Below, in pieces: positions 1 to 64,000 of a stretch of DNA of 64,000 bases. A program made the position numbers and the translations under genes. Every line of letters starts with the position of its first letter. Within the stretch, counting starts at the first letter, position 1. The stretch is from Candidatus Gastranaerophilales bacterium (GTDB lineage Bacteria; Cyanobacteriota; Vampirovibrionia; Gastranaerophilales; Gastranaerophilaceae). Where the stretch lies: assembly GCA_944325625.1 (NCBI GenBank), contig CALVAP010000007.1, positions 1 to 64,000 of the forward strand. The letters run 5' to 3'. The notes under the pieces are model-generated. The model had not been told where the DNA came from. It saw only the letters and a program-made list of their open reading frames with translations, and ran no database searches.

Positions 1-215
1 TTCAAGATGCTCAAGATACTATCGATTCCGATAAAGTTAATATCGAAGCTAAATATGAAGAAGCCAACGATGTTCGCAACAGCGCTTCCGAAAATCGCGG
101 TCAAGGCCTCGTTAAAGAAGAAGACGAGGATGAAGAAACCGCTACCAATACCAACGATAATACCGCTTCCTCTACTTCTACTGATAACAATGATGAATAT
201 ATCATTGAAGAATAA
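1..215 (+). CDS. C-terminal end of an acidic, low-complexity protein (partial)
   Basis: An open frame enters from the left edge (first full codon at base 3) and stops with TAA at 213-215. The visible 70 residues are rich in Asp, Glu, Asn, Ser and Thr, ending in a Thr/Asn/Ser stretch and DEYIIEE. This looks like a disordered acidic tail, so no function can be assigned. Another frame at 7-273 is open but gives an unnatural Lys/Pro/Leu-rich translation and runs through the terminator hairpin. A strong hairpin follows directly, which supports this as the true gene end. Confidence 0.6.
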   Translation, partial: QDAQDTIDSDKVNIEAKYEEANDVRNSASENRGQGLVKEEDEDEETATNTNDNTASSTSTDNNDEYIIEE

Positions 216-232
216 TTTCTTCGATAAGTATA

Positions 233-269
233 AAGAAACAGCGCTCATCTTTGATGAGCGCTGTTTCTT
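233..269. terminator. Bidirectional hairpin terminator
   Basis: A perfect 17-bp stem (233-249 with 253-269) closes a TTT loop. The arms begin with A-rich and end with T-rich bases, so it can work in both directions. It sits between the converging partial gene on the left and cobO on the right, and its right edge touches the cobO stop codon. Confidence 0.85.
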
Positions 270-851
270 CTAATATTCAATACCGCTTCTGGCGTTTATT
301 CCTTTATCCCAATAATGCTTAACCGCTTTTATCTCTGATACAAGATGTGCTACTTCTATTATCTCGTCTTTTGCTCTTCGTCCTGTCAAGACTACTTCCA
401 CGCTATCAGGTTTATTTCTAAGCGTCTGCAACACATCATCCAGCTCTATCATTCCCAAATCTATTGCAATATTTGCTTCATCCATGATTACAAGCTGATA
501 TTCACCTTCTGATATTGCTTTCTTTGCTATAGACCAACCCTTTTGAGCTTCTTCTACATCACCTTTCGTCATATTCGACTTATATACTATTCTGTCCAAA
601 CCTGCTTGATAAATCACAAGCCGATTTTTCCACTCTTCGCTAAGGTTTGTGAACGTATTAAGCTCGCCGTAGTTATTTCCACCCTTTGTGAACATTACTA
701 TAAGAACTTTCCAACCGCGACCTAAAGCTCTAACTGCAAGCCCCAAAGATGCTGTAGTCTTACCCTTGCCATCTCCGGTATAAACCTGGATATAGCCATG
801 CTGCTCAAATATTGGGTTTATTAACTGCTCTTTTTCCGTTTTATTTGTCAC
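270..851 (-). CDS. cobO: Cob(I)alamin adenosyltransferase, CobO/BtuR type
   Basis: Corrinoid adenosyltransferase that uses ATP to form adenosylcobalamin or its precursors in the cytoplasm. The 193 residues match the usual family size. A P-loop GDGKGKTT sits near residue 27, followed by the family's LGLAVRALGRGWKV stretch, a Walker B-like VIMDEAN and the late LTGRRAKDEI motif. The start codon is GTG at 849-851, inside the end of the upstream regulator gene, so the two are probably translationally coupled. No other cobalamin genes are in the window; the enzyme may serve salvage. Function is firm from the motifs; the exact N-terminus is less sure because no well-spaced ribosome binding site is visible. 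Confidence 0.93.
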   Translation of the reverse strand: MTNKTEKEQLINPIFEQHGYIQVYTGDGKGKTTASLGLAVRALGRGWKVLIVMFTKGGNNYGELNTFTNLSEEWKNRLVIYQAGLDRIVYKSNMTKGDVEEAQKGWSIAKKAISEGEYQLVIMDEANIAIDLGMIELDDVLQTLRNKPDSVEVVLTGRRAKDEIIEVAHLVSEIKAVKHYWDKGINARSGIEY

Positions 852-1200
852 CCTTCATCAGTCCGCCCTTCTTTAAAAAGCCTATTATGGCATGGGCTAC
901 ACTGATTTGTAATGCTGTAGGTGATTGGCGAATCAAATCAATCGCTTCTTCTACTACATCATTTTGATCATACCATCTTCTCTTTTTACTTGCATCATGC
1001 GTATAATAAAACCATTCTGCAGGTTTCGAATACAGTTTCGCTACTTTTAGCAATTCTAAAACATCTAACTTTCTGTTACCGGCTTCCAATATAGAAATTG
1101 CCGAAATAGGTACTCCCAAACATTTTGCTAAATCTTCTTGCCTCAAGCCTGCTTCCAATCTTGCTTGTCTTAGGCGTTTACATAACACTTCACGATTCAT
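841..1200 (-). CDS. XRE-family helix-turn-helix transcriptional regulator
   Basis: A 119-residue protein with an N-terminal HTH_3 domain at about residues 8-60 (LRQARLEAGLRQEDLAKCLG, then VPISAISILEAGNRKLD). The C-terminal half is not recognised; it has a Trp/Tyr-rich WFYYTHDASKKRRWY segment and a hydrophobic helix near the end. The stop codon lies inside cobO (11-base overlap), so the two form one transcription unit. Its target is unknown. Control of its own operon or of the divergent gene at 1289 is a reasonable guess only. Confidence 0.85.
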   Translation of the reverse strand: MNREVLCKRLRQARLEAGLRQEDLAKCLGVPISAISILEAGNRKLDVLELLKVAKLYSKPAEWFYYTHDASKKRRWYDQNDVVEEAIDLIRQSPTALQISVAHAIIGFLKKGGLMKGDK

Positions 1201-1288
1201 ATTGACTTTAACCTTCTTAATGTATAAACTGACTAATACTTATTATATCTCTTTTTTTAAATTATTACAAAAAAAAATTAATATCCAC

Positions 1289-1858
1289 ATGAAAAATTTC
1301 ACAACAAAAAAACAAAAACTCAGGGCCTGGGCTCGAAATCGTAGATATACAAAGGATTTCGGCGCACATATATCCGAGCTTATAAAAAATATTTCTAAAA
1401 CTTTTGTGTACAATTCTTCACAAAATTTAATGTTATTTTACCCGCTTCCGAAAGAAATAAATCTGCTTCCCCTTATCGAAACAAACAAAACTATTTCTTT
1501 TCCTTGCATAAAAGAAAATGAAATTGTTCCATATCTCTGTGGAAATGAGTTTTGTTGTGCTAAGTACAACATCAAAGAACCGATAAACACTCAAAAACAA
1601 AAGATTTCAGAATTGGATTTAGTTTTTCTTCCCGCACTTTGCGCTGATTTGAACGGATACCGTGTAGGCTATGGCAAAGGCTATTATGATAGATTTATAA
1701 GAAAGTTAGACCGCAAAAGGACAAAGTTGATAACTGTTGTTTGGGATGAATTTATCGTAGATGATATTGAACCTGATTTTTTTGATGAAAAATCTGATTT
1801 TATAATCTCTGAAAAAAGAATTATCGAAATTTCAGAACGCCCACCTGATAAAATCTGA
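1289..1858 (+). CDS. 5-formyltetrahydrofolate cyclo-ligase family protein
   Basis: Likely converts 5-formyl-THF to 5,10-methenyl-THF with ATP in folate metabolism. The 189-residue protein has the family layout: an N-terminal basic KQKLRAWARNRR helix, a central FYPLPKEIN strand and the diagnostic GYRVGYGKGYYDRFI glycine-rich site near residues 122-136. I chose ATG 1289; the frame is open from 1202, but that extension (MTLTFLMYKL...) is not family-like and would leave no promoter space before the divergent regulator starting at 1200. No clear Shine-Dalgarno site is seen. The last 38 bases overlap the convergent lgt gene. Confidence 0.88.
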   Translation: MKNFTTKKQKLRAWARNRRYTKDFGAHISELIKNISKTFVYNSSQNLMLFYPLPKEINLLPLIETNKTISFPCIKENEIVPYLCGNEFCCAKYNIKEPINTQKQKISELDLVFLPALCADLNGYRVGYGKGYYDRFIRKLDRKRTKLITVVWDEFIVDDIEPDFFDEKSDFIISEKRIIEISERPPDKI

Positions 1859-2627
1859 CAAAAATCATGATAATTGACAGAACTATTACAAAAACACTCA
1901 CAATCTCTGCAACATGCCATCCACCAACATTTAAAACACTGTCCAATCTTATGTGCTCTATTAAAAGTCGTCCCAGTGAATATAACGCTAAATATGAAAA
2001 AAACACAACTCCGGAAACTTTATCGGAACATCTTCTTATAAAAAAGTACAAAATTCCAAGCACAAAAATATTCCATATTGCTTCGTACAAAAAAGTCGGA
2101 TGATAATATTCAATATCCCAATAGCCCAAAGGGCGCTTGTATTGTGGCACATACATACATATTAATTCTGAAAAACTACAAGGTTTTCCAAACGCCTCAA
2201 TATTGAAAAAATTCCCCACTCTTCCAATAGCTTGCCCGAGCAGTAATCCGTAAGAAAATACATCTGCATAATCCCATATAGGTAGCGAATACTTCCTTGC
2301 ACAATACAATCCGCCCAAAAAACCACCTATCAAAGCTCCATGTATTGATAGTCCTCCATTCCAAATCATAAAAATTTCTATTAAATGCTTAGAATAATAT
2401 TCAAAATCCAATAAAACGTAGTATAATCTTGCACCAAGAATCGCACAAATCACAATCATAGGAAGAATATCAAATATCCTCTCCACACTAACGTTCCGAT
2501 AAAACTTTCTCGCCAAAAAACAACTCAATCCACATCCGCAAAGTATAGCACCAAGCATGGTCAAGCTATAGTATTTCAATGAAAAAGAGCCTACACTCAG
2601 TATTATTGAGCTTTGTGGCGATATCAT
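1821..2627 (-). CDS. lgt: Prolipoprotein diacylglyceryl transferase
   Basis: Inner-membrane enzyme that transfers diacylglycerol from phosphatidylglycerol to the lipobox cysteine of prelipoproteins. The 268 residues contain about seven hydrophobic segments. The Lgt signature GQAIGRVGNFFNIEAFG is present near residues 131-147, with the conserved GGLSIHGALIGG before it; these hold the catalytic His and Arg of the family. It lies one base downstream of a lipoprotein gene on the same strand, so both are probably cotranscribed. Its end overlaps the convergent folate gene by 38 bases, which is unusual but leaves both frames intact. Confidence 0.95.
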   Translation of the reverse strand: MISPQSSIILSVGSFSLKYYSLTMLGAILCGCGLSCFLARKFYRNVSVERIFDILPMIVICAILGARLYYVLLDFEYYSKHLIEIFMIWNGGLSIHGALIGGFLGGLYCARKYSLPIWDYADVFSYGLLLGQAIGRVGNFFNIEAFGKPCSFSELICMYVPQYKRPLGYWDIEYYHPTFLYEAIWNIFVLGILYFFIRRCSDKVSGVVFFSYLALYSLGRLLIEHIRLDSVLNVGGWHVAEIVSVFVIVLSIIMIFVRFYQVGVLKFR

Positions 2628-2628
2628 T

Positions 2629-3240
2629 TTAGTCCTCTGGAGTTGTTGTCTCGGAAGTTGTATATTTTACCAACTCGGAATTTATTTCTTCAATTCTGTT
2701 ATTTACGTTGTCCTTGTCTTCTGCCTGCGGATTAATTGTCAGATACTTGTTGTAATTATCTACTGCATCCATAAAAAGCTTAGAGATTTCTTGTTTATCT
2801 TCTATACTTAATTCCTTTTTTTTATCAGAAACAGGCTGCTCCTCAAGAATCTGTTCATCTATGCTTTGGCAATCCGGAGTTTTATCTTGTTTATCAATTC
2901 CGCTAATTTTATCATATGCCTGTCCTTCCAGTGCCACACCAAGTGAATAATACACATCAGCTACTTCTGAATTTAGTTTCTGCGCATTTTTTAACACTTC
3001 TATTGCATCTTCATAATCTTTTTGCGATATATACGCCACACCCAAATTGTAATTGGTTTCAAAGATTGTATTATCCAAATCCAAACTGGATTTGTAACGA
3101 CATATTGCCTTTTCCGTTTCTCCCGCTTCCATATATACTTTTGCCTTGTTATTCAACTCTTGTATTGCAAGATTATTTATACAGGCCGTCGTTAAAACTG
3201 ACACAAATAAAACCGTTAATATTAAAACTAATTTTTTCAT
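2629..3240 (-). CDS. TPR-repeat lipoprotein
   Basis: A 203-residue probable lipoprotein. The signal peptide MKKLVLILTVLFVSVLTTAC ends in a lipobox (LTTAC, Cys20). Two to three TPR motifs follow at about residues 30-110 (YNLGVAYISQKDYEDAIEVL is typical). After an acidic linker a further helical segment mentions NKYLTINP, the end of another TPR. A GGAG about ten bases upstream supports the start. Placed directly before lgt, the enzyme needed to lipidate it. A role as an envelope scaffold is likely, but no partner can be named. Confidence 0.82.
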   Translation of the reverse strand: MKKLVLILTVLFVSVLTTACINNLAIQELNNKAKVYMEAGETEKAICRYKSSLDLDNTIFETNYNLGVAYISQKDYEDAIEVLKNAQKLNSEVADVYYSLGVALEGQAYDKISGIDKQDKTPDCQSIDEQILEEQPVSDKKKELSIEDKQEISKLFMDAVDNYNKYLTINPQAEDKDNVNNRIEEINSELVKYTTSETTTPED

Positions 3241-3368
3241 AACATAAACTCCAATTTCACCTTAATATGATAAAAAAAACTTAAATTTTACGCAATATTC
3301 TAAACAAAAGTTCAAACAAATATAGGATTAATTCTATCAACCTAGCATATTTGTTTTATCTCAGAAAA

Positions 3369-3776
3369 TTACTCCACTACAAATATTTCCCTTACAAGTG
3401 GTCTGTTTAAGTCATTGAGATAATATATCGACATTATGTATGTTCCTGACTTATGCATTTTTACTTTATCTATAAAAAAATTTTTTGTCGCATCAATTTT
3501 AATATCTCTTGCTGTATAAACTTCAAAGCCCCAGTTTTGAGTTTTTGTTTCTTTCTTTATAATCTGCATTCGCAAATATGGTGATTCAAATCCCTTTGAA
3601 TTAAAAACAACAAAATGTGTTGTCTCCCCCAATTCAAAATATTTAACCGGTGCTTGAACTGTTTTTTCATTTATCGGTTGATTATTGAACAAAAGAACAA
3701 CTTTTTCGTTATCACAGCCACATAAGAACAGACCTAAAGTTAACAATATAAATATAAAAAATTTTTTTAATTTCAT
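3369..3776 (-). CDS. Small lipoprotein of unknown function
   Basis: A 135-residue protein with a signal peptide and lipobox (LFLCGC; acylated Cys near residue 21). The remainder is predicted beta-rich (GETTHFVVFNSKGF, KMHKSGTYIMSIYYL), like a single immunoglobulin-like or carbohydrate-binding sandwich, although I recognise no named family. Its start ATG overlaps the stop of the large TPR gene (TAATG at 3774-3778), so the two are translationally coupled and probably act together at the membrane. Confidence 0.72.
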   Translation of the reverse strand: MKLKKFFIFILLTLGLFLCGCDNEKVVLLFNNQPINEKTVQAPVKYFELGETTHFVVFNSKGFESPYLRMQIIKKETKTQNWGFEVYTARDIKIDATKNFFIDKVKMHKSGTYIMSIYYLNDLNRPLVREIFVVE

Positions 3777-5788
3777 TATTGCTCAACTTTTTGTCTGAGA
3801 TAGTCAACTTTTTCCTTAATTCCTTTATTTACCGCTTCATCTTTTGATAATGTAAGGAATTTTTCATAGTTAATCAAAGCGTCTTTCAACTTATTTTCCG
3901 TTTCAAATGCCATAGCCAAAGCATAGTATGCATAGGCATAATTCGGATTTATTTGTATAACCTTTTTAAAATTATCTTTTGCTACAGAAATTTTGTTCTG
4001 TTCCGCATTAATTAGTCCTATATTAAATAGTGCGTCAGTATTTTTTGAATTTATTTCTATAACTCTATGATAAGCTTCCAAGGCTTTAGCATCATCGCCG
4101 CTGAGTTTATATGCATTCCCAAGCTTAATCAAAACAACTTCATTATCCGGATCTATTCCCGCAGCTTTTTGATACTCGGGCAAAGCCAATTCATAGTCTT
4201 CACCTTTCAAATATATATCGCCTAAAGAAACGAGCGCTCCAACACTATTTGCATCTTTTTGTAATATTTTTTGGTAAAGCTCTTTTGCCTCGGTATTCAT
4301 ATCATATTTTGAAAGAGCATCTGCATATTCGAAAACAACATATTCGTTATCCGGTTCTATTTCTACCGCTTTTGAATAATTCTCAATTACTTTATCTTTT
4401 TCGCCTAACTTGTCATAAGAATCTGCACTACCTTCATATGCCTCAAATTCTTTTTCATTAATAGACTTTGCCAAATCATAGTTTTCGATTGCTTTTCTGT
4501 AGTTTCCGGCCTTCTTAAGCTCATTTCCTTTGAATACATAAGCTTTCGCAAGATTTTCAACAACTCTGGGGTCTTGCTTTGTATTTAAAAGCTTCTTATA
4601 TATTTCAATCGCAGCCGTTACATCACCGCTGCCATGTAATGCAAGCGCTTTGTCCAAAAGTAAATCGTAATTATCTTTATCGGTACTAAGCAACTCATCA
4701 TAAATAATAATAGCCTTACCATACTGTCCATCGAGATGATATGCACGTGCCAATTCTTTTTGTATTTCAACGTTCCCCGGCTTCAACTCCAAAGACTTTG
4801 TAAACGCAGAGATTGCCTCATCGTATTTATTATTTTTTAAACATAGAATCCCAAGATTTATATATACATCAGGATTTGAGGGATTAAATTTAATATATGA
4901 ATTATACTGCTCAATCGCTTTTTCAACCTGCCCGACATCTGCCAGCAGATTTGCATAATCAAACTTAAGCGCATCAAGACTCGGATTAATCTCGAATGCT
5001 TTTTCAAACTCACTAAGTGCTAATTCATCTTGATTTAAGCGAACATAAGTCAACGCAAGATTACCATGCGCCGCATAGTCCTCGGGATTGCTTTTGATTG
5101 CCTCTTTGAGCATGTTTGCCGCATTTTCAAAATTATCGGTTTTTAACAATGCCAGCCCGTAGTTCGAATACTCCTTAAATGTTTTAGGATTAGCGGCATA
5201 AAGTTTTGTATATTCATCTGCCGCATCTTGAGGCTGATTTAATTCCAAATATATTGAAGCCAAATTCTCCCTCGCATCTACATTATCAGGATAATAGTTC
5301 AAAAAAGTTTTGTAATAATCTAAAGCTTCTTGTTTATCACCCATCAGATATTTTACATTTGCCATGTTAAGGTAGTTATATGTATAGTCGGGGAAAATTG
5401 TTAAAGCCTGATAGTACGCGCTAAAAGCATCGTCATAATTGTGTTGTTGCTGTAAAATATTTCCAACACTTATATAAATAAAGGCATCGTTCGGTCTTAA
5501 TTTAATTGCTTTTTTAAACATCGAAAGCGAATTTTGCCAATCTCCAATCTCAGAATATAACCCGGCAAGTTTAGTATACAAAAGCGCATCATCCGGCGCC
5601 TCAATCAGGGCTTGCTTCATTTGCTCTATTGCTTGCAGATAATTTTGTGCAGCTTCTGCCCTGCATGCCGCTTCATAATATTGATGCGCAGCTGAAGACA
5701 TCTTGGCACTAACCGGTGCTGATATTCCTGACGCAAGTATGCACGCCAACAAAGATATGTTTATTATTTTGTTCATTCTCCCATTCAT
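3776..5788 (-). CDS. Large secreted/periplasmic TPR protein
   Basis: A 670-residue protein made almost wholly of tetratricopeptide repeats, roughly eighteen 34-residue units from residue 33 to the end, with typical A-x-x-x-Y / P-x-x motifs (LELKPGN, IEPDN, INPNYAYAY). A signal peptide ends at about residue 28 (ISAPVSA). No catalytic domain is seen, so it is a scaffold. A downstream lipoprotein is coupled to it by a one-base overlap. The second Met at codon 5 could also be the start. Confidence 0.82.
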   Translation of the reverse strand: MNGRMNKIINISLLACILASGISAPVSAKMSSAAHQYYEAACRAEAAQNYLQAIEQMKQALIEAPDDALLYTKLAGLYSEIGDWQNSLSMFKKAIKLRPNDAFIYISVGNILQQQHNYDDAFSAYYQALTIFPDYTYNYLNMANVKYLMGDKQEALDYYKTFLNYYPDNVDARENLASIYLELNQPQDAADEYTKLYAANPKTFKEYSNYGLALLKTDNFENAANMLKEAIKSNPEDYAAHGNLALTYVRLNQDELALSEFEKAFEINPSLDALKFDYANLLADVGQVEKAIEQYNSYIKFNPSNPDVYINLGILCLKNNKYDEAISAFTKSLELKPGNVEIQKELARAYHLDGQYGKAIIIYDELLSTDKDNYDLLLDKALALHGSGDVTAAIEIYKKLLNTKQDPRVVENLAKAYVFKGNELKKAGNYRKAIENYDLAKSINEKEFEAYEGSADSYDKLGEKDKVIENYSKAVEIEPDNEYVVFEYADALSKYDMNTEAKELYQKILQKDANSVGALVSLGDIYLKGEDYELALPEYQKAAGIDPDNEVVLIKLGNAYKLSGDDAKALEAYHRVIEINSKNTDALFNIGLINAEQNKISVAKDNFKKVIQINPNYAYAYYALAMAFETENKLKDALINYEKFLTLSKDEAVNKGIKEKVDYLRQKVEQ

Positions 5789-5807
5789 AACAAGATTATC
5801 GTATGTT

Positions 5808-5835
5808 TTTATACAAAATGCAAGAAGTTTGTAAA
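5808..5835 (-). promoter_or_regulatory. Putative promoter of the TPR-lipoprotein pair
   Basis: On the minus strand, TTTACA (5835-5830) and TATAAA (5813-5808) are separated by 16 bases. Transcription would start near 5801, just upstream of the TPR gene start at 5788. Confidence 0.5.
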
Positions 5836-5900
5836 TAAACTTGATTTCACAAATATATTTTTAATCCCTAAACCACTATAAATAATTATTCTCACAAAAC

Positions 5901-5925
5901 AAAAGGCTCCAAAATGGAGCCTTTT
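5901..5925. terminator. Bidirectional hairpin terminator
   Basis: An 11-bp perfect stem (5901-5911 with 5915-5925) with an AAA loop, T-rich on either exit. It lies just past the stop codon of the aminotransferase gene and ends that minus-strand unit. Confidence 0.8.
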
Positions 5926-5949
5926 ATTCATGGTCTAATATCAAATAAT

Positions 5950-7071
5950 TTAAACAGCTACCTTAGTTTGTTTTAAACATTTAACAACGGTTTCAACAAC
6001 GTATTCTTGTTCTTCTTTTGTTAATTCTGGAAACATCGGTAAACTCAATACCAATTTTGTATTCTTCTCCGTAACCGGCAAAGAACCTTCTTTTACGTTG
6101 AGATAGTCATGAACCTTTTGCAAATGTAACGGCACAGGGTAATAAATCATTGCCCCAACACCATTTTCTTGTAAAAGCTTGTGAACTTCATCACGATTTT
6201 CAATCTTGATTGTATATTGGTGGTAAACACAATAGGTATTTTCAAGTTCTTTCGGCGTCTCAATTTCCGGATATTTTGCGAATAACTCATTATACCTGTA
6301 AGCATTTTCACGTCTTTGCTTGTTCCACTTATCAATGTAAGGAAGTTTTACCCTCAAAATAGCAGCCTGTATTTCATCAAGTCTTGAGTTCACGCCAATT
6401 TCATCATGATAGTAACGAACCGCACCACCATGGTTTCTCAGCGCTACCATTCTATTTTTAAGGTATTCACTGTTTGTAACAGCCATACCGCCATCACCCA
6501 TTGTACCGAGGTTTTTTGTAGGATAAAAACTGTAACAACCAATATCGCCAAATGAGCCTACTTTTTGACCTTTAAATGTAGAACCTACTGCCTGACAACA
6601 GTCTTCTATTACGTAAAGATTATGACGTTTAGCAATATCCATAATCGTTTCCATATCACATGGCTGACCATAAAGGTGAACAGGAATAATAGCTTTTGTT
6701 TTAGGCGTGATAAGTTTTTCAATTTGACTTGCATCGATATTAAATGTATCTGCATCTATATCAACAAAAACCGGCTTTGCACCAACAATTCCAATAGCTT
6801 CTGTTGTAGCAACAAAGGTAAATGCAACCGTAATTACTTCATCACCTTTTCCTATATCGAGCGCTCTTAATGCAAGATGAAGTGCATCTGTTCCTGAGTT
6901 TAACGCTACACCGTACTTGCAATCACAATACTTTGCAAAATCTTCTTCCAATGCTTTGTTATTTTGCCCAAGAATATATGCTCCCGAGCGCATTACTTCT
7001 ACAACTTTTTCTTCTACTTCTTTGCCTATTGCTGCATATTGACGCTTTGTGTCTAAAATTGGTACTCTCAT
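5950..7071 (-). CDS. DegT/DnrJ/EryC1/StrS-family sugar aminotransferase
   Basis: PLP-dependent aminotransferase that usually transfers an amino group from glutamate to a nucleotide-linked keto-sugar for surface glycan synthesis. The 373 residues show the family fold: LNSGTDALHLAL for the phosphate site, VHLYGQPCDM, VIEDCCQAVG with the PLP-nitrogen Asp, and SFYPTKNLG with the Schiff-base Lys186. The C-terminal half carries the RLDEIQAAIL motif. The start is preceded by GGGAG about nine bases upstream. No other nucleotide-sugar gene adjoins it, so the exact substrate is unknown. Confidence 0.92.
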   Translation of the reverse strand: MRVPILDTKRQYAAIGKEVEEKVVEVMRSGAYILGQNNKALEEDFAKYCDCKYGVALNSGTDALHLALRALDIGKGDEVITVAFTFVATTEAIGIVGAKPVFVDIDADTFNIDASQIEKLITPKTKAIIPVHLYGQPCDMETIMDIAKRHNLYVIEDCCQAVGSTFKGQKVGSFGDIGCYSFYPTKNLGTMGDGGMAVTNSEYLKNRMVALRNHGGAVRYYHDEIGVNSRLDEIQAAILRVKLPYIDKWNKQRRENAYRYNELFAKYPEIETPKELENTYCVYHQYTIKIENRDEVHKLLQENGVGAMIYYPVPLHLQKVHDYLNVKEGSLPVTEKNTKLVLSLPMFPELTKEEQEYVVETVVKCLKQTKVAV

Positions 7072-7180
7072 TTATAAATCTCCCGCTTTGTAATTTTTTA
7101 TATAGTTAATTGTAGCACTAATTTTTTTCGCCTTTACATATTCTTTATAAGCAAAATAATACAGCAATTTTAATCATAGC

Positions 7181-7390
7181 TTAACCATTGACAAAAGCTT
7201 TGAGATTCTTTAAATTCAATGAAAATTTATCTCTTGCTCTCAATACGTTTATATTGTCAGACAAGTTTTTTTCCGCAATACTGGCTATTTCCGTATTCAT
7301 AAGAAAACTGCTTGACAAAGCAAGTGAACGATATAAATTATCGAGCCTGTTAATTTCATCAATCATATTCGTACCACAAACCTTACACAT
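7181..7390 (-). CDS. Small hypothetical protein, N-terminal CxxC
   Basis: A 69-residue frame beginning MCKVCGTNMIDEINRL. It is predicted wholly helical, with heptad-like hydrophobics and a charged surface, which looks protein-like. The opposite strand is open over nearly the same bases (7188-7394), but its Phe/Leu/Ser-rich translation looks like a shadow. No good ribosome binding site is visible. It lies 109 bases upstream of the aminotransferase on the same strand. It may be real; a single CxxC pair could bind metal only as a dimer. Confidence 0.42.
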   Translation of the reverse strand: MCKVCGTNMIDEINRLDNLYRSLALSSSFLMNTEIASIAEKNLSDNINVLRARDKFSLNLKNLKAFVNG

Positions 7391-7504
7391 CTAGAAAAAC
7401 TAAACTTCATTTAAAATTGCTTTTTTCTAAAATATAAATGTTAAATTTCTTAATATTCTTCAGAATATCAAGTAAATGGATTATTTCCATAAAACACAAT
7501 GATG

Positions 7505-7510
7505 TATAAT
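7505..7510 (+). promoter_or_regulatory. Putative -10 element for the helicase operon
   Basis: A consensus TATAAT with a weak TTATTT-like -35 about 18 bases upstream. It predicts a start near 7517 and a short leader carrying AGGAG before the ATG at 7536. Confidence 0.5.
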
Positions 7511-7535
7511 AAGTATATAGGAGAATAGGAATATT

Positions 7536-10500
7536 ATGCTTCAAGAAGCCACCAAAATAATAACATCAGCATTTCATGACAGTTTTATAAAACGTCTTTC
7601 GTTATATCTACACGATTGTGTTCGTGAGGAAGTTCAAAGTTCTACTTTCAGAAACCTTAAACAGGACAAAGATAATAAATGGATTTTTCTCCAAGGAGAA
7701 GAAGAATTATTTACAAATTTTGGAACCGCTCTCAAGCTCGACGGTTCTGACCCGCTATTAACAGAGCTAATGATTCAATCTGAAATGAGTCAAAAAGATA
7801 AGTATTTAATATACGGTTATCTTTTTATAGTTGGAAAAGGCGGAAGAAATAAGCGCTCTAACGAATTTTTGACCCCACTATTATACATGCCGGCAAAACT
7901 TGAAAGAATCGGCAAAAATATTGAATGCAGTGTTCAAGATGAGGTTCTATCGCTAAACACAGGGGCTCTAACGGCTCTAATGAATAAAAGTGATGATGAA
8001 GATGAAATGGAACATCTTTTAGACGGCTTACTTGATGTTGTTCCTGACTTACCGCTTAGCGAGGATAAATTAGAAATATTTCTAACCACACTACGTTCGA
8101 TTGTTCCTGAAATTGAGCTAAAAATGGCGCATGAAGACGATGCTCTAGAAAACAACGTTTCCAAAGATGAAACAACCGAAAACACTGAAGAAATAAATTT
8201 TGAAAATCTTCACGAAGTTATAGATGAAGAAGAAAATCCAAAGCCCAAAAAGGTAAAAATAGAAAAAGTTTGTGTTACAAACCAGAGCGCAATCATTCTT
8301 ACAAAGCGTCCGCAAGTAACAGCAGGAGTACTTCATGAACTGACACAAATCTCAGAGAAGCCCTCGGGAATTTTTAGAGAAACATCACTCGCCACAATAA
8401 ATGAAGAATACATGCGCACAAGCGGAAAAATCAATGAAAAAATGACAAAGCCTAAAAAATCACTCGAAGACTTCGTTGCAACTACTCCATTATCCTTGAG
8501 TGATAGTCAAGAGAATGTTATTAAAAGCATTGAAGAAAATACAATTGTATCCGTAGCCGGACCGCCGGGTACAGGGAAGTCTCAAACAATAGTCAATCTT
8601 GTTGCCCACTTGATAGCCAATGGGAAAACAGTACTTGTTGCCTCTCGCATGGATAAAGCGACCGACGTTGTAGCAGAAAGGCTCAATGCACTTGGTGCAC
8701 CGTTTTTGGCACTTAGAGCAGGGCGCCAAAACTATCAAAAACAGCTTAACTTTCAACTTCAAGATCTGCTAAACAACAAGGTAGAGCTTGACAAGGGTTA
8801 TGACAACGCCATTCTTGTTGACGTTGACGATATGTACGACCTTGTTTCTTCAATTCGTGAAAACGAGAAAAAATGTGAAGAAATAATTGACTTAGAAAAT
8901 GATTGGCGATTGCTGATTGAACAAGAAGAACAAAATGAAAAAGAGCTCGGAAATGCTAAATTTATAAACAAAAAACTTAAAAAAGATGAATTAGATAGTG
9001 TTTTTGCACTAATAAAGAAACTAGAAAAGGATATGGAAAAATCAAGCTTCTTTGCAAATCTTTTCAATAAATTTAGAGCCGCAAAGTTAAAGAAAATATT
9101 AAAAATAACTGATTTTGATGTTTGTTTTGAAGATATGGAAAGACTTAAACGAGAACTTGGAAACGAAGAACTTCTATGCAAAGCAAGACTTGTCGAAGCT
9201 AAAATTCACAAAATAGGTAACTTACACCAACTCCTGGAAAACATCAGGAACTTAAAGCGCAAACAGTCCAAGTTGGCTGTAGAAATTTTGAGAGGAAAGC
9301 GCAGAGAAGCACTAAAAGGGCTATTGCGTGATCAAACAAAACGGCAAAGACTCTTTGTACACTCAAAATCACTTGTTGCAAGAAAGCGTCAGCAACAAAC
9401 CAGATTGCTCGAAACAGAAGACTTCAAACCACTGCTTGAAGCTTTTCCATGCTGGTGTGTAACAACATATGCTGTTTCGGGTTCACTTCCGATGAAGCCA
9501 GGACTATTCGATGTTGCAATAATAGATGAAGCCTCTCAGTGCGATATCGCAAGTTGTTTTCCAATCCTTTTCAGAGCTAAAAAAGCTGTTATCGTCGGTG
9601 ATGACAAACAATTACCGCATCTTTCTTTCCTCGAAAAGACAAAAGAACAATCCTTCCTTTCTCAATACAATATTCCGGATAAATACCAGCTTATGTGGAG
9701 ATTTAGAACAAATTCCATGTTTGATTTGGCAAACTATTATGCTACAAGTCCGATTATGCTTGATGAACATTTTAGAAGTTTACCGCCTATCATTGAATTT
9801 TCCAATCAAGAGTTCTATGGCGGACGTATTCGTATAATGAAAAAAAATTCCGGTAAAAATGACGTTTTAGAATTATGTCTTGTTCCTGACGGAAAGGTTG
9901 ATTATGATACAACTCGAAACATGCCTGAGACAGAGGCAGTAATTAAACGAATGCATGAAATTATTCTTGAAGATGAAAAAAGTGAAGGGGAGCCTGTATC
10001 CATCGGCGTAGTATCACCATTTCGCGGGCAGGTAGACTTAATTAAAAAAGCAATAATGCAAGTTTTCTCCGAAAATATTATTCGTAAGCATAAAATAGAA
10101 GTTGGTACCGCCCATACATTCCAAGGTGATGAAAAAGATATAATGATACTTTCATGGTGTGTGGCAGACAACAGCTTTACTCAGAGCCTTACTTTCTTAC
10201 AAAAACCGAATTTATTTAACGTAGCAATAACCAGAGCAAGAAAAAAACTTATCTGCTTCCTGTCAAAAGACCCAAAATCCCTGCCTGAAGGCTTGTTACG
10301 TGATTATATCGAATACATTCAAAACTATATAAACAAGTCTAATTCGACAAATAAGTTTGACGAAAACGTTTACAAAAACTCTTTTGAAAAAGAAGTTGCA
10401 AAAACACTAAGGGCAGAAGGACTAAACGTCACTGCAGGAGTTGAGGTCGCAGGATTTTCAACCGATTTAACGGTAGAAGATGATGACGGACATAGCGTTC

Positions 10501-10670
10501 TTGTCGAAATTGACGGGGTTGAAGATAATATTAAAACATACAATACAAATATGAAAAAACACGCTATTCTTGAGCGTTGTGGACTAAAAATAGTACGCGT
10601 AACGTATAGAGAATGGCATTATAGTCCAAACGCTTGCGTTGATAGGATAAAATCTGCTTTGTTTAATTAG
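7536..10670 (+). CDS. Superfamily 1 (DNA2/NAM7-like, COG1112-type) helicase with C-terminal restriction-endonuclease-like domain
   Basis: A 1044-residue nucleic-acid helicase. The P-loop GPPGTGKS is at 342-349, the DEAS Walker B at 664-667, then GDDKQLPH, and late motifs VGTAHTFQGDEKD and NVAITRARKK. An acidic region (about 190-240) and a charged coiled insertion (about 440-640) are present. The last 100 residues look like the Vsr/DUF559 endonuclease fold: Asp977 (FSTDL), then Glu991-Ile-Asp993-Gly (VEIDG), spaced as in that family. A helicase plus nuclease in one chain suggests DNA or RNA processing, repair or phage defence; which of these is unknown. It is first in a plus-strand run with rqcH 22 bases downstream. 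Confidence 0.85.
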   Translation: MLQEATKIITSAFHDSFIKRLSLYLHDCVREEVQSSTFRNLKQDKDNKWIFLQGEEELFTNFGTALKLDGSDPLLTELMIQSEMSQKDKYLIYGYLFIVGKGGRNKRSNEFLTPLLYMPAKLERIGKNIECSVQDEVLSLNTGALTALMNKSDDEDEMEHLLDGLLDVVPDLPLSEDKLEIFLTTLRSIVPEIELKMAHEDDALENNVSKDETTENTEEINFENLHEVIDEEENPKPKKVKIEKVCVTNQSAIILTKRPQVTAGVLHELTQISEKPSGIFRETSLATINEEYMRTSGKINEKMTKPKKSLEDFVATTPLSLSDSQENVIKSIEENTIVSVAGPPGTGKSQTIVNLVAHLIANGKTVLVASRMDKATDVVAERLNALGAPFLALRAGRQNYQKQLNFQLQDLLNNKVELDKGYDNAILVDVDDMYDLVSSIRENEKKCEEIIDLENDWRLLIEQEEQNEKELGNAKFINKKLKKDELDSVFALIKKLEKDMEKSSFFANLFNKFRAAKLKKILKITDFDVCFEDMERLKRELGNEELLCKARLVEAKIHKIGNLHQLLENIRNLKRKQSKLAVEILRGKRREALKGLLRDQTKRQRLFVHSKSLVARKRQQQTRLLETEDFKPLLEAFPCWCVTTYAVSGSLPMKPGLFDVAIIDEASQCDIASCFPILFRAKKAVIVGDDKQLPHLSFLEKTKEQSFLSQYNIPDKYQLMWRFRTNSMFDLANYYATSPIMLDEHFRSLPPIIEFSNQEFYGGRIRIMKKNSGKNDVLELCLVPDGKVDYDTTRNMPETEAVIKRMHEIILEDEKSEGEPVSIGVVSPFRGQVDLIKKAIMQVFSENIIRKHKIEVGTAHTFQGDEKDIMILSWCVADNSFTQSLTFLQKPNLFNVAITRARKKLICFLSKDPKSLPEGLLRDYIEYIQNYINKSNSTNKFDENVYKNSFEKEVAKTLRAEGLNVTAGVEVAGFSTDLTVEDDDGHSVLVEIDGVEDNIKTYNTNMKKHAILERCGLKIVRVTYREWHYSPNACVDRIKSALFN

Positions 10671-10680
10671 TCATTTTGTT

Positions 10681-10686
10681 TATAAT
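10681..10686 (+). promoter_or_regulatory. Putative -10 element giving a leaderless rqcH mRNA
   Basis: A perfect TATAAT ends seven bases before the A of the rqcH ATG at 10693, so transcription would begin at or next to the start codon. No Shine-Dalgarno sequence precedes that ATG. The -35 region is weak (TTTGTT-like). Confidence 0.4.
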
Positions 10687-10692
10687 AATAAA

Positions 10693-12330
10693 ATGATAAA
10701 CTTAGACAGCCTGACATTAAAACTCTTTGAGCTAGAAAATGCGGATTATTTTGAAGATGCAAGAATTCAAAAAATTCAGCAGCCAACTCGTCGTGACCTA
10801 ATAATACAGCTCCATAAAGCTGGGGAAACCCGCAAATTATACATAAATATTAATCCCGGTCTCTATCACATATGTTTTTTAACAAATGAAAATCTCCCCA
10901 AAAGACATATTATAATTCCCCAACAACCGCCTATGTTTTGCATGCTTTTGCGAAAATATATGGTTGGTTCAAGGATAGTTAGGGTTAATGTACCGGAAGA
11001 TGAGAGAATTTTTGAAATATATTTTGAAACTTTTTCCGAAATTGGTGAGATTATTCCCTTGTGCCTTGCTATCGAGCTTATGGGCAAACATAGCAATGTA
11101 ATTCTGTATAACTATGAAACTAATATAATTCTGGGCTGTATGCACAATATTGGCGCCGAAAAAAGCCGTATGCGTGAGTTATCCGGCGGTCTGCCATATA
11201 TTTATCCACCCAAAACGAAAAAAGAGAACTTTCTTAAAACCCCAATTGAAGTCATTCGAGCAAGAATGGAAATTGATAGAAACAACCTCTGTGACTCGTT
11301 CTCATCATATTTTCAATACCTTTCAAAAGCGCTAATGAAAGAAATAATCTCAAGTGGTGAAATTGAAAAAAATATCTTTTCTGCCCTAAATCATAAAAAC
11401 ATCCTTCCCTCAATAGCAAAAGACCATAGCGATTTTTCGGCTTTTTCCTTCATAAAAGAAAACCGCATTTTCTTCACATCAATAAATGAAATGCTAGACC
11501 AATATTACTCTTTTTACATGGAAAAATCCGCTCTAACGAGCCTAAAACAATCACTTCTTGCTTATGCGGAAAAAGAATTAAAAAAGAATAAAACGACTCT
11601 CGAAAAACAACAATCACAAGCACACCGAATTGATAAAGCACTCCTGCAAAGGAAAAAAGCGGATATCATTATGGCAAACTTATACCAGCTTAAAAAAGGT
11701 ATAGCAAAAGTAACACTTAAAGACTTTCAATCAAATGACCCGATAGAAATTGATTTGGATGAAGCCCTCACACCTATAGAAAATGCTAACAGATATTACA
11801 AATTATATAACAAATCAAAAACAGCGTATGAAATAGCTTCTGATATGATGAAAAAAACAAACGAAAAAATCGAATACCTCGAAACTGTAATTTATCAAAC
11901 GCAAACAGCCACAAATTTTGAAACACTCTGTGAAATTGAAGAAGAAATACTGCCAAAACCGATAAAAACAAAAAAATCAGCGCAAACAAAAGTTGAAGAA
12001 ATTGAAATAAACGGATACAAAGTTTTTATCGGAAAAAATAATAAACAAAACGATTATATCTTCTCAAAAATATCTTCTCCCGAAGACATCTGGTTTCATG
12101 CTCAAAATTCTCCGGGCTCACATATTTTAGTTAAACTGGGAGAAAAAAAGGAAATAGACGACGATACATTACTGCAAGCGGCGAAATTGGCAAAAAAATA
12201 TTCAAAACAATCCACAGCCAAAAAAGCTCCAATAATTTACACAAAACGTAAATACTTAAAACGCCCCCCCAATACCCCTGCGGGATATGTTACTTACAAG
12301 GGCGAAAAAGAGATTTTTGTAAGTGATTAG
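10693..12330 (+). CDS. rqcH: NFACT-family ribosome quality-control protein RqcH
   Basis: Rqc2/NEMF homologue. In bacteria RqcH binds obstructed 50S subunits and adds C-terminal alanine tails that mark the stalled peptide for degradation. The 545 residues contain an N-terminal NFACT-N domain (AIELMGKHSNVILYN is diagnostic), a central coiled coil at about 270-400 and a C-terminal NFACT-R domain (SPEDIWFHAQNSPGSHILVK). The conserved Asp-Arg pair of NFACT-N seems to be Glu104-Arg105 here. Older names call it fibronectin-binding protein A. It has no ribosome binding site; see the promoter just upstream. Confidence 0.93.
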   Translation: MINLDSLTLKLFELENADYFEDARIQKIQQPTRRDLIIQLHKAGETRKLYININPGLYHICFLTNENLPKRHIIIPQQPPMFCMLLRKYMVGSRIVRVNVPEDERIFEIYFETFSEIGEIIPLCLAIELMGKHSNVILYNYETNIILGCMHNIGAEKSRMRELSGGLPYIYPPKTKKENFLKTPIEVIRARMEIDRNNLCDSFSSYFQYLSKALMKEIISSGEIEKNIFSALNHKNILPSIAKDHSDFSAFSFIKENRIFFTSINEMLDQYYSFYMEKSALTSLKQSLLAYAEKELKKNKTTLEKQQSQAHRIDKALLQRKKADIIMANLYQLKKGIAKVTLKDFQSNDPIEIDLDEALTPIENANRYYKLYNKSKTAYEIASDMMKKTNEKIEYLETVIYQTQTATNFETLCEIEEEILPKPIKTKKSAQTKVEEIEINGYKVFIGKNNKQNDYIFSKISSPEDIWFHAQNSPGSHILVKLGEKKEIDDDTLLQAAKLAKKYSKQSTAKKAPIIYTKRKYLKRPPNTPAGYVTYKGEKEIFVSD

Positions 12331-12353
12331 TTTGTAAAAAAGCTATTTTATTG

Positions 12354-12359
12354 TAAAAT
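12354..12359 (+). promoter_or_regulatory. Putative -10 element giving a leaderless fumarase mRNA
   Basis: TAAAAT ends seven bases before the fumarase ATG at 12366, the same spacing as at rqcH, and no Shine-Dalgarno sequence lies between. The gene may still also be read from upstream. Confidence 0.33.
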
Positions 12360-12365
12360 TTAGCT

Positions 12366-13727
12366 ATGAGAGAATTTGTTGAGATTAATGCAAGGAATTT
12401 GTACAAAGCCGTATATGAAGCCTGCTGCAAGGCAAATATTCAACTGCCTGAGCAAGTGTACAACTCTCTGCAAGAACTCCGAGCTCAAGGGCTTGAACCT
12501 CAGGAAAAAATGTCCAAAATTTTCTCTAATACATATATAGCTGACAAAAACCAACGCCCCTTATGTCAAGATACAGGTCAGATAATTGTTTTTGTCCAAG
12601 TTGGTGCTAAAACATTTTTGGACAACGGACTTTTGTCTGATGTTATAAATAGTGCGATAAGCGAATGTTACAATGAAAACTTTTTTAGAAAATCAATAGT
12701 CAAAGATGCTTTTTTTAACAGAAAGAATACGAATAACAACACTCCTGCAATAATATATACAGATATTGTCAACGGAGATAAAATTAAAATCGATATACTT
12801 ATAAAAGGCGGGGGAGCAGAGAATATGTCAAAAGTCGAAATGCTTAACCCCTCTGCTACTGAAGATGATATTATCAATTTTGTAACAAACTGCGTTACCA
12901 ACGCAGGCGAAAACGCTTGTCCGCCATTATTTTTGGGCATAGGCATAGGCGGCACAATTGACAAAGCTTGTGTATTATCCAAAAAAGCCTTTTTTGAGAA
13001 CCAACATAAAACGTTTAGTGATAAATTAAAAAAACATATAAATTCAACTTCCACGACAAAAGTTGCAGATATTGGCATTTTGAGTTCCTCAACACATATT
13101 GCAAGCTTACCCGTATGCGTAAGTATAAATTGCCATAGCACCCGACATGCAAGCGTTTTGGTTGATAAAACCGGATATAAGATTCTTACAAAATTCTCAA
13201 ACTCGCAAGGAACAGAACGAACATTACAAAATGTACAAAAAGTTCACACTTCAGAAATAGAAAAGTTAAAAAACTTACAAATCGGAAGTGAAATATATTT
13301 AAGCGGGGTAATTTACACAGCAAGAGATATGGCACACAAAAAACTTGTTGAACTACTTGAGAATGGGAAAAATTTACCATTCGAACTAAAAAACTCGATA
13401 ATCTTCTATGCCGGACCCTGTCCCCGAAAAACAAACGAAATAATAGGTCCCGTAGGTCCAACAACCTCAAAAAGAATGGATAAATTTGCCCCCATATTAT
13501 ACGAAAACGGACTTCTTGCCACCATCGGGAAAGGAGCTCGCTCTTGTGAGGTCAAAGATAGCATTACAAAAAACAACGCACTTTATTTTTCAATCCAAGG
13601 AGGGGTTGCTTCATTATTACAAGATTGCGTTAAGGATGCCAAAATTATTTGTTTTGAAGACTTAGGAGCCGAGGCAATTTTCAAACTCGAGGTTGAAAAT
13701 TTACCAATAAAATTGGAGTTAAAATGA
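12366..13727 (+). CDS. Class I fumarate hydratase, fused alpha and beta domains
   Basis: Oxygen-sensitive [4Fe-4S] hydro-lyase that interconverts fumarate and malate; related tartrate dehydratases look alike. The alpha domain (about 1-270) holds the three expected cluster cysteines: Cys67 (LCQDTGQ), Cys185 (GENACPPLFLG) and Cys256 (SINCHSTRHAS). The beta domain (about 290-453) has GVIYTARDMAHKK, FYAGPCP and GPVGPTTSKRMD, with IGKGARS. At 453 residues it is a compact fusion; the long E. coli FumA is about 548. Its stop overlaps the start of the next gene (ATGA). Substrate choice of fumarate over tartrate is inferred from metabolism, not seen. Confidence 0.88.
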   Translation: MREFVEINARNLYKAVYEACCKANIQLPEQVYNSLQELRAQGLEPQEKMSKIFSNTYIADKNQRPLCQDTGQIIVFVQVGAKTFLDNGLLSDVINSAISECYNENFFRKSIVKDAFFNRKNTNNNTPAIIYTDIVNGDKIKIDILIKGGGAENMSKVEMLNPSATEDDIINFVTNCVTNAGENACPPLFLGIGIGGTIDKACVLSKKAFFENQHKTFSDKLKKHINSTSTTKVADIGILSSSTHIASLPVCVSINCHSTRHASVLVDKTGYKILTKFSNSQGTERTLQNVQKVHTSEIEKLKNLQIGSEIYLSGVIYTARDMAHKKLVELLENGKNLPFELKNSIIFYAGPCPRKTNEIIGPVGPTTSKRMDKFAPILYENGLLATIGKGARSCEVKDSITKNNALYFSIQGGVASLLQDCVKDAKIICFEDLGAEAIFKLEVENLPIKLELK

Positions 13728-15307
13728 ATAAAAAATTAAGAACCACAATGTTTTACATAGGATTATTCGCGTTTATAGTTCTTGCTTGTTTTCAATCCAA
13801 TTGTGCTGATTACGACATCTTTGCAAGATTATTGCAAGGTCAAGCATTCTGGGATTTAGGCAACATTCTTCATCACGATATATTTTCTTACACCCCTACC
13901 CATACCTGGTTTGACCATGAATGGGGAGCTAGTGTCGTTTTTTATAAGATTTTTAAATTATTCGGTCCGGTCGGACTTTTATGGCTTAAAGCCTTGATGG
14001 TTTTTGGAATATTTTTCTTTACAATTCAAGCTTTAAAAATTCGGGGGGTAAAATTTTCAACCCCTTATAACTTTCTATTCTACTTTTTCGCATATCACGC
14101 GGCAAGTCAGTCAGGATTTGAAAATGTAATTCGCTGTCAACTTTTTACATATTTATTTTTTTCTGTCTGGCTTTATTTATTGGAACGTATCAGAAAAAAT
14201 CAAGAATACTATCTGTTGGTAACATTTATTCCGATGATGTTGTTCTGGTCCAATATTCATGGAGGTTGTGCCGCCGGTTTTGGTTTACTTGTACTTTACT
14301 CCTTAGGAGAAGCCTTAAACAAAAAACCGTTCAAACAATACCTATTTACGCTCTTTGGATGTGCACTTGTCACTTTTGCTAACCCTTGGGGATTTGGATA
14401 TGTTAAATTCCTTGTTATGGCAACTACAATGCCGAGAATATTGATTCAAGAATGGCAACCCACCTTCGCTGCGGTAAATACCCATTCCTTTTTAGCCTTT
14501 AAAGTATTTTTCATAATTACTTTATTGCTAGTGCTCATAAGGCTTTTTATGAAACTAAAATCAATAAAAAATATCGACTTTACCAAAGCAATTGTGCTTA
14601 TAACAATGACTTTTCTTTCACTCAAATACACAAGGCACCAGCCCTTCTTTGTTCTAAGCGTAATAGTTTTCTTATATGATGATTTTTACAATCTGCTTGG
14701 TATTCTTACTTCAAAAATCATTCCGTCTTTAAAACTTCAACAAAATCTAACGGTAATAAAGGAAATATTAATTTTCATAATTGTTGCATTTGCAACAATT
14801 GGCTTCTTTGCGACAAATAAACCCCAAATTGTCATTAACAATATAAGCTACCCGATAAAAGCTATCGAATTTATCCGCAAAAATAACCTTAATGGTAACC
14901 TATTGGTTGATTTTCAACACGGAAGCTACGCAGCTTATAAACTTTATCCCTCAAACCTTATTGCCATGGATGGTCGATATGAGGAGGTTTATTACGATTA
15001 TATGCTTCCTTTGTTTAACAATTTCTTTATGCAAGTTGGTGAAAATCCAAATATGCTTATTGAGACGTTTCGACCTGATATTATTGTTGTTGCAAAAAAA
15101 TTCGAAGCTGAAAAATATCTTGCCAAGGATAAGAGTTACATCAAAGCTTTTTCTGATGAAAATTTTTCAGTATTTGTAGACAAAAAACTTAGAAAAAACA
15201 ATTATGAATTACCAACTAATGACATAATGTATTACAATAAAACACTGTTTGATTCGGATTTAAAATTTAGCAAAGTAAAACCCACAAAAAGAAATAAAAC
15301 TATGTAA
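13724..15307 (+). CDS. Polytopic membrane protein, GT-C glycosyltransferase-like
   Basis: A 527-residue protein with roughly ten membrane helices and a soluble C-terminal segment from about residue 385. An early acidic motif in the first outer loop (NCADYDIFARL) and a second one (HTWFDHEWG) resemble the Asp pair of lipid-linked sugar transferases (GT-C fold). The tail has NGNLLVDFQHGSYAAYKLYP and MDGRYEEVY. It overlaps the fumarase stop by four bases. Function in glycan transfer is inferred from topology only. Confidence 0.7.
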   Translation: MNKKLRTTMFYIGLFAFIVLACFQSNCADYDIFARLLQGQAFWDLGNILHHDIFSYTPTHTWFDHEWGASVVFYKIFKLFGPVGLLWLKALMVFGIFFFTIQALKIRGVKFSTPYNFLFYFFAYHAASQSGFENVIRCQLFTYLFFSVWLYLLERIRKNQEYYLLVTFIPMMLFWSNIHGGCAAGFGLLVLYSLGEALNKKPFKQYLFTLFGCALVTFANPWGFGYVKFLVMATTMPRILIQEWQPTFAAVNTHSFLAFKVFFIITLLLVLIRLFMKLKSIKNIDFTKAIVLITMTFLSLKYTRHQPFFVLSVIVFLYDDFYNLLGILTSKIIPSLKLQQNLTVIKEILIFIIVAFATIGFFATNKPQIVINNISYPIKAIEFIRKNNLNGNLLVDFQHGSYAAYKLYPSNLIAMDGRYEEVYYDYMLPLFNNFFMQVGENPNMLIETFRPDIIVVAKKFEAEKYLAKDKSYIKAFSDENFSVFVDKKLRKNNYELPTNDIMYYNKTLFDSDLKFSKVKPTKRNKTM

Positions 15308-15315
15308 CCGAAAAA

Positions 15316-18141
15316 TTACTTAAGCATATTTTTAAGATATTGACCTGTCTTGGAATTTGCACAAAGCGCAACTTCTTCGGGAGTACCGCACACAACAACC
15401 TGCCCACCGTTATCACCGCCTTCGGGGCCCAAATCAATTATATAATCTGAAGTTTTTATTATATCAAGATTGTGCTCGATAATCATAATCGTATTGCCAC
15501 TATCTGCAAGCTTTTGAAGAATTTTGATAAGTTTATCCAAATCATACCAATGCAAGCCCACAGAAGGCTCATCTAACAAGTATAAGGTTTTGCCTGTTGC
15601 TTTTTTATTGAGTTCGGCAGCAAGTTTTATTCTCTGCGCCTCTCCACCTGATAGTGTTGTTGCACTTTGACCAAGTTTTATATAATCCAAACCGACATCA
15701 TTCAACGTCTTTAACCGGCTATGAATTTTGGGAATATTTTCGAAAAACTCCATTGCCTCCGACACCGTCATGTCCAAAACATCATATATTGTTTTGTCTT
15801 TATACTTGACCTCAAGAGTTTCCCTGTTGTACCTTTTTCCCTTACATACGTCACATTTTACATAAACATCCGAAAGAAAATTCATTTCAATTTTAATTAC
15901 ACCATCACCCTTACAGGCTTCGCAGCGTCCGCCTTTTACATTAAAACTAAAACGACCTTGCTTATATCCCCTTAGCTTAGCTTCATTTGTTTTTGCAAAT
16001 AAATCTCTAATATGAGTGAAAACGTCTGTGTATGTAGCAGGGTTTGAACGAGGTGTTCTACCTATCGGAGATTGATCTATATCAATAATTTTGTCGATGT
16101 TCTCAAAACCAAGAATATCTTCAACACCCTGAGGTTTGGGTCTGTTACCTCTGAGCTTGTGTAATGCAAACTCGTAAATTAAATCTTGCATCAATGTTGA
16201 TTTTCCTGAACCTGAAACACCCGTAAGCGTAACTATTTTTCCCAACGGGATATCCAAATTAATGTTTTTAAGATTATTTTTGTACGCGTTAACAACCTTC
16301 AAAAATTTTCCATTCCCCTCCCGTCTAGCTTTGGGAACGGTTATTTTCTTCTTTCCACTTAAATATTGCCCTGTTATAGACTCTTTTACATTCTCTATAT
16401 CTTCCAAAGTCCCTTTTGCAACTACATTTCCACCATATCGTCCTGCTTTTGGACCGATATCAACAATATAATCAGCGTTACGAATGGTATCCTCATCATG
16501 TTCAACTACAATAAGCGTATTACCGAGATTACGAAGCTTTAGCAGCGTTTTAATTAACATATCATTATTATACTGATGAAGTCCGATGGAAGGCTCATCT
16601 AACACATACAACACCCCCGAAAGTCCGCTACCTATCTGCGTTGCCAATCTAATCCGCTGGGCCTCACCACCGGAGAGGGTTCCTGCCATTCTTGCGAGGT
16701 TGAGATAATTTAACCCAACATCTATCAAAAACTTCAAACGTTCTCTTATCTCTTCTAAAACTTGTTTTGCTATCTTCATCTCATAATCTGAAAGCTCTAA
16801 AAACAAGTTTGAAATAAATTCAAAAGCTTTTTCTATAGAAAGTGTACAAAATTCATAAATATTAAGTCCCCTAATCCTTACACTAAGCGCAAAGGGTTTT
16901 AATCTTGCGCCTTTGCATGCAGGACAAGGAGTAGTAATCATATATTTTTCAATTTCTTCTCTCCAATACTCACCACCTGCTTCATTGTAGCGTTTTTCCA
17001 TATAAGGAATAACTCCGGGATAAGCTGCAAATCGGTTGTGATATTGATGCGTTCCAAATTGTTTTACTCTAAGCTTTATCGCCTCCTTAGAACCATACAA
17101 AATTATATCCTGATGTTCTTTTGAAAGATTTTCAAATGGTATATCCATATCAATTTCATATGCATCAGCTACAGATTTTATCAAGTCAATATAAAAATCG
17201 GCTCCCGACTTAGCCCAAGGGTAAATTGCACCCTCATTCAATGTTTTTTTTCTATCAGGAACAATTAAATCAGGGTCAATTCTAAAATCCGCCCCCAATC
17301 CCGAACACCACTCACAAGCCCCGTAAGGACTGTTAAAACTAAATATCCTAGGCGCTAACTCCTCAAAACTTAAATTACACTTCGCACAGGCAAGCTTCTC
17401 ACTAAAAAGAATTTCTCTATCCCCGATTACATCAACCACAACCAATCCATTTGCCTTTTCCAAAGCAATCTGCACACTATCTGCCAGTCTTGATTTTGCT
17501 TGTTCCTTGACAACAATCCTATCAACAACAATATCAATGTCATGCTTTTTTGTTTTAGCAAGCTCTATCTCATCTTCATCAACACTGTAAATCTTGCTAT
17601 CAACCCTAAGCCTTATAAAGCCCTCCTTCTTTAATTCCTCAATTAAAGAAGAATACTCCCCCTTTTTTCCGCGGACAACAGGCGCAATAATCTGTATTTT
17701 AGTTCCTTCTTCCAGCTTTAGAACCTTATCAACTATCTCATCTAAAGACTGAGGCTTAATCGGTTCACCACATTCCGGACAATATGATGTGCCTATTCTT
17801 GCATATAAAAGTCTCAAATAATCATATATCTCGGTGACTGTTCCAACCGTAGAACGTGGATTATTTGAAGTCGATTTTTGATCAATGGATATAGCCGGAG
17901 ACAACCCCTCAATACTTTCAACATCCGGTTTATCCATCTGACCTAAAAACTGTCTTGCATATGTTGAAAGGCTTTCCACATATCTTCTTTGTCCTTCTGC
18001 GAAAATTGTATCAAAAGCCAGTGAGCTTTTCCCCGAGCCAGATACTCCGGTAAAAACTATCAACTCATTTTTTGGTAACTCTAAATCTATATTCTTAAGG
18101 TTATGCTGATTTGCTTTTCTTATTACTATGCTATCGTTCAT
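15316..18141 (-). CDS. uvrA: Excinuclease ABC subunit A
   Basis: DNA-damage recognition ATPase of nucleotide excision repair, works with UvrB. The 941 residues hold two ABC modules: P-loops GVSGSGKSS and GVSGSGKST, signatures LSGGEAQRIRLATQ and LSGGEAQRIKLAAE, and zinc-binding CxxC pairs (CPECGEP; CAKC with CEWC; CEAC with CDVC). I chose the ATG at 18141, preceded by GAGG at five bases; the frame is open to 18171, but the extra MLSLFLCEAI is not family-like. UvrB and UvrC are not in the window. Confidence 0.97.
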   Translation of the reverse strand: MNDSIVIRKANQHNLKNIDLELPKNELIVFTGVSGSGKSSLAFDTIFAEGQRRYVESLSTYARQFLGQMDKPDVESIEGLSPAISIDQKSTSNNPRSTVGTVTEIYDYLRLLYARIGTSYCPECGEPIKPQSLDEIVDKVLKLEEGTKIQIIAPVVRGKKGEYSSLIEELKKEGFIRLRVDSKIYSVDEDEIELAKTKKHDIDIVVDRIVVKEQAKSRLADSVQIALEKANGLVVVDVIGDREILFSEKLACAKCNLSFEELAPRIFSFNSPYGACEWCSGLGADFRIDPDLIVPDRKKTLNEGAIYPWAKSGADFYIDLIKSVADAYEIDMDIPFENLSKEHQDIILYGSKEAIKLRVKQFGTHQYHNRFAAYPGVIPYMEKRYNEAGGEYWREEIEKYMITTPCPACKGARLKPFALSVRIRGLNIYEFCTLSIEKAFEFISNLFLELSDYEMKIAKQVLEEIRERLKFLIDVGLNYLNLARMAGTLSGGEAQRIRLATQIGSGLSGVLYVLDEPSIGLHQYNNDMLIKTLLKLRNLGNTLIVVEHDEDTIRNADYIVDIGPKAGRYGGNVVAKGTLEDIENVKESITGQYLSGKKKITVPKARREGNGKFLKVVNAYKNNLKNINLDIPLGKIVTLTGVSGSGKSTLMQDLIYEFALHKLRGNRPKPQGVEDILGFENIDKIIDIDQSPIGRTPRSNPATYTDVFTHIRDLFAKTNEAKLRGYKQGRFSFNVKGGRCEACKGDGVIKIEMNFLSDVYVKCDVCKGKRYNRETLEVKYKDKTIYDVLDMTVSEAMEFFENIPKIHSRLKTLNDVGLDYIKLGQSATTLSGGEAQRIKLAAELNKKATGKTLYLLDEPSVGLHWYDLDKLIKILQKLADSGNTIMIIEHNLDIIKTSDYIIDLGPEGGDNGGQVVVCGTPEEVALCANSKTGQYLKNMLK

Positions 18142-18246
18142 AATTGCCTCACATAAAAATAATGATAACACAATTTTTTTATATCGACATTTAATTAAAT
18201 AACCTCAATCGATTACTTTTGAGAGCTATGGCAATTATTCATTATA

Positions 18247-18255
18247 TGTTATAAT
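18247..18255 (+). promoter_or_regulatory. Extended -10 promoter of trxA
   Basis: TGTTATAAT matches the extended -10 consensus (TGnTATAAT) exactly. It predicts a start about seven bases downstream and a short leader carrying the strong AAGGAGG site before ATG 18276. No good -35 is needed for this class. Confidence 0.65.
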
Positions 18256-18275
18256 CAATAAAAAAGGAGGACAAC

Positions 18276-18599
18276 ATGTCAAACGCAATTGAAATAAATG
18301 ATGCTTCATTCGAACAAGAAGTTCTAAACTCGAATAATGTAACTGTAGTTGATTTTTGGGCACCATGGTGCGGACCTTGCAGAAAATTGGGACCTGTCTT
18401 GGATGAAGTAGCTTCCGAAATGGCAGGCAAAATTAAAGTTGTTAAAATCAACACTGATGATAATCTTAAAACTGCTAAAGAATACTCCATAAGTGGTTTA
18501 CCAACTATTATGGTATTTAAAAATGGACAAGCCGTTGAAAGAATGGTCGGATTAATGCAGAAAAGTGCACTTGTTTCCAATATTGAAAAGCACCTTTAA
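18276..18599 (+). CDS. trxA: Thioredoxin
   Basis: Cytoplasmic dithiol-disulfide reductase of 107 residues, the usual size. The active site WCGPC has the redox cysteines at 32 and 35, with the buried Asp26-type residue in VDFWAPW and the cis-Pro loop SGLPTIMVF. AAGGAGG six bases upstream fixes the start. It has its own promoter and terminator and is divergent from uvrA. Confidence 0.97.
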   Translation: MSNAIEINDASFEQEVLNSNNVTVVDFWAPWCGPCRKLGPVLDEVASEMAGKIKVVKINTDDNLKTAKEYSISGLPTIMVFKNGQAVERMVGLMQKSALVSNIEKHL

Positions 18600-18623
18600 T
18601 AAGCTTAATCACATTCACGTTGT

Positions 18624-18652
18624 AAAAAAAGCTCCCGAATGGGAGTTTTTTT
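18624..18652 (+). terminator. Rho-independent terminator of trxA
   Basis: A short CTCCC/GGGAG stem (18632-18636 with 18641-18645, loop GAAT) flanked by a run of A and a run of seven T. It may also serve the convergent rmlA operon. Confidence 0.85.
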
Positions 18653-18683
18653 ATAATAAATCATAGTAGCGTTGTAATATCAA

Positions 18684-19580
18684 TTAAAAAATACTAACCA
18701 CTTCGTCTTCTTTTGAAGAAGCAACCTCTAAAACATAGTCATAATAGGCGTTTTTACCTCTATAAGGCTCAAGATTTTTTTTCAATTGCTCAGCACTTAC
18801 AAAACCTTGTTCAAAAGCAATTTCCTCTAAACAAGAAATCTTCTCTCCCTTAGTTGTTTGCATAGTTTGAACAAAATTGCTTGCTTGCAACAAAGAATCA
18901 TGAGTTCCGGTATCAAGCCAAGCAAAACCTCTACCTAAAACTTCCACATGCAACTTTTCTGTTTCCAGATAAATTTTATTCAAATCAGTTATTTCCAACT
19001 CACCACGAGCCGAAGGCTTTAGTAATTTTGCATAATCACTGACATTTTTGTCATAAAAATATAATCCGGTAACTGCATAATGAGACTTAGGATGAAGCGG
19101 TTTTTCCTCCAAAGAAATAGCCCTTCCATCTGCATCAAACTCAACAACACCAAATCTTTGAGGGTCATTAACGTGGTAACCAAAAATCGTTGCACCATCT
19201 TTTCTTTTAGCAACTTCCTGAAGCATAGAACAAAAATTGTGTCCATGAAAAATATTATCACCCAAAATCAATGCAACAGGCTCTTTGTTTATAAAATCCT
19301 CACCAAGAATAAAAGCATCGGCAATCCCCCTTTGAACCTCTTGAACTTTATATTCAAAACGAACACCGAACTGAGACCCATCACCAAGAAGCTTAACGAA
19401 ATTATCGTAATCATCCGGATTGGTTATAATCAAAATCTCTTTAATACCCGCAAGCATAAGTATAGAAATCGGGTAATAAATCATTGGTTTATCATAAATT
19501 GGAAGTAAAATCTTTGAAATGGGCAAAGACGCAGGATAAAGCCTTGTACCTGCCCCGCCTGCAAGAACTATTCCTTTCAT
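18684..19580 (-). CDS. rmlA: Glucose-1-phosphate thymidylyltransferase
   Basis: Makes dTDP-glucose from glucose-1-phosphate and dTTP, the first step to dTDP-rhamnose and other deoxysugars. The 298-residue protein is the long RmlA form: GGAGTRLYP nucleotide loop at about 8-16, then LLPIYDKPMIYYPIS, LGDNIFHG with the metal Asp, EEKPLHPKS and GRGFAWLDTGTHDSL. Final gene of a five-gene operon, overlapping acpS by four bases. RmlB, C and D are not in the window. It is also called rfbA. Confidence 0.95.
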   Translation of the reverse strand: MKGIVLAGGAGTRLYPASLPISKILLPIYDKPMIYYPISILMLAGIKEILIITNPDDYDNFVKLLGDGSQFGVRFEYKVQEVQRGIADAFILGEDFINKEPVALILGDNIFHGHNFCSMLQEVAKRKDGATIFGYHVNDPQRFGVVEFDADGRAISLEEKPLHPKSHYAVTGLYFYDKNVSDYAKLLKPSARGELEITDLNKIYLETEKLHVEVLGRGFAWLDTGTHDSLLQASNFVQTMQTTKGEKISCLEEIAFEQGFVSAEQLKKNLEPYRGKNAYYDYVLEVASSKEDEVVSIF

Positions 19581-19981
19581 AAGATTTCTCCCTTCTTGTT
19601 AATACTTTTATTATCCGTTGTTTCTTCGGACTTTTCAATTATAACATAAGCAACTGCTTTTGTTCTGTCGTGTGATAAACTTAATTTTGCTTTAAACTTA
19701 TTCTCAAATTCAGACAAAAATCTAATGCAAGGCACGTTATCTTTGTGGAATACTTCAATTTTATTATACTCAATTCCACTCAAACCAAACGAACTAAGTG
19801 CTTTAAAAACTGCCTCTTTAGCGCAATAACGCGCAGCAAAATGTTGAGCTGCGTTCTTTTTTGATTTACAATACTCAATCTCACCAATCGAAAAAACGCG
19901 ACTTAAAAACTTATCGTCTTTATCTTCAAACCGCTCAACGTCTTCTATATCAACACCTATTGCTATGTTTTCAATATTCAT
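19577..19981 (-). CDS. acpS: Holo-[acyl-carrier-protein] synthase
   Basis: Attaches 4'-phosphopantetheine from CoA to acyl carrier protein. The 134 residues include GVDIEDVERF at the N-terminus (metal-binding Asp) and FAARYCAKEAVFKAL near residue 50 with the catalytic Glu/Lys; LSLSHDRTKAVAYVI follows. The C-terminal 15 residues extend a little beyond the usual end. It sits between trmD (13-base gap) and rmlA (4-base overlap). Confidence 0.94.
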   Translation of the reverse strand: MNIENIAIGVDIEDVERFEDKDDKFLSRVFSIGEIEYCKSKKNAAQHFAARYCAKEAVFKALSSFGLSGIEYNKIEVFHKDNVPCIRFLSEFENKFKAKLSLSHDRTKAVAYVIIEKSEETTDNKSINKKGEIL

Positions 19982-19994
19982 AATAAATATATTA

Positions 19995-20693
19995 TCATAA
20001 CTTATTATTATTTTGCAGATAATCTCGCCACAAATCAGGACGCATTTTTTTTGTTTTTATAATTTGTTGTTCTTTTCGCCATTGTGCTATTTGGGCATGG
20101 TTACCGTTTAAAAGCACCTCAGGAACAGCAAGCCCGTCATACAAACGAGGTTTTGTATAATGAGGATACTCAAGCAAACCGTCTTCAAAACTATCATAAT
20201 CTGCCGACTCGGTTTTCCCCAAAACTCCTTCCACAAAACGAACAGTACTATCTAAAACACATAATGCAGGAAGCTCACCCCCTGTCAGAACAAAATCCCC
20301 AATCGATACTTCTCTGGCTCCACTAAGAACTCTTATTCTCTCGTCGAACCCCTCATAATGTCCACAAATCATAATAAGTTGGTCTTTCTTAGAAAACTCT
20401 TTTGCTAAATTCTGATTAAAACGCTCACCTTGCGGAGTAAGCATTATCACCTCGGAATTTTCTTCTCGCTCAACGCCTTTAAGCGCGTCCAAAAAAGGCT
20501 GGCACATCAAAACCATACCAGCTCCCCCGCCATAAGGCGTGTCATCAACCTTTTTGTGTTTTGAATGCGTATAATCTCTGGGATTAATTGCATTTACAGA
20601 TATTAAATCGTTTTGAATCGCTCGTGATATTATACTATGCCGACAAGCGTTTTCAATCATTTCGGGAAAAAGAGTCAATATATCAAAACGCAT
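19995..20693 (-). CDS. trmD: tRNA (guanine37-N1)-methyltransferase
   Basis: SAM-dependent SPOUT enzyme that methylates G37 next to the anticodon and prevents frameshifting. The 232 residues begin with the typical MRFDILTLFPEMI and contain DDTPYGGGAGMV, ICGHYEGFDERI and SIGDFVLTGGELPA, which make the knotted SAM site. Eight bases downstream of rimM, in the classical order rimM-trmD. Confidence 0.97.
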   Translation of the reverse strand: MRFDILTLFPEMIENACRHSIISRAIQNDLISVNAINPRDYTHSKHKKVDDTPYGGGAGMVLMCQPFLDALKGVEREENSEVIMLTPQGERFNQNLAKEFSKKDQLIMICGHYEGFDERIRVLSGAREVSIGDFVLTGGELPALCVLDSTVRFVEGVLGKTESADYDSFEDGLLEYPHYTKPRLYDGLAVPEVLLNGNHAQIAQWRKEQQIIKTKKMRPDLWRDYLQNNNKL

Positions 20694-20701
20694 CGATACA
20701 C

Positions 20702-21223
20702 CTACCCAAGTTTGGGTATTAACCCGTCTATATTATTAATAACTATCTTCTTATTCTCTATATCTACAAGAGGAACAAGCTCCTTTACAAAAGGAACCAA
20801 ATGTACTGAATCATCACGAATTCTGACTGAAAGCAAATCTGTAGCACCGTTTTCAGAAACCCCTGTAACAACACCCAACCTTAATCCTTCAGTATCAAAT
20901 ACCTCGAGCCCTTTTAGGTCCGATGTCAAATACTCATCTTCCTTTAACTCACCCGACACAACATCTTTGCCTGCGTATATAATAGCGCCCTTAAGCTCCA
21001 TTACCTCGTTTATGGAATTAATTTCCTTAAACTTGACAATCGCATAACCCTTATGAAATCTAACGCTCTCAATAGTAAGCTCAACACAGTCACTGGCTTT
21101 CTTAGCGTAAACAACCGCAAGGTGTTTGAGCTGTTCTTCTTTTCCCTTGGTATAACCCAGCTTGACCTCACCCTTTATCCCGTGAAAGTTCAATATTTTC
21201 GCAACAGAAATCAAATTAGCCAT
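20702..21223 (-). CDS. rimM: Ribosome maturation factor RimM
   Basis: Assists late 30S assembly around ribosomal protein S19. The 173 residues show the N-terminal barrel (ISVAKILNFHGIKGEVKL) and the C-terminal PRC-barrel (GLRLGVVTGVSENGATDLLSV, then LVPFVKELVPLVD). It lies nine bases after the zinc-ribbon gene and eight before trmD, so it is internal to an operon. The usual rpsP neighbour is absent here. Confidence 0.95.
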   Translation of the reverse strand: MANLISVAKILNFHGIKGEVKLGYTKGKEEQLKHLAVVYAKKASDCVELTIESVRFHKGYAIVKFKEINSINEVMELKGAIIYAGKDVVSGELKEDEYLTSDLKGLEVFDTEGLRLGVVTGVSENGATDLLSVRIRDDSVHLVPFVKELVPLVDIENKKIVINNIDGLIPKLG

Positions 21224-21232
21224 TAGCTACAC

Positions 21233-22306
21233 TTACTCTTGAGCATCCGCAGCTGCATCTTCAACAGCAACCGTTTTTTTCTTTCTGGTGGTTTTCTTAG
21301 GGGCTTCTTCCACCTGTGACAAAGCCTCATCTTCAACCTTCTGCTCTGACTTAACTTCCAATCCGCTAAGTCTTGCATCATCGGCAAGAACCTTATCATG
21401 CTCACTTAAGCCTTTTCTCGGACGAATAATCTGAGCAGGAGCATCTGCTCTATCTTCATTCCATCTGCCAAGTCCCATCTGTTTTCTGACAAGACCGATA
21501 CCAACGTGAACACGCCATTCATCCATTTTGAGCTGGCTCGCTATAATCTTGTGACATCCTATCGGAGGAAGTGGCAAAAGCGGCTCATAAAGATTTTTTA
21601 TTGCCAACAATTGATCTTGTGAAACAGCCAATTTGCGCTTAGGATAAGGCATTTTGGGTAAAAACATCTTTTGTCTGACAAGATTTATACCAAAGAAAAC
21701 CTTTTTTGGTTCAAGCCCAATCTCTTTTCCAATAATTTCATGCGCATCAGGGTTGGGCAAAGGAAGCATACGCTTATACAAAACTTCAATCTGAGCAACT
21801 TGTTCTTTTGTAACAAGAAGTTCCTTATGCGCTCTAGGAGCTGAAGGACGTCTGTTTTGCTGAGGTCTGCGAAAATTCCCCTGTTGAGTACGATTATAAC
21901 CACCCTGCGAGCGATTATTATTTGTCCTATTGTAATTACCATTTGGTCGAGAAGGTCTATTATAACCTCCTTGTCGGTTATTGTTATATCCGCCTTGGTT
22001 ATAACTATTCCTTTGATAATTCGAGCGGTTATTCTGATAATCCCCCTGCGGACGGTTATAGCTGCGTTGATTATTATAATTACTGCGTTGAGGGTAAGGT
22101 CTTTGTGCCTCGTCAGAATTTCCTTCATAACTGTAAGAAGACCTCATTTGCGGTCTTTCACCGCCTTCTTGGTTAGTTTCAGAACCTGTAACAGCAGAAT
22201 CCAACAGCGGTTTTTTATCAGGATACAGACAATTTGGACATATTATCCTCTTTGGGTTCTTTGTCTCAAACTCAGCTCCACACTTGGTACATTTATTTAT
22301 ATACAT
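21233..22306 (-). CDS. Zinc-ribbon protein with Asn/Arg/Tyr-rich disordered region and a duplicated globular domain
   Basis: A 357-residue protein I cannot assign to a named family. A zinc ribbon opens it (Cys6-x2-Cys9, Cys23-x2-Cys26). Residues about 50-160 are low complexity, rich in Asn, Arg, Tyr, Gly and Gln with repeated GGYN and RSNY units, like RNA-binding or prion-like regions. Two similar domains of about 53 residues follow (165-217 and 227-279), each with a LY...LPLP turn, a HxII helix and a closing GI.LVR..M. The tail is acidic, then basic (TTRKKKT). It is the first gene of the rimM-trmD-acpS-rmlA operon, which suggests RNA or ribosome work. A GAGGG lies 12 bases before the ATG. 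Confidence 0.82.
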   Translation of the reverse strand: MYINKCTKCGAEFETKNPKRIICPNCLYPDKKPLLDSAVTGSETNQEGGERPQMRSSYSYEGNSDEAQRPYPQRSNYNNQRSYNRPQGDYQNNRSNYQRNSYNQGGYNNNRQGGYNRPSRPNGNYNRTNNNRSQGGYNRTQQGNFRRPQQNRRPSAPRAHKELLVTKEQVAQIEVLYKRMLPLPNPDAHEIIGKEIGLEPKKVFFGINLVRQKMFLPKMPYPKRKLAVSQDQLLAIKNLYEPLLPLPPIGCHKIIASQLKMDEWRVHVGIGLVRKQMGLGRWNEDRADAPAQIIRPRKGLSEHDKVLADDARLSGLEVKSEQKVEDEALSQVEEAPKKTTRKKKTVAVEDAAADAQE

Positions 22307-22470
22307 TTTATCTTTTGACCCTCATAACTTTGCAAGGTGGTATCGTCAATATTTTTGTGCCTTAATGCAAAATAAACTAATCTCTTTCTCTTAACTAAAG
22401 TCCTTGCTAATACTTAAAATATCAAAACTGGCAATCAACCTCATGTGTATTTTATATTTAAAAAAAAAAT

Positions 22471-22502
22471 TTGACAAGCTTTTTCTTAATAAATCGTATA
22501 AT
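22471..22502 (+). promoter_or_regulatory. Putative promoter of the prepilin-adhesin gene
   Basis: TTGACA (22471-22476) and TATAAT (22497-22502) are both perfect hexamers, but the 20-base spacer is longer than optimal. The leader would be about 90 bases. The 296-base gap to the divergent zinc-ribbon gene holds nothing else I can support. Confidence 0.42.
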
Positions 22503-22602
22503 TAGCTTAGATATTTCAATTTTTTCTCGCAAAATCTTTCAATTTATCATAAAAAATGATAAAATTAGAAAATAATGTTTTTAGTATTTGACAGGTTTAA
22601 TT

Positions 22603-25350
22603 ATGCACAATAAAAATTCTAAATCAAAAGCCTTTACTTTGGCTGAAACACTCATAACTCTGGCGTTAATCGGGATTATTACAGTCCTTACGATGTATAT
22701 GCTTAATTCCGATAAAATTAGACAAAGAGAACTCCTCGGTCGTTTTCATATTACCTTCGCAAAACTCGATAACCTTGTCGGACTTACGGCTCAAGCATCT
22801 AGAAACTACCCTAATTGGCGAGCTGATGCTTACTCTTTGGCTAACTTGTCTTGTACTGATGATTCCGGCAATAACATCTCTAATAAATCAATTTGCTTAA
22901 AAAAAGCTCTTTTATCCGCTTCAAGTATTCCTCAAGATTGCAGCGAGCCGGATAAATGCTTTAAAAACTACGACAAACTTACTGAACAACTTCACTCTAT
23001 ATTCCCTTCCTTTAAATCTAACGATGCTGTTGCCTTTATTCTTCCGGGAAGCGTTCAAGTCCTGGGGGCTTATCTCGATAGCACCTGCGAACTTGAAATC
23101 CCTATTGGCAGAGGTCGTGATAATTCTAACGAAAAAGTTAAAGGCTGTGGTTTCTTACTCGCTGATGTTAACGGAAATTCTAAACCTAATAATCTCTTAA
23201 TCAGTGATGATAAAATTATTGACCGTTTCTTAATGGCTATTACTCCAAACGGCCTTATTAAATCTAACCTTTTGGATGAAATTGCAGGATGTCCCTCCGG
23301 CACAACATATGATGCAACCACTAAAGAATGTGTAGGAGCTTTTAGCTGTCCTTTGGATATGGATTATATGAAAGAACTTCAAAATAAAAATTCTGAAAGC
23401 CTTTTGATAATAGAATATCCATATGGCGCAGAACATTCAGATTGTTACGAGGTCAAGTGTAAATCCGGTGACGCTCCAGACTCCGAAAATAAATGTCCGG
23501 AACTTTGCTCTGCCTCTGATGAAAAACGCTATGGCGGACTTTGGCTATCTGAAGGGGGGGACCTGCCTGACAAATGGTCAGAAAAAGCTTGTTGTGTCCC
23601 AATTTCCAATCAAGCAGAACTCGCCTCCATTAACACCGATTCAAACTCTTTAAGCAGAAATTATTGTCTTATGGCTGATATTAATTTCGACAAAAATGGA
23701 GCTGGCTCAACTTCTACAGAAGGGTGGACTCCTATTGGCAATAGTTCTGCTCCTTTCAAAGGAAGCTTCTATGGTAACGGACATAAAATTAGTAACTTCT
23801 ACATCAATAAAACTTCTTCTAACACTGATTACATAGGATTGTTCGGAGTTGTTTCTGGAGGCAGCTTAAACTCTTTTGAAAACATGGAAATTGACAGCGG
23901 TGAAATATTTGCCAAAATAGATAATGGTGGATACATAGGTAGTCTTATTGGAGAACTTAACAACAAAGCAAAAAATCTTGTGAATTCGGCTGATATTACT
24001 GAAGAAAAATCTTCATATAATGGTCACACCGTTGGGGGGATTATAGGAGAAAGTAATAATGATGATATTACAAATATTAAAAATCTAGGTGATATAACTA
24101 TCAATGATTCGCTGGAATATAGCAGTGGTAATATTTGGCTAGGTGGAAATATTGGCTATTCCAATACAAATATAACAAATTTAGTGAACCTTGGTTCAAC
24201 CACAATCAAGATAAGTTGCTTAACCACGAGTGGATATGCTGTTGCTTCTGGTGGCAATTTAGGCACGATATCAAATAAAAGACTCAAAAATTCGATTAAT
24301 TCTGGAAAAATAGATGTAGAGTGGAGGAATAAAGATCCAAACACACCTATGTTTCAGTTTTTTATTAGCGGAATAACACCTGCAAGCCTTCTACTCATTG
24401 AAAATGTTATCAACACAGGTGATGTGTTTTTTAATCACTTAGAAGAAGTTGCTGGACGAGGAGTAACTCAAGTCGGTGGGATTGTAACAACATACGCGCA
24501 AGACAACGAAACAGTAAGCAATTCAATAAATACAGGAGAAATTCGCTCTACATCAAGGCAGCACATCCAATATATACTTGGAGCCACTGGGACAAATTCT
24601 ATAAATATTGGTGGCATAGAAGGAAACCCCTTTAATGCTGACCTACTCTCTAGAATAATTACTATTCCCACTACCAAAAATATATATTATATCGGCTTAT
24701 CAGGAAAAAATCTTATCAACTACGGACAACTTCACGCAGAAAACACTGAAGAAGTAGGTATTTTTGATACAACCGGAAATGCATATAATTTAGCTAACAC
24801 AAGCCTACTATTAGGTAATACTCTTGCTAGCACCTTTTACCTGAGCGGTTCTGTTACAGGTTGCACTACAGCGGGGGATTATACAGGATGTTCAGAGATT
24901 CTTGCCTCCGATATTAAAAAAGCTGCAACCTATTCAGCCATTTCAAGTGACAGTGCTAATGCTCAATATTGGTCAATAATCGATGGCTTTTTCCCAACTC
25001 TAAAAGCAGCTGTTATGCCCCCTCAAATTTTCCGCGATTGTCGTAACAACAAGACCCCCTACGGTGGTTGTTATGACGTTCTGAACACTCCGAACGCTTT
25101 TATGCCTGATTTTGGCACTACTAACCCTATCGGCGTTGAAGATTACAAACCATTCATCATGTGGGCATGGAAAAAACCAGCAACAAATACTACCCCCATT
25201 GAATACCCCGTTTTGCGTTGGCAATGTAAACCATATCGCCTAAACGGCTATGACTGCTGTCGCCCATCTTATGCCACTTGGGAACCAAAACTCCCTGCTT
25301 GCCCTGCTTTGGTCATCCCCTCCGGCGCAGATTACAGATCTATAAATTAA
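22603..25350 (+). CDS. Prepilin-like surface protein with GLUG-type repeats
   Basis: A 915-residue secreted protein with a type IV prepilin leader: a basic start, the cleavage site KA|FTLAE with Glu at +5, and a 20-residue hydrophobic helix. Residues about 80-330 are a Cys-rich head (CPSGTTYDATTKEC). From about 365 come GLUG-like repeats (WTPIGNSSAPFKGSFYGNG, YIGLFG, GGIIGE, GGNIGY), a beta-solenoid type seen in adhesins. The last 150 residues are Cys- and Pro-rich. I take ATG 22603; a TTG at 22588 is also in frame. Likely a pilus-linked adhesin or tip subunit; the partner pilus is not known. Confidence 0.8.
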   Translation: MHNKNSKSKAFTLAETLITLALIGIITVLTMYMLNSDKIRQRELLGRFHITFAKLDNLVGLTAQASRNYPNWRADAYSLANLSCTDDSGNNISNKSICLKKALLSASSIPQDCSEPDKCFKNYDKLTEQLHSIFPSFKSNDAVAFILPGSVQVLGAYLDSTCELEIPIGRGRDNSNEKVKGCGFLLADVNGNSKPNNLLISDDKIIDRFLMAITPNGLIKSNLLDEIAGCPSGTTYDATTKECVGAFSCPLDMDYMKELQNKNSESLLIIEYPYGAEHSDCYEVKCKSGDAPDSENKCPELCSASDEKRYGGLWLSEGGDLPDKWSEKACCVPISNQAELASINTDSNSLSRNYCLMADINFDKNGAGSTSTEGWTPIGNSSAPFKGSFYGNGHKISNFYINKTSSNTDYIGLFGVVSGGSLNSFENMEIDSGEIFAKIDNGGYIGSLIGELNNKAKNLVNSADITEEKSSYNGHTVGGIIGESNNDDITNIKNLGDITINDSLEYSSGNIWLGGNIGYSNTNITNLVNLGSTTIKISCLTTSGYAVASGGNLGTISNKRLKNSINSGKIDVEWRNKDPNTPMFQFFISGITPASLLLIENVINTGDVFFNHLEEVAGRGVTQVGGIVTTYAQDNETVSNSINTGEIRSTSRQHIQYILGATGTNSINIGGIEGNPFNADLLSRIITIPTTKNIYYIGLSGKNLINYGQLHAENTEEVGIFDTTGNAYNLANTSLLLGNTLASTFYLSGSVTGCTTAGDYTGCSEILASDIKKAATYSAISSDSANAQYWSIIDGFFPTLKAAVMPPQIFRDCRNNKTPYGGCYDVLNTPNAFMPDFGTTNPIGVEDYKPFIMWAWKKPATNTTPIEYPVLRWQCKPYRLNGYDCCRPSYATWEPKLPACPALVIPSGADYRSIN

Positions 25351-25358
25351 AATTTTTG

Positions 25359-25395
25359 AAGGTACAATCACAAACAATTTTCGATTGTGCCTTTT
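25359..25395 (+). terminator. Hairpin terminator after the prepilin-adhesin gene
   Basis: An 11-bp stem with one G-T pair (25359-25369 with 25383-25393), a 13-base loop and a short T run. It starts nine bases after the stop codon. Confidence 0.7.
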
Positions 25396-25487
25396 CCTAA
25401 ATACAAAAATAAAATTTCAACCGATTAATTTCGTAAAATCCCCGACAGACAAAAGTTTTAACAAATCAATTGCCACAACTTAAAATA

Positions 25488-25502
25488 GTGTAATATTTAC
25501 AC
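25488..25502. promoter_or_regulatory. Inverted repeat GTGTAA-TAT-TTACAC, possible operator
   Basis: A perfect six-base inverted repeat with a three-base centre, followed by another TTACAC at 25521-25526. It sits about 190 bases before the GH57 start and could bind a regulator of glycogen metabolism. The regulator is unknown. Confidence 0.35.
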
Positions 25503-25695
25503 TTTATGCTTTACATTTGTTTACACTAAAACCCGCCTCAAACCTGCTTTTCCCTGCCATTTGTTAAATTATACGAATTATTTAGCCAAAATGGGTTATA
25601 TTATTTCTGTTTTTATGATAATTTATAATTAATCAAGAATTTTTATATATATTTGTTACACGAGATCTCGCTGAAAAGCAAAAGGAGAGACAATT

Positions 25696-27417
25696 ATGAC
25701 AATTGGTTCATTTGTATTTATGTTACACTCACACCTTCCGTACTATAGAAAAGCCGGCATGTGGCCTTTCGGTGAAGAAAATTTGTATGAATGTATGGGT
25801 GAAACCTATGTTCCCCTTCTTAACGCAATTTCTGAACTTTATGAAGAAGGTATTAAAGCAAAATTAACTGTCGGAATTACACCAATTCTCGCAGAACAGT
25901 TAAACGACGAGCATTTGCAAAACGGTTTTGTCAAATACCTCGACAGCCGTATTGAAGCTGTTTCCAAAGATTTAGAAAGATATCCCGACCCTGAGGTTGC
26001 ACACTCTCAACACAAAAGATATCTCGCTGAGTATTATTACAAATGGTTTAACCACATCAAAGATACATTTGTCAACAAATATAATAAAAATCTTGTTGAG
26101 GCGTTTAAAAAATATCAAGATTTAGGATGTATAGAAATAACTACATCCGGAGCAACACACGGGTTTTCTCCCCTTCTGGCAACAGATTCCAACCTCAATG
26201 CACAGTTTAAAGTCGGTTCTGATACAACAAAAAGATTGTTCGGCAAAAAAGCTAAAGGCTGCTGGCTTCCTGAGTGCGCATACAGACAAGGTTATGAATA
26301 TGTTGGCAAAGACGGCAAAAAACACTGGCGTCCGTCTATTGAAGTTACACTTCAAAACAATGGTATAGAGTATTTCTTTACAGAATCGCATGTTATTGAA
26401 GGAGGTAACTCTATTGGTGACAGACGTGTAATCGGACCTTACGGTAATATCGAATATATTCCGCTTCCTGAACGCGAACCGACCGGATATGACACATACA
26501 GTGCCTATTGGTTACCGGATGCTCAGGTTGCAGTTATGGGTAGAAATGACCGTGCTGGGTTCCAGGTTTGGTCTGCTGCTGACGGATACCCGGGAGATGG
26601 CGTTTATCGTGAATTCCACAAAAAAGATGATAAATCGGGTATGCATTATTGGCGAATTACCAGTGACAAAACAGATTTGGGTGACAAAATGCTCTATGAT
26701 CCTGTGTTGGCACAAAATCAAGTCGGCTCTAACTCAGATCACTACACAACTCTCATTTATCACCTGTTGAATGACTACAAAAATTCTCACAACGGTAAAG
26801 AAGGACTTGTTATGGTATCATTCGATACTGAGCTTTTCGGACACTGGTGGTTTGAAGGTGTTGAGTTTATTAAACAAGTGGTTAGAAAATTCAACAACTA
26901 CATTCCTGAAATTGAAAGACTCACTGCGGGCGAATATCTTGAAAAACACCCGCCCGTTGAAGCTATTCAAATTCCTGAAAGCTCTTGGGGTGCCGGTGGA
27001 CATTTCTATGTATGGATGAACCACCTTACAGAATGGATGTGGCCTATTATACATGGTTGTGAAAAACGTATTATGGCTATTGCAGACAGATATCCTGAAA
27101 TTCCTCAAGATAAACTGCTTCACCGTGCTTTAAATCAAATGGCCCGCGAAAACCTGCTTTTACAAAGCTCCGATTGGCCATTTCTCATTACTACTTGGCA
27201 GGCTAAAGATTATGCCGCTGACAGATTTAGAGAACATGTTGAAAGATTTGAAACAATATGCGATATGATTGAATCAGGCAATATTGATGAAGCTAAACTA
27301 CAACAAATAGAAGCAATTGATAACTGCTTCCCTGTTATTGATTATAGGGTTTATTCTACGATTGAAGAGGGAGTTATTCCTCAACAAGAAGCGAAACTGG
27401 CGCCGCTATATCAATAA
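25696..27417 (+). CDS. GH57 family 1,4-alpha-glucan branching enzyme
   Basis: Glycogen-branching alpha-glucanotransferase of the GH57 type, which forms alpha-1,6 links. The 573 residues match the compact branching enzymes of Thermus and Thermococcus. It begins with VFMLHSHLPYYRKAGMWPFGEE (the family's HxHxPY region). The nucleophile Glu193 lies in CWLPECAYR and the acid/base Asp377 in FDTELFGHWWFEG; GGHFYVWMNH and the W(T)SDWPFL(I)T region follow, the latter typical of branching enzymes rather than amylases. AAGGAGAG precedes the ATG. It is a single-gene unit closed by a strong terminator. Confidence 0.9.
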   Translation: MTIGSFVFMLHSHLPYYRKAGMWPFGEENLYECMGETYVPLLNAISELYEEGIKAKLTVGITPILAEQLNDEHLQNGFVKYLDSRIEAVSKDLERYPDPEVAHSQHKRYLAEYYYKWFNHIKDTFVNKYNKNLVEAFKKYQDLGCIEITTSGATHGFSPLLATDSNLNAQFKVGSDTTKRLFGKKAKGCWLPECAYRQGYEYVGKDGKKHWRPSIEVTLQNNGIEYFFTESHVIEGGNSIGDRRVIGPYGNIEYIPLPEREPTGYDTYSAYWLPDAQVAVMGRNDRAGFQVWSAADGYPGDGVYREFHKKDDKSGMHYWRITSDKTDLGDKMLYDPVLAQNQVGSNSDHYTTLIYHLLNDYKNSHNGKEGLVMVSFDTELFGHWWFEGVEFIKQVVRKFNNYIPEIERLTAGEYLEKHPPVEAIQIPESSWGAGGHFYVWMNHLTEWMWPIIHGCEKRIMAIADRYPEIPQDKLLHRALNQMARENLLLQSSDWPFLITTWQAKDYAADRFREHVERFETICDMIESGNIDEAKLQQIEAIDNCFPVIDYRVYSTIEEGVIPQQEAKLAPLYQ

Positions 27418-27432
27418 TGTTAATACTTTATA

Positions 27433-27474
27433 TGCGCCATGCAGTGAGTTAGTTCACCGCATGGCGCATTTTTA
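27433..27474. terminator. Strong bidirectional terminator
   Basis: An 11-bp GC-rich stem (27433-27443 with 27460-27470), extended by a further four pairs after one mismatch, and followed by TTTT. It separates the convergent GH57 and OppF-type genes. Confidence 0.85.
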
Positions 27475-27481
27475 TATCTTT

Positions 27482-28453
27482 TTATTCATTTAAATACAAA
27501 CAAGCAACCTTATGCGTGGGAGAAATTTGTATGCATTTGGGATGTTTAACAGCACATATGGGCTTGGCTTGAGAACATCTTGATGCGAAAAAACAACCTT
27601 CGGGCAGGTTTTTTACTGAAGGTAAATCACCATCCAATGTCTTTGACTTGTATTTTTTAGCCGATACCGTGGGAACAGCTGATAAAAGAGCTTGGGTATA
27701 AGGGTGTATTGGATTTTCAAATAAGGATTTCTTGTCCGCAAGCTCAATAATTTCACCCAAATACATAACAGCAACCCTATCAGAAACATGCTTTACTACA
27801 CTTAAATCATGTGAAATAAAAATTATTGTCAAACTAAGTTTTTGTTTAAGCACCAAAAGCAAATTTATTATTTGAGCTTGAATACTAACGTCCAAAGCAC
27901 TGACCGGCTCATCAGCAACAATTACCTCAGGCTCTAAAATCAGTGCTCTGGCTATTGCGATTCTTTGCCTTTGCCCGCCCGAAAACTCATGGGGAAACCT
28001 CTTTATAACTGATTTGTCTAACCCAACAAGCTCTAAAACCTCAAAAATTTTTTCATTAATCTGTTTTTTAGATTTTACACCTGAAACAATAAGCGGTTCT
28101 TTGAGTATATCAAAAACATTCATTCTCGGGTTAAGGCTGGAAAAAGGATTTTGAAACACCATCTGACATTTTTTTCGAAAATTTTTCATGTCATCTTTTT
28201 TAAAATCATCCAAATTCTTTCCATTAAAAATTACACTACCAGAAGTTTTTGCTTCAAGCCCCATAATAGTTTTGACAAAAGTTGATTTACCACAACCTGA
28301 TTCACCAACAATGGCAATAATCTCATTTTTATATACATCTAAGCTTACACCATTTACAGCATGGATAAAGCCTTTTTCTTTTGAGAAAAACCCCTCTCCT
28401 AATGGGAACTTAACGTTTAAATCGCTTATCTCGAAAATTTTTTCCATGCCCAT
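27482..28453 (-). CDS. Oligopeptide/dipeptide ABC transporter ATP-binding protein (OppF/DppF type)
   Basis: Nucleotide-binding subunit of a peptide importer. The 323 residues have P-loop GESGCGKST near 50, a Q-loop MVFQNPFSSLNPR, the LSGGQRQR-type signature (FSGGQRQRIAIARAL), Walker B VIVADEPVSALD, and the C-terminal oligo_HPY domain (NPIHPYTQALLSAVP; Cys-containing CFFASRC...C...C). Permease, binding-protein and OppD genes are not adjacent, so it is an orphan here. A minus-strand TATAAT ends at 28454, seven bases before a second ATG at 28447 (codon 3), which may be the true, leaderless start. Confidence 0.9.
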   Translation of the reverse strand: MGMEKIFEISDLNVKFPLGEGFFSKEKGFIHAVNGVSLDVYKNEIIAIVGESGCGKSTFVKTIMGLEAKTSGSVIFNGKNLDDFKKDDMKNFRKKCQMVFQNPFSSLNPRMNVFDILKEPLIVSGVKSKKQINEKIFEVLELVGLDKSVIKRFPHEFSGGQRQRIAIARALILEPEVIVADEPVSALDVSIQAQIINLLLVLKQKLSLTIIFISHDLSVVKHVSDRVAVMYLGEIIELADKKSLFENPIHPYTQALLSAVPTVSAKKYKSKTLDGDLPSVKNLPEGCFFASRCSQAKPICAVKHPKCIQISPTHKVACLYLNE

Positions 28454-28459
28454 ATTATA
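28454..28459 (-). promoter_or_regulatory. Putative -10 element of the OppF-type gene
   Basis: TATAAT on the minus strand. The predicted start falls at the A of the ATG at 28447, so the message would have no leader. A weak TTACAA -35 lies 17 bases upstream. Confidence 0.37.
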
Positions 28460-28492
28460 GCCTAACTTTATCAGTTTTGTAACCTAACTGGA

Positions 28493-28723
28493 TTATTTCT
28501 GTGGATTATAATTTGAACTGCAAAAATGATTAATATCCACCTTTAATACCATTGATAACTTTTCAACCGTAAAGAACTTTGGATGCTGAAGCCCGTTTTC
28601 AATCAAGCTTATTGTCCTTGTAGAGACACCCACCAATTCAGCCAATTCTTCTTGAGATAAGCTATTCCTTATTCTTTCTATTTTTATTTTTAGCCCGAAT
28701 TCTTTTAAATCAAAATCTTTCAT
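28493..28723 (-). CDS. XRE-family helix-turn-helix regulator
   Basis: A 76-residue single-domain DNA-binding protein. The HTH spans about residues 10-65: FGLKIKIERIRNSLSQEELAELVGVS then TRTISLIENGLQHPKF. The C-terminus ends soon after, with no effector domain. It is divergent from a prepilin gene, and the 115-base gap between them holds a 34-bp imperfect palindrome, the likely site for this or another dimeric regulator. Confidence 0.9.
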   Translation of the reverse strand: MKDFDLKEFGLKIKIERIRNSLSQEELAELVGVSTRTISLIENGLQHPKFFTVEKLSMVLKVDINHFCSSNYNPQK

Positions 28724-28743
28724 AATACGAGCATATTAAAATT

Positions 28744-28772
28744 TTGACAATATTTTATCCATAAAGTAGACT
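28744..28772 (+). promoter_or_regulatory. Putative promoter upstream of the prepilin gene
   Basis: TTGACA (28744-28749) and TAGACT (28767-28772) are 17 bases apart. A second, better -10 (TATAAT, 28781-28786) lies inside the adjacent palindrome but lacks a good -35. Confidence 0.4.
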
Positions 28773-28806
28773 TACAATAGTATAATATAAATATCATATT
28801 ATTGTA
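28773..28806. promoter_or_regulatory. 34-bp imperfect palindrome, probable operator
   Basis: Fourteen of 17 positions pair about the centre at 28789/28790, with outer arms TACAATA and a near match of TATTGTA. The site covers a TATAAT and lies in the divergent control region of the XRE gene and the prepilin gene, where a dimeric repressor could control both. Confidence 0.55.
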
Positions 28807-28838
28807 CTTATAGTTTTATTATTATGAGGTATTTGTAA

Positions 28839-29531
28839 ATGGTTAATAAAGCATTCTCTCTTGCAGAAACGTTGATTACGTTAACCATAATTGGTATTAT
28901 CGCAGCTTTAACAATGCCAAATTTAATTACAAAATATCAAAAACACAGTACTTTACAGCAATTTAAAAAAATATACTCTGTGCTAATGAACGCATATCAA
29001 CTTTCTGTAAGAGAAAATGGCTCACCTACCGAATGGTATGGTTTTAACACAAATCCTTTGCCCAATGGAGAATCTAGTGAAAGCAAAGTTATGGCAAGTT
29101 ATTTTTTACCTTACTTAAAAATTGCAAAAAACTGCGAAGCATCACGAGGAGAATGCTTTGCTAGTAAAATATATGCAAAAAACAAAAAGGATACCTCCTA
29201 TATGGATATGTGCGCCAAATATAACGTTGTACTGGATGATGGAACCTCACTTGCCTTTTGCGATAATTCTAATTACTGGACAATCATGGCAGACTTAAAC
29301 GGAGCAAAAAAAGGACCAAATACACTGGGAAACGATATATTTCTTTTTGCATTAGACTACAGAAAAAATGGGGAATTTATTCCATATAATTTTTTCTACT
29401 ATAGTAGAAATGGCATGGTTTCCACCGGCAATGATGCCTGCAGTTTAAATGATAGAAGCACAGCAGGAATGTGCTGTAGCGCGTTAATAGTAATTGACGG
29501 TTTACAAATGAAGAACGATTATCCTTGGTAA
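28839..29531 (+). CDS. Type IV prepilin-like protein
   Basis: A 230-residue pseudopilin. The leader MVNKAFSLAETLITLTIIGI has the prepilin-peptidase site KA|FSLAE with Glu at +5 and a long hydrophobic helix. The globular part is Cys-rich (at least six Cys, ending GMCCSALIVIDGLQ), so disulfides are likely, and it carries a DLNG metal-like loop (MADLNGAKKGPN). A typical major or minor pilin head of this lineage. It ends five bases before the convergent SIS gene. Confidence 0.87.
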   Translation: MVNKAFSLAETLITLTIIGIIAALTMPNLITKYQKHSTLQQFKKIYSVLMNAYQLSVRENGSPTEWYGFNTNPLPNGESSESKVMASYFLPYLKIAKNCEASRGECFASKIYAKNKKDTSYMDMCAKYNVVLDDGTSLAFCDNSNYWTIMADLNGAKKGPNTLGNDIFLFALDYRKNGEFIPYNFFYYSRNGMVSTGNDACSLNDRSTAGMCCSALIVIDGLQMKNDYPW

Positions 29532-29535
29532 ATAA

Positions 29536-30576
29536 TTATTTTACAACTTTTTTAAGCCCCAGCGGCTTATCTACATTACGCCCCAGTGCTATTGCCGTTT
29601 TAAAAGCTAATAACTGGAATGTTATTACTGACGCAAACAAATTATATATATTGTTTTTCGTATTAATTTTTATATTCAAACCGTTTGGAAAAATACTATC
29701 CTCATTGCTTATCGTTATTAGCTGTGGAGTATAATCTTTAAAAATTCGACTGAGAATTATTTCCATGCTTTCTTTTGTCTCTTCAACCGCAATCGCTATT
29801 AGCAACGGCTTATTGTTTAAAACCGCCATATGCCCGTGCAAAAACTCCCCTTGAGGATAAGCGTTTGCATCAATGTATGAGGTTTCTTTTATTTTTAAAG
29901 CTCCCTCTTTTGCTACAGAATAGTAGTATTTTGCACCCAAGATTACAGCATTAGGTGTTTTAGCAAGTTTTTGTGCTGCATTTTGTATCTGAGAAGTATC
30001 AGCAAGAAAGTCCTTAACAAATAATGGAAGTTTTTTTATATCTTTAAGCTCTTGACTTATATTGTGTCCCTTTGAGTCCAAAAATTCGAGCATAACAAGG
30101 TACATACACAGTAACTGAGCTATCAGAGCTTTTGTTGAGGCAATACTTTTTTCCTCACCGGCTTCGGATAAAATTTTGTAATCACACATTTTCCACAATG
30201 AAGAATTCTTACAGTTGGTTATACAAAGAGTTTTACCGCCATCAGCTTTAACTTTTTTCAGAGATTCCACTGTATCAAGTGTTTCCCCTGACTGTGAGAT
30301 AAAAATATATAGCGTTTGACGTTCAATAAAAATATTCTTTGAGATGTAAAATTCACTGGCATATTCACAACTTGCTTTTATATTGGCTACTTCACGAAAT
30401 ATCTTTGCCACCATGCCTGCACAATGATAAGAAGAACCACTCGCAATAAATGTTAGTTTTTTTATACCCTCGGGCAGATTAAAAGAAATTTTATTTTCTT
30501 TAGTAATGTATCTGTTGATTAAATTAGTAAGAACTTGGGGTTGCTGAAGGATTTCTTTTTCCATTTCGTAAGTCAT
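29536..30576 (-). CDS. Stand-alone SIS-domain protein resembling the GlmS isomerase half
   Basis: 346 residues with two SIS domains, like the C-terminal isomerase part of glucosamine-6-phosphate synthase but without the N-terminal Cys-glutaminase domain. Sugar-phosphate motifs: ASGSSYHC at about 47-54, ISQSGETLDT at about 94-103, and the GlmS-like EGALKIKETSYIDANAYPQGE helix with the catalytic Glu. It could be an ammonia-dependent glucosamine-6-phosphate synthase or deaminase, or an amino-sugar deglycase of the FrlB/AgaS group. The specific reaction is uncertain. Confidence 0.8.
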   Translation of the reverse strand: MTYEMEKEILQQPQVLTNLINRYITKENKISFNLPEGIKKLTFIASGSSYHCAGMVAKIFREVANIKASCEYASEFYISKNIFIERQTLYIFISQSGETLDTVESLKKVKADGGKTLCITNCKNSSLWKMCDYKILSEAGEEKSIASTKALIAQLLCMYLVMLEFLDSKGHNISQELKDIKKLPLFVKDFLADTSQIQNAAQKLAKTPNAVILGAKYYYSVAKEGALKIKETSYIDANAYPQGEFLHGHMAVLNNKPLLIAIAVEETKESMEIILSRIFKDYTPQLITISNEDSIFPNGLNIKINTKNNIYNLFASVITFQLLAFKTAIALGRNVDKPLGLKKVVK

Positions 30577-30680
30577 AAAACATCTCCGAAAACAAGTTTT
30601 AACGCTTCATATAAGGTAAATAAATTTTTAAAAAAAGTCAAGGTATAAAATAATTAAAGCAAGCGAAACAAATGGATTTA

Positions 30681-30689
30681 TGATAAAAT
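30681..30689 (+). promoter_or_regulatory. Extended -10 promoter of rnpB
   Basis: TGATAAAAT fits TGnTATAAT with one mismatch. Transcription would begin at about 30696, which is where the first helix of the RNA begins. Confidence 0.5.
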
Positions 30690-30692
30690 GAA

Positions 30693-31036
30693 GGGGAGAA
30701 GTAACCGAACTGACGCGTCTTGAAAAAGATGAGGAAAGTCCGAACACCTCAGGGCAAATCGACTGATAACATCAGCCGCGAGTAATCGCCGGACAAGTGC
30801 CACAGAAACAAACCGCCAATGACAGAAATGTACAGGCAAGGGTGCAATGGTAGGGTAAGAGCCTACCGGAGGTGCCGTAAGACACCTGCCAGGTAAACTC
30901 CGATTGGGTGCAAGATTGAATGAAAGGTTAAGGTGACCCGCCGTCTTTCGAAAAATCGCTTGAGGCGCTCAGCAATGCGCGTCCCAGACAGATGTCAGTT
31001 TAAAACAGAATTCGGCTTACGGGTTGCTTCTCTCTA
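30693..31036 (+). ncRNA. rnpB: RNase P RNA (bacterial type A)
   Basis: Ribozyme that trims the 5' ends of pre-tRNAs. The conserved core GAGGAAAGTCC is at 30731-30741 and pairs with the 3' ACAGAATTCGGCTTAC at 31005-31020 (P4). Helix P1 forms between GAGAAGTAACC (30696-30706) and GGTTGCTTCTC (31022-31032) with one G-T pair. The loop GGTAAACTCCGA (30893 on) matches the E. coli region that contacts the tRNA CCA end. Ends are approximate. Confidence 0.95.
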
Positions 31037-31071
31037 TTTAAAATTTATTTACTGCTAAACTTGAGGCTAAT

Positions 31072-31599
31072 ATGGACAGATTTTATGAGAAGACCCTTAA
31101 TTCAGAAATTGTTTACGAAGGCAAAATTTTTGATATCAAACACGATGAAGTTGAACTTTCTAACGGAGCAAAATCATTTAGAGATATTATCCTCCACCCC
31201 GGAGGTGTGGTTATTGTGGCACAGAAGGAAGAAAAAATTCTTCTTGTAAAACAATACCGATACGCAATCTCTGAGGCAATATTTGAACTCCCCGCAGGTA
31301 AGCTCGAAGTTGGCGAAGACCCTTTTGAAGCAGCAAAACGCGAACTAAAAGAAGAAACAGGTTATGAGGCTTCAAATTGGCAAAATCTCGGCTTCATATA
31401 CACAACCGCGGGAATTTGTAATGAACGATTATATCTTTTTAAAGCAGACATATCAAATTTTGTCGGCCAGCAGCCTGATGAAAATGAAATTATAGACTTT
31501 TGGGAGTTTGACAAAAACGACGTGTTTGATATGATTAAAAACGGCAAAATTAATGATGCCAAGACAATTTGTGCACTAATGAGGGCTTTTAAATTATGA
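31072..31599 (+). CDS. Nudix hydrolase, ADP-ribose pyrophosphatase type
   Basis: Likely cleaves ADP-ribose to AMP and ribose-5-phosphate. The 175 residues have the Nudix box at 76-98 (starts GKLEVGE, ends RELKEETGY) with all catalytic Glu. The sequence before it, LVKQYRYAISEAIFELPAG, is typical of NudF-like enzymes, as is the later YTTAGICNERLYLF. GAGG lies six bases before the ATG. It is followed, with a four-base overlap (ATGA), by a HAD hydrolase. Confidence 0.92.
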   Translation: MDRFYEKTLNSEIVYEGKIFDIKHDEVELSNGAKSFRDIILHPGGVVIVAQKEEKILLVKQYRYAISEAIFELPAGKLEVGEDPFEAAKRELKEETGYEASNWQNLGFIYTTAGICNERLYLFKADISNFVGQQPDENEIIDFWEFDKNDVFDMIKNGKINDAKTICALMRAFKL

Positions 31600-32405
31600 T
31601 AAAAATGCTGGTTCTTGATATTGACGGCACAATTATCAAAAAAGATTTTACATATTCAAAAGAGCTTCGTGATACCCTTTTAAGACTACAAAATAATGGG
31701 ATAAAAGTCGTTATCGCAACCGGAAGAATGCATAATGGAGCTGTCCCGCTTGTAAAAGAGCTCGGGCTTAACACACCAATAATTTCTTATCAGGGCAGCA
31801 TGGTTAGAGAGTGGAAAAATAGTGATAAAATACTCTATACAAAAAGAATGAGCGCTCAACAAGCTTCAAAAGTAATTGACTATTTCAGAATACAAAAGGT
31901 TCATATTAATGCATATTCGGAAGATAAACTTTTTGTTGAGCAGGATGATGAACATATAAAAGAATACGTAAACCACCGTTTTGTGAACTATAATGTTTTA
32001 GATGACTTAAAATCACTTGATTTATCTAAACTTGACAAGCTTCTATGTATCGAAAACGACCAAAATAAAATGCAAAAAGTTGTTGATGATTTATCAAGGA
32101 TGTTTAAAAATGAACTATACATAGTAAAATCGATGCGACATTATTGTGAAGTAACCCATATTGATGCAACAAAAGGCAGTGCAATAAGATTTCTCTGCGA
32201 TTATTGGGGAATTGATATATCAGAAACAATGGCAATTGGGGATCAGGATAATGATATTGAAATGATTAAAACAGCAGCTATTGGCGTTGCTATGGGTAAT
32301 GGCACACCAAAACTTAAAGAAAACGCGGATTTCATAACAAAATCTGTAGAAGAGGACGGAGTTGTATATGCCATAGAGAAATTTATGGAGGTACAAAATG
32401 TATAG
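31596..32405 (+). CDS. Cof-type HAD-superfamily phosphatase
   Basis: A 269-residue HAD hydrolase, probably dephosphorylating sugar phosphates or flavin phosphates. Motif I DIDGTI has the nucleophile and acid Asp residues; motif II VIATGR follows; the type IIB cap domain is about residues 85-185; and motif IV is [13 protein letters not shown] with the [17 protein letters not shown] end region. Specific substrate is not predictable. It overlaps both neighbours, so the three genes form one operon. Confidence 0.92.
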
Positions 32406-32880
32406 AATAGGACAGGGTTTTGATTTACACAGACTCGTTGAAGGCAGAGCCTTGATTTTAGGCGGGGTAAAAATTAATCATACAAAAGGTTTACTTGGTC
32501 ATTCTGATGCTGATGTTCTCATTCATGCGATTATAGACAGCCTGCTTGGTGCTTTATGTCTGGGAGATATAGGACAGCACTTTCCTGACACTGACGCTCG
32601 ATACAAAGATGCCAACAGTGTTGAACTTCTTAGAGTTGTTCTTGCTTTGGTTGAAAAAGAAGGTTACAAAATAGTTAATATAGATGCAACTATTCAGGCT
32701 CAGGAGCCAAAGTTAATGCCCCATATTATAGCAATAAGAGAAAATCTTTCAAAAAACATGTCTATAGGGCTAAAACAAATTTCAGTCAAAGCAAAAACAT
32801 ATGAAAAACAAGACAGCATTGGAAAAGGCGAAGCTATAGCGGTTTATTGTAATGCACTTTTAATGAAGTCTAACGTTTAA
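32398..32880 (+). CDS. ispF: 2-C-methyl-D-erythritol 2,4-cyclodiphosphate synthase
   Basis: Fifth enzyme of the MEP isoprenoid pathway; cyclises CDP-ME-2-phosphate to MEcPP. The 160 residues are the family size. The zinc ligands lie in GFDLHRL (Asp9, His11) and in [24 protein letters not shown] is conserved, and the C-terminal [15 protein letters not shown] is the signature. It starts eight bases inside the HAD gene. The end meets a convergent membrane gene. Confidence 0.97.
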
Positions 32881-35044
32881 AAATACTCATCACTTTTGTT
32901 ATTTCATCTTCCGTATAAATTATTTGACCAATTTTATAAAACCCATTATTATCCAAAGTTTCATATGGAATGGTACAAACAAGCAACCCTGGAACCTTAC
33001 TTTTGTATGTATCTTGAGTAACAAGTAGTGGTTTGTTTCTCTCTTCAGTGATTGCACACTCGCCTCTGGTTTTATCATTAAATACCAGTACTCCGTTTTC
33101 TACACGATAATTTTTTATGACTTCATCCGGATTTTGGATATAAGTTGATATAGGCTTATCACTTGTAAATACTATATAATCATAGTCACTCAGATTATAG
33201 AGATGAAGTTTATTTAACAAAAGAAAATCTACTACATATCCATCAAAATCCATAAGTTTAATTATTGCAGTATTATCAATATGCGAAGGGAAAAGAGCTA
33301 TTTTTGAGCCTTTTGGAAGCTTGTATAGTTCTGAACGAAGGACACAAAATGGCATCTTTCCTTTCAAGTCCATTCTTGTAGAACAAAGAAAACTATTACG
33401 AACCTCTGTTATGTTATGTGTTTGTCTGTATTTGTTTATGAGTTTAAAAAAGTGTCTTGCTCCTATGTGAGTAGAAATTACCATAAAATATGACATTACA
33501 TAAAATAAAATAATATACTTAAATATGTTTTTGTTGCTTTTAATATAGGAAATAACAAACAGAGGCGAAGCAAAAATTAAGAAAGAAAGAATAAATCTTG
33601 CACTGTATTTCATAAACCCAATACTTGCGGACATAACCGCGATGGAAACAAAAATACTTACAGCCAACAGTGCCAAAAGCCTATTCTTATAAGATTTATT
33701 AAAAAGAATACCTCGAACAATAGCAACAAAAGCACAAGGAAGTAAAACAAATACACCAACAACACCTCCGCCGACAACAGAATCATTTAAAATAACATTT
33801 AACTGATTTTCATTACCCGAAATAACGTTTAAATCCAGAGGTATATGTAAAATAGATAAAAGTTTATTTTGAAGTGCAAAAACAAATTTTTCGAGATAAA
33901 ATCCATAAGAAAATCCGGTAAAATCCAAAAGCAAAACCAAATGTCTAACCAAACCGGAAATATATCCCTTAACCCCACCGCTCATTTTATGGTGAAATAT
34001 TGTTCCAGCTGAACCCATCATATTTCCAAATTCAATAAAATTCAAAACATAGTTATAAGAAGCAAAGAGAATAAAGTTTAAAATTGAAAACCCGACAAAG
34101 ACAAAGAGATATCGCATAAAAGATTTTCGCTGATGCTGATAAATAAAGTACAAAAGAATAATAGCAACAGCAGGAAGCATAAAGAATATTGAGGTCTTAG
34201 CGCCAACTCCAAGAGCAAATGCCAAAGATGAAAAATATAACGGAGATAATAGGGATTTTTTTACCCCAACTTGAAAAAGAGTAACTCCCGCAAGAGCTAA
34301 CGCCCCAATCATAATATTAGTTTCAACTCCTGATGCACCAACCGTTACTCCGGCAATAGAAGTAAACAAAAACAAAGACCACAGTCTTTTTCGCATAGAA
34401 AAGCCGTTTACTTCCAAGAAAGAACTCAATACAACTAATGCAAAAATATAATCAACAAACGTAAAAAATCTTATAAACATGTTTTTAGGAAAAAATGTTA
34501 AAAACCAAGTATATAAAACTTCGGAATTTATAGCCATATTGATATTTCTATCATCAGCAATATCAAAATGAGCAAGACTGCCCTGTGAAACCCACTCAAG
34601 TGCTCGATTAAAATGATATGATAGTGAATCATACTCTATAACAGGGAATATAGCACACAGAACTACTGAAACCGCAATAAAAAACAAAAAACCAACCCCC
34701 ATAAACCCAAGCATCTTGTCTTTTTTTATTGCATTCAATATTTTTCTCACATAATTTACAACTTGAGGTCTATACAAAGGTCTGCCATGTTTTTTCCAGA
34801 AGAAGAATGAACCAACCAAAATAATAGCATTCAAAATCAAAATTCCGACCTTAGAGATAGCATTAAACAGCGACAAAAGCTCAATGCTCAGAACAATTTG
34901 AGCAAAAGCAATTAGGTACAAATATATAAGTGCCGTTTTAAATTTTTTTATCTCAAAAACAGAAGCCAGGAAATACGAAGAAATAAAAATCATTAGAAAT
35001 GATATTAAAAAAGTAATCACAATACTAACCTCTAGAAAAATCAT
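32870..35044 (-). CDS. Large polytopic membrane protein, GT-C glycosyltransferase-like
   Basis: A 724-residue protein with about twelve to thirteen membrane helices over residues 1-530 and a soluble C-terminal domain of about 190 residues. The first outer loop after helix four contains [15 protein letters not shown], the acidic motif expected of GT-C glycosyltransferases, such as ArnT-like enzymes that use lipid-linked sugar donors. A glycan or lipid modification role is inferred from this. The start may instead be GTG 35020 (codon 9), which has GAGG eight bases upstream. The end overlaps ispF by 11 bases. Confidence 0.75.
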
Positions 35045-35076
35045 CCAATCTACCTAATAATATATGACAAAAATAA

Positions 35077-35090
35077 CTGCTCTACCAGCT
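35077..35090 (-). other. tRNA D-arm-like fragment
   Basis: Read on the minus strand this is AGCTGGTAGAGCAG, identical to a common tRNA D-arm. No matching anticodon arm, T-arm or acceptor stem follows, so it is not a tRNA gene. It may be a tRNA remnant or chance. Confidence 0.3.
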
Positions 35091-35160
35091 AATATACTAA
35101 AAAAATATAGAACTGTAATATAAGACTGTGCATATTCCACTCTCACTCAAAATTATCATT

Positions 35161-35186
35161 ACGACCCCTCAAGGTCGTTTTTTTTT
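35161..35186 (+). terminator. Rho-independent terminator without an obvious upstream gene
   Basis: A 6-bp stem ACGACC/GGTCGT (35161-35166 with 35173-35178) with a CCTCAA loop and a run of eight or more T. The nearest plus-strand gene upstream, ispF, ends more than 2 kb away, and a gene on the other strand intervenes. It may end a small RNA from about 35045 on or act as an attenuator for the permease genes. Confidence 0.7.
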
Positions 35187-35314
35187 GAAAAAAAGTAAAG
35201 CTCAAAAAGTTTTTAATAAATCTTTTGCCGTCTTCAGGAGTATTTTTAATCCATTTAGTGGTATTTTTTATCGGGGCTAAAGTTATAATGTAAATTGGAA
35301 CAGAAAGCTAATTT

Positions 35315-36181
35315 ATGATTAGTTATTACAAAAAATACGCACCATATCTGTTTTTATTACCCGCAGCGATTGTTCTGGGGATATTTTTCTTCATCCCTTT
35401 TTTTGATACGGTGATATTAAGTTTCAAAGACTACTCTTCAAGCATATATAATCCTACTTGGACAGGTATTTCAAATTATATTTACTTGATGAAATCGCCT
35501 GAGTTTTATAAAGTAATTTTCAACACACTGATATTTTTGATATGTGCTGTTCCGCTTCTGGCAATAATACCATTAATTTTGGCAATAATGGTAAACCAAA
35601 AAATAAGAGGAATAACCATCTACAAACTATTAATATATCTTCCGGTAATAGTATCAATAGTAGTAGCAGCAATTGCATTCAAATGGTTATATGCCCAAAA
35701 CGGAATACTCAATTATATAATAAGCACAGCAGGACTATCACCAATAGGCTGGCTTACCGACCCAAGGTTTTCATTATATTCTGTAATAATCGTGACCGTC
35801 TGGAAGGGAATAGGATACTATATGATGATATATCTGGCAGCTTTAATGTCTGCCCCCAAAGACTTATATGAGGCATGTGATGTAGACGGGGCAAATTTTT
35901 TACAAAAACATCTTACTGTTTCACTACCCCACCTTATGCCAACATTAGCATTGGTGACTACAATCAGCTCAATTTCTGCACTCAAAGTTTTTGCCGAAAT
36001 CTACGTTATGACAAAAGGCGGACCTCTAAATTCAAGTAAAACTATTGTTTACTATATCTATGAACGTGCTTTCGAAAACCTTGATTTAGGCATGGCATCT
36101 GCCGCATCGGTAATCTTACTTTGTATAGTTATGGTATTTTCAATAATTAATGTCGTATTTTTTGAGGGGAAAAAGTTCTAA
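35315..36181 (+). CDS. Sugar ABC transporter permease, MalF/UgpA type
   Basis: A 288-residue inner-membrane permease with six helices and the cytoplasmic EAA loop DLYEACDVDGANFLQKHLTV, where the ATPase docks. WKGIGYYMMIYLAAL and the terminal FGEIYVMT-like segment (FAEIYVMTKGGP) are typical of CUT1 sugar importers. A TATAAT at 35284-35289 could be its promoter. The start overlaps the next permease by one base. Neither the binding protein nor the ATPase is adjacent. Confidence 0.9.
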   Translation: MISYYKKYAPYLFLLPAAIVLGIFFFIPFFDTVILSFKDYSSSIYNPTWTGISNYIYLMKSPEFYKVIFNTLIFLICAVPLLAIIPLILAIMVNQKIRGITIYKLLIYLPVIVSIVVAAIAFKWLYAQNGILNYIISTAGLSPIGWLTDPRFSLYSVIIVTVWKGIGYYMMIYLAALMSAPKDLYEACDVDGANFLQKHLTVSLPHLMPTLALVTTISSISALKVFAEIYVMTKGGPLNSSKTIVYYIYERAFENLDLGMASAASVILLCIVMVFSIINVVFFEGKKF

Positions 36182-37026
36182 TGCCAAAATTTCAGATAAA
36201 AGGATTTTTTGTTCATATATCTTTGATTTTAGTATCACTACTGTGTATTTTCCCTTTCTTGTGGCTTCTATCTACAGCTCTAAAAGGAAGCAGTGAGAAT
36301 ATTTTTCAATACCCGCCACAAATTATCCCTCAATCACCAACATTAGAAAACTTTAAGTCAGCATGGAATCAAATTCCTTTTCTGATATATTATCTTAACA
36401 GCTTTATCGTAGCATTTTTTACGGTAGTACTAAACCTTATTTTATCGTCACTTGCGGCATATCCTCTTGCAAGAATGGAGTTTATGGGTAAAAAAGTAAC
36501 ATTCTTTGCAATATTGGCAACAATAATGATACCTTTTCAAGCAATAATGCTGCCAGTTTATCTTATAGTTTTAAAACTAAACATGGTGGATACCGTTAAC
36601 AATTTTATGGGTTATCTGGGACTGATTTTACCTTTTGCCGTTAATGCATTTGGAATATTTTTAATGCGACAGGCATTTATGTCAATACCGAGAGAACTGG
36701 AAGAAGCTGCCTTTGTTGACGGATGTAATGTTTTCCAAATATGGCATAAAATACTTCTCCCAATGGTAAAACCTACACTGGCAACTCTTGCAATATTCAC
36801 TTTTATAGGCTCTTGGGGTGAATTTTTGTGGCCAAGTATTGTTTTGACAAATAAAGCAATGTATACCCTACCTGTCGGAGTTAATGATTTGCAAGGCATG
36901 TTCTCGGCAAACTGGAGGATAATTGCTTCCGGGTCGTTGATTTCAATCATTCCTATTATAATTTTCTTTCTTGCGCTTCAAAAATACTTCATATCCGGCG
37001 AAAACGAAGGAGCTGTAAAAGGCTAG
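36181..37026 (+). CDS. Sugar ABC transporter permease, MalG/UgpE type
   Basis: Partner of the preceding permease; 281 residues with six helices and the EAA loop ELEEAAFVDGCNVFQIWHKI. Its start ATG overlaps the upstream stop codon by one base, so the two are coupled and form the heterodimeric channel. The substrate is unknown; CUT1 importers commonly take oligosaccharides or glycerol phosphate. A shared MsmK-like ATPase elsewhere is likely needed. Confidence 0.9.
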   Translation: MPKFQIKGFFVHISLILVSLLCIFPFLWLLSTALKGSSENIFQYPPQIIPQSPTLENFKSAWNQIPFLIYYLNSFIVAFFTVVLNLILSSLAAYPLARMEFMGKKVTFFAILATIMIPFQAIMLPVYLIVLKLNMVDTVNNFMGYLGLILPFAVNAFGIFLMRQAFMSIPRELEEAAFVDGCNVFQIWHKILLPMVKPTLATLAIFTFIGSWGEFLWPSIVLTNKAMYTLPVGVNDLQGMFSANWRIIASGSLISIIPIIIFFLALQKYFISGENEGAVKG

Positions 37027-37076
37027 ATAAAAAATTATTTGCTGTTTAAAATATTAAGCCCTAATTGTGCTTATAC

Positions 37077-37105
37077 TTGCAGAAATTTTTAAAAGAGTGT
37101 ATTAT
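37077..37105 (+). promoter_or_regulatory. Putative promoter of the aminotransferase gene
   Basis: TTGCAG (37077-37082) and TATTAT (37100-37105) are exactly 17 bases apart. The leader would be about 23 bases and includes a GTGGAG site before ATG 37135. Confidence 0.6.
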
Positions 37106-37134
37106 TTACAATAAAAGAAGAGTGGAGTATTGAG

Positions 37135-38376
37135 ATGAAAGAATTATTTAACAGATATGTTCAGGATATCGAAACTTATATAATGGTGCAAATAAAACAA
37201 CGCACACTTGAACTTACGCCTGAATTAAAAGCCAAAGGCAGAGCCCCGATATCTTTGGATATAGGAGCCCCAACCGATACTCCGCCAAAATATGTCATAG
37301 ATAAGCTAAAAGAAGCTTTGGATATGGAAGGGATGCACAGATATTCTACCCCAAAGGGTGAGGCATTTTTTCTTGATGCAGTAGCCAAAAGAATGAAAAA
37401 TCGATTTGGTGTTGATGTTGATCCAAAAACCGAGATTTGTTCACTAATCGGTTCCAAAGAGGGTTTGGCTAATATAGTAAGAGAACTTATTAATCCTGCA
37501 GAAAAAGATGAGGACAAAGAAATTATCCTCGTACCCGATCCGGGGTATGCTTCATATAGTCAAATGTTGCTTGTTTCAGGAGGTTTGGCATATCCTATTC
37601 CGCTAACCTTAGAAAACAATTACATGCCGGATATGGAAGAAGTTTTATCTGAGTTGAAAAAAGACGGATATGACGAGAAAAAGGTCAAAGCCGTAATAAT
37701 AAACTATCCGAACAATCCTCTTGGTGCTACTGCGACAAAGGAATACTACAAAGAAGTAGTTGATTTTTGTAAAAAACATAATTACCTGCTGATTTCTGAT
37801 GCGGCATATTGTGATATGTACTTTGATGAAAACAAAAAGCCATGCTCTGCATTGGAAGTAGAAGGGGCAAAAGATGTAACACTCGAGTTTCACAGTTTTT
37901 CAAAGCCATATGCAATGACCGGTTGGCGTCTTGGCTGGGTTTGCGGAAACAAAGAAGCATTAGGAATGTTTGCAAAACAAAAATCCACAATTGATACAGG
38001 ATTGTTCAAAGCACTTCAATATGCAGCTGCAGCTATATTAAACTCAGAAGAAGGCGAAGAATACATCAAAAACGCAAATGATAGGTTTAAAGAAAAACAA
38101 AAGATACTTGTTGATGGATTTAAAAAACTTGGCTGGAAAGATGAAGATTTTGTGGTGCCTGATGCAACATTTTATCTATGGCTGCCTATTCCGAGAAAAT
38201 ATAAAACCTCAAGAGAGTTCACATCTGAGCTGCTTGAAAAATCCGGAATAGTTGCCGTACCGGGAGATGCATTTGGCAAGTACGGCGAAGGCTATGCGCG
38301 TATTTCAATAGTTGCGCCAAAAGACCAACTTCACGAAGTAATCGTTCGCATGGAAAAAGACGGTTTCACATATTAA
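37135..38376 (+). CDS. Class I/II aminotransferase, probable LL-diaminopimelate aminotransferase
   Basis: PLP enzyme of 413 residues. Conserved parts: LDIGAPTDTPP, SKEGLANI for the phosphate site, INYPNNPLG, ISDAAYCDMYF and SFSKPYAMTGWRLG with Schiff-base Lys257, and the late YARISIVAP arginine region. The N-terminal layout and length fit DapL, which makes LL-diaminopimelate in one step for lysine and peptidoglycan in Cyanobacteria and relatives; aspartate aminotransferase is the main alternative. It has its own promoter. Confidence 0.8.
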   Translation: MKELFNRYVQDIETYIMVQIKQRTLELTPELKAKGRAPISLDIGAPTDTPPKYVIDKLKEALDMEGMHRYSTPKGEAFFLDAVAKRMKNRFGVDVDPKTEICSLIGSKEGLANIVRELINPAEKDEDKEIILVPDPGYASYSQMLLVSGGLAYPIPLTLENNYMPDMEEVLSELKKDGYDEKKVKAVIINYPNNPLGATATKEYYKEVVDFCKKHNYLLISDAAYCDMYFDENKKPCSALEVEGAKDVTLEFHSFSKPYAMTGWRLGWVCGNKEALGMFAKQKSTIDTGLFKALQYAAAAILNSEEGEEYIKNANDRFKEKQKILVDGFKKLGWKDEDFVVPDATFYLWLPIPRKYKTSREFTSELLEKSGIVAVPGDAFGKYGEGYARISIVAPKDQLHEVIVRMEKDGFTY

Positions 38377-38433
38377 CCAGTTAATAAAAATATTAATTTT
38401 TCGCTTAATATTCACTTCAAAGTGTAACAATTG

Positions 38434-38462
38434 TTGTACTATATTCGTATAAACGTTATAAT
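38434..38462 (+). promoter_or_regulatory. Promoter of the Tad pilus operon
   Basis: TTGTAC (38434-38439) and a perfect TATAAT (38457-38462) are 17 bases apart, about 45 bases before cpaB. No other good promoter is seen until the operon ends. Confidence 0.68.
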
Positions 38463-38507
38463 AATGTTGGTGGAAAATAGCGACAAATAAGAGAGTTTTT
38501 TTGATAG

Positions 38508-39419
38508 ATGGCGAGTAAGAACACACGAAAAATTCTAATATCCTTAATAATAGGTGTTGTTGCCGCTTGCGTTTCATTGAACAAATTCTCTGAAATGCAA
38601 AAAGAAATAAAAGAAAAAGAACAACTTATTGAAGTTATGCAGCTTAGAGATAAACAGTTGGAAAAAACCAAATATACTTATCTAACTGCAACACATGATA
38701 TGGAAGCCGGTGAAACAGTAACTGAAGATGACATAACAACTGCAACATTTTCAACGGAAGAAAGTGACGGACTCACCTCGAAAGAAACGGTTGTCGGGAA
38801 TGTTCTTCTGGAACCGATAAAATCGGGGCAAATCTTAACAGGATACGTATTTACAGGAATTGTTTCAAACCCTTCAAAAAATAATCAAGGCTTAAAAGAA
38901 GGTTACAGAGCGCTGACTCTTTCCACCTCAACAATGGAAGGTATGTCTGCGGACATGAAAAAAGGTTCCTTAATCGATGTTTTTTCCAAAAATAAATCGA
39001 ATTCGACAGTTCTTTCAAAAGTAAGAATTCTTAATCTGGAAGCAAAGGAAACAGAAACAGAACAAAAAGACATATCAATTCTGCAAGCCAAAAATGTAAC
39101 TTTTGAAGTTCCTGTCAACAAAATTCAAGAGTTTGTTGAGATGTATGCAGCAGGGAAAATATTACTTGTAATGCGTCCCATGGGTGATGATACCGTTATT
39201 GTCGGACACAAAAAACAAAGCGCAAGCACTACAAATAATAACGGATACCAAAATTTGAACTACAATTACAATGCATCAACGCTTCCCGCTTTGCCTGTAG
39301 TTCAAACTTATGAAGACCCGACAATCAACGAACTTCCCGCACCTGTAAGACCAACAAAATCATCCAAAACAGTAGAACTAATTGAAGCAAGCAACAAAAC
39401 ACAGATAAGCTTTGATTAA
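38508..39419 (+). CDS. cpaB: Tad pilus assembly protein CpaB/RcpC
   Basis: Periplasmic subunit of the tight-adherence (Flp) pilus system. 303 residues: one N-terminal membrane helix (about 9-27), a coiled segment, then a SAF domain at about 53-110 (YLTATHDMEAGETVTEDDI) and the second beta-domain with GYRALTLSTSTMEGMSADMKKGSLIDVF, diagnostic for RcpC. The C-terminal 70 residues are Asn/Pro-rich and probably flexible. It begins the six-gene Tad operon. Confidence 0.9.
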   Translation: MASKNTRKILISLIIGVVAACVSLNKFSEMQKEIKEKEQLIEVMQLRDKQLEKTKYTYLTATHDMEAGETVTEDDITTATFSTEESDGLTSKETVVGNVLLEPIKSGQILTGYVFTGIVSNPSKNNQGLKEGYRALTLSTSTMEGMSADMKKGSLIDVFSKNKSNSTVLSKVRILNLEAKETETEQKDISILQAKNVTFEVPVNKIQEFVEMYAAGKILLVMRPMGDDTVIVGHKKQSASTTNNNGYQNLNYNYNASTLPALPVVQTYEDPTINELPAPVRPTKSSKTVELIEASNKTQISFD

Positions 39420-39438
39420 AATTAAAAATGAGGAAATT

Positions 39439-40767
39439 GTGAAAAAGATTTACACAAAAATTTTAATAGTATTTGTACTGACCCTACTATGTATAGGGCA
39501 AGAGGCAATAGCCAACAGAAGAATTGATTACGATTCCGTAATTGTAGAATCTCAAAATGACTATGCACCACAATCAGCTCAATTACAATCAAAACAAGTA
39601 AATCTTTCCGCAGAAATTAAAGACAAAAATGAAAAACTATACGCAATTGTAGGTAAATCACAGTTATTAAAATTTGACGAAGAAGTAAGCAGAGTTTCGA
39701 TAACAGAACCTCAATATGCAGATATAGTTTTGCTTTCTCCAAAAGAACTTCTTTTAAACGGGAAAAAATCCGGTAGAACAAGCTTAATATTTTGGGGTGA
39801 AAACAATCAACCTGTATTTTTTAACCTAATAGTACAACAAGATGCAGATGCTTTTTTGCAAGCTGTTGAAGAAATTGCACCAAACGAAAACGCAAACCTC
39901 ATATTTACTGATGATGGGGTAATACTTTCGGGTCATATTTCATCTACAGGAACAAAGGATAAAATAAAAAATCTTGCACAAGCATATAATTTCAAACTTG
40001 TTGATATGTCAGAAAGCCCAACCAAACAGGTGCTTTTAGAGGTCAAAATAACCGAAGCCTCAAGAAACTTTACAAACGAGCTTGCAACACAGTTTTCATT
40101 TGGTAAAGGTGTTGAAAATTTCACAAACGGAACGCTTGGAAGAGTTGGGAATATAAGTCAAGGAATATTTGATGGAACACTTAACGGGTTTCAATATATT
40201 TTCGCAAATAATTCTGCGAAACTTGCATTCTCAATAAGAGCCGGTGAAAAAACAGGAGCAATAAAAATTCTTGCAGAACCCAAACTTTTGGCGTTGGATA
40301 ATGCTGATGCCAGCTTTAATGTGGGTAACGAAGTTCCCGTCCCTTCGGGAATAGGACAATACGGTCAGGTTTCATATCAGTTTAAGAACACAGGTGTAAT
40401 TCTGAACTTCAAACCACAAATACTTGAAAAATCTAACCGAGTAATTCTAAAACTCTCTCCGGAAGTTAGTGAAGTGGACGATTCGCTCGCCATACAACAA
40501 CAAGGAGGTGGAAGAATTCCCGGATTTAAAACAAGAAAAGTCGATACAACAGTAGAACTTGGTGATGGAGAAACACTTATAATAGCCGGGCTTTTAAAAC
40601 AAACCAGCAGCAAAAACAATACGAAAGTACCTTGGATATCAAACATTCCTGTTTTAGGCTTATTGTTTACAAATATGGCAGACACAAAAGATGATACGGA
40701 ACTCGTTATTTTCATTACACCTAAAATTGTAGAAGCCAACTCAAACTCAATAACAGAAACACTTTAA
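39439..40767 (+). CDS. cpaC: Tad secretin CpaC/RcpA
   Basis: Outer-membrane channel of the Tad pilus. 442 residues with a signal peptide; N-terminal BON/STN-type domains (KSQLLKFDEEVSRVSITEPQYADI, typical of pilus secretins) and a secretin domain at about 200-440 (ILAEPKLLALDNADASFNVG, VPVPSG, LKLSPEVSEVD, and the terminal WISNIPVLGLLF plus ELVIFITPKIV). I chose GTG 39439 (SD GAGG, five bases upstream); a TTG at 39412, inside cpaB, is also in frame. It implies a diderm envelope. Confidence 0.93.
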   Translation: MKKIYTKILIVFVLTLLCIGQEAIANRRIDYDSVIVESQNDYAPQSAQLQSKQVNLSAEIKDKNEKLYAIVGKSQLLKFDEEVSRVSITEPQYADIVLLSPKELLLNGKKSGRTSLIFWGENNQPVFFNLIVQQDADAFLQAVEEIAPNENANLIFTDDGVILSGHISSTGTKDKIKNLAQAYNFKLVDMSESPTKQVLLEVKITEASRNFTNELATQFSFGKGVENFTNGTLGRVGNISQGIFDGTLNGFQYIFANNSAKLAFSIRAGEKTGAIKILAEPKLLALDNADASFNVGNEVPVPSGIGQYGQVSYQFKNTGVILNFKPQILEKSNRVILKLSPEVSEVDDSLAIQQQGGGRIPGFKTRKVDTTVELGDGETLIIAGLLKQTSSKNNTKVPWISNIPVLGLLFTNMADTKDDTELVIFITPKIVEANSNSITETL

Positions 40768-40776
40768 GAGGACAAA

Positions 40777-41985
40777 ATGAACAATTCGGCAAGCGTCGTC
40801 ATTATAGACAAAGAAGAAGCATCTAAACAAATTATCAAAAATTACATCTCTGAAATTCCTGACATCTATGTAGACAGAGAGTTCAGTGATTCTTTTGACG
40901 CATACAATTATATAATAGAAACTCGAACAAACATTGTAATCGTAGATATTAGCGAGGACCCCGATGTTACTTTTGAACTGATTTATAAAATTACATCTTT
41001 AAATAAACAAGCCAAAATAATAGTAACATCATACAATACTGATGCCGATTTGGTAATAAAATCAATGCGAACAGGAGCAAGGGAGTTTTTGACAAAACCA
41101 CTAAAAGAAGAAGAGCTCCAAAATGCCATAATAAAAATGCGAGACCTATCACTAGGCAACCTCTCTGACAACAATAAATGTAAAATCATATCAACATTCT
41201 CCAATAAAGGTGGTATAGGAAAAACTGCAATAGCCGTTAATCTTGCTTTGGAACTTGCAAATCTTACTAAGGAAAAAGTAGCGCTCATAGATCTTAACTT
41301 ACAACTCGGAGACGTTACAACATTTTTGGACTTAAATCCGAGTTTTGATATCTCCTATGTTGTCAATAACATAAACAGGGTAGATGAAACCTTTTTACTT
41401 TCAACGTTGGAAAAATATAAAGATACAAGCCTATACGTCCTTGCAGACCCACCATATTTGGAACAGGCTGAGGATATAACCTCTGACCAAATTTCAAAAC
41501 TTTTCGATGTATTAAAAGAAACATTCTCTTACATAATAGTTGATACAGGTTCAAACTTTGACGGCAAAACAATAACCGTTCTTGATAATTCTGATTTGAT
41601 TTTGCTTGTTACAACGGTCAATCTTCCGGCAATCAGGAATTGCCAAAGATGTTTGGAATTATTTGACCGTCTTGGTTACTCAAAAGAGAAAGCAAAGATT
41701 GTACTTAACAGATATATGGAAAACGAAGAAATAAAAACAGAAGATGTAGAAGACGTTTTGGACAGAAAAGTTTATTGGAAAATACCAAACAACTACTTCA
41801 CAATAATGTCCGCTATCAACAAAGGAATACCTGTTGGAATGGTAAATCCTGATTCTAATATTGCACGCAACTATCGTGACCTTGCGGCGATGTTATCCGA
41901 TAATATCATTTCAACAAAACCGACACAAAAAATAAAACGAACAAGTAACTTCAGTATATTGAACTTATTCAAAAGCAAGAGGTAA
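40777..41985 (+). CDS. cpaE: Tad localisation ATPase CpaE/TadZ
   Basis: 402 residues: an N-terminal receiver-like domain (1-125) and a MinD/ParA-type ATPase domain (about 130-380). The receiver keeps a phospho-acceptor-like Asp (IVIVDISED) and the Lys of FLTKPL. The ATPase has the deviant P-loop FSNKGGIGKTA and DLNLQLGDVTTFLDL. TadZ marks the pole or site of pilus assembly. Nine bases after cpaC. Confidence 0.93.
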   Translation: MNNSASVVIIDKEEASKQIIKNYISEIPDIYVDREFSDSFDAYNYIIETRTNIVIVDISEDPDVTFELIYKITSLNKQAKIIVTSYNTDADLVIKSMRTGAREFLTKPLKEEELQNAIIKMRDLSLGNLSDNNKCKIISTFSNKGGIGKTAIAVNLALELANLTKEKVALIDLNLQLGDVTTFLDLNPSFDISYVVNNINRVDETFLLSTLEKYKDTSLYVLADPPYLEQAEDITSDQISKLFDVLKETFSYIIVDTGSNFDGKTITVLDNSDLILLVTTVNLPAIRNCQRCLELFDRLGYSKEKAKIVLNRYMENEEIKTEDVEDVLDRKVYWKIPNNYFTIMSAINKGIPVGMVNPDSNIARNYRDLAAMLSDNIISTKPTQKIKRTSNFSILNLFKSKR

Positions 41986-41990
41986 ACCAA

Positions 41991-43466
41991 TTGTCACTGA
42001 AAGACCGCTTAAATCGAACACCCGAAAAAATAAATAATGCAGAAACGTCCTATGACCTGATATTCCAAACAGGCGAAGCCAGCGCTGAATTTTTACAACT
42101 CAAAGAACGTATTCATTCACTATTGATTGAGAAAGTTAACGCGACACCCACTTGGATAAATTTTTCGGATGACGAACAAAAAGAACTTATAAGACAATTC
42201 ATTGACAATCAGTTAGAAACAAGTTTTAAATCAATTCCGCTTAATCGAGTTGAAAAAGAACGTCTAATCCGAGAAATTGTACAGGAAACAAAAGGTTACG
42301 GACCATTGGATCCACTGCTGGAAGACCCTAATATAACAGATATTCTTGTTAATGGAGCAAAAAATATTTATGTAGAAAAAAACGGAAAACTACATAAAAC
42401 TCAAATCACATTCAAAGACAATAACCATTTAAAAAATATAATTGAAAGAATTGTATCAAAAGTTGGACGACGAATTGATGAAAAATCGCCAATGGTAGAC
42501 GCCAGATTACCAGATGGAAGCCGTGTTAATGCAATTATTCCACCACTTGCAATAGATGGTCCTTCTCTATCTATAAGAAAGTTTAAAGGCGATGCCGGAA
42601 CTTTGAACAGTCTTTTAAAATGGGGTTCTATAACAGTAGAAATGGCAGAATTTCTTGCAACCATTGTAAAATCAAGAGCAAACATAGTTATAAGCGGTGG
42701 AACCGGCTCAGGTAAAACAACTCTGCTTAACAGTTTATCTGAAGAAATTCCGCATGATGAAAGAATTATAACTATAGAAGACTCCGCAGAATTATCATTG
42801 AAACAAGACCACGTAGTAAGACTGGAAACTCGCCCGCCTAATATTGAAGGTACAGGGCAGGTTTCGGCAAGAGATTTGGTAATAAATGCACTAAGAATGC
42901 GTCCCGACAGAATTGTAATCGGAGAATGCCGCGGTTCTGAGGCTTTGGATATGCTTCAGGCAATGAACACAGGTCATGACGGTTCGCTTACCACTCTGCA
43001 CGCAAATTCGCCTCGAGATGCGCTTTCCAGACTCGAAACTATGGTTCTTTTTGCGGGAATTAATCTACCTGATAAAAATATTAAATCTCAGATTGCTTCT
43101 GCCATTGATTTTATAATCCAAACAAGCCGTCTTTCTGACGGAACAAGAAAAGTTACCTCTATATCCGAAATAACAGGGATGGAAGAAAATATAATCTCCA
43201 TGCAGGAAATATTTAGATTTGATCAAATCGGAGTTGAAAATGGAAAAGTAGTAGGTATTCATGTTTCAACCGGAACAAGACCGGAGTTTATTGAACAATG
43301 CTCAATGAAAGGATACAATGTTGACTTGTCAATATTTAACAAAGAACATAAACATACCTACGTTAACCACGAAGCAACAGCAATGGCCAATAGAATGGAA
43401 AAAAATACTCCCGTCAAAACAAGATTAATGCAAACAAATTCACTGGCACAAAGGTTGAGAAAATAA
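41991..43466 (+). CDS. cpaF: Tad pilus assembly ATPase CpaF/TadA
   Basis: Hexameric secretion ATPase that powers pilus extension and retraction. 491 residues with the N-terminal CpaF helices, the GYGPLDPLLEDPNITDILVNG motif, Walker A GGTGSGKT at 236-243, an aspartate box TIEDSAEL, Walker B RMRPDRIVIGECRG and the His box HDGSLTTLHANS. The start is TTG at 41991, preceded by AGAGG. It overlaps tadB by one base. Confidence 0.95.
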   Translation: MSLKDRLNRTPEKINNAETSYDLIFQTGEASAEFLQLKERIHSLLIEKVNATPTWINFSDDEQKELIRQFIDNQLETSFKSIPLNRVEKERLIREIVQETKGYGPLDPLLEDPNITDILVNGAKNIYVEKNGKLHKTQITFKDNNHLKNIIERIVSKVGRRIDEKSPMVDARLPDGSRVNAIIPPLAIDGPSLSIRKFKGDAGTLNSLLKWGSITVEMAEFLATIVKSRANIVISGGTGSGKTTLLNSLSEEIPHDERIITIEDSAELSLKQDHVVRLETRPPNIEGTGQVSARDLVINALRMRPDRIVIGECRGSEALDMLQAMNTGHDGSLTTLHANSPRDALSRLETMVLFAGINLPDKNIKSQIASAIDFIIQTSRLSDGTRKVTSISEITGMEENIISMQEIFRFDQIGVENGKVVGIHVSTGTRPEFIEQCSMKGYNVDLSIFNKEHKHTYVNHEATAMANRMEKNTPVKTRLMQTNSLAQRLRK

Positions 43467-44431
43467 TGAACACTGTCGCTTTAAGTTTTTTAATAGGATT
43501 TTCAAGCTTTTGCATTTGTATGATTCTTTTTTCATCATCTGTTAAACCTAAAGACGCCACTCAAAAGCGACTTGAAAAAATAAAAAATAAATCTTTCAAG
43601 ACAGATAAAGAAATCAATGAAAAAATATCTCTTGTAGTTACTGATACAACTTATAGAATTAAATTTTTAGGTTCAATTCTTCGCCGATTCAAGATAAGCG
43701 AAAAAATAAAGAATGCATTATTTATCGCAGATTCTAAACTACATGTAGATACATTTTTGTTTTTATGTATTTTTATGGGATTGACAGGTTTTGGAGTAAT
43801 TGCTTTATTCTCAATGATTTATGCCCCTCTTGGGCTTATGGCCGCCCTCATCCCAATAATCTCCTTACGTATAGATATAAATAAACGACTCCAAATGTTT
43901 ACTCAACAATTTCCTGATGCCTTAAACATGATTTCCAGCTCCTTAAGAGCAGGTCACCCGCTTATGGCTTCCTTTGAAACAGTTGTACAAGAAATGCCTC
44001 AACCTGTTAGTTCTGTCTTCAAAACATCTGTTGATGACATATCACTTGGGATAGATGTTAAAGATGCACTAAACAATATGATAAAAATAGTTCCTAACAG
44101 TCTGGATTTGAAATTTTTTGTGACTGCTGTATTAATTCAACGTGATGTTGGCGGTAATTTGGCAGAACTGCTTGACGGACTCTCAACAACCATAAGAGAA
44201 AGATTTAAACTACTTGGACAACTAAAAGCCCAAACAGCACAAACAAGATTTTCCGGAGTTGTATTAAGCGTTATGCCTCCACTAATCGGAGGCGGAATAT
44301 TCTTGCTAAGTCCTGAATATATGGAACCCCTTTTAAAAACGCAACAGGGTAATCTTGCTTTACTTGGAGCTGTATTCTTAACTCTATTAGGGCTTTATTC
44401 CATAAACAAAATTACCAACATTGAAATGTAG
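43466..44431 (+). CDS. tadB: Tad inner-membrane platform protein TadB
   Basis: 321 residues; GspF-like (T2SSF) domain with membrane helices near residues 5-22, 95-130 and at the C-terminus (about 270-310). The motif LPDALNMISSSLRAGHPLMASFETV (QFPDALNMIS here) is typical. It forms the inner-membrane platform with TadC. Start ATG overlaps the cpaF stop. Confidence 0.9.
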   Translation: MNTVALSFLIGFSSFCICMILFSSSVKPKDATQKRLEKIKNKSFKTDKEINEKISLVVTDTTYRIKFLGSILRRFKISEKIKNALFIADSKLHVDTFLFLCIFMGLTGFGVIALFSMIYAPLGLMAALIPIISLRIDINKRLQMFTQQFPDALNMISSSLRAGHPLMASFETVVQEMPQPVSSVFKTSVDDISLGIDVKDALNNMIKIVPNSLDLKFFVTAVLIQRDVGGNLAELLDGLSTTIRERFKLLGQLKAQTAQTRFSGVVLSVMPPLIGGGIFLLSPEYMEPLLKTQQGNLALLGAVFLTLLGLYSINKITNIEM

Positions 44432-44442
44432 GAGAAAACTAT

Positions 44443-45336
44443 TTGGAAATTTTAATATCAATAATACTTGGAATATCAATTTCATTAATAACTTTCTACA
44501 GCGTCAAAGACAAACAAAGTTTGCTTGAAACTCGTATCAAAAAAATTGCAAAAAAACAACGTCATTACGCAAAAAGTATTGCCAAAAATATTGCAGAAGT
44601 CATTGGCAGCTATGGAAAAGATAACCCAAAAAATAAAGAACAAATAGCAAAAAATAAACTAATGCTTATGCAAGCCGGTGAAGACTCAAATGAAGACACC
44701 GTTCTCATCTACGAAGGTCGCAAATTGCTTGGGTTGATAATAATTTTTGTTGCAATATTAATAATTCTTTCAATAATCGGATACACTCCAATAAATATTT
44801 GTGCAGGAATACTAACACTGCTTGTAGCATATAAGCTACCTGATATAATGCTAAAACAAAGAATTGCAATGCGACAAAAAGAGTTTATAAAGAACTTACC
44901 CGATGCAATCGACCTTTTATCTATATGTATAAAAGCCGGTTTGGGCTTGGATTCTGCACTAAATCGCGTTGCCAGTGAATTTTCTTTAACATCGAAAGTT
45001 GTAGCAAAAGAATTTGACAGACTTAATCGTGATGTTCTTTCCGGACTTACAAAACAAGAAGCATACCGCAATATGGCTATCTGTAACCCAAATGCCGAAG
45101 TAAAATCTTTTGTTGCCCTACTTATACAGACAGATAAACTTGGAACAAGTATCACACAATCTCTTGATGCATATTGTGACTCTGTAAGAACTCGGAAAAG
45201 ACAACGCATAGAAGAACTCGCTCAACAAGCTGCCAGCAAAATGACTATTCCCATGGTTCTTTTTATGCTGCCTGCCATATTTTTAATTATTCTTTACCCG
45301 GCACTTATAAAAATTAGCACAAATATGGGCTTTTAG
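44443..45336 (+). CDS. tadC: Tad inner-membrane platform protein TadC
   Basis: 297 residues, second GspF-like platform protein: LPDAIDLLSICIKAGLGLD, then ALLIQTDKLGTSITQSL and a C-terminal membrane hairpin. Starts with TTG at 44443, 11 bases after tadB, and GGAGAA precedes it. Its last 23 bases overlap the convergent ribF. No pilin, TadE, TadF or prepilin peptidase gene follows. Confidence 0.9.
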   Translation: MEILISIILGISISLITFYSVKDKQSLLETRIKKIAKKQRHYAKSIAKNIAEVIGSYGKDNPKNKEQIAKNKLMLMQAGEDSNEDTVLIYEGRKLLGLIIIFVAILIILSIIGYTPINICAGILTLLVAYKLPDIMLKQRIAMRQKEFIKNLPDAIDLLSICIKAGLGLDSALNRVASEFSLTSKVVAKEFDRLNRDVLSGLTKQEAYRNMAICNPNAEVKSFVALLIQTDKLGTSITQSLDAYCDSVRTRKRQRIEELAQQAASKMTIPMVLFMLPAIFLIILYPALIKISTNMGF

Positions 45337-46258
45337 GTGATTTTTCCACTTTTTTGGGGGTACTTAAAGATTGAATATCTTTCGCTATTTGTTTTTTTAA
45401 CTCTTTTACCGAAAGAAATTTGATTTCATTACGAATAAAATCTCTAATTTCGACCCTAACAGGTTCGCCATATATATCTTTGGAAAATTCAAGCAAATGT
45501 GCCTCAAAAGTTGGATTTAATGTGTCGTTAACAGTAGGTTTTAACCCCCAATTTGCAACGGCGCTATATTTTTTACCCCCGACTTCAACATCGGTCGCAT
45601 AAACTCCATATGGTATCTTTGCCATATTAAAAGGATACTCCAAATTTATTGTCGGAAAATCTATTGTTCTTCCAATTTGTTTACCCTCTTGAACAACAGA
45701 CCTAAATGCAAATTTATGACCTAAAAGATTATTTGCCCCCGTAATATCTCCGTTCGAAAGATATTCCTTAATAATTGAAGAACTAACCACTACATTATTG
45801 TATGTTATCGGAGGAATTTCAAAATACTTATAGTTAAACTCCTTCTGGTGATTGTAAAGGAATTCTGTATTTCCCAACCTGTTTAATCCAAAATAATGGT
45901 TAAACCCGGTCGTTATCGCTGAAGGATGAAAGTTATCGATAAGAACATCTTTAAGGTAGTCATAAGCGGATTTTTGAGCAAGTTCTCTATCGAAATTTAA
46001 AACATACACATAATCCACACCATAGCTTTCTATCAATTTAAGTTTTTCTTCAATGGTAGAAATATACTTCACATCAAACCCATGCAAAAGACACAAAGGA
46101 TGTTCTACAAATGTAATCAATGCCGAGCTTGTATTGTTTGACTTAGCAAAGTTTACCGCATTTTTGATAACAACTTGATGTCCCTGATGAACCCCATCGA
46201 AGAACCCGAGGCACAGGGACAAGTCATTTTTTTTATTTAGTTCGTAAAAAACTTCCAT
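45314..46258 (-). CDS. ribF: Bifunctional riboflavin kinase/FMN adenylyltransferase
   Basis: Makes FMN and FAD from riboflavin. 314 residues: N-terminal adenylyltransferase domain (LGFFDGVHQGHQVVI, TTGFNHYFG) and C-terminal kinase domain from about 180 (GRTIDFPTINL, IPYGVYA, NWGLKPT, EAHLLEF). The first domain's GFxDGVHxGH nucleotide motif is intact. It converges with tadC and is ten bases after minE. Confidence 0.95.
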   Translation of the reverse strand: MEVFYELNKKNDLSLCLGFFDGVHQGHQVVIKNAVNFAKSNNTSSALITFVEHPLCLLHGFDVKYISTIEEKLKLIESYGVDYVYVLNFDRELAQKSAYDYLKDVLIDNFHPSAITTGFNHYFGLNRLGNTEFLYNHQKEFNYKYFEIPPITYNNVVVSSSIIKEYLSNGDITGANNLLGHKFAFRSVVQEGKQIGRTIDFPTINLEYPFNMAKIPYGVYATDVEVGGKKYSAVANWGLKPTVNDTLNPTFEAHLLEFSKDIYGEPVRVEIRDFIRNEIKFLSVKELKKQIAKDIQSLSTPKKVEKSPKSPYLC

Positions 46259-46267
46259 TTTTTAAGC

Positions 46268-46945
46268 TTATTTTGAATTATTTTTCTTTGGTTTAGAATT
46301 ATTTTCTTCTTTGTTCAATAAATCCGAAGAATTCACCTCGTCCTTTTCATCTTTAGCTGAATCTGCAGCATCCACAGCATCATGCTCAGTTTCAGACTCT
46401 TCCACTAGCGCTGCATCTTCAGTATTTTCTTGCTCTGCATTTTCTTTGTCTTGACAAGGACAAGTTCCGTTTTCTTTGCAAGGCGGCAAATCCAACTCGT
46501 CAATCGAACCTTCCGAAAACTCAACAACTGTTTCTTCTGATTCGTCTTGTAACTCTTCAACTTCATTTTGAGTTTCTGCTTTAACATTGTCCTTCTCTTC
46601 GGTAATTTCTGAACTTTTTGCTTTTGCAGCTTCTAATGCTTCTCTTATTTCTTCAGGTTTTTTAGCTCTTATCACGGGAATATTAAGCATAAGTGCCATA
46701 GATTCACCATCACCGTCAAGATTTAAGCCTAGTGATTCTTTATCAATAACTATGTATTTTGAGATAACTTCAATTAATTCTTCTCTAAGTTGAGCCATTG
46801 TTTCAGGCTCAAGATTAGAACGATCTTGCATCAATACAAGTTTTAGCCTGTTTTTTGCAGTTTCCTTTGTATTCTCTCCTTCTGATTTTTCTGATTGGAA
46901 AAAATTAATAACCTTATTATAAAAATCTGTCAAAAAGTCTTTCAT
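46268..46945 (-). CDS. minE: Cell-division topological factor MinE with long acidic extension
   Basis: Stimulates MinD ATPase and drives Min oscillation, placing the Z-ring at mid-cell. The MinE core is residues 1-95: an amphipathic N-terminal helix, then NRLKLVLMQDRSNLEP and LREELIEVISKYIVID. A normal MinE is 80-110 residues; this one has 225. The extra C-terminal ~125 residues are Glu/Asp/Ala/Lys-rich, probably disordered, with a PCKENGTCPCQ cysteine cluster. Third gene of minC-minD-minE, three bases after minD. Confidence 0.93.
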   Translation of the reverse strand: MKDFLTDFYNKVINFFQSEKSEGENTKETAKNRLKLVLMQDRSNLEPETMAQLREELIEVISKYIVIDKESLGLNLDGDGESMALMLNIPVIRAKKPEEIREALEAAKAKSSEITEEKDNVKAETQNEVEELQDESEETVVEFSEGSIDELDLPPCKENGTCPCQDKENAEQENTEDAALVEESETEHDAVDAADSAKDEKDEVNSSDLLNKEENNSKPKKNNSK

Positions 46946-46948
46946 TGG

Positions 46949-47761
46949 CTACTCTCCTTTCCCCAAAGATTTAAAAAATCTTTTAATCTTGTCAAATATT
47001 CCTTTGGGAGCATCAAGGTCAATAAAAGGAACTTCTTCGCCTTGAATTCTTCTTGCAATATTCAAGTATGCTAACCCTGCAAGAGATTTTTCTTCATTCA
47101 CTGCGGGAACACCTTTGTTTGTTGAAGTAATGATATAAGTATCATCGGGCACAACCCCAAGCAACTCACAATGAAGAGTATTAATAACATCATCAACGCT
47201 TAACATGTCATTAGACTGAACCATTTGGGGACGAACTCGGTTTATTACCAGCTTGTAGTCTTCAATTTCTTCTCTGGCTTGCAAGAGCCCGATTATTCTA
47301 TCCGCATCTCTGATAGCCGAAACCTCAGGAGTCGTAACAACAATTGCTTCAGATGCGCCTGCAACTGCATTCTGGAACCCTTGTTCTATTCCTGCCGGAC
47401 AATCCAAAAGTACAAAATCAAAATCCTCTTTCAATTCTTCACAAATTTCTTTCAACTGTTCTTGGGTAACAGCAGATTTATCACGTGTTTGAGCCGCAGC
47501 TAGCAAGCACAAATTAGGATTTCGCTTATCTTTTACCAATGCCTGCTTTAACTTGCAACGCTCTTCCACAACATCTACAAGTGTATAAACAATTCTATTT
47601 TCTAATCCCAACAACAAATCTAAGTTTCTTAGCCCTATATCTGTATCTATAAGTACAACACTGGCACCATTTTTGGCAAGTGCGGTACCAATATTGGCAC
47701 TGGTCGTTGTTTTTCCAACTCCGCCTTTTCCTGATGTGATTACTATTACTCGACCTGACAT
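46949..47761 (-). CDS. minD: Septum-site determining ATPase MinD
   Basis: Membrane-binding ATPase that recruits MinC. 270 residues with deviant Walker A SGKGGVGKTTTSANIG (Lys12, Lys17), IDTDIGLRNLDLLLG, DCPAGIEQGF and the C-terminal amphipathic membrane anchor (FDKIKRFFKSLG). Its order in minCDE and its full conserved ends leave little doubt. Confidence 0.97.
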   Translation of the reverse strand: MSGRVIVITSGKGGVGKTTTSANIGTALAKNGASVVLIDTDIGLRNLDLLLGLENRIVYTLVDVVEERCKLKQALVKDKRNPNLCLLAAAQTRDKSAVTQEQLKEICEELKEDFDFVLLDCPAGIEQGFQNAVAGASEAIVVTTPEVSAIRDADRIIGLLQAREEIEDYKLVINRVRPQMVQSNDMLSVDDVINTLHCELLGVVPDDTYIITSTNKGVPAVNEEKSLAGLAYLNIARRIQGEEVPFIDLDAPKGIFDKIKRFFKSLGKGE

Positions 47762-47778
47762 TATTATCTCCTTATATG

Positions 47779-48951
47779 TTAGTCATTTATTTTAAATATT
47801 ACAATTTCATCATTTATAATGCGAGCTTCCTCGGGTGTGAATGTTGACGTTCTTTCCGGAAAAATCGTATTCATACCATCCGGTTTACGTGCGTAACAAT
47901 TCGCAATTCTAAGCTGTATCGCATTCATTTTCAAAGCTCTCACTCTTGCTCTTGAATTACCTTTTGCTCCTGCGTGAGCTATTCCGCTCAATATCCCCCA
48001 AACAGTAATATCTCCCGAGGCAATTACCTCGCTTCCGGGATGACAATCGCCTATTATCACTACGTTACCGTCATAGTTAACTATCTGACCTGAGCGCAAT
48101 GTCTGCTTGATATATGTGGTTGAAAAATGATCAATCTCAAAGTCTGCTTCGGTATATTTTTCCTCACTTAATACAGCTTGCCTGATTTTCTCTTGTGAAA
48201 TCGATCCCTCTTCCTGCTCACTCTCAAGAATAGATTCCAATTTCACTTCAGACGCATAAATATCATCCAATGCTTCTTGTATATCTTCGGTTTTTGCCTC
48301 AATAATCTCATCTGCCATTTCTTCCGAGATTGCAACATCTGTATTAATTTCTTCTTTTAAAATACTATCTTGTTCCTCTTCACTGAATGTATCTGATTGA
48401 TCAACTTCTTCATCTATATTTTCAGTCAAATTGCTGTCTTTGTTGTCACCGGCTTTTGAAGCAAATCCTTCAAGTTTGATGTCTGAATTCTTATCCGCAC
48501 CGGCGGGTTCGTGTTTCACCTGCTCGGGTAAATCTTCTTCTTTATTGTCCAAAGGATCATCTTCCTCTTTCAATATATGATCCTCAAGTTTTACATACTC
48601 GTAAGAAGGCACATAAGATGACTCTTGAAGCTCATTTTGTTCTTCCGGTTGAGTTGGATTTTTAACGGCTGAAACCACTATTCCAAGATTAATTGCTGCA
48701 TTCTCCGTTTGAGATGAACTTGTCTCTAAAAATGCCACTGTTGAATTTATACTGCTAATTAGCGACCTGATACTTAAAAGTTGTGACTGGTTTAAATCCA
48801 CATCTCCAAGCTTAAGCGCAATTTTTTTGTTTTTTGCCATATCATTTTCTAATATTGAACTTAATTCAAACACAATATCACTGGCACTGAGAGCATAGCT
48901 CAAATCTACTATATAAGCGTCATCTGAAAAAATCTGTTCCATTTTAAACAC
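47779..48951 (-). CDS. minC: Septum-site inhibitor MinC with long acidic linker
   Basis: Blocks FtsZ assembly away from mid-cell. 390 residues, versus about 230 in E. coli. The N-domain (about 1-105, KKIALKLGDVDLNQSQLLSI) and the C-terminal beta-helix (from about 275: LRSGQIVNYDGNVVIIGD, GSEVIASGDITVWGILSG, AHAGAKGNSRARVRAL) are clear; the linker of about 160 residues between them is very acidic. GTG 48951 is the outer start; ATG 48942 (codon 4) is an alternative. Confidence 0.92.
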   Translation of the reverse strand: MFKMEQIFSDDAYIVDLSYALSASDIVFELSSILENDMAKNKKIALKLGDVDLNQSQLLSIRSLISSINSTVAFLETSSSQTENAAINLGIVVSAVKNPTQPEEQNELQESSYVPSYEYVKLEDHILKEEDDPLDNKEEDLPEQVKHEPAGADKNSDIKLEGFASKAGDNKDSNLTENIDEEVDQSDTFSEEEQDSILKEEINTDVAISEEMADEIIEAKTEDIQEALDDIYASEVKLESILESEQEEGSISQEKIRQAVLSEEKYTEADFEIDHFSTTYIKQTLRSGQIVNYDGNVVIIGDCHPGSEVIASGDITVWGILSGIAHAGAKGNSRARVRALKMNAIQLRIANCYARKPDGMNTIFPERTSTFTPEEARIINDEIVIFKIND

Positions 48952-49128
48952 ATCCCATTTATTCCCTCAACAATTAAATCGTATATTAAAGAGCTCACAA
49001 TTACAAATAATTTCCGATAATTTGTATCAAATTGTAAGATTTTATCTCAAAAATCATTCCTCCAGATACTGGCAACAATATTATTTCCATATTAAAATAA
49101 TAACAAAATTACTAAGAAGGGTTTTACT

Positions 49129-50070
49129 ATGAAAAAATTTTTTACCAATATAGTTTTATTCGCAACAGCAGCTGTTCTGGCTGTGAACTTAGAGGCCTTA
49201 AGCCTACATGATTCACTAAAATTTGCCCACATATCGGACTCTCACTTGACAACAACCAGACAGGATACATCTTTTAAAGCTTTAAGCCAATCAAAACCTC
49301 TACTTGCTGATGCAATAGACCAAATTAATCAGACCAAGGGTTTGGATTTTGTCCTACAAACAGGTGATACCATCGATTTTCCAAACGAAACAGACATTAT
49401 GATGTATATGAGTATGATGAACCAATTGAGATATCCTTGGTTTATTGCCTTTGGCAACCACGACCTATCAGTTGGCGGAAATATTTCAAGAGAAAGATAT
49501 TTACAACTTCTTAACTCACATAACAAAAACTTTAACTTTGATAAATCATACTATTCCTTCAAACCAAAAAGAGGTTATAAAGTTATAGTTTTAGATGCCG
49601 TTGACAATTCAAAGATTACAGGTAACGGAATATTTCCAAAAGACGAACTTGAATGGCTCGATGAAGAACTTAAATCTGCAAAAAAAGATACTGTACTAAT
49701 ATTTTTACACCACCCAATAATAGAACCCTTTCCAAGTTCCCACCACAAAATCCTAAATACTGATGAATTTTATGCAGTGATAGACAAATACAAAAATCCG
49801 ATAGGAATTTTTACCGGACACTATCACGCAACCAAAATAACCAAAGAACGTAATATCGTTCATGTAGCTACTCCTGCACTTGTTACATATCCAAACGCTT
49901 TTCGTATAGTCAACGTTACAAACTATAGAAATAAAACAATTTTTGACTTTTATTTTAAAAACACTAATTTAAAAGAAGTACAGACCAAAGCCCGAATAAA
50001 ATCTATTATGTCCTCTACATGCGCAGGTACCGAAGAAGACCAAACAACCACAATTGTTATAGACAAATAG
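49129..50070 (+). CDS. Secreted calcineurin-like metallophosphoesterase
   Basis: 313 residues. A signal peptide (about 1-25) precedes a complete binuclear metallophosphoesterase site: DSHL, GDTID, GNHD, HHP and GHYH in order. It probably hydrolyses phosphomonoesters or diesters outside the cytoplasm, like related phosphatases of nucleotides or phospholipids. The substrate is not predictable. AAGAAGGG lies before the ATG. The C-terminal 30 residues are Ser/Thr-rich. Confidence 0.85.
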   Translation: MKKFFTNIVLFATAAVLAVNLEALSLHDSLKFAHISDSHLTTTRQDTSFKALSQSKPLLADAIDQINQTKGLDFVLQTGDTIDFPNETDIMMYMSMMNQLRYPWFIAFGNHDLSVGGNISRERYLQLLNSHNKNFNFDKSYYSFKPKRGYKVIVLDAVDNSKITGNGIFPKDELEWLDEELKSAKKDTVLIFLHHPIIEPFPSSHHKILNTDEFYAVIDKYKNPIGIFTGHYHATKITKERNIVHVATPALVTYPNAFRIVNVTNYRNKTIFDFYFKNTNLKEVQTKARIKSIMSSTCAGTEEDQTTTIVIDK

Positions 50071-50117
50071 CCAAAAATAAAGTACGATATTATAAACAAA
50101 TAAATAGGTCAGGAAGT

Positions 50118-51068
50118 ATGAAAAATTCAGAAGGAAAATTTTACGTAAAATTTAGAGGTATTCGAGGAAGTTTTCCAACACCAAAAGAAGACACCCTAAA
50201 ATATGGCGGAAATACCGCTTGTGTGGAGATAAATATCAATAACCAACTCATAATTCTCGATGCAGGAACCGGTATAATCGGACTCGGTGAAGATTTAGTA
50301 CTTGACCATATAGCCTCGTCCAGTAACCCCTTCGAACGCAAACCCATTAATGCTACCATTCTGCTAAGTCATATTCACCAAGACCATATTCAAGGCTTCA
50401 CCTTCTTCAAGCCGGCTCATATTCCAACTACAAATCTCTATATATTCGGTTATTCCGATTTTGATGAAGGATTGGGGGAAATTCTATCCGACTTACTTTT
50501 TAGTAAATCCTTCCCTCTCGATTTAGGTGACATTGCAGCCAGTCTTAATATCACAAATATATCAGGTAACAACGAAATAATAATTCTTTCTCCCGACTGT
50601 TCGCAACCAATTTTAAAAACTATTTCTTCAAAAGAAGACTTTGTTCCAAAAAATGAAGAAATTATCATCAGCTGTTATAAATCCTCCGCTCATCCGCAAA
50701 ATGGAGTTATGGCATACAAAATATCTTACAAAGATAAGTCTATAGTATATGCAACAGACCGCGAAGGATACGTAGGTGGAGATAAAAAACTTGCGCTCTT
50801 TGCAAGAAACTGTAACTTACTCATTCATGATGCACAATACAGCGAAGAAGATTATCAATCAACCGTATCGCCCAAACAAGGTTTTGGACATTCAACATTC
50901 GAAATGGCGCTTGATGCCCAAAAACAAGCACACGCTAAACAACTTGCCTTCTTCCACCTTGAACCGTCTTATAATGATGAAAAAATTGCAGCTATTGAAT
51001 CCGAGCTTAAAAATAAAGAGCCTAATTGCTTTGTAGCAAAAGAGGGGCTTGAAATTGAAATTATTTAA
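50118..51068 (+). CDS. Metallo-beta-lactamase-fold hydrolase
   Basis: 316 residues with the MBL zinc site LSHIHQDHIQGF, an N-terminal IRGSFPTPKEDTLKYGGNTACVE typical of RNase Z/PhnP-like or cyclic-nucleotide phosphodiesterase-like enzymes, a TDREGY motif and LIHDAQYSEEDY. ATG 50118, with AGGAAG just upstream, is the better start; the frame also extends back to 50019 inside the previous gene. Function: phosphodiesterase or nuclease, unresolved. Confidence 0.85.
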   Translation: MKNSEGKFYVKFRGIRGSFPTPKEDTLKYGGNTACVEININNQLIILDAGTGIIGLGEDLVLDHIASSSNPFERKPINATILLSHIHQDHIQGFTFFKPAHIPTTNLYIFGYSDFDEGLGEILSDLLFSKSFPLDLGDIAASLNITNISGNNEIIILSPDCSQPILKTISSKEDFVPKNEEIIISCYKSSAHPQNGVMAYKISYKDKSIVYATDREGYVGGDKKLALFARNCNLLIHDAQYSEEDYQSTVSPKQGFGHSTFEMALDAQKQAHAKQLAFFHLEPSYNDEKIAAIESELKNKEPNCFVAKEGLEIEII

Positions 51069-51624
51069 AATTCTTTGCACTTTTATTTTCGTAATTATGT
51101 TTGCACAACAAGGCTTGGGCGAAATTTATGTTATTGACGCCGTAAAAAACTCTGTCATGCATAATAACATTGGGATGAACCATTTTAATGAAGGATACTA
51201 TTACGGAGCTATTCAAGAGTTTAAAATAGCCATCTCACTAAACCCAAATTCTCAGGCTTCTGCCGGATATTATGATAATTTAGGAAGAACTTACCTAATC
51301 ATAGGCTACCCAACAATGGCAGAGGATTGCTTTGTTAACGCTATTCGACTAAACCCAATGAATTTAAGCTATCGACAACACCTTGCAGATACCTACAGGC
51401 GAATGGGGAATGCAGCTTTGAACAACAAACTTAAAGAATACTTAAGCAGCAAAAATCCTCTGGATAGCGTTATGGTTGGGCTTTTGTATATCGCAAAAGG
51501 AGACACTAACGCAGGAATTATTAAACTGGATGAATTCTGCATAACTCAGTCAAATTTAATTTTAGCAGAAGGCGTAAAAGCCTATCTTAAAACGATTTCA
51601 CCCAGAAAAATAGAAAATTTGTAA
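51055..51624 (+). CDS. Secreted TPR-repeat protein
   Basis: 189 residues with an N-terminal signal peptide (KLFKILCTFIFVIMFAQQGLG) and two to three TPR motifs (YYGAIQEFKIAISLNPNSQ; YYDNLGRTYLIIGYPTMAEDCF). The start is TTG: the one at 51055 has GAGGGG seven bases away, better than TTG 51049. It overlaps the MBL gene by 14 bases. Likely a periplasmic scaffold. Confidence 0.75.
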   Translation: MKLFKILCTFIFVIMFAQQGLGEIYVIDAVKNSVMHNNIGMNHFNEGYYYGAIQEFKIAISLNPNSQASAGYYDNLGRTYLIIGYPTMAEDCFVNAIRLNPMNLSYRQHLADTYRRMGNAALNNKLKEYLSSKNPLDSVMVGLLYIAKGDTNAGIIKLDEFCITQSNLILAEGVKAYLKTISPRKIENL

Positions 51625-51738
51625 ATTTTTGTAAAAATATTAGTATATACTGTTATATATACTAAAAAATGGGTATTATATACATGTAGCCGATTCTCTT
51701 AATATATTTCTCCACTCCTTTTCTCCATGACAGACTTG

Positions 51739-51761
51739 TGCCGCTTTGCGGCATTTTTTTT
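51739..51761 (+). terminator. Rho-independent terminator
   Basis: TGCCGC/GCGGCA stem (51739-51744 with 51748-51753), TTT loop and eight T. It ends the metallophosphoesterase-MBL-TPR run before the ABC-F gene. Confidence 0.85.
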
Positions 51762-51829
51762 ACGGTGTTTTTTTAAAAATTTTTGTTGTAGAATTTAGAT
51801 AATTACTCATATTAGCGGAATTAAGAAAC

Positions 51830-53449
51830 ATGATAACTACAGATAAATTAACTGTCAGATTTGGCAGCCAAACATTGTTTGAAAACGTAAGCGTAAAATT
51901 TTCGCCAGGAAACTGTTACGGGGTTATAGGTGCTAACGGAGCAGGAAAAAGTACTCTGCTTAGAGTGCTTTCTGGTGAGCTTGAACCGACTTCAGGAGAA
52001 GTCCATATTGGGAAAAATCAACGTATTGCAGTTTTAAAGCAAAACCATTTTGAGTTTGACGAATTTCCGGTCATTGATACGGTAATTATGGGTCATAAAC
52101 GGCTTTATGACATAATGAAAGAAAAAGACGCACTCTATATGAAGCCTGATTTTAGTGATAAAGACGGAATGAGAGTTGCCCAACTGGAAACAGAATTTGC
52201 CGACCTTGACGGATGGCAAGCAGAGTCTATGGCAGCTTCTCTTTTGAATGATTTAGGAATTGAAAACGAAAAACAATATTTACTTATGAAAGAACTTTCC
52301 GGTAGCGAAAAAGTTCGAGTTTTACTTGCACAAGCTCTTTTTGGCAATCCTGATATTTTGCTTTTGGATGAACCGACAAACCATCTGGATATTAACACTA
52401 TAGCTTGGTTAGAAGAATTTTTAATCGAGTTTCCAAATACTGTAATTGTTGTTTCACACGATAGGAGATTTTTAGACAAGGTCTGCACACACATCGCAGA
52501 CATCGACTACTGCAATATCCAACTCTATACTGGTAACTATTCATTCTGGTCACAAGCAAGCCAACTAATCCAAAAACAAAAAGAAGAAATGAATAAAAAA
52601 ACAGAAGAAAAAATGGAAGAGCTTAAAGCTTTCATCGCTAGATTTAGCGCCAACGCTTCTAAAGCAAAACAAGCCACTTCTCGAAAAAACATGCTGGATA
52701 AACTAACACTTGAGGACATAAAACCATCCTCAAGACAGTACCCTCGCATAAGATTTACCTACCAAAAAATGCCGGGGAGAGATGTTTTGCATATCAAGGG
52801 TTTAAATAAATCTATAGACAATCAACAACTTATTAAAAACTTCTCACTTGAAGTCCAAAAAGGCGATAAAATAGCATTCATTAGCAAAGACCCCCTAATT
52901 ATAACTACGTTGTTTAAAATACTTACAAACGAAATTGAACCCGACAGCGGTACATTTGAGTGGGGGGTTACTTCTACCGTATCATACTTTCCCAAAGACA
53001 ATACGAAATTTTTCGATACGAAAATTAATCTTATTGACTGGCTGCGTCAATATTCAACTGAACAAAATATTAGCTACATAAGAGGTTTTCTGGGCAGAAT
53101 GCTTTTTACCGGTGAAGAATCCGAAAAAAGCGCAAATGTCCTCTCCGGCGGCGAAAAAGTAAGATGTATGCTCGCTAAAATGATGGTTGCGGAATCAAAT
53201 GTTTTAATTTTTGATGAACCAACAAACCACCTCGATTTAGAATCTATCACCGCTCTCAATAACTCATTGATTGATTTTAACGGCTCTATTCTCTTTACTT
53301 CTCAAGACCACGAATTCATCCAAACCGTAGCAGATAGAATTGTTGAAATCTCTCCCAACGGTTGGATTAACGCATATGACAAGTATGACGATTTTCTTGC
53401 CAATCCGGAATATGCAAAAAAACGTGCCTTAATGTACAAGAACACCTAG
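51830..53449 (+). CDS. ABC-F family ATPase (YbiT/YkpA-like)
   Basis: Cytoplasmic ribosome-associated ATPase with two ABC domains and no membrane part, 539 residues. Domain 1: Walker A GANGAGKS (34-41), signature LSGSEKVR, Walker B LLLDEPTNHLD. The linker (about 235-310) has the coiled KEEMNKKTEEKMEELKAFIA. Domain 2: signature LSGGEKVR and LIFDEPTNHLDLES, but its Walker A is degenerate: SKDPLIITTL (352-361) has neither Gly nor Lys at the P-loop positions. It overlaps the convergent HDOD gene by four bases. Confidence 0.9.
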   Translation: MITTDKLTVRFGSQTLFENVSVKFSPGNCYGVIGANGAGKSTLLRVLSGELEPTSGEVHIGKNQRIAVLKQNHFEFDEFPVIDTVIMGHKRLYDIMKEKDALYMKPDFSDKDGMRVAQLETEFADLDGWQAESMAASLLNDLGIENEKQYLLMKELSGSEKVRVLLAQALFGNPDILLLDEPTNHLDINTIAWLEEFLIEFPNTVIVVSHDRRFLDKVCTHIADIDYCNIQLYTGNYSFWSQASQLIQKQKEEMNKKTEEKMEELKAFIARFSANASKAKQATSRKNMLDKLTLEDIKPSSRQYPRIRFTYQKMPGRDVLHIKGLNKSIDNQQLIKNFSLEVQKGDKIAFISKDPLIITTLFKILTNEIEPDSGTFEWGVTSTVSYFPKDNTKFFDTKINLIDWLRQYSTEQNISYIRGFLGRMLFTGEESEKSANVLSGGEKVRCMLAKMMVAESNVLIFDEPTNHLDLESITALNNSLIDFNGSILFTSQDHEFIQTVADRIVEISPNGWINAYDKYDDFLANPEYAKKRALMYKNT

Positions 53450-54246
53450 CGTGATAAACTAGCCAGCAATATTTCGGATTTTGCAAGAATTGCTTCTCTA
53501 TATACATTGAAGTCATCAAGTTGTATGTTGGAATTTTTCATAATACCTGCATCAAGTTGAACTTCTCGTTTGATATCTTGCGCCATTTTATCTGCAATAT
53601 ATACAATATAAGCAAAGTTCGACATACTTGAGCTTTGCGGATTATGATGATATTTTATTCCGTTTATTACAACTATTGGAAGTTGCCACTTCTTCGCCAA
53701 CAGAAAACCTACATCACAGTGATTTGTACCAAAAAACATATTTTCAACATCAATAATATTTGCACCTTTTGCTACCAAATCCACGGTCTTTTTGTATACA
53801 GCCGGATTTTTAACATTTAAAACAATTTTTCCAATATCATGTAAAAAACCGATAACAAAAGCCTCAGAAGGGTCCATAAGCCTGAATTCCTTGGCTAAAT
53901 ATTCGCAGCCTACAGCCGCCCTGATTGAATGTTCCCAAAGAATTTTTCCGCCTCTGGATGTAAGCATCGGCTTCATCGCAAAAGTAATTATAATATTTTT
54001 TGCCTGATCCATTCCAATTAACGGTAATGCTTTATTTATTGATGTAATTTGTTGGGCAAAACCGTAATATGCGGAATTTACAAGTTTCAACACTTGTGTT
54101 GTCAGTGCCTGGTCGTAGCACATAACGTCCGCCAGGTCATTCAATCCTGAACCCTCATCTTTAATGACATTGAGTGCCTTCACCATTACATTCGGCATTG
54201 CCGGTATATCGTTATAATTTAATATTAATTTATTGGTTACGTCCAT
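53446..54246 (-). CDS. HDOD-domain protein
   Basis: 266 residues; one HDOD domain at about 12-210 (NDIPAMPNVMVKALNVI, LVNSAYYG, LPLIGMDQAKNII, FVIGFLHDIGKIVL). The HD-like HDIG motif is present, so weak hydrolase activity is conceivable, but HDOD proteins usually act as signalling scaffolds. It is the last gene of the wecG-tkt-ftsEX run, three bases after ftsX. Confidence 0.88.
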   Translation of the reverse strand: MDVTNKLILNYNDIPAMPNVMVKALNVIKDEGSGLNDLADVMCYDQALTTQVLKLVNSAYYGFAQQITSINKALPLIGMDQAKNIIITFAMKPMLTSRGGKILWEHSIRAAVGCEYLAKEFRLMDPSEAFVIGFLHDIGKIVLNVKNPAVYKKTVDLVAKGANIIDVENMFFGTNHCDVGFLLAKKWQLPIVVINGIKYHHNPQSSSMSNFAYIVYIADKMAQDIKREVQLDAGIMKNSNIQLDDFNVYREAILAKSEILLASLSR

Positions 54247-54249
54247 CTA

Positions 54250-55164
54250 TTACACCTGCAAATGTTTCTTTACTGACAAGTAGCTTCCTAATGCTCCAAA
54301 ACCTATAGCCACTATAAACAAGACAAATACAACTATGTTTGTAGCTAAAAGCGGAGATGGTATCATAAAAAATTCATGAACCTTTAACAATCCATTCTGA
54401 ACTGCATTTAACGGCATTAATGATATCACTGCACCTATAAACCCGTAAATTGCTCCCTGCGCAATCAATGGTGTTTTAATATACCAGTTACTTACCCCCA
54501 TTAAACGCATAATTTCTATTTCATCTTTTCTTAATTGGATTACAAACTGGATAGTATTATGAATAATAGCAATCGTTAAAAAACCAATTATAACTATTAC
54601 CAACAAAGTCATGGTACTAACCACATTATTGAAAACCTGCATTTTCTTAGCGACATCTTTTGCGTAGTTTAAATCCTCAACACCATTAATCTTTTTAACA
54701 GCCTCATATACTTGAGGAATATTCTCAGGCTTATCAACCTTGATATGTAAAGTGTCCGGCAGCGGATTTTCTAAATCCGCCAATTCCAACTCTGACTTCA
54801 ATTTTGCCCAAGACTTTGCTTTAGGTATAAAACTAACTCTTTGCACATGCTCAATCGATTGAACACTGGATATAACCTGCTTGTTATTAGAATTTTGCTT
54901 TAAGTATGCAGAAATCTCAAGTACATTTCCAAACTCCTTAGCAAACGCCGAAACAGATAAAGTTGAACGGAATAGCGCTCCAAAAATTGTCAATATTGCA
55001 GCCATTGTTGTAATGATAGCAATATTCATCAATCCTGTGCGCTTTATACCGTTTATCGTTTCCATTGCCAAACGATAAACTATCCTCAGCTCCACTAACC
55101 AATCTTTTGGCAAGTGGGACTTAACTTTACGCTTTATCATAGTTTTTGCATCTTCGTTACTCAT
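54250..55164 (-). CDS. ftsX: Cell-division ABC transporter permease FtsX
   Basis: 304 residues with four membrane helices (one after residue 45, three near the C-terminus) and a large outer loop of about residues 75-175 (VLEISAYLKQNSN...). Activates peptidoglycan hydrolases at the division site with FtsE. The motif ELRKDEIEIMRLMGVSNWYIKTP (QLRKDEIEIMRLMG) is diagnostic. Eight-base overlap with ftsE. Confidence 0.94.
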   Translation of the reverse strand: MSNEDAKTMIKRKVKSHLPKDWLVELRIVYRLAMETINGIKRTGLMNIAIITTMAAILTIFGALFRSTLSVSAFAKEFGNVLEISAYLKQNSNNKQVISSVQSIEHVQRVSFIPKAKSWAKLKSELELADLENPLPDTLHIKVDKPENIPQVYEAVKKINGVEDLNYAKDVAKKMQVFNNVVSTMTLLVIVIIGFLTIAIIHNTIQFVIQLRKDEIEIMRLMGVSNWYIKTPLIAQGAIYGFIGAVISLMPLNAVQNGLLKVHEFFMIPSPLLATNIVVFVLFIVAIGFGALGSYLSVKKHLQV

Positions 55165-55834
55165 ATGTACCTGCTTGTATATCCCTTATTATTTGTCCGT
55201 CTTCGAGGGTTATAACCCTTTTTCGGAAATAGTTTACCATAGCATGATCATGCGTTGAAACAAGTACCGTAATCCCCTTTTGATTAATTTGTTCCAATAT
55301 ATGCATAACCTCAAGTGAATTCTTTGGGTCCAAGTTTCCTGTAGGCTCGTCCGCAATCAACAACGGAGGTCCGTTAACTATTGCCCTTGCAATAGATACT
55401 CTTTGCTGTTCACCACCTGAAAGCTCAGATGGTTTTGATTTTATTTTATCCGCCAATCCTACTACTTTCAATGCTCCCATCACTCTGGCATTTATTTCTT
55501 TTGTACTTATTCCCAGCGTCCTTATTACATATGCAACATTGTCATATACACTCTGTTTTTGCAGAAGTTTATAATCCTGAAAAACAATCCCCATATGTCT
55601 TCTCAAATCCGGTACTCTCTCATCAGGTAAATTTGCAACATTAATATTCCCAATCTTAACGGTACCAATCGTTGGCATCTCCTCTCTATAAAGAAGCTTC
55701 ATCAATGTTGATTTTCCCGCTCCGCTGGAACCTGTTAAAAAGACAAACTCACCGGATAAAATATCCAAATTGATATTTTTTAATGCATACTCATTATTCT
55801 TATATTTTTTTGTTACACCTCTAAGTTGAATCAT
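55157..55834 (-). CDS. ftsE: Cell-division ATP-binding protein FtsE
   Basis: 225 residues: Walker A GSSGAGKST, Q-loop VFQDYKLL, signature LSGGEQQRVSIARAI, Walker B LLIADEPTGNLD and switch STHDHAM. The VTKKYKNNEYALKNINL start is typical of FtsE. One base after the transketolase C-terminal gene and eight bases overlapping ftsX. Confidence 0.96.
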   Translation of the reverse strand: MIQLRGVTKKYKNNEYALKNINLDILSGEFVFLTGSSGAGKSTLMKLLYREEMPTIGTVKIGNINVANLPDERVPDLRRHMGIVFQDYKLLQKQSVYDNVAYVIRTLGISTKEINARVMGALKVVGLADKIKSKPSELSGGEQQRVSIARAIVNGPPLLIADEPTGNLDPKNSLEVMHILEQINQKGITVLVSTHDHAMVNYFRKRVITLEDGQIIRDIQAGTYE

Positions 55835-55835
55835 C

Positions 55836-56789
55836 TTAATTTTTTCCTAAAAATTTCATAACTTTTTGGGCAAGCTTTTCTCCCGTCAAACCATAAAAGT
55901 CCATAAGTTCTCTTTGTTCACCGCTTTGTCCAAATTCATCGTTTGTTCCTATTCTTAAAACAGGATTAGGACAATTTTCACTAAGCACTTCGCAAATTGC
56001 ACTGCCCAAAGCACCTATAATTGAATGGTTTTCTATAGTAACAACCTTTTTCGTTTTTGCCGCAGAGTCCAAAATAGTCTTTGAATCAATCGGTTTTACC
56101 ACAGGCATATGAATAAGTTCAGCACTTATTCCATTTTGCTTAAGCAGTTCCACACAATCTATTGCTTCTGCTAATGTTTCGCCATTTGTTACAAGCGTTA
56201 CATCATTTCCATTATTTACTATCAGTGCTTTATTAGGATTAAATTTGTATGTTTCTCTATCAAACACATCAGGAACATTTGTACGAGCTATTCTTATATA
56301 CATAGGGCCATTATATTGCTCTGCAAATTTTATAACCTCAGCTGTTTCAGCACAATCAGCCGGGACAACCACCATCATATTGGGGATAGCCCTCATAATT
56401 GCAAGATCTTCTAAAGCTTGATGACTGGCTCCATCCTCGCCGACTGTTATTCCGCCATGCGTAGCTACAATTTTTACATTAAACTTCGGATAACAAATTG
56501 AATTTCTTATCTGATCCCAGGCTCTTCCAGCTGCAAACATCGAAAAAGTCGAAACAAACGGTATCTTACCCACAGTAGATAAACCAACGGCCGTTGTCAT
56601 CATGTCCTGTTCAGAAATCCCCATGTTGAAAAATCTTTCGGGAAATTCTTTTGCAAACATTGCCGTCTGCGTAGAGCACGATAAATCCGCATCCAATACT
56701 ACTATATTCTTATTTTTTCTACCCAACTCTACGAGAGTTTTCCCGTATTCACTTCTTATAGACTTTCTTTCCCTCTTATCTGTCAACAT
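55836..56789 (-). CDS. Transketolase, C-terminal subunit
   Basis: 317 residues: pyrimidine-binding domain (SEQDMMTTAVGLSTVG, PFVSTFSMFAAGRAWDQI) and the C-terminal domain (HMPVVKPID, IENHSIIGALGSAI). The second half of a split transketolase that moves two-carbon units in the pentose phosphate pathway; forms the enzyme with the adjacent N-terminal subunit, 13 bases upstream. Confidence 0.94.
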   Translation of the reverse strand: MLTDKRERKSIRSEYGKTLVELGRKNKNIVVLDADLSCSTQTAMFAKEFPERFFNMGISEQDMMTTAVGLSTVGKIPFVSTFSMFAAGRAWDQIRNSICYPKFNVKIVATHGGITVGEDGASHQALEDLAIMRAIPNMMVVVPADCAETAEVIKFAEQYNGPMYIRIARTNVPDVFDRETYKFNPNKALIVNNGNDVTLVTNGETLAEAIDCVELLKQNGISAELIHMPVVKPIDSKTILDSAAKTKKVVTIENHSIIGALGSAICEVLSENCPNPVLRIGTNDEFGQSGEQRELMDFYGLTGEKLAQKVMKFLGKN

Positions 56790-56802
56790 ATTGTTCCTTT
56801 TA

Positions 56803-57636
56803 TTAACTCAATTCTTTTATTGCCTTTTCAAATTCTTCTTTATTTGGCGCTTTACCATGCCAGCTTGCCTGATTCTCCATAAATGATACACCCTTACCTT
56901 TTACGGTATTTGCAATAACCACAACCGGTTTTGTGCTATTTTTTGCTTTTTCTATTGCAGAATATATCTCCTGAGGATTGTGTCCATCTATGGTGTAAGC
57001 CTCCCAGCCAAAAGCTTTAAACTTTTCATCTAAAGGGGAAAGACATTTTATGTCATCCACACAGCCATCAATCTGCAAATTATTCTTATCTACTATGGCA
57101 ATCAAATTGTCCAACTTATGATGAGCAGCATTCATAATACCTTCCCAAATGCTGCCTTCTTGAAGCTCACCATCACCCATATAAACAAAAACTTTAGAAT
57201 TAATCTTATCCAGCTTCAATCCCAAAGCAACACCGCAAGCTATTGAAAGCCCCTGCCCCAAAGACCCGGTAGAAACTTCTATGCCGCAAAGATGCTTTGC
57301 CGAAGGATGACCTTGCAACCTTGTTCCAAGTTTACGAAAAGTCATAAGTTCCCCAACCGGAAAATATCCGCAATTCGCCATAACGGCATATAAAGCTGCA
57401 GAAGCATGACCTTTGGATAATATCAACCTATCACGATTGTTATAATCGGGATTTTTTTCACACTCAGGATAATGCTTCATACATTTTAAATATAAAGTGC
57501 TTAGTATTTCAACCGCAGACAAGTTTCCACCAGGATGACCCGACTTTGCATTGAATATCATTTCAAGAACATTTTTTCTTATCTTCTTTGAGAATTCCTT
57601 AATTTCTTTAATATCTTTTTCGTTTAATTCTGTCAT
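56803..57636 (-). CDS. Transketolase, N-terminal subunit
   Basis: 277 residues; TPP-binding domain with SGHPGGNLSAVEIL, KGHASAALYA, GSLGQGLSIACG, the TPP motif GDGELQEGSIWEG ending in NKNNLQIDG, and KGKGVSFME. Split transketolases like this are common in many bacteria and archaea. Follows wecG by six bases. Confidence 0.95.
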   Translation of the reverse strand: MTELNEKDIKEIKEFSKKIRKNVLEMIFNAKSGHPGGNLSAVEILSTLYLKCMKHYPECEKNPDYNNRDRLILSKGHASAALYAVMANCGYFPVGELMTFRKLGTRLQGHPSAKHLCGIEVSTGSLGQGLSIACGVALGLKLDKINSKVFVYMGDGELQEGSIWEGIMNAAHHKLDNLIAIVDKNNLQIDGCVDDIKCLSPLDEKFKAFGWEAYTIDGHNPQEIYSAIEKAKNSTKPVVVIANTVKGKGVSFMENQASWHGKAPNKEEFEKAIKELS

Positions 57637-57642
57637 TTTAAT

Positions 57643-58383
57643 TTAGTAGTCCTTTTCAAGCTGGATTGTTTCTATTATAACCTTAAACAGAAACAATGGC
57701 AAAGTAGGAAATATTCGCTTAAATCTTTCAGGCTGTTTTATTGTCCTGTAAAGCCACTCAAGACCCAGTTTTTGCCATATAACAGGTGCCCTCTTGGTGA
57801 AGCCCGACCACACATCAAAACTTCCTCCTACACCAATCACTATTATATCATCTTTTTTGGATTTTATCTTATCTATAAAAAATTCTTGTCTTGGAACACC
57901 CATTGCCACTAAAAGAACCCTTGGACTTGCCTCCAAAATAGCCTCTATAATAGCATCCTCATTATCAAAATATCCGTTATGTTTGTAAACAACATTTAAG
58001 TTTGGCGTCTGTTTTTTGATATTTTCAACCGCTCTATTTACAACTTCCTCATGCGCACCTACAAACCCCACGGAATATCCGTTCTCCGCACAAATATTTA
58101 TTAATTCGCGAGCAAACTCTATACCGGGCACCTGTTCTTGTTTTATTCCTCTTATTCTTAATGCAAGCTTAATTCCAAACCCATCCGGAATAATTAAATC
58201 TGCATTTCTAAGAATTTCTCCAAGTTTTTCATCTTTCTCGCCCATTGCTATCATCTCAGGATTAATTGTAGCAATCTGTGCGCCTTCATTCTCGATTATT
58301 CTCTCGCTTACAAAATCCAACCCCTCATTCTTCGTCAAAAGGTCTACTCCATAACCAAGAATATATTCTCTTTCCTTTTCCAA
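57643..58383 (-). CDS. WecG/TagA/CpsF-family glycosyltransferase
   Basis: 246 residues, GT26 family, which adds N-acetylmannosamine-type sugars to lipid-linked glycans. Motifs: IATINPEMIAM, ADLIIPDGFGIKLALRI, the VPGIEFARELI loop, LLVAMGVPRQEFFI and GVGGSFDVWSGFTKRAPVIWQKLGLEWLYR (only parts quoted). First gene of the run leading to HDOD; 48 bases after yqeK. Confidence 0.93.
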   Translation of the reverse strand: MEKEREYILGYGVDLLTKNEGLDFVSERIIENEGAQIATINPEMIAMGEKDEKLGEILRNADLIIPDGFGIKLALRIRGIKQEQVPGIEFARELINICAENGYSVGFVGAHEEVVNRAVENIKKQTPNLNVVYKHNGYFDNEDAIIEAILEASPRVLLVAMGVPRQEFFIDKIKSKKDDIIVIGVGGSFDVWSGFTKRAPVIWQKLGLEWLYRTIKQPERFKRIFPTLPLFLFKVIIETIQLEKDY

Positions 58384-58431
58384 AATTGTTCTCCGTTTCC
58401 ACTCAGTAATTATTATTTTATTACAAAACCA

Positions 58432-59028
58432 CTACTTTAAGCAATTTAATAACTCATTGTAAACATCTATTGTAATATGGCAAATTGCTAACCTGCGCTT
58501 AACCAAACTTTTTATGGTTTCTGTATAACACCTCAAAAGCGCCTTGTCTAAACCATGTTCCTCTTTTAAAACTGCCATTATTTCCTCTCTATAATCACGT
58601 GGACGGGTATTGGGTTCAATTTTATCAGCGATAAAAATCATCTTCTCAAAATTACTCATTCCAACATGTCCCAATGTATGCCACCTGATTGCCGAAAGAA
58701 TTTCTTCATCCTCAACACCAAACTTCTCCTTGGCAAAATATGCACTAACAGGAGCGTGCAAAGTTTTATAATTTAAAAGCTCAGATTCATGAACATCCTT
58801 AATCTTTTCGTTAATAATTTCTAAAAGAATATCATTGCCATAACATTTAGCACAATCATGTAATAGCCCTGCCGTTTTTGCTTTTACCTCATCTAAACAA
58901 AACATCTTTGCCAATTCATAAGCGCATTCCATCGTACCAAGGCTGTGAATATACCTTTCTTCACTTAAGTTTAATCTCAACCAATCCTTGATATCTTCAA
59001 ATGTTTTATTTGTATAAGCCATGTTCAT
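58432..59028 (-). CDS. yqeK: YqeK-family HD phosphohydrolase
   Basis: 198 residues; HD-domain enzyme of the diadenosine tetraphosphate hydrolase (symmetrical) type. Iron ligands: HSLGTMECAYELA, AGLLHDCAKCYG, LHAPVSAYFAKEKFG and AIRWHTLGHVGM, then IADKIEPNTRPRDY. It overlaps nadD by 23 bases, the usual nadD-yqeK pairing. Confidence 0.94.
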   Translation of the reverse strand: MNMAYTNKTFEDIKDWLRLNLSEERYIHSLGTMECAYELAKMFCLDEVKAKTAGLLHDCAKCYGNDILLEIINEKIKDVHESELLNYKTLHAPVSAYFAKEKFGVEDEEILSAIRWHTLGHVGMSNFEKMIFIADKIEPNTRPRDYREEIMAVLKEEHGLDKALLRCYTETIKSLVKRRLAICHITIDVYNELLNCLK

Positions 59029-59587
59029 TTATATATTCCTCAACTTCTTTTTCAATAAACTGATTAACTCGTTCGCCATGCTCCAATTTCTTTCTGATTA
59101 ATGATGATGATATATCCTCAAACGGCATCTTTGCTTCTATTAGTTTAAAACCTTTATCTCTCATTAGTTTTACACTTGTATGAGAAAAGGGGATTTCTCG
59201 CTCAAAAACTATGAACTCTACAAGTTCTTTAAGCTTGTGCGCTTCATACCATTTATCCAAATTTACATAAGCGTCAGTGCCCATAATAAACCCTATCTTA
59301 CCAGATATGGGAAACCTTTCATACAACTTTTTTACTGTGATATAAGAGTATGATTTTTTTTCATTCTCAAATTCGATATCACAAACTTTCAGATTACTTT
59401 TCTTAGCAGCAAGTTTTACCATCTCCAAACGTGCAAATGCAGGTGCACAACTTTCCTTAAACGGCGGATTATATGCCGGTATTAGCAAAAGTTCGTCATA
59501 ATCAAATTCTTTTTGGACATATTTTGCAACATCAATATGTGCCTTATGAATAGGATTGAAAGTACCGCTTAAAATTGCCAATCTCAT
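59006..59587 (-). CDS. nadD: Nicotinate-nucleotide adenylyltransferase
   Basis: 193 residues. Adenylates nicotinate mononucleotide in NAD synthesis. GTFNPIHKAHIDVA is the nucleotide-transferase motif; GFIMGTDAYVNLDKW and ISSSLIRKK are the other family motifs. Start ATG with AAGGAGAT upstream. Divergent from the small gene at 59726. Confidence 0.96.
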   Translation of the reverse strand: MRLAILSGTFNPIHKAHIDVAKYVQKEFDYDELLLIPAYNPPFKESCAPAFARLEMVKLAAKKSNLKVCDIEFENEKKSYSYITVKKLYERFPISGKIGFIMGTDAYVNLDKWYEAHKLKELVEFIVFEREIPFSHTSVKLMRDKGFKLIEAKMPFEDISSSLIRKKLEHGERVNQFIEKEVEEYINEHGLYK

Positions 59588-59725
59588 TTTTATCTCCTTT
59601 AAAATTATATTACAAATTCTTAATAATTAACACCGCTACAAGCAATTTATTTAAAGAGAAACTTTTATTATATATAAGAGATATATTATTTACCTATTTC
59701 GTTAATTTAAAGAGAGAGAAATATT

Positions 59726-59998
59726 ATGGCAATTTTAGCTGCATCAAGCACAGAAAACAACAAAACCGGTAATGGTAACTATACCCCTTTGAAAAGAAAA
59801 AAAAGTGATAAAAAAAATCTTAAAGGGGAAATGGATTTACTTGACAAGAAAGATATAAGAATGCGATTCAGAAACTCTAAAGACCCTGTATATATTGCCT
59901 TTGAGTATCTTGATCGGCAACCTTTGAAAAAATTGGCAATAGATTTTGTAAAAGATTCTATTGCAGAAGTTATTGTATTTGTTTCAAAATTCAACTAA
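59726..59998 (+). CDS. Small basic hypothetical protein
   Basis: 90 residues, unrecognised. The N-terminal half is Asn/Lys-rich and disordered (TPLKRKKSDKKNLKGEMD); the C-terminal half looks helical (PVYIAFEYLDRQPLKKLAID, then VIVFVSKFN). AGAGAGAG precedes the ATG, and a good terminator follows the stop at once, so it is a single-gene transcript and likely real. Confidence 0.7.
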   Translation: MAILAASSTENNKTGNGNYTPLKRKKSDKKNLKGEMDLLDKKDIRMRFRNSKDPVYIAFEYLDRQPLKKLAIDFVKDSIAEVIVFVSKFN

Positions 59999-60000
59999 AA

Positions 60001-60027
60001 ACGGTATTTAAAATACCGTTTTTTTTA
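60001..60027 (+). terminator. Rho-independent terminator
   Basis: ACGGTAT/ATACCGT stem (60001-60007 with 60013-60019), loop TTAAA, followed by a run of T. It begins three bases after the small gene's stop. Confidence 0.85.
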
Positions 60028-60067
60028 TTATTGTTGTAAAATATAATCCATGATGAGGGAATAAGTT

Positions 60068-61132
60068 ATGGAAGATTTTACATACAATCAAAGATTAATT
60101 GAAGATACAATTAAAAAAATCAAAGACGAACCACAGAATTTAGAAAACTACTTTCTGTTAGGTAAGCTTTATATTGTTCAAAATGAATATAATAATGCTC
60201 TTAAAACATATGAAGAAATTCTTTCGATAAAACCTGATGATGTTCAAGCCTTAGTTAATACAGGAAGTTTATATTTTTTCTTTGAAGATTTCAACCATGC
60301 TATAAAGAATTACAAAAAAGCTTATGAAATTGAACCCGAAAGTTACTCTATTTGTTTTAACCTTGCAAACGCATATGCAGAGCTTGGAGAATTTAACAAG
60401 GCACTGAAATATTACAATATAACCTTGAATATGCAGCCTGAAAATGCAATGATTTACTCGGCAATAGGTCTTTTATATCAAGATAATAATGATTATACCG
60501 AGGCGGAAAAATATTACAACCGAGCAATTATGCTCGATAAATTTGATGCAGAAAACTATATGAATAAAGCTTCTATAATGATGAAGCTTTACAGATTTGA
60601 TGAAGCAATTGCTAATTTTCAAAAAGCACTTGAAATGGAGCCGGACAACTACAAAGCTTGTCTTTGTCTTGCAAATGCCTACTCTGCAAAAGCTGACTTT
60701 CTAAAGGCGAGAAAATATTTTGATAAAGTGCTTGAAATGGTTCCAAATTATTACCAAGCACACGTTTGTCTTGCAATTTCGCTTTCTGATGAAGGAAAAA
60801 TTCAAGAAGCGATTGATGTTTACAAAAAAGCAATTTCTTTAGAACCTGAAACTACAAATGCATATCTCCTTTTGGCTAATCTTTTGGTTGCTGATGCAAG
60901 ATATGATGAAGCACTAGATTATTACAATCAAGTTACAAAAATAATGCCTGATGATGCGGATACCTACAAGCTTATTGGTAATACCCACGCCATTTTGGAC
61001 AACCTTGACCTTGCAATAATCAACTATAGAAAAGCAATCGAACTTGACACAGAGTGCGATGAGCTTAAACTAATATATTATGAAATTGTAGACGAATACA
61101 TTAACAGAAAAGAGAACTTAAATGCAGCATAA
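60068..61132 (+). CDS. Cytoplasmic TPR-repeat protein
   Basis: 354 residues with nine to ten TPR motifs from about residue 20 to 330 (NYFLLGKLYIVQNEYNNALK, CFNLANAYAELGEFNKALKY, MYSAIG-type). No signal peptide, unlike the other three TPR proteins in this window. GAGGGA lies ten bases before the ATG, after a TATAAT. It overlaps the next gene by 11 bases. Partner unknown. Confidence 0.82.
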   Translation: MEDFTYNQRLIEDTIKKIKDEPQNLENYFLLGKLYIVQNEYNNALKTYEEILSIKPDDVQALVNTGSLYFFFEDFNHAIKNYKKAYEIEPESYSICFNLANAYAELGEFNKALKYYNITLNMQPENAMIYSAIGLLYQDNNDYTEAEKYYNRAIMLDKFDAENYMNKASIMMKLYRFDEAIANFQKALEMEPDNYKACLCLANAYSAKADFLKARKYFDKVLEMVPNYYQAHVCLAISLSDEGKIQEAIDVYKKAISLEPETTNAYLLLANLLVADARYDEALDYYNQVTKIMPDDADTYKLIGNTHAILDNLDLAIINYRKAIELDTECDELKLIYYEIVDEYINRKENLNAA

Positions 61133-61535
61133 ATATAGTGAACCTTTGCCTTTGGAAAAAATTATCTCAGCATTATCTTACTTCACGATGGGAATAGTGG
61201 GATTTGTTTGGCTGATTTTAGGCGCGATACTTAAATTGGGTTTAAGACCTTTCTTGCGCTACCATATTTACCAATCTATTTTTTTATCATTTTTATTTTT
61301 TATACTGTCAACAGGTTTAACACTGATATTGGGGCTGCTAAGTTATGTGCCGTTTATTAATGGAATTATTTCTACGGTTACATTCTTGATAGCGACGCCA
61401 CTTTTTGGCACTTTTTCAATATTAAATATAATTTTTATTCTATTTATGGGATATTTGGTTGTTACATCAGCTCTTGGAAAATATAGTTATATTCCTTGGG
61501 TTTCGAACATAATAAAAGCAAATATTAACTACTAA
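61122..61535 (+). CDS. Small membrane protein, Tic20/DUF4870-like
   Basis: 137 residues with about four membrane helices (LEKIISALSYFTMGIVGFVW; FLRYHIYQSIFLSFLFFILS; two more). The layout of helices and the RPFLRYHIYQSIF motif recall the Tic20/DUF4870 group, as does the terminal YIPWVSNII. Assignment is tentative. Translationally overlapped with the upstream TPR gene. Confidence 0.6.
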   Translation: MQHKYSEPLPLEKIISALSYFTMGIVGFVWLILGAILKLGLRPFLRYHIYQSIFLSFLFFILSTGLTLILGLLSYVPFINGIISTVTFLIATPLFGTFSILNIIFILFMGYLVVTSALGKYSYIPWVSNIIKANINY

Positions 61536-61555
61536 CTGCAATATAGGAGGTTAAA

Positions 61556-62824
61556 ATGAGATTTGACACCAAAACACTACATGGCGGACACAGCCCCGTT
61601 GATAGCAAAAACTGTATTCCTGTACCAATTTATATGACAACAGCGTTCAATTTTAATGACGTACAGTATGCAGCAGACTTATTTGACCTCAAAACAGCAG
61701 GAGATATTTACACAAGAATATCAAACCCAACAACTGCAGTTCTTGAAGAAAGAATGGCAAATTTAGAAAAAGGAGTTGGTGCATTAGCCGTATCATCGGG
61801 CCAAGCCGCCTCAACCATTGCAATAACAAATATAGCAAGAGCCGGAGATGATATTATTGCCGCAGCACAGCTTTATGGCGGAACAGTAAACTTGTTCGGA
61901 CATACTCTCAAAAAATTTGGTATAAACGTTACCATGCTTGAAGATGAAAGCCCAGAAGCATATGCAAAAGCTATAACCCCAAAGACAAAGGCTATATTTA
62001 TTGAAGCGCTTAGCAATCCGAAACTCAATGTTCCTGATATTGAAGCAATTGCTAAGATTGCACACGAAAACAACATACCTCTAATTGTTGATAATACTAT
62101 TCCAACACCGTATTTGCTTACTCCAATAGATTTTGGTGCTGATATAATTGTACATTCCATTACGAAGTATATTAACGGTCATGGGAATTCAATGGGTGGT
62201 GTCATCGTGGATTGCGGAACCTTTGACTGGGAAAAAAGCGGAAAATTTCCGGAACTTGTCGAACCGGATGTGAGTTATCACGGAACGTCATATACAAAAA
62301 CTTTTGGCAAAGCCGCATTCATTGTTAAAGCTAGAGTACAGCTTCTTCGTGACCTTGGTGCTTGCATCAGCCCGATGAACTCATATTTGACACTTTTGGG
62401 TATGGAAACATTACACCTTAGAATGCAAAGAATGTCTGAAACTGCTTTAAAAGTAGCAAAATTCTTAGAAAATCACAAAAACGTAACCTATGTAAATTAT
62501 CCAAAATTGGAAAGTTCCGCATACTATGAACTCGGAAAAAAATATCTTCCTAAAGGAGGTTCATCGTTAATAGGCTTCAGAGTCAAAGGTGGCAGAGAAG
62601 GTGGAACAAAATTTATAGAAAACCTTAAAATGCTTATACACGCAACAAACTTGGGTGATTCACGCTCAATCATCACATATAGCGCACTGACAACCCATCG
62701 TCAACTCAGTGACGAACAACTTAAAGCCTGTGGCGTTTACAACGACTTTATGCGTTTATCTGTAGGACTTGAGGACGTTGATGATATTATCGAGGACCTT
62801 GACTACGCATTAAATCAAATTTGA
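61556..62824 (+). CDS. metY: O-acetylhomoserine sulfhydrylase
   Basis: PLP enzyme that makes homocysteine (or cystathionine analogues) from O-acetylhomoserine and sulfide. 422 residues: LHGGHSPVDSKNCIPVPIYM, FDLKTAGDIYTRISNPT, SSGQAAS, Schiff-base Lys204 in HSITKYINGHGNSMGG, and the C-terminal NLGDSRSIITYSALTTHRQL. The F-D-T-K-x-x-H-G start is characteristic. TAGGAGG six bases upstream. Cystathionine gamma-synthase is less likely given length and motifs. Confidence 0.92.
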   Translation: MRFDTKTLHGGHSPVDSKNCIPVPIYMTTAFNFNDVQYAADLFDLKTAGDIYTRISNPTTAVLEERMANLEKGVGALAVSSGQAASTIAITNIARAGDDIIAAAQLYGGTVNLFGHTLKKFGINVTMLEDESPEAYAKAITPKTKAIFIEALSNPKLNVPDIEAIAKIAHENNIPLIVDNTIPTPYLLTPIDFGADIIVHSITKYINGHGNSMGGVIVDCGTFDWEKSGKFPELVEPDVSYHGTSYTKTFGKAAFIVKARVQLLRDLGACISPMNSYLTLLGMETLHLRMQRMSETALKVAKFLENHKNVTYVNYPKLESSAYYELGKKYLPKGGSSLIGFRVKGGREGGTKFIENLKMLIHATNLGDSRSIITYSALTTHRQLSDEQLKACGVYNDFMRLSVGLEDVDDIIEDLDYALNQI

Positions 62825-62837
62825 TGGTAAAAAAACT

Positions 62838-63944
62838 ATGTCAGATGAAGCAAAAAAAGAATTCTCTAACAAGGTTACTATTCTCAAAGCCCTGGCAATA
62901 CTTTTGGTTGTATCAGGTCATTTAGAATTCTCTCTTATGGGAATGTTTACGCCGTACTCTTTTCAACTCGCTTTATTTTTCTTTATTTCAGGATACTTGT
63001 TTAAAGAAAAATACCTTGATGAAGTACAAACATTTTTGACGAGAAGGGTCAAAAGCCTGCTTTTACCATATTTTTGGTACAATATATTTTATCTGTTCGT
63101 TACGGTTGTAATTGCAAAACTTACCGGTAAATTTTGGGGGATGCCTTTGTCGTTAAAAAACTTTTTTATAACCCCTTTTCTGAACGGACATCAATTTGAT
63201 TTGGCTTGTCCGCTTTGGTTTGTAACACAATTATTTATCACTATGGTTGTCTTTTTATTTTTGTTCAGAGTGCTAAGAGCTATAAAAAATAATAAACTTT
63301 TCCATCTCGCAATATTTATGCTATTGGGCATTTTTGCCATACCGCTTTCGAAAATAATTGATATAAATTCAATAACCCTTTTAGTAATAAGAACAATGTT
63401 CTCACTATTTTTTGTTTATTTAGGATACTATTACAGACATTTCATTGAAGACAAAGTAAATATTTTTACAATCAAATGGTTCTGGGCAATAGTTTGCCTG
63501 CAATCGGTATTATGGTTGTTTAATAGAGATTACGACCCTGAACATGGCATTGGATTGAGTTATGTACTTGTATGGGCAAGATTTGACGAACAAATGATTG
63601 TTCCAATAATCACAGCTTTAACAGGAATCTGGGCATCACTCTTCTTAGTAAAAATAGTTTACCCTTATTTTAAAGATGCAAAATTTGTCCAACAAATGGG
63701 TGAAAATACATATCATATCATGGCAAATCATTTACTTATAATGTATATTATCACCGCTGTTTTTCTTTGGATAAACGGCATACCGATAAGTGAACGCGCA
63801 AATCACGATATCTATTGGATTTATAATCCCGTGCAAACGACTTACCTCTATTTTGTACTTACAATGATTATTTCGACATATACAGGCGTCGGCTTAAAAT
63901 TATTAAAACAAAAACTGTTCCCAAGTCAAAAAACTACATCTTAA
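62838..63944 (+). CDS. Acyltransferase 3 family membrane protein
   Basis: 368 residues with about ten membrane helices. The start of the family fold, ILKALAILLVVSGHLEFS, has the catalytic-type His in helix 1; FFFISGYLFKEKYL and the RRVKSLLLPYFWYNI loop follow. Such proteins O-acetylate cell-surface sugars. 13 bases after metY, no clear ribosome binding site. Its last 11 bases overlap a partial minus-strand gene. Confidence 0.9.
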   Translation: MSDEAKKEFSNKVTILKALAILLVVSGHLEFSLMGMFTPYSFQLALFFFISGYLFKEKYLDEVQTFLTRRVKSLLLPYFWYNIFYLFVTVVIAKLTGKFWGMPLSLKNFFITPFLNGHQFDLACPLWFVTQLFITMVVFLFLFRVLRAIKNNKLFHLAIFMLLGIFAIPLSKIIDINSITLLVIRTMFSLFFVYLGYYYRHFIEDKVNIFTIKWFWAIVCLQSVLWLFNRDYDPEHGIGLSYVLVWARFDEQMIVPIITALTGIWASLFLVKIVYPYFKDAKFVQQMGENTYHIMANHLLIMYIITAVFLWINGIPISERANHDIYWIYNPVQTTYLYFVLTMIISTYTGVGLKLLKQKLFPSQKTTS

Positions 63945-64000
63945 GCCACATAGCAGCATATGGTTCAAGCTTTACAGTAAGTTTTTTATTCTGCACTTTG
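63934..64000 (-). CDS. C-terminal end of a probable glycoside hydrolase or branching enzyme (partial)
   Basis: A minus-strand frame enters at the right edge and stops with TAG at 63936-63934. The 21 visible residues (NKKLTVKLEPYAAMWLKM at the end) resemble the last beta-strand of GH13 enzymes, where a LPP/LEPY-A-x-x-WLK pattern is common. It ends within the acyltransferase gene by 11 bases. Only the tail is visible, so the family is an inference. Confidence 0.5.
   Translation of the reverse strand, partial: KVQNKKLTVKLEPYAAMWLKM

Follow-up and report, generated by a model that had tools for sequence, protein, structure and literature searches.

The 64,000-nucleotide window (the whole stretch of Candidatus Gastranaerophilales DNA that was analysed) carries, at positions 21233–22306 of the minus strand, the gene of a 357-aa protein that is real, strongly conserved in its lineage and without a name in Pfam or NCBIfam. 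Nearly every Candidatus Gastranaerophilales genome has the gene, in one copy. According to profiles and structure models, its product is predicted to join an N-terminal zinc ribbon, a long flexible tether rich in Arg, Tyr, Gly and Gln, and two tandem homeodomain-like helix-turn-helix (HTH) modules on a short basic linker. We consider the protein a candidate lineage-core, nucleic-acid-binding gene-expression factor with a lean towards RNA, a reading to which we assign a probability of roughly 45%.

Domain architecture and fold

The open reading frame starts with ATG, and the ORF call together with AF2 resolved it into a zinc ribbon, a low-complexity domain (LCD), two HTH repeats and a tail, all encoded on the minus strand. 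The N-terminal C4 zinc ribbon (22211–22306; MYxNKCxKCGxEFETKNPKRVICPxCLYP) is supported by a profile match and a pLDDT of ~90, and its cysteines are arranged as C6xxC9...C23xxC26. This C4 knuckle is invariant, while the Pfam families Zn_ribbon_8, HypA and RPAB4 gave at best 14 bits against a cut-off of 28.9. The ribbon is followed by the N/R/Y/G/Q-rich LCD (approximately residues 34–160; 21827–22205), in which Arg and Tyr are present, Asp and Glu are scarce, and ~120 residues are predicted to be disordered, with pLDDT values below 50 at residues 34–146 and 148–152. Among orthologs, the LCD varies from 71 to 243 residues, with gains and losses via in-frame tandem repeats (L029, L030, L012, L080).

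Both repeats were assigned to homeodomain-like three-helix HTH modules, repeat 1 (approximately residues 162–225; 21632–21823) by Pfam scan, AF2 and Foldseek, and repeat 2 (21419–21634), which is preceded by a basic PKRK arm and closes with a conserved RWNxDRxDxP end, by AF2, hhalign and Foldseek. The two align with an hhalign probability of 98.7% and 35% identity over 60 columns. The initial annotation had described a C4 ribbon, a disordered stretch and two homologous domains of 53 residues, and this anatomy was borne out by the ORF, AF2 and hhalign. Each unit indeed has ~53 structured residues, but the linker brings the spacing from one repeat to the next to 63 residues. The tail (21236–21418), predicted to be disordered and containing KKTTRKKK in the window protein, had been called basic; over 131 orthologs, its composition is mixed instead, with 21.6% K and 21.7% E. 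The HTH pair forms a gapless 136-aa block conserved in more than 100 orthologs, which places the ORF and its domains well beyond chance.

The full protein matched no family above cut-off in Pfam, NCBIfam, PHROGs or PADLOC, phmmer against the PDB returned nothing, and none of the PDB sequence searches gave a match below E 0.1, in agreement with its earlier description as unrecognised. When the conserved 136-aa block was scanned member by member, the Pfam Homeodomain was listed below cut-off in 13/14 and 16/22 members, with a best E-value of 1.1e-5 (bit score of that member not shown). The window member reached 16.9 and 16.7 bits (E 0.0058–0.0065), short of the PF00046 gathering cut-off of 22.9 bits. 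In a profile search of PDB sequences, a homeobox protein ranked first (E 0.12) and aligned in register with helices 1–3. In this alignment, the helix-3 signature W48-F49-x-N51-x-R53 is replaced by G, I, L and R, so that R53 and a hydrophobic residue at 49 are kept, but W48 and N51 are lost. The DNA-reading positions 47, 50, 51 and 54 are occupied by F, N, L and Q in one repeat and by V, G, L and K in the other. A KH domain (KhpA, PF13083) was not matched in the protein, and no literature was found that pairs Melainabacteria with homeodomains or Gastranaerophilales with transcription factors.

In the AF2 model of the HTH pair, both repeats adopt a three-helix HTH in homeodomain register. The six helices (19–31, 40–48 and 52–65; 82–95, 103–111 and 115–128) lie in blocks mostly above pLDDT 90, at a mean of 84.9. 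With this model, a Foldseek search of the PDB was led by four DUX4 double-homeodomain structures (E 0.024–0.07, probability 0.87–0.94), followed by tandem engrailed; the seven best matches were all tandem homeodomains, each at E>0.02. Cbp1 (2lvs) ranked eighth (E 0.19), and the mRNA-binding domain of SelB ranked ninth and eleventh. A search of BFVD gave generic phage HTH proteins at E>0.006. As the whole-pair TM-score of the Foldseek matches was only ~0.3, the orientation of the two modules is not comparable with that in DUX4. What the matches support is a modelled homeodomain-like fold for the single repeat; they do not speak for common ancestry or for the same arrangement of the pair. DUX4 HD1-HD2 resembles the protein in having two three-helix modules in tandem on a basic linker, whereas the protein is bacterial, stays below the Pfam cut-off, lacks W48 and N51, and has a zinc ribbon and an LCD in addition.

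Distribution and genomic neighbourhood

One copy per genome was found in 52 of 59 relatives, and in 43 of the 44 good genomes. In the class sample, two families of the order (f1 and f6) and three outside it (f9, f14 and f15) had the protein, which was not found in f8 and f10–f13; the remaining families of the order are covered by the 59-relative count rather than by this sample. In a phylum sample of 386 genomes, it was not found beyond these families, apart from one weak match in the same phylum (G234, E 0.0034), which was rejected as chance after it had disappeared with a broader profile. The zinc ribbon profile likewise gave exactly one match per genome, only in those sampled genomes that have the 357-aa protein. 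A GTDB scan returned 424 loci, and the best 80 of the 424 were labelled Gastranaerophilales/Melainabacteria or unnamed bacteria except for three odd labels (Brachyspira, Heliobacteriaceae, Clostridiaceae), which are taken to be mislabelled bins. Identity of the HTH pair to that of the window protein was 71–85% within the order, compared to ~42–53% for RimM and 55–65% for TrmD outside the genus, and the pair is better conserved than RimM and TrmD from the same genomes. The protein had been supposed to be lineage-specific, and it is: near-universal in the order, present in three more families, and undetected in the rest of the phylum sample.

In the window, rimM (20702–21223, minus strand) follows after a gap of 9 bp behind the stop codon, and next come trmD (19995–20693, minus strand) and acpS, with rimM and trmD assigned by HMM. 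Of the 162 loci with the domain, a set that is dominated by the home family, 131 have RimM immediately downstream in the same orientation. The linkage is missing from the sampled loci of the other families of the order, from the three further families and from a few home-family genera, so the proposed association with rimM-trmD holds for the home family but is not conserved across the lineage. Instead, the gene is found with mtaB (f1 g21), dtd (f7; f4 g42), infC-rpmI-rplT (f4 g37), yebC (f3 g47), gatB (f14 g60) or secE-nusG (f14 g84). We take dtd, gatB, queA, sdaAB, rpmI and rlmN to be these genes from reading their sequences, and the remaining neighbours were assigned by HMM. Across independent arrangements, the adjacent co-directional gene often belongs to the translation or transcription machinery, which is suggestive, in a tally drawn up post hoc and without a formal background rate. 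Several arrangements have no such neighbour (sdaAB in f9; some in f3, f6 and f1 g26).

Two further observations concern divergent genes. In f9 and f15, sdaAB, a split L-serine dehydratase pair, is divergent to the gene (L061–L064, L068, L069), with queA convergent in f15. In the window, positions 22588–25350 of the plus strand encode a divergent 916–920 aa protein whose ectodomain is long and repetitive and whose N-terminus has a prepilin-type methylation motif (Pfam N_methyl, E 7e-4, slightly short of the cut-off); homologs are located at the same place in the two same-genus genomes.

A conserved 5' leader

The gene is preceded by a 5' leader (22307–22410, minus strand) that was delimited by leader comparison. 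Leaders of the home family carry the 13 bases AATTAAGAGGCTW at the ribosome-binding site. The window leader is without the 13-mer and has GAGGGTC instead (22317–22323, minus strand), which is supported as a sequence element, and a purine element GAGAAAGAGAT is located at 22380–22390 (minus strand). TTAAGAGGCT was present in 34 of 63 distinct leaders at a shuffle mean of 0.015; for a purine element lying farther upstream, the count was 46 of 63 at a shuffle mean of 5.9. In 60 whole genomes, AATTAAGAGGCTW matched 37 times, at least 22 of these directly upstream of this gene by coordinates. These statistics show a conserved leader that is specific to the gene and likely regulatory, at the RNA or DNA level. 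A wider regulon marked by AATTAAGAGGCTW was rejected, since matches elsewhere did not exceed the ~28 of a reversed-pattern control.

With regard to RNA structure, the window leader contains a possible GCAAGG...CCTTGC stem (5' arm near 22402–22407, 3' arm at 22332–22337, minus strand), noted in the sequence only. A GCAAGG/CCUUGC stem that would give the leader RNA a structure is visible in several families (L001, L003, L077, L079, L076), but it was unsupported overall: 4 of 19 stems beat their shuffles at 0.1, which is not beyond shuffles as a whole, RNAalifold of the leaders was near zero, and Rfam gave no match for the leader. Home-family leaders such as L007 and L051 show three conserved blocks (CTGAGGAG, TTAACCCGGAATTACGTTATT and AATTAAGAGGCTT), joined by AT-rich linkers whose length varies within one genus. 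By eye, GAGGAGCUA and AAAGGG at the ribosome-binding site could compete for GCCUUU in the manner of a two-state switch (L009, L016, L017, L146).

Candidate functions

In the reading that we prefer, the two HTH modules together would grip one nucleic acid, the tether would add multivalent weak contacts in an RGG-like manner, and the zinc ribbon would dock on a partner, be it the ribosome, RNA polymerase or RNA. Its target may be RNA related to translation (rRNA, tRNA or mRNA), and the element conserved at the ribosome-binding site may allow the protein to regulate its own production. The lean towards RNA is drawn from the neighbours, the leader at the ribosome-binding site, the Arg/Tyr-rich tether, and the precedents of ribosomal protein L11, with its C-terminal domain, and bicoid, whose homeodomain-like folds bind RNA (PMC9638898) and resemble the protein in fold only. 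RGG/Tyr-rich RNA-binding proteins share with it the combination of folded modules and an R/G/Y/Q-rich low-complexity tether, but their folded domains differ. Against this lean, bacterial HTH domains mostly bind DNA, and homeodomain-like folds are usually DNA-binding as well. Of the RNA-binding factor proposed in the initial annotation, a plausible nucleic-acid binder is retained, and RNA binding stays a proposal. For the condensate formation that had also been suggested as possible, the analysis covered disorder and composition.

The tandem HTHs might instead read or coat DNA like Cbp1/Cbp2 or DUX4, which would make the protein chromatin-like or a global regulator of transcription. We find this alternative less probable, but it carries real weight. 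The leading fold matches are DNA-bound double homeodomains, a basic KRK arm precedes helix 1 of repeat 2 in homeodomain style, and the disordered parts and AT-hook-like tails would help to hold AT-rich DNA. The relaxed AT-hook-like motif [KR]GR[PK][KRP] was found in 78 of 131 ortholog tails, where 0.2 were expected, and the strict form [KR]GRP[KR] in 11 of 131; both are missing from the window protein, and the motif is missing from many orthologs. Archaeal Cbp1, a tandem HTH protein that binds CRISPR repeats, attaches to DNA and forms chromatin, and Cbp2 has been called a homeodomain protein (PMC10883916). Both resemble the 357-aa protein as short prokaryotic tandem HTHs derived from duplication, but Cbp1 has three HTHs, neither zinc ribbon nor LCD, and no sequence match to it. 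The residues at the DNA-reading positions and the replacement of W48 and N51 also speak against DNA binding. Furthermore, HU was present in all 117 sampled genomes, so that the place of a basic nucleoid protein is already taken, and a replacement of HU by the 357-aa protein was discarded accordingly.

Distinctly unlikely is a role as protein adaptor, in which the HTH repeats would bind RNA polymerase, the ribosome or an RNase, and the flexible region would scaffold a complex or condensate. Polymerases are a frequent docking site of zinc ribbons and HTHs, and invariant hydrophobic residues on or near helix 3 (FF of KVFFGIN and W of EWRVHV) may leave room for a protein ligand, but the basic linker, the Arg-rich tether and the homeodomain-like modules in tandem favour nucleic acid as the ligand.

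The gene takes the slot before rimM that khpA holds in the rpsP-khpA-rimM-trmD operon, and neither rpsP nor KhpA was found at the locus, as had been noted. rpsP is located on another contig (C3:78525), where it is not beside khpA, rimM or trmD; its product is an S16 of 128 aa, C-terminally extended by an E/A/K-rich stretch (G000, L085 3005–3391). For KhpA, this genome gave nothing above cut-off, only a sub-threshold 32-residue match inside a 514-aa ORF. In the class sample, KhpA/KhpB exceeded the cut-off only in f8 and f13 and not in f1, f9–f12 or f14; both seem to have disappeared from a number of the class's families, every sampled member of Gastranaerophilales included, and to persist in f8 and f13. 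As f10–f12 are without both KhpA and the 357-aa protein, the loss of KhpA does not track the gain of the protein, and a simple replacement of KhpA, which would have put the protein in its slot as formerly suggested, is unlikely; KhpA has an unrelated KH fold, and the slot is not conserved for the 357-aa gene. A ribosome-maturation partner of RimM in this slot is thus hardly tenable, for all the home-family linkage and the missing KhpA/KhpB, given that the gene lies elsewhere in other families and that KhpA is also missing where the protein is.

Returning to the RNA-leaning gene-expression factor, its most specific form, a general factor of Melainabacteria with RNA-binding tandem homeodomain-like modules, a FUS-like tether and feedback on its own ribosome-binding site, would be unlikely on balance. 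For bacteria, a plan of zinc ribbon, R/Y/G/Q tether and paired homeodomain-like modules is unusual, and its likeness to eukaryotic gene-expression proteins is regarded as convergence. Gastranaerophilales are a common order of gut bacteria and relatives of Cyanobacteria, and the identity of the ligand would tell if this branch beside Cyanobacteria possesses a general RNA or DNA factor of its own. Beyond L11 and bicoid, the protein offers a test case for RNA binding by homeodomain-like folds.
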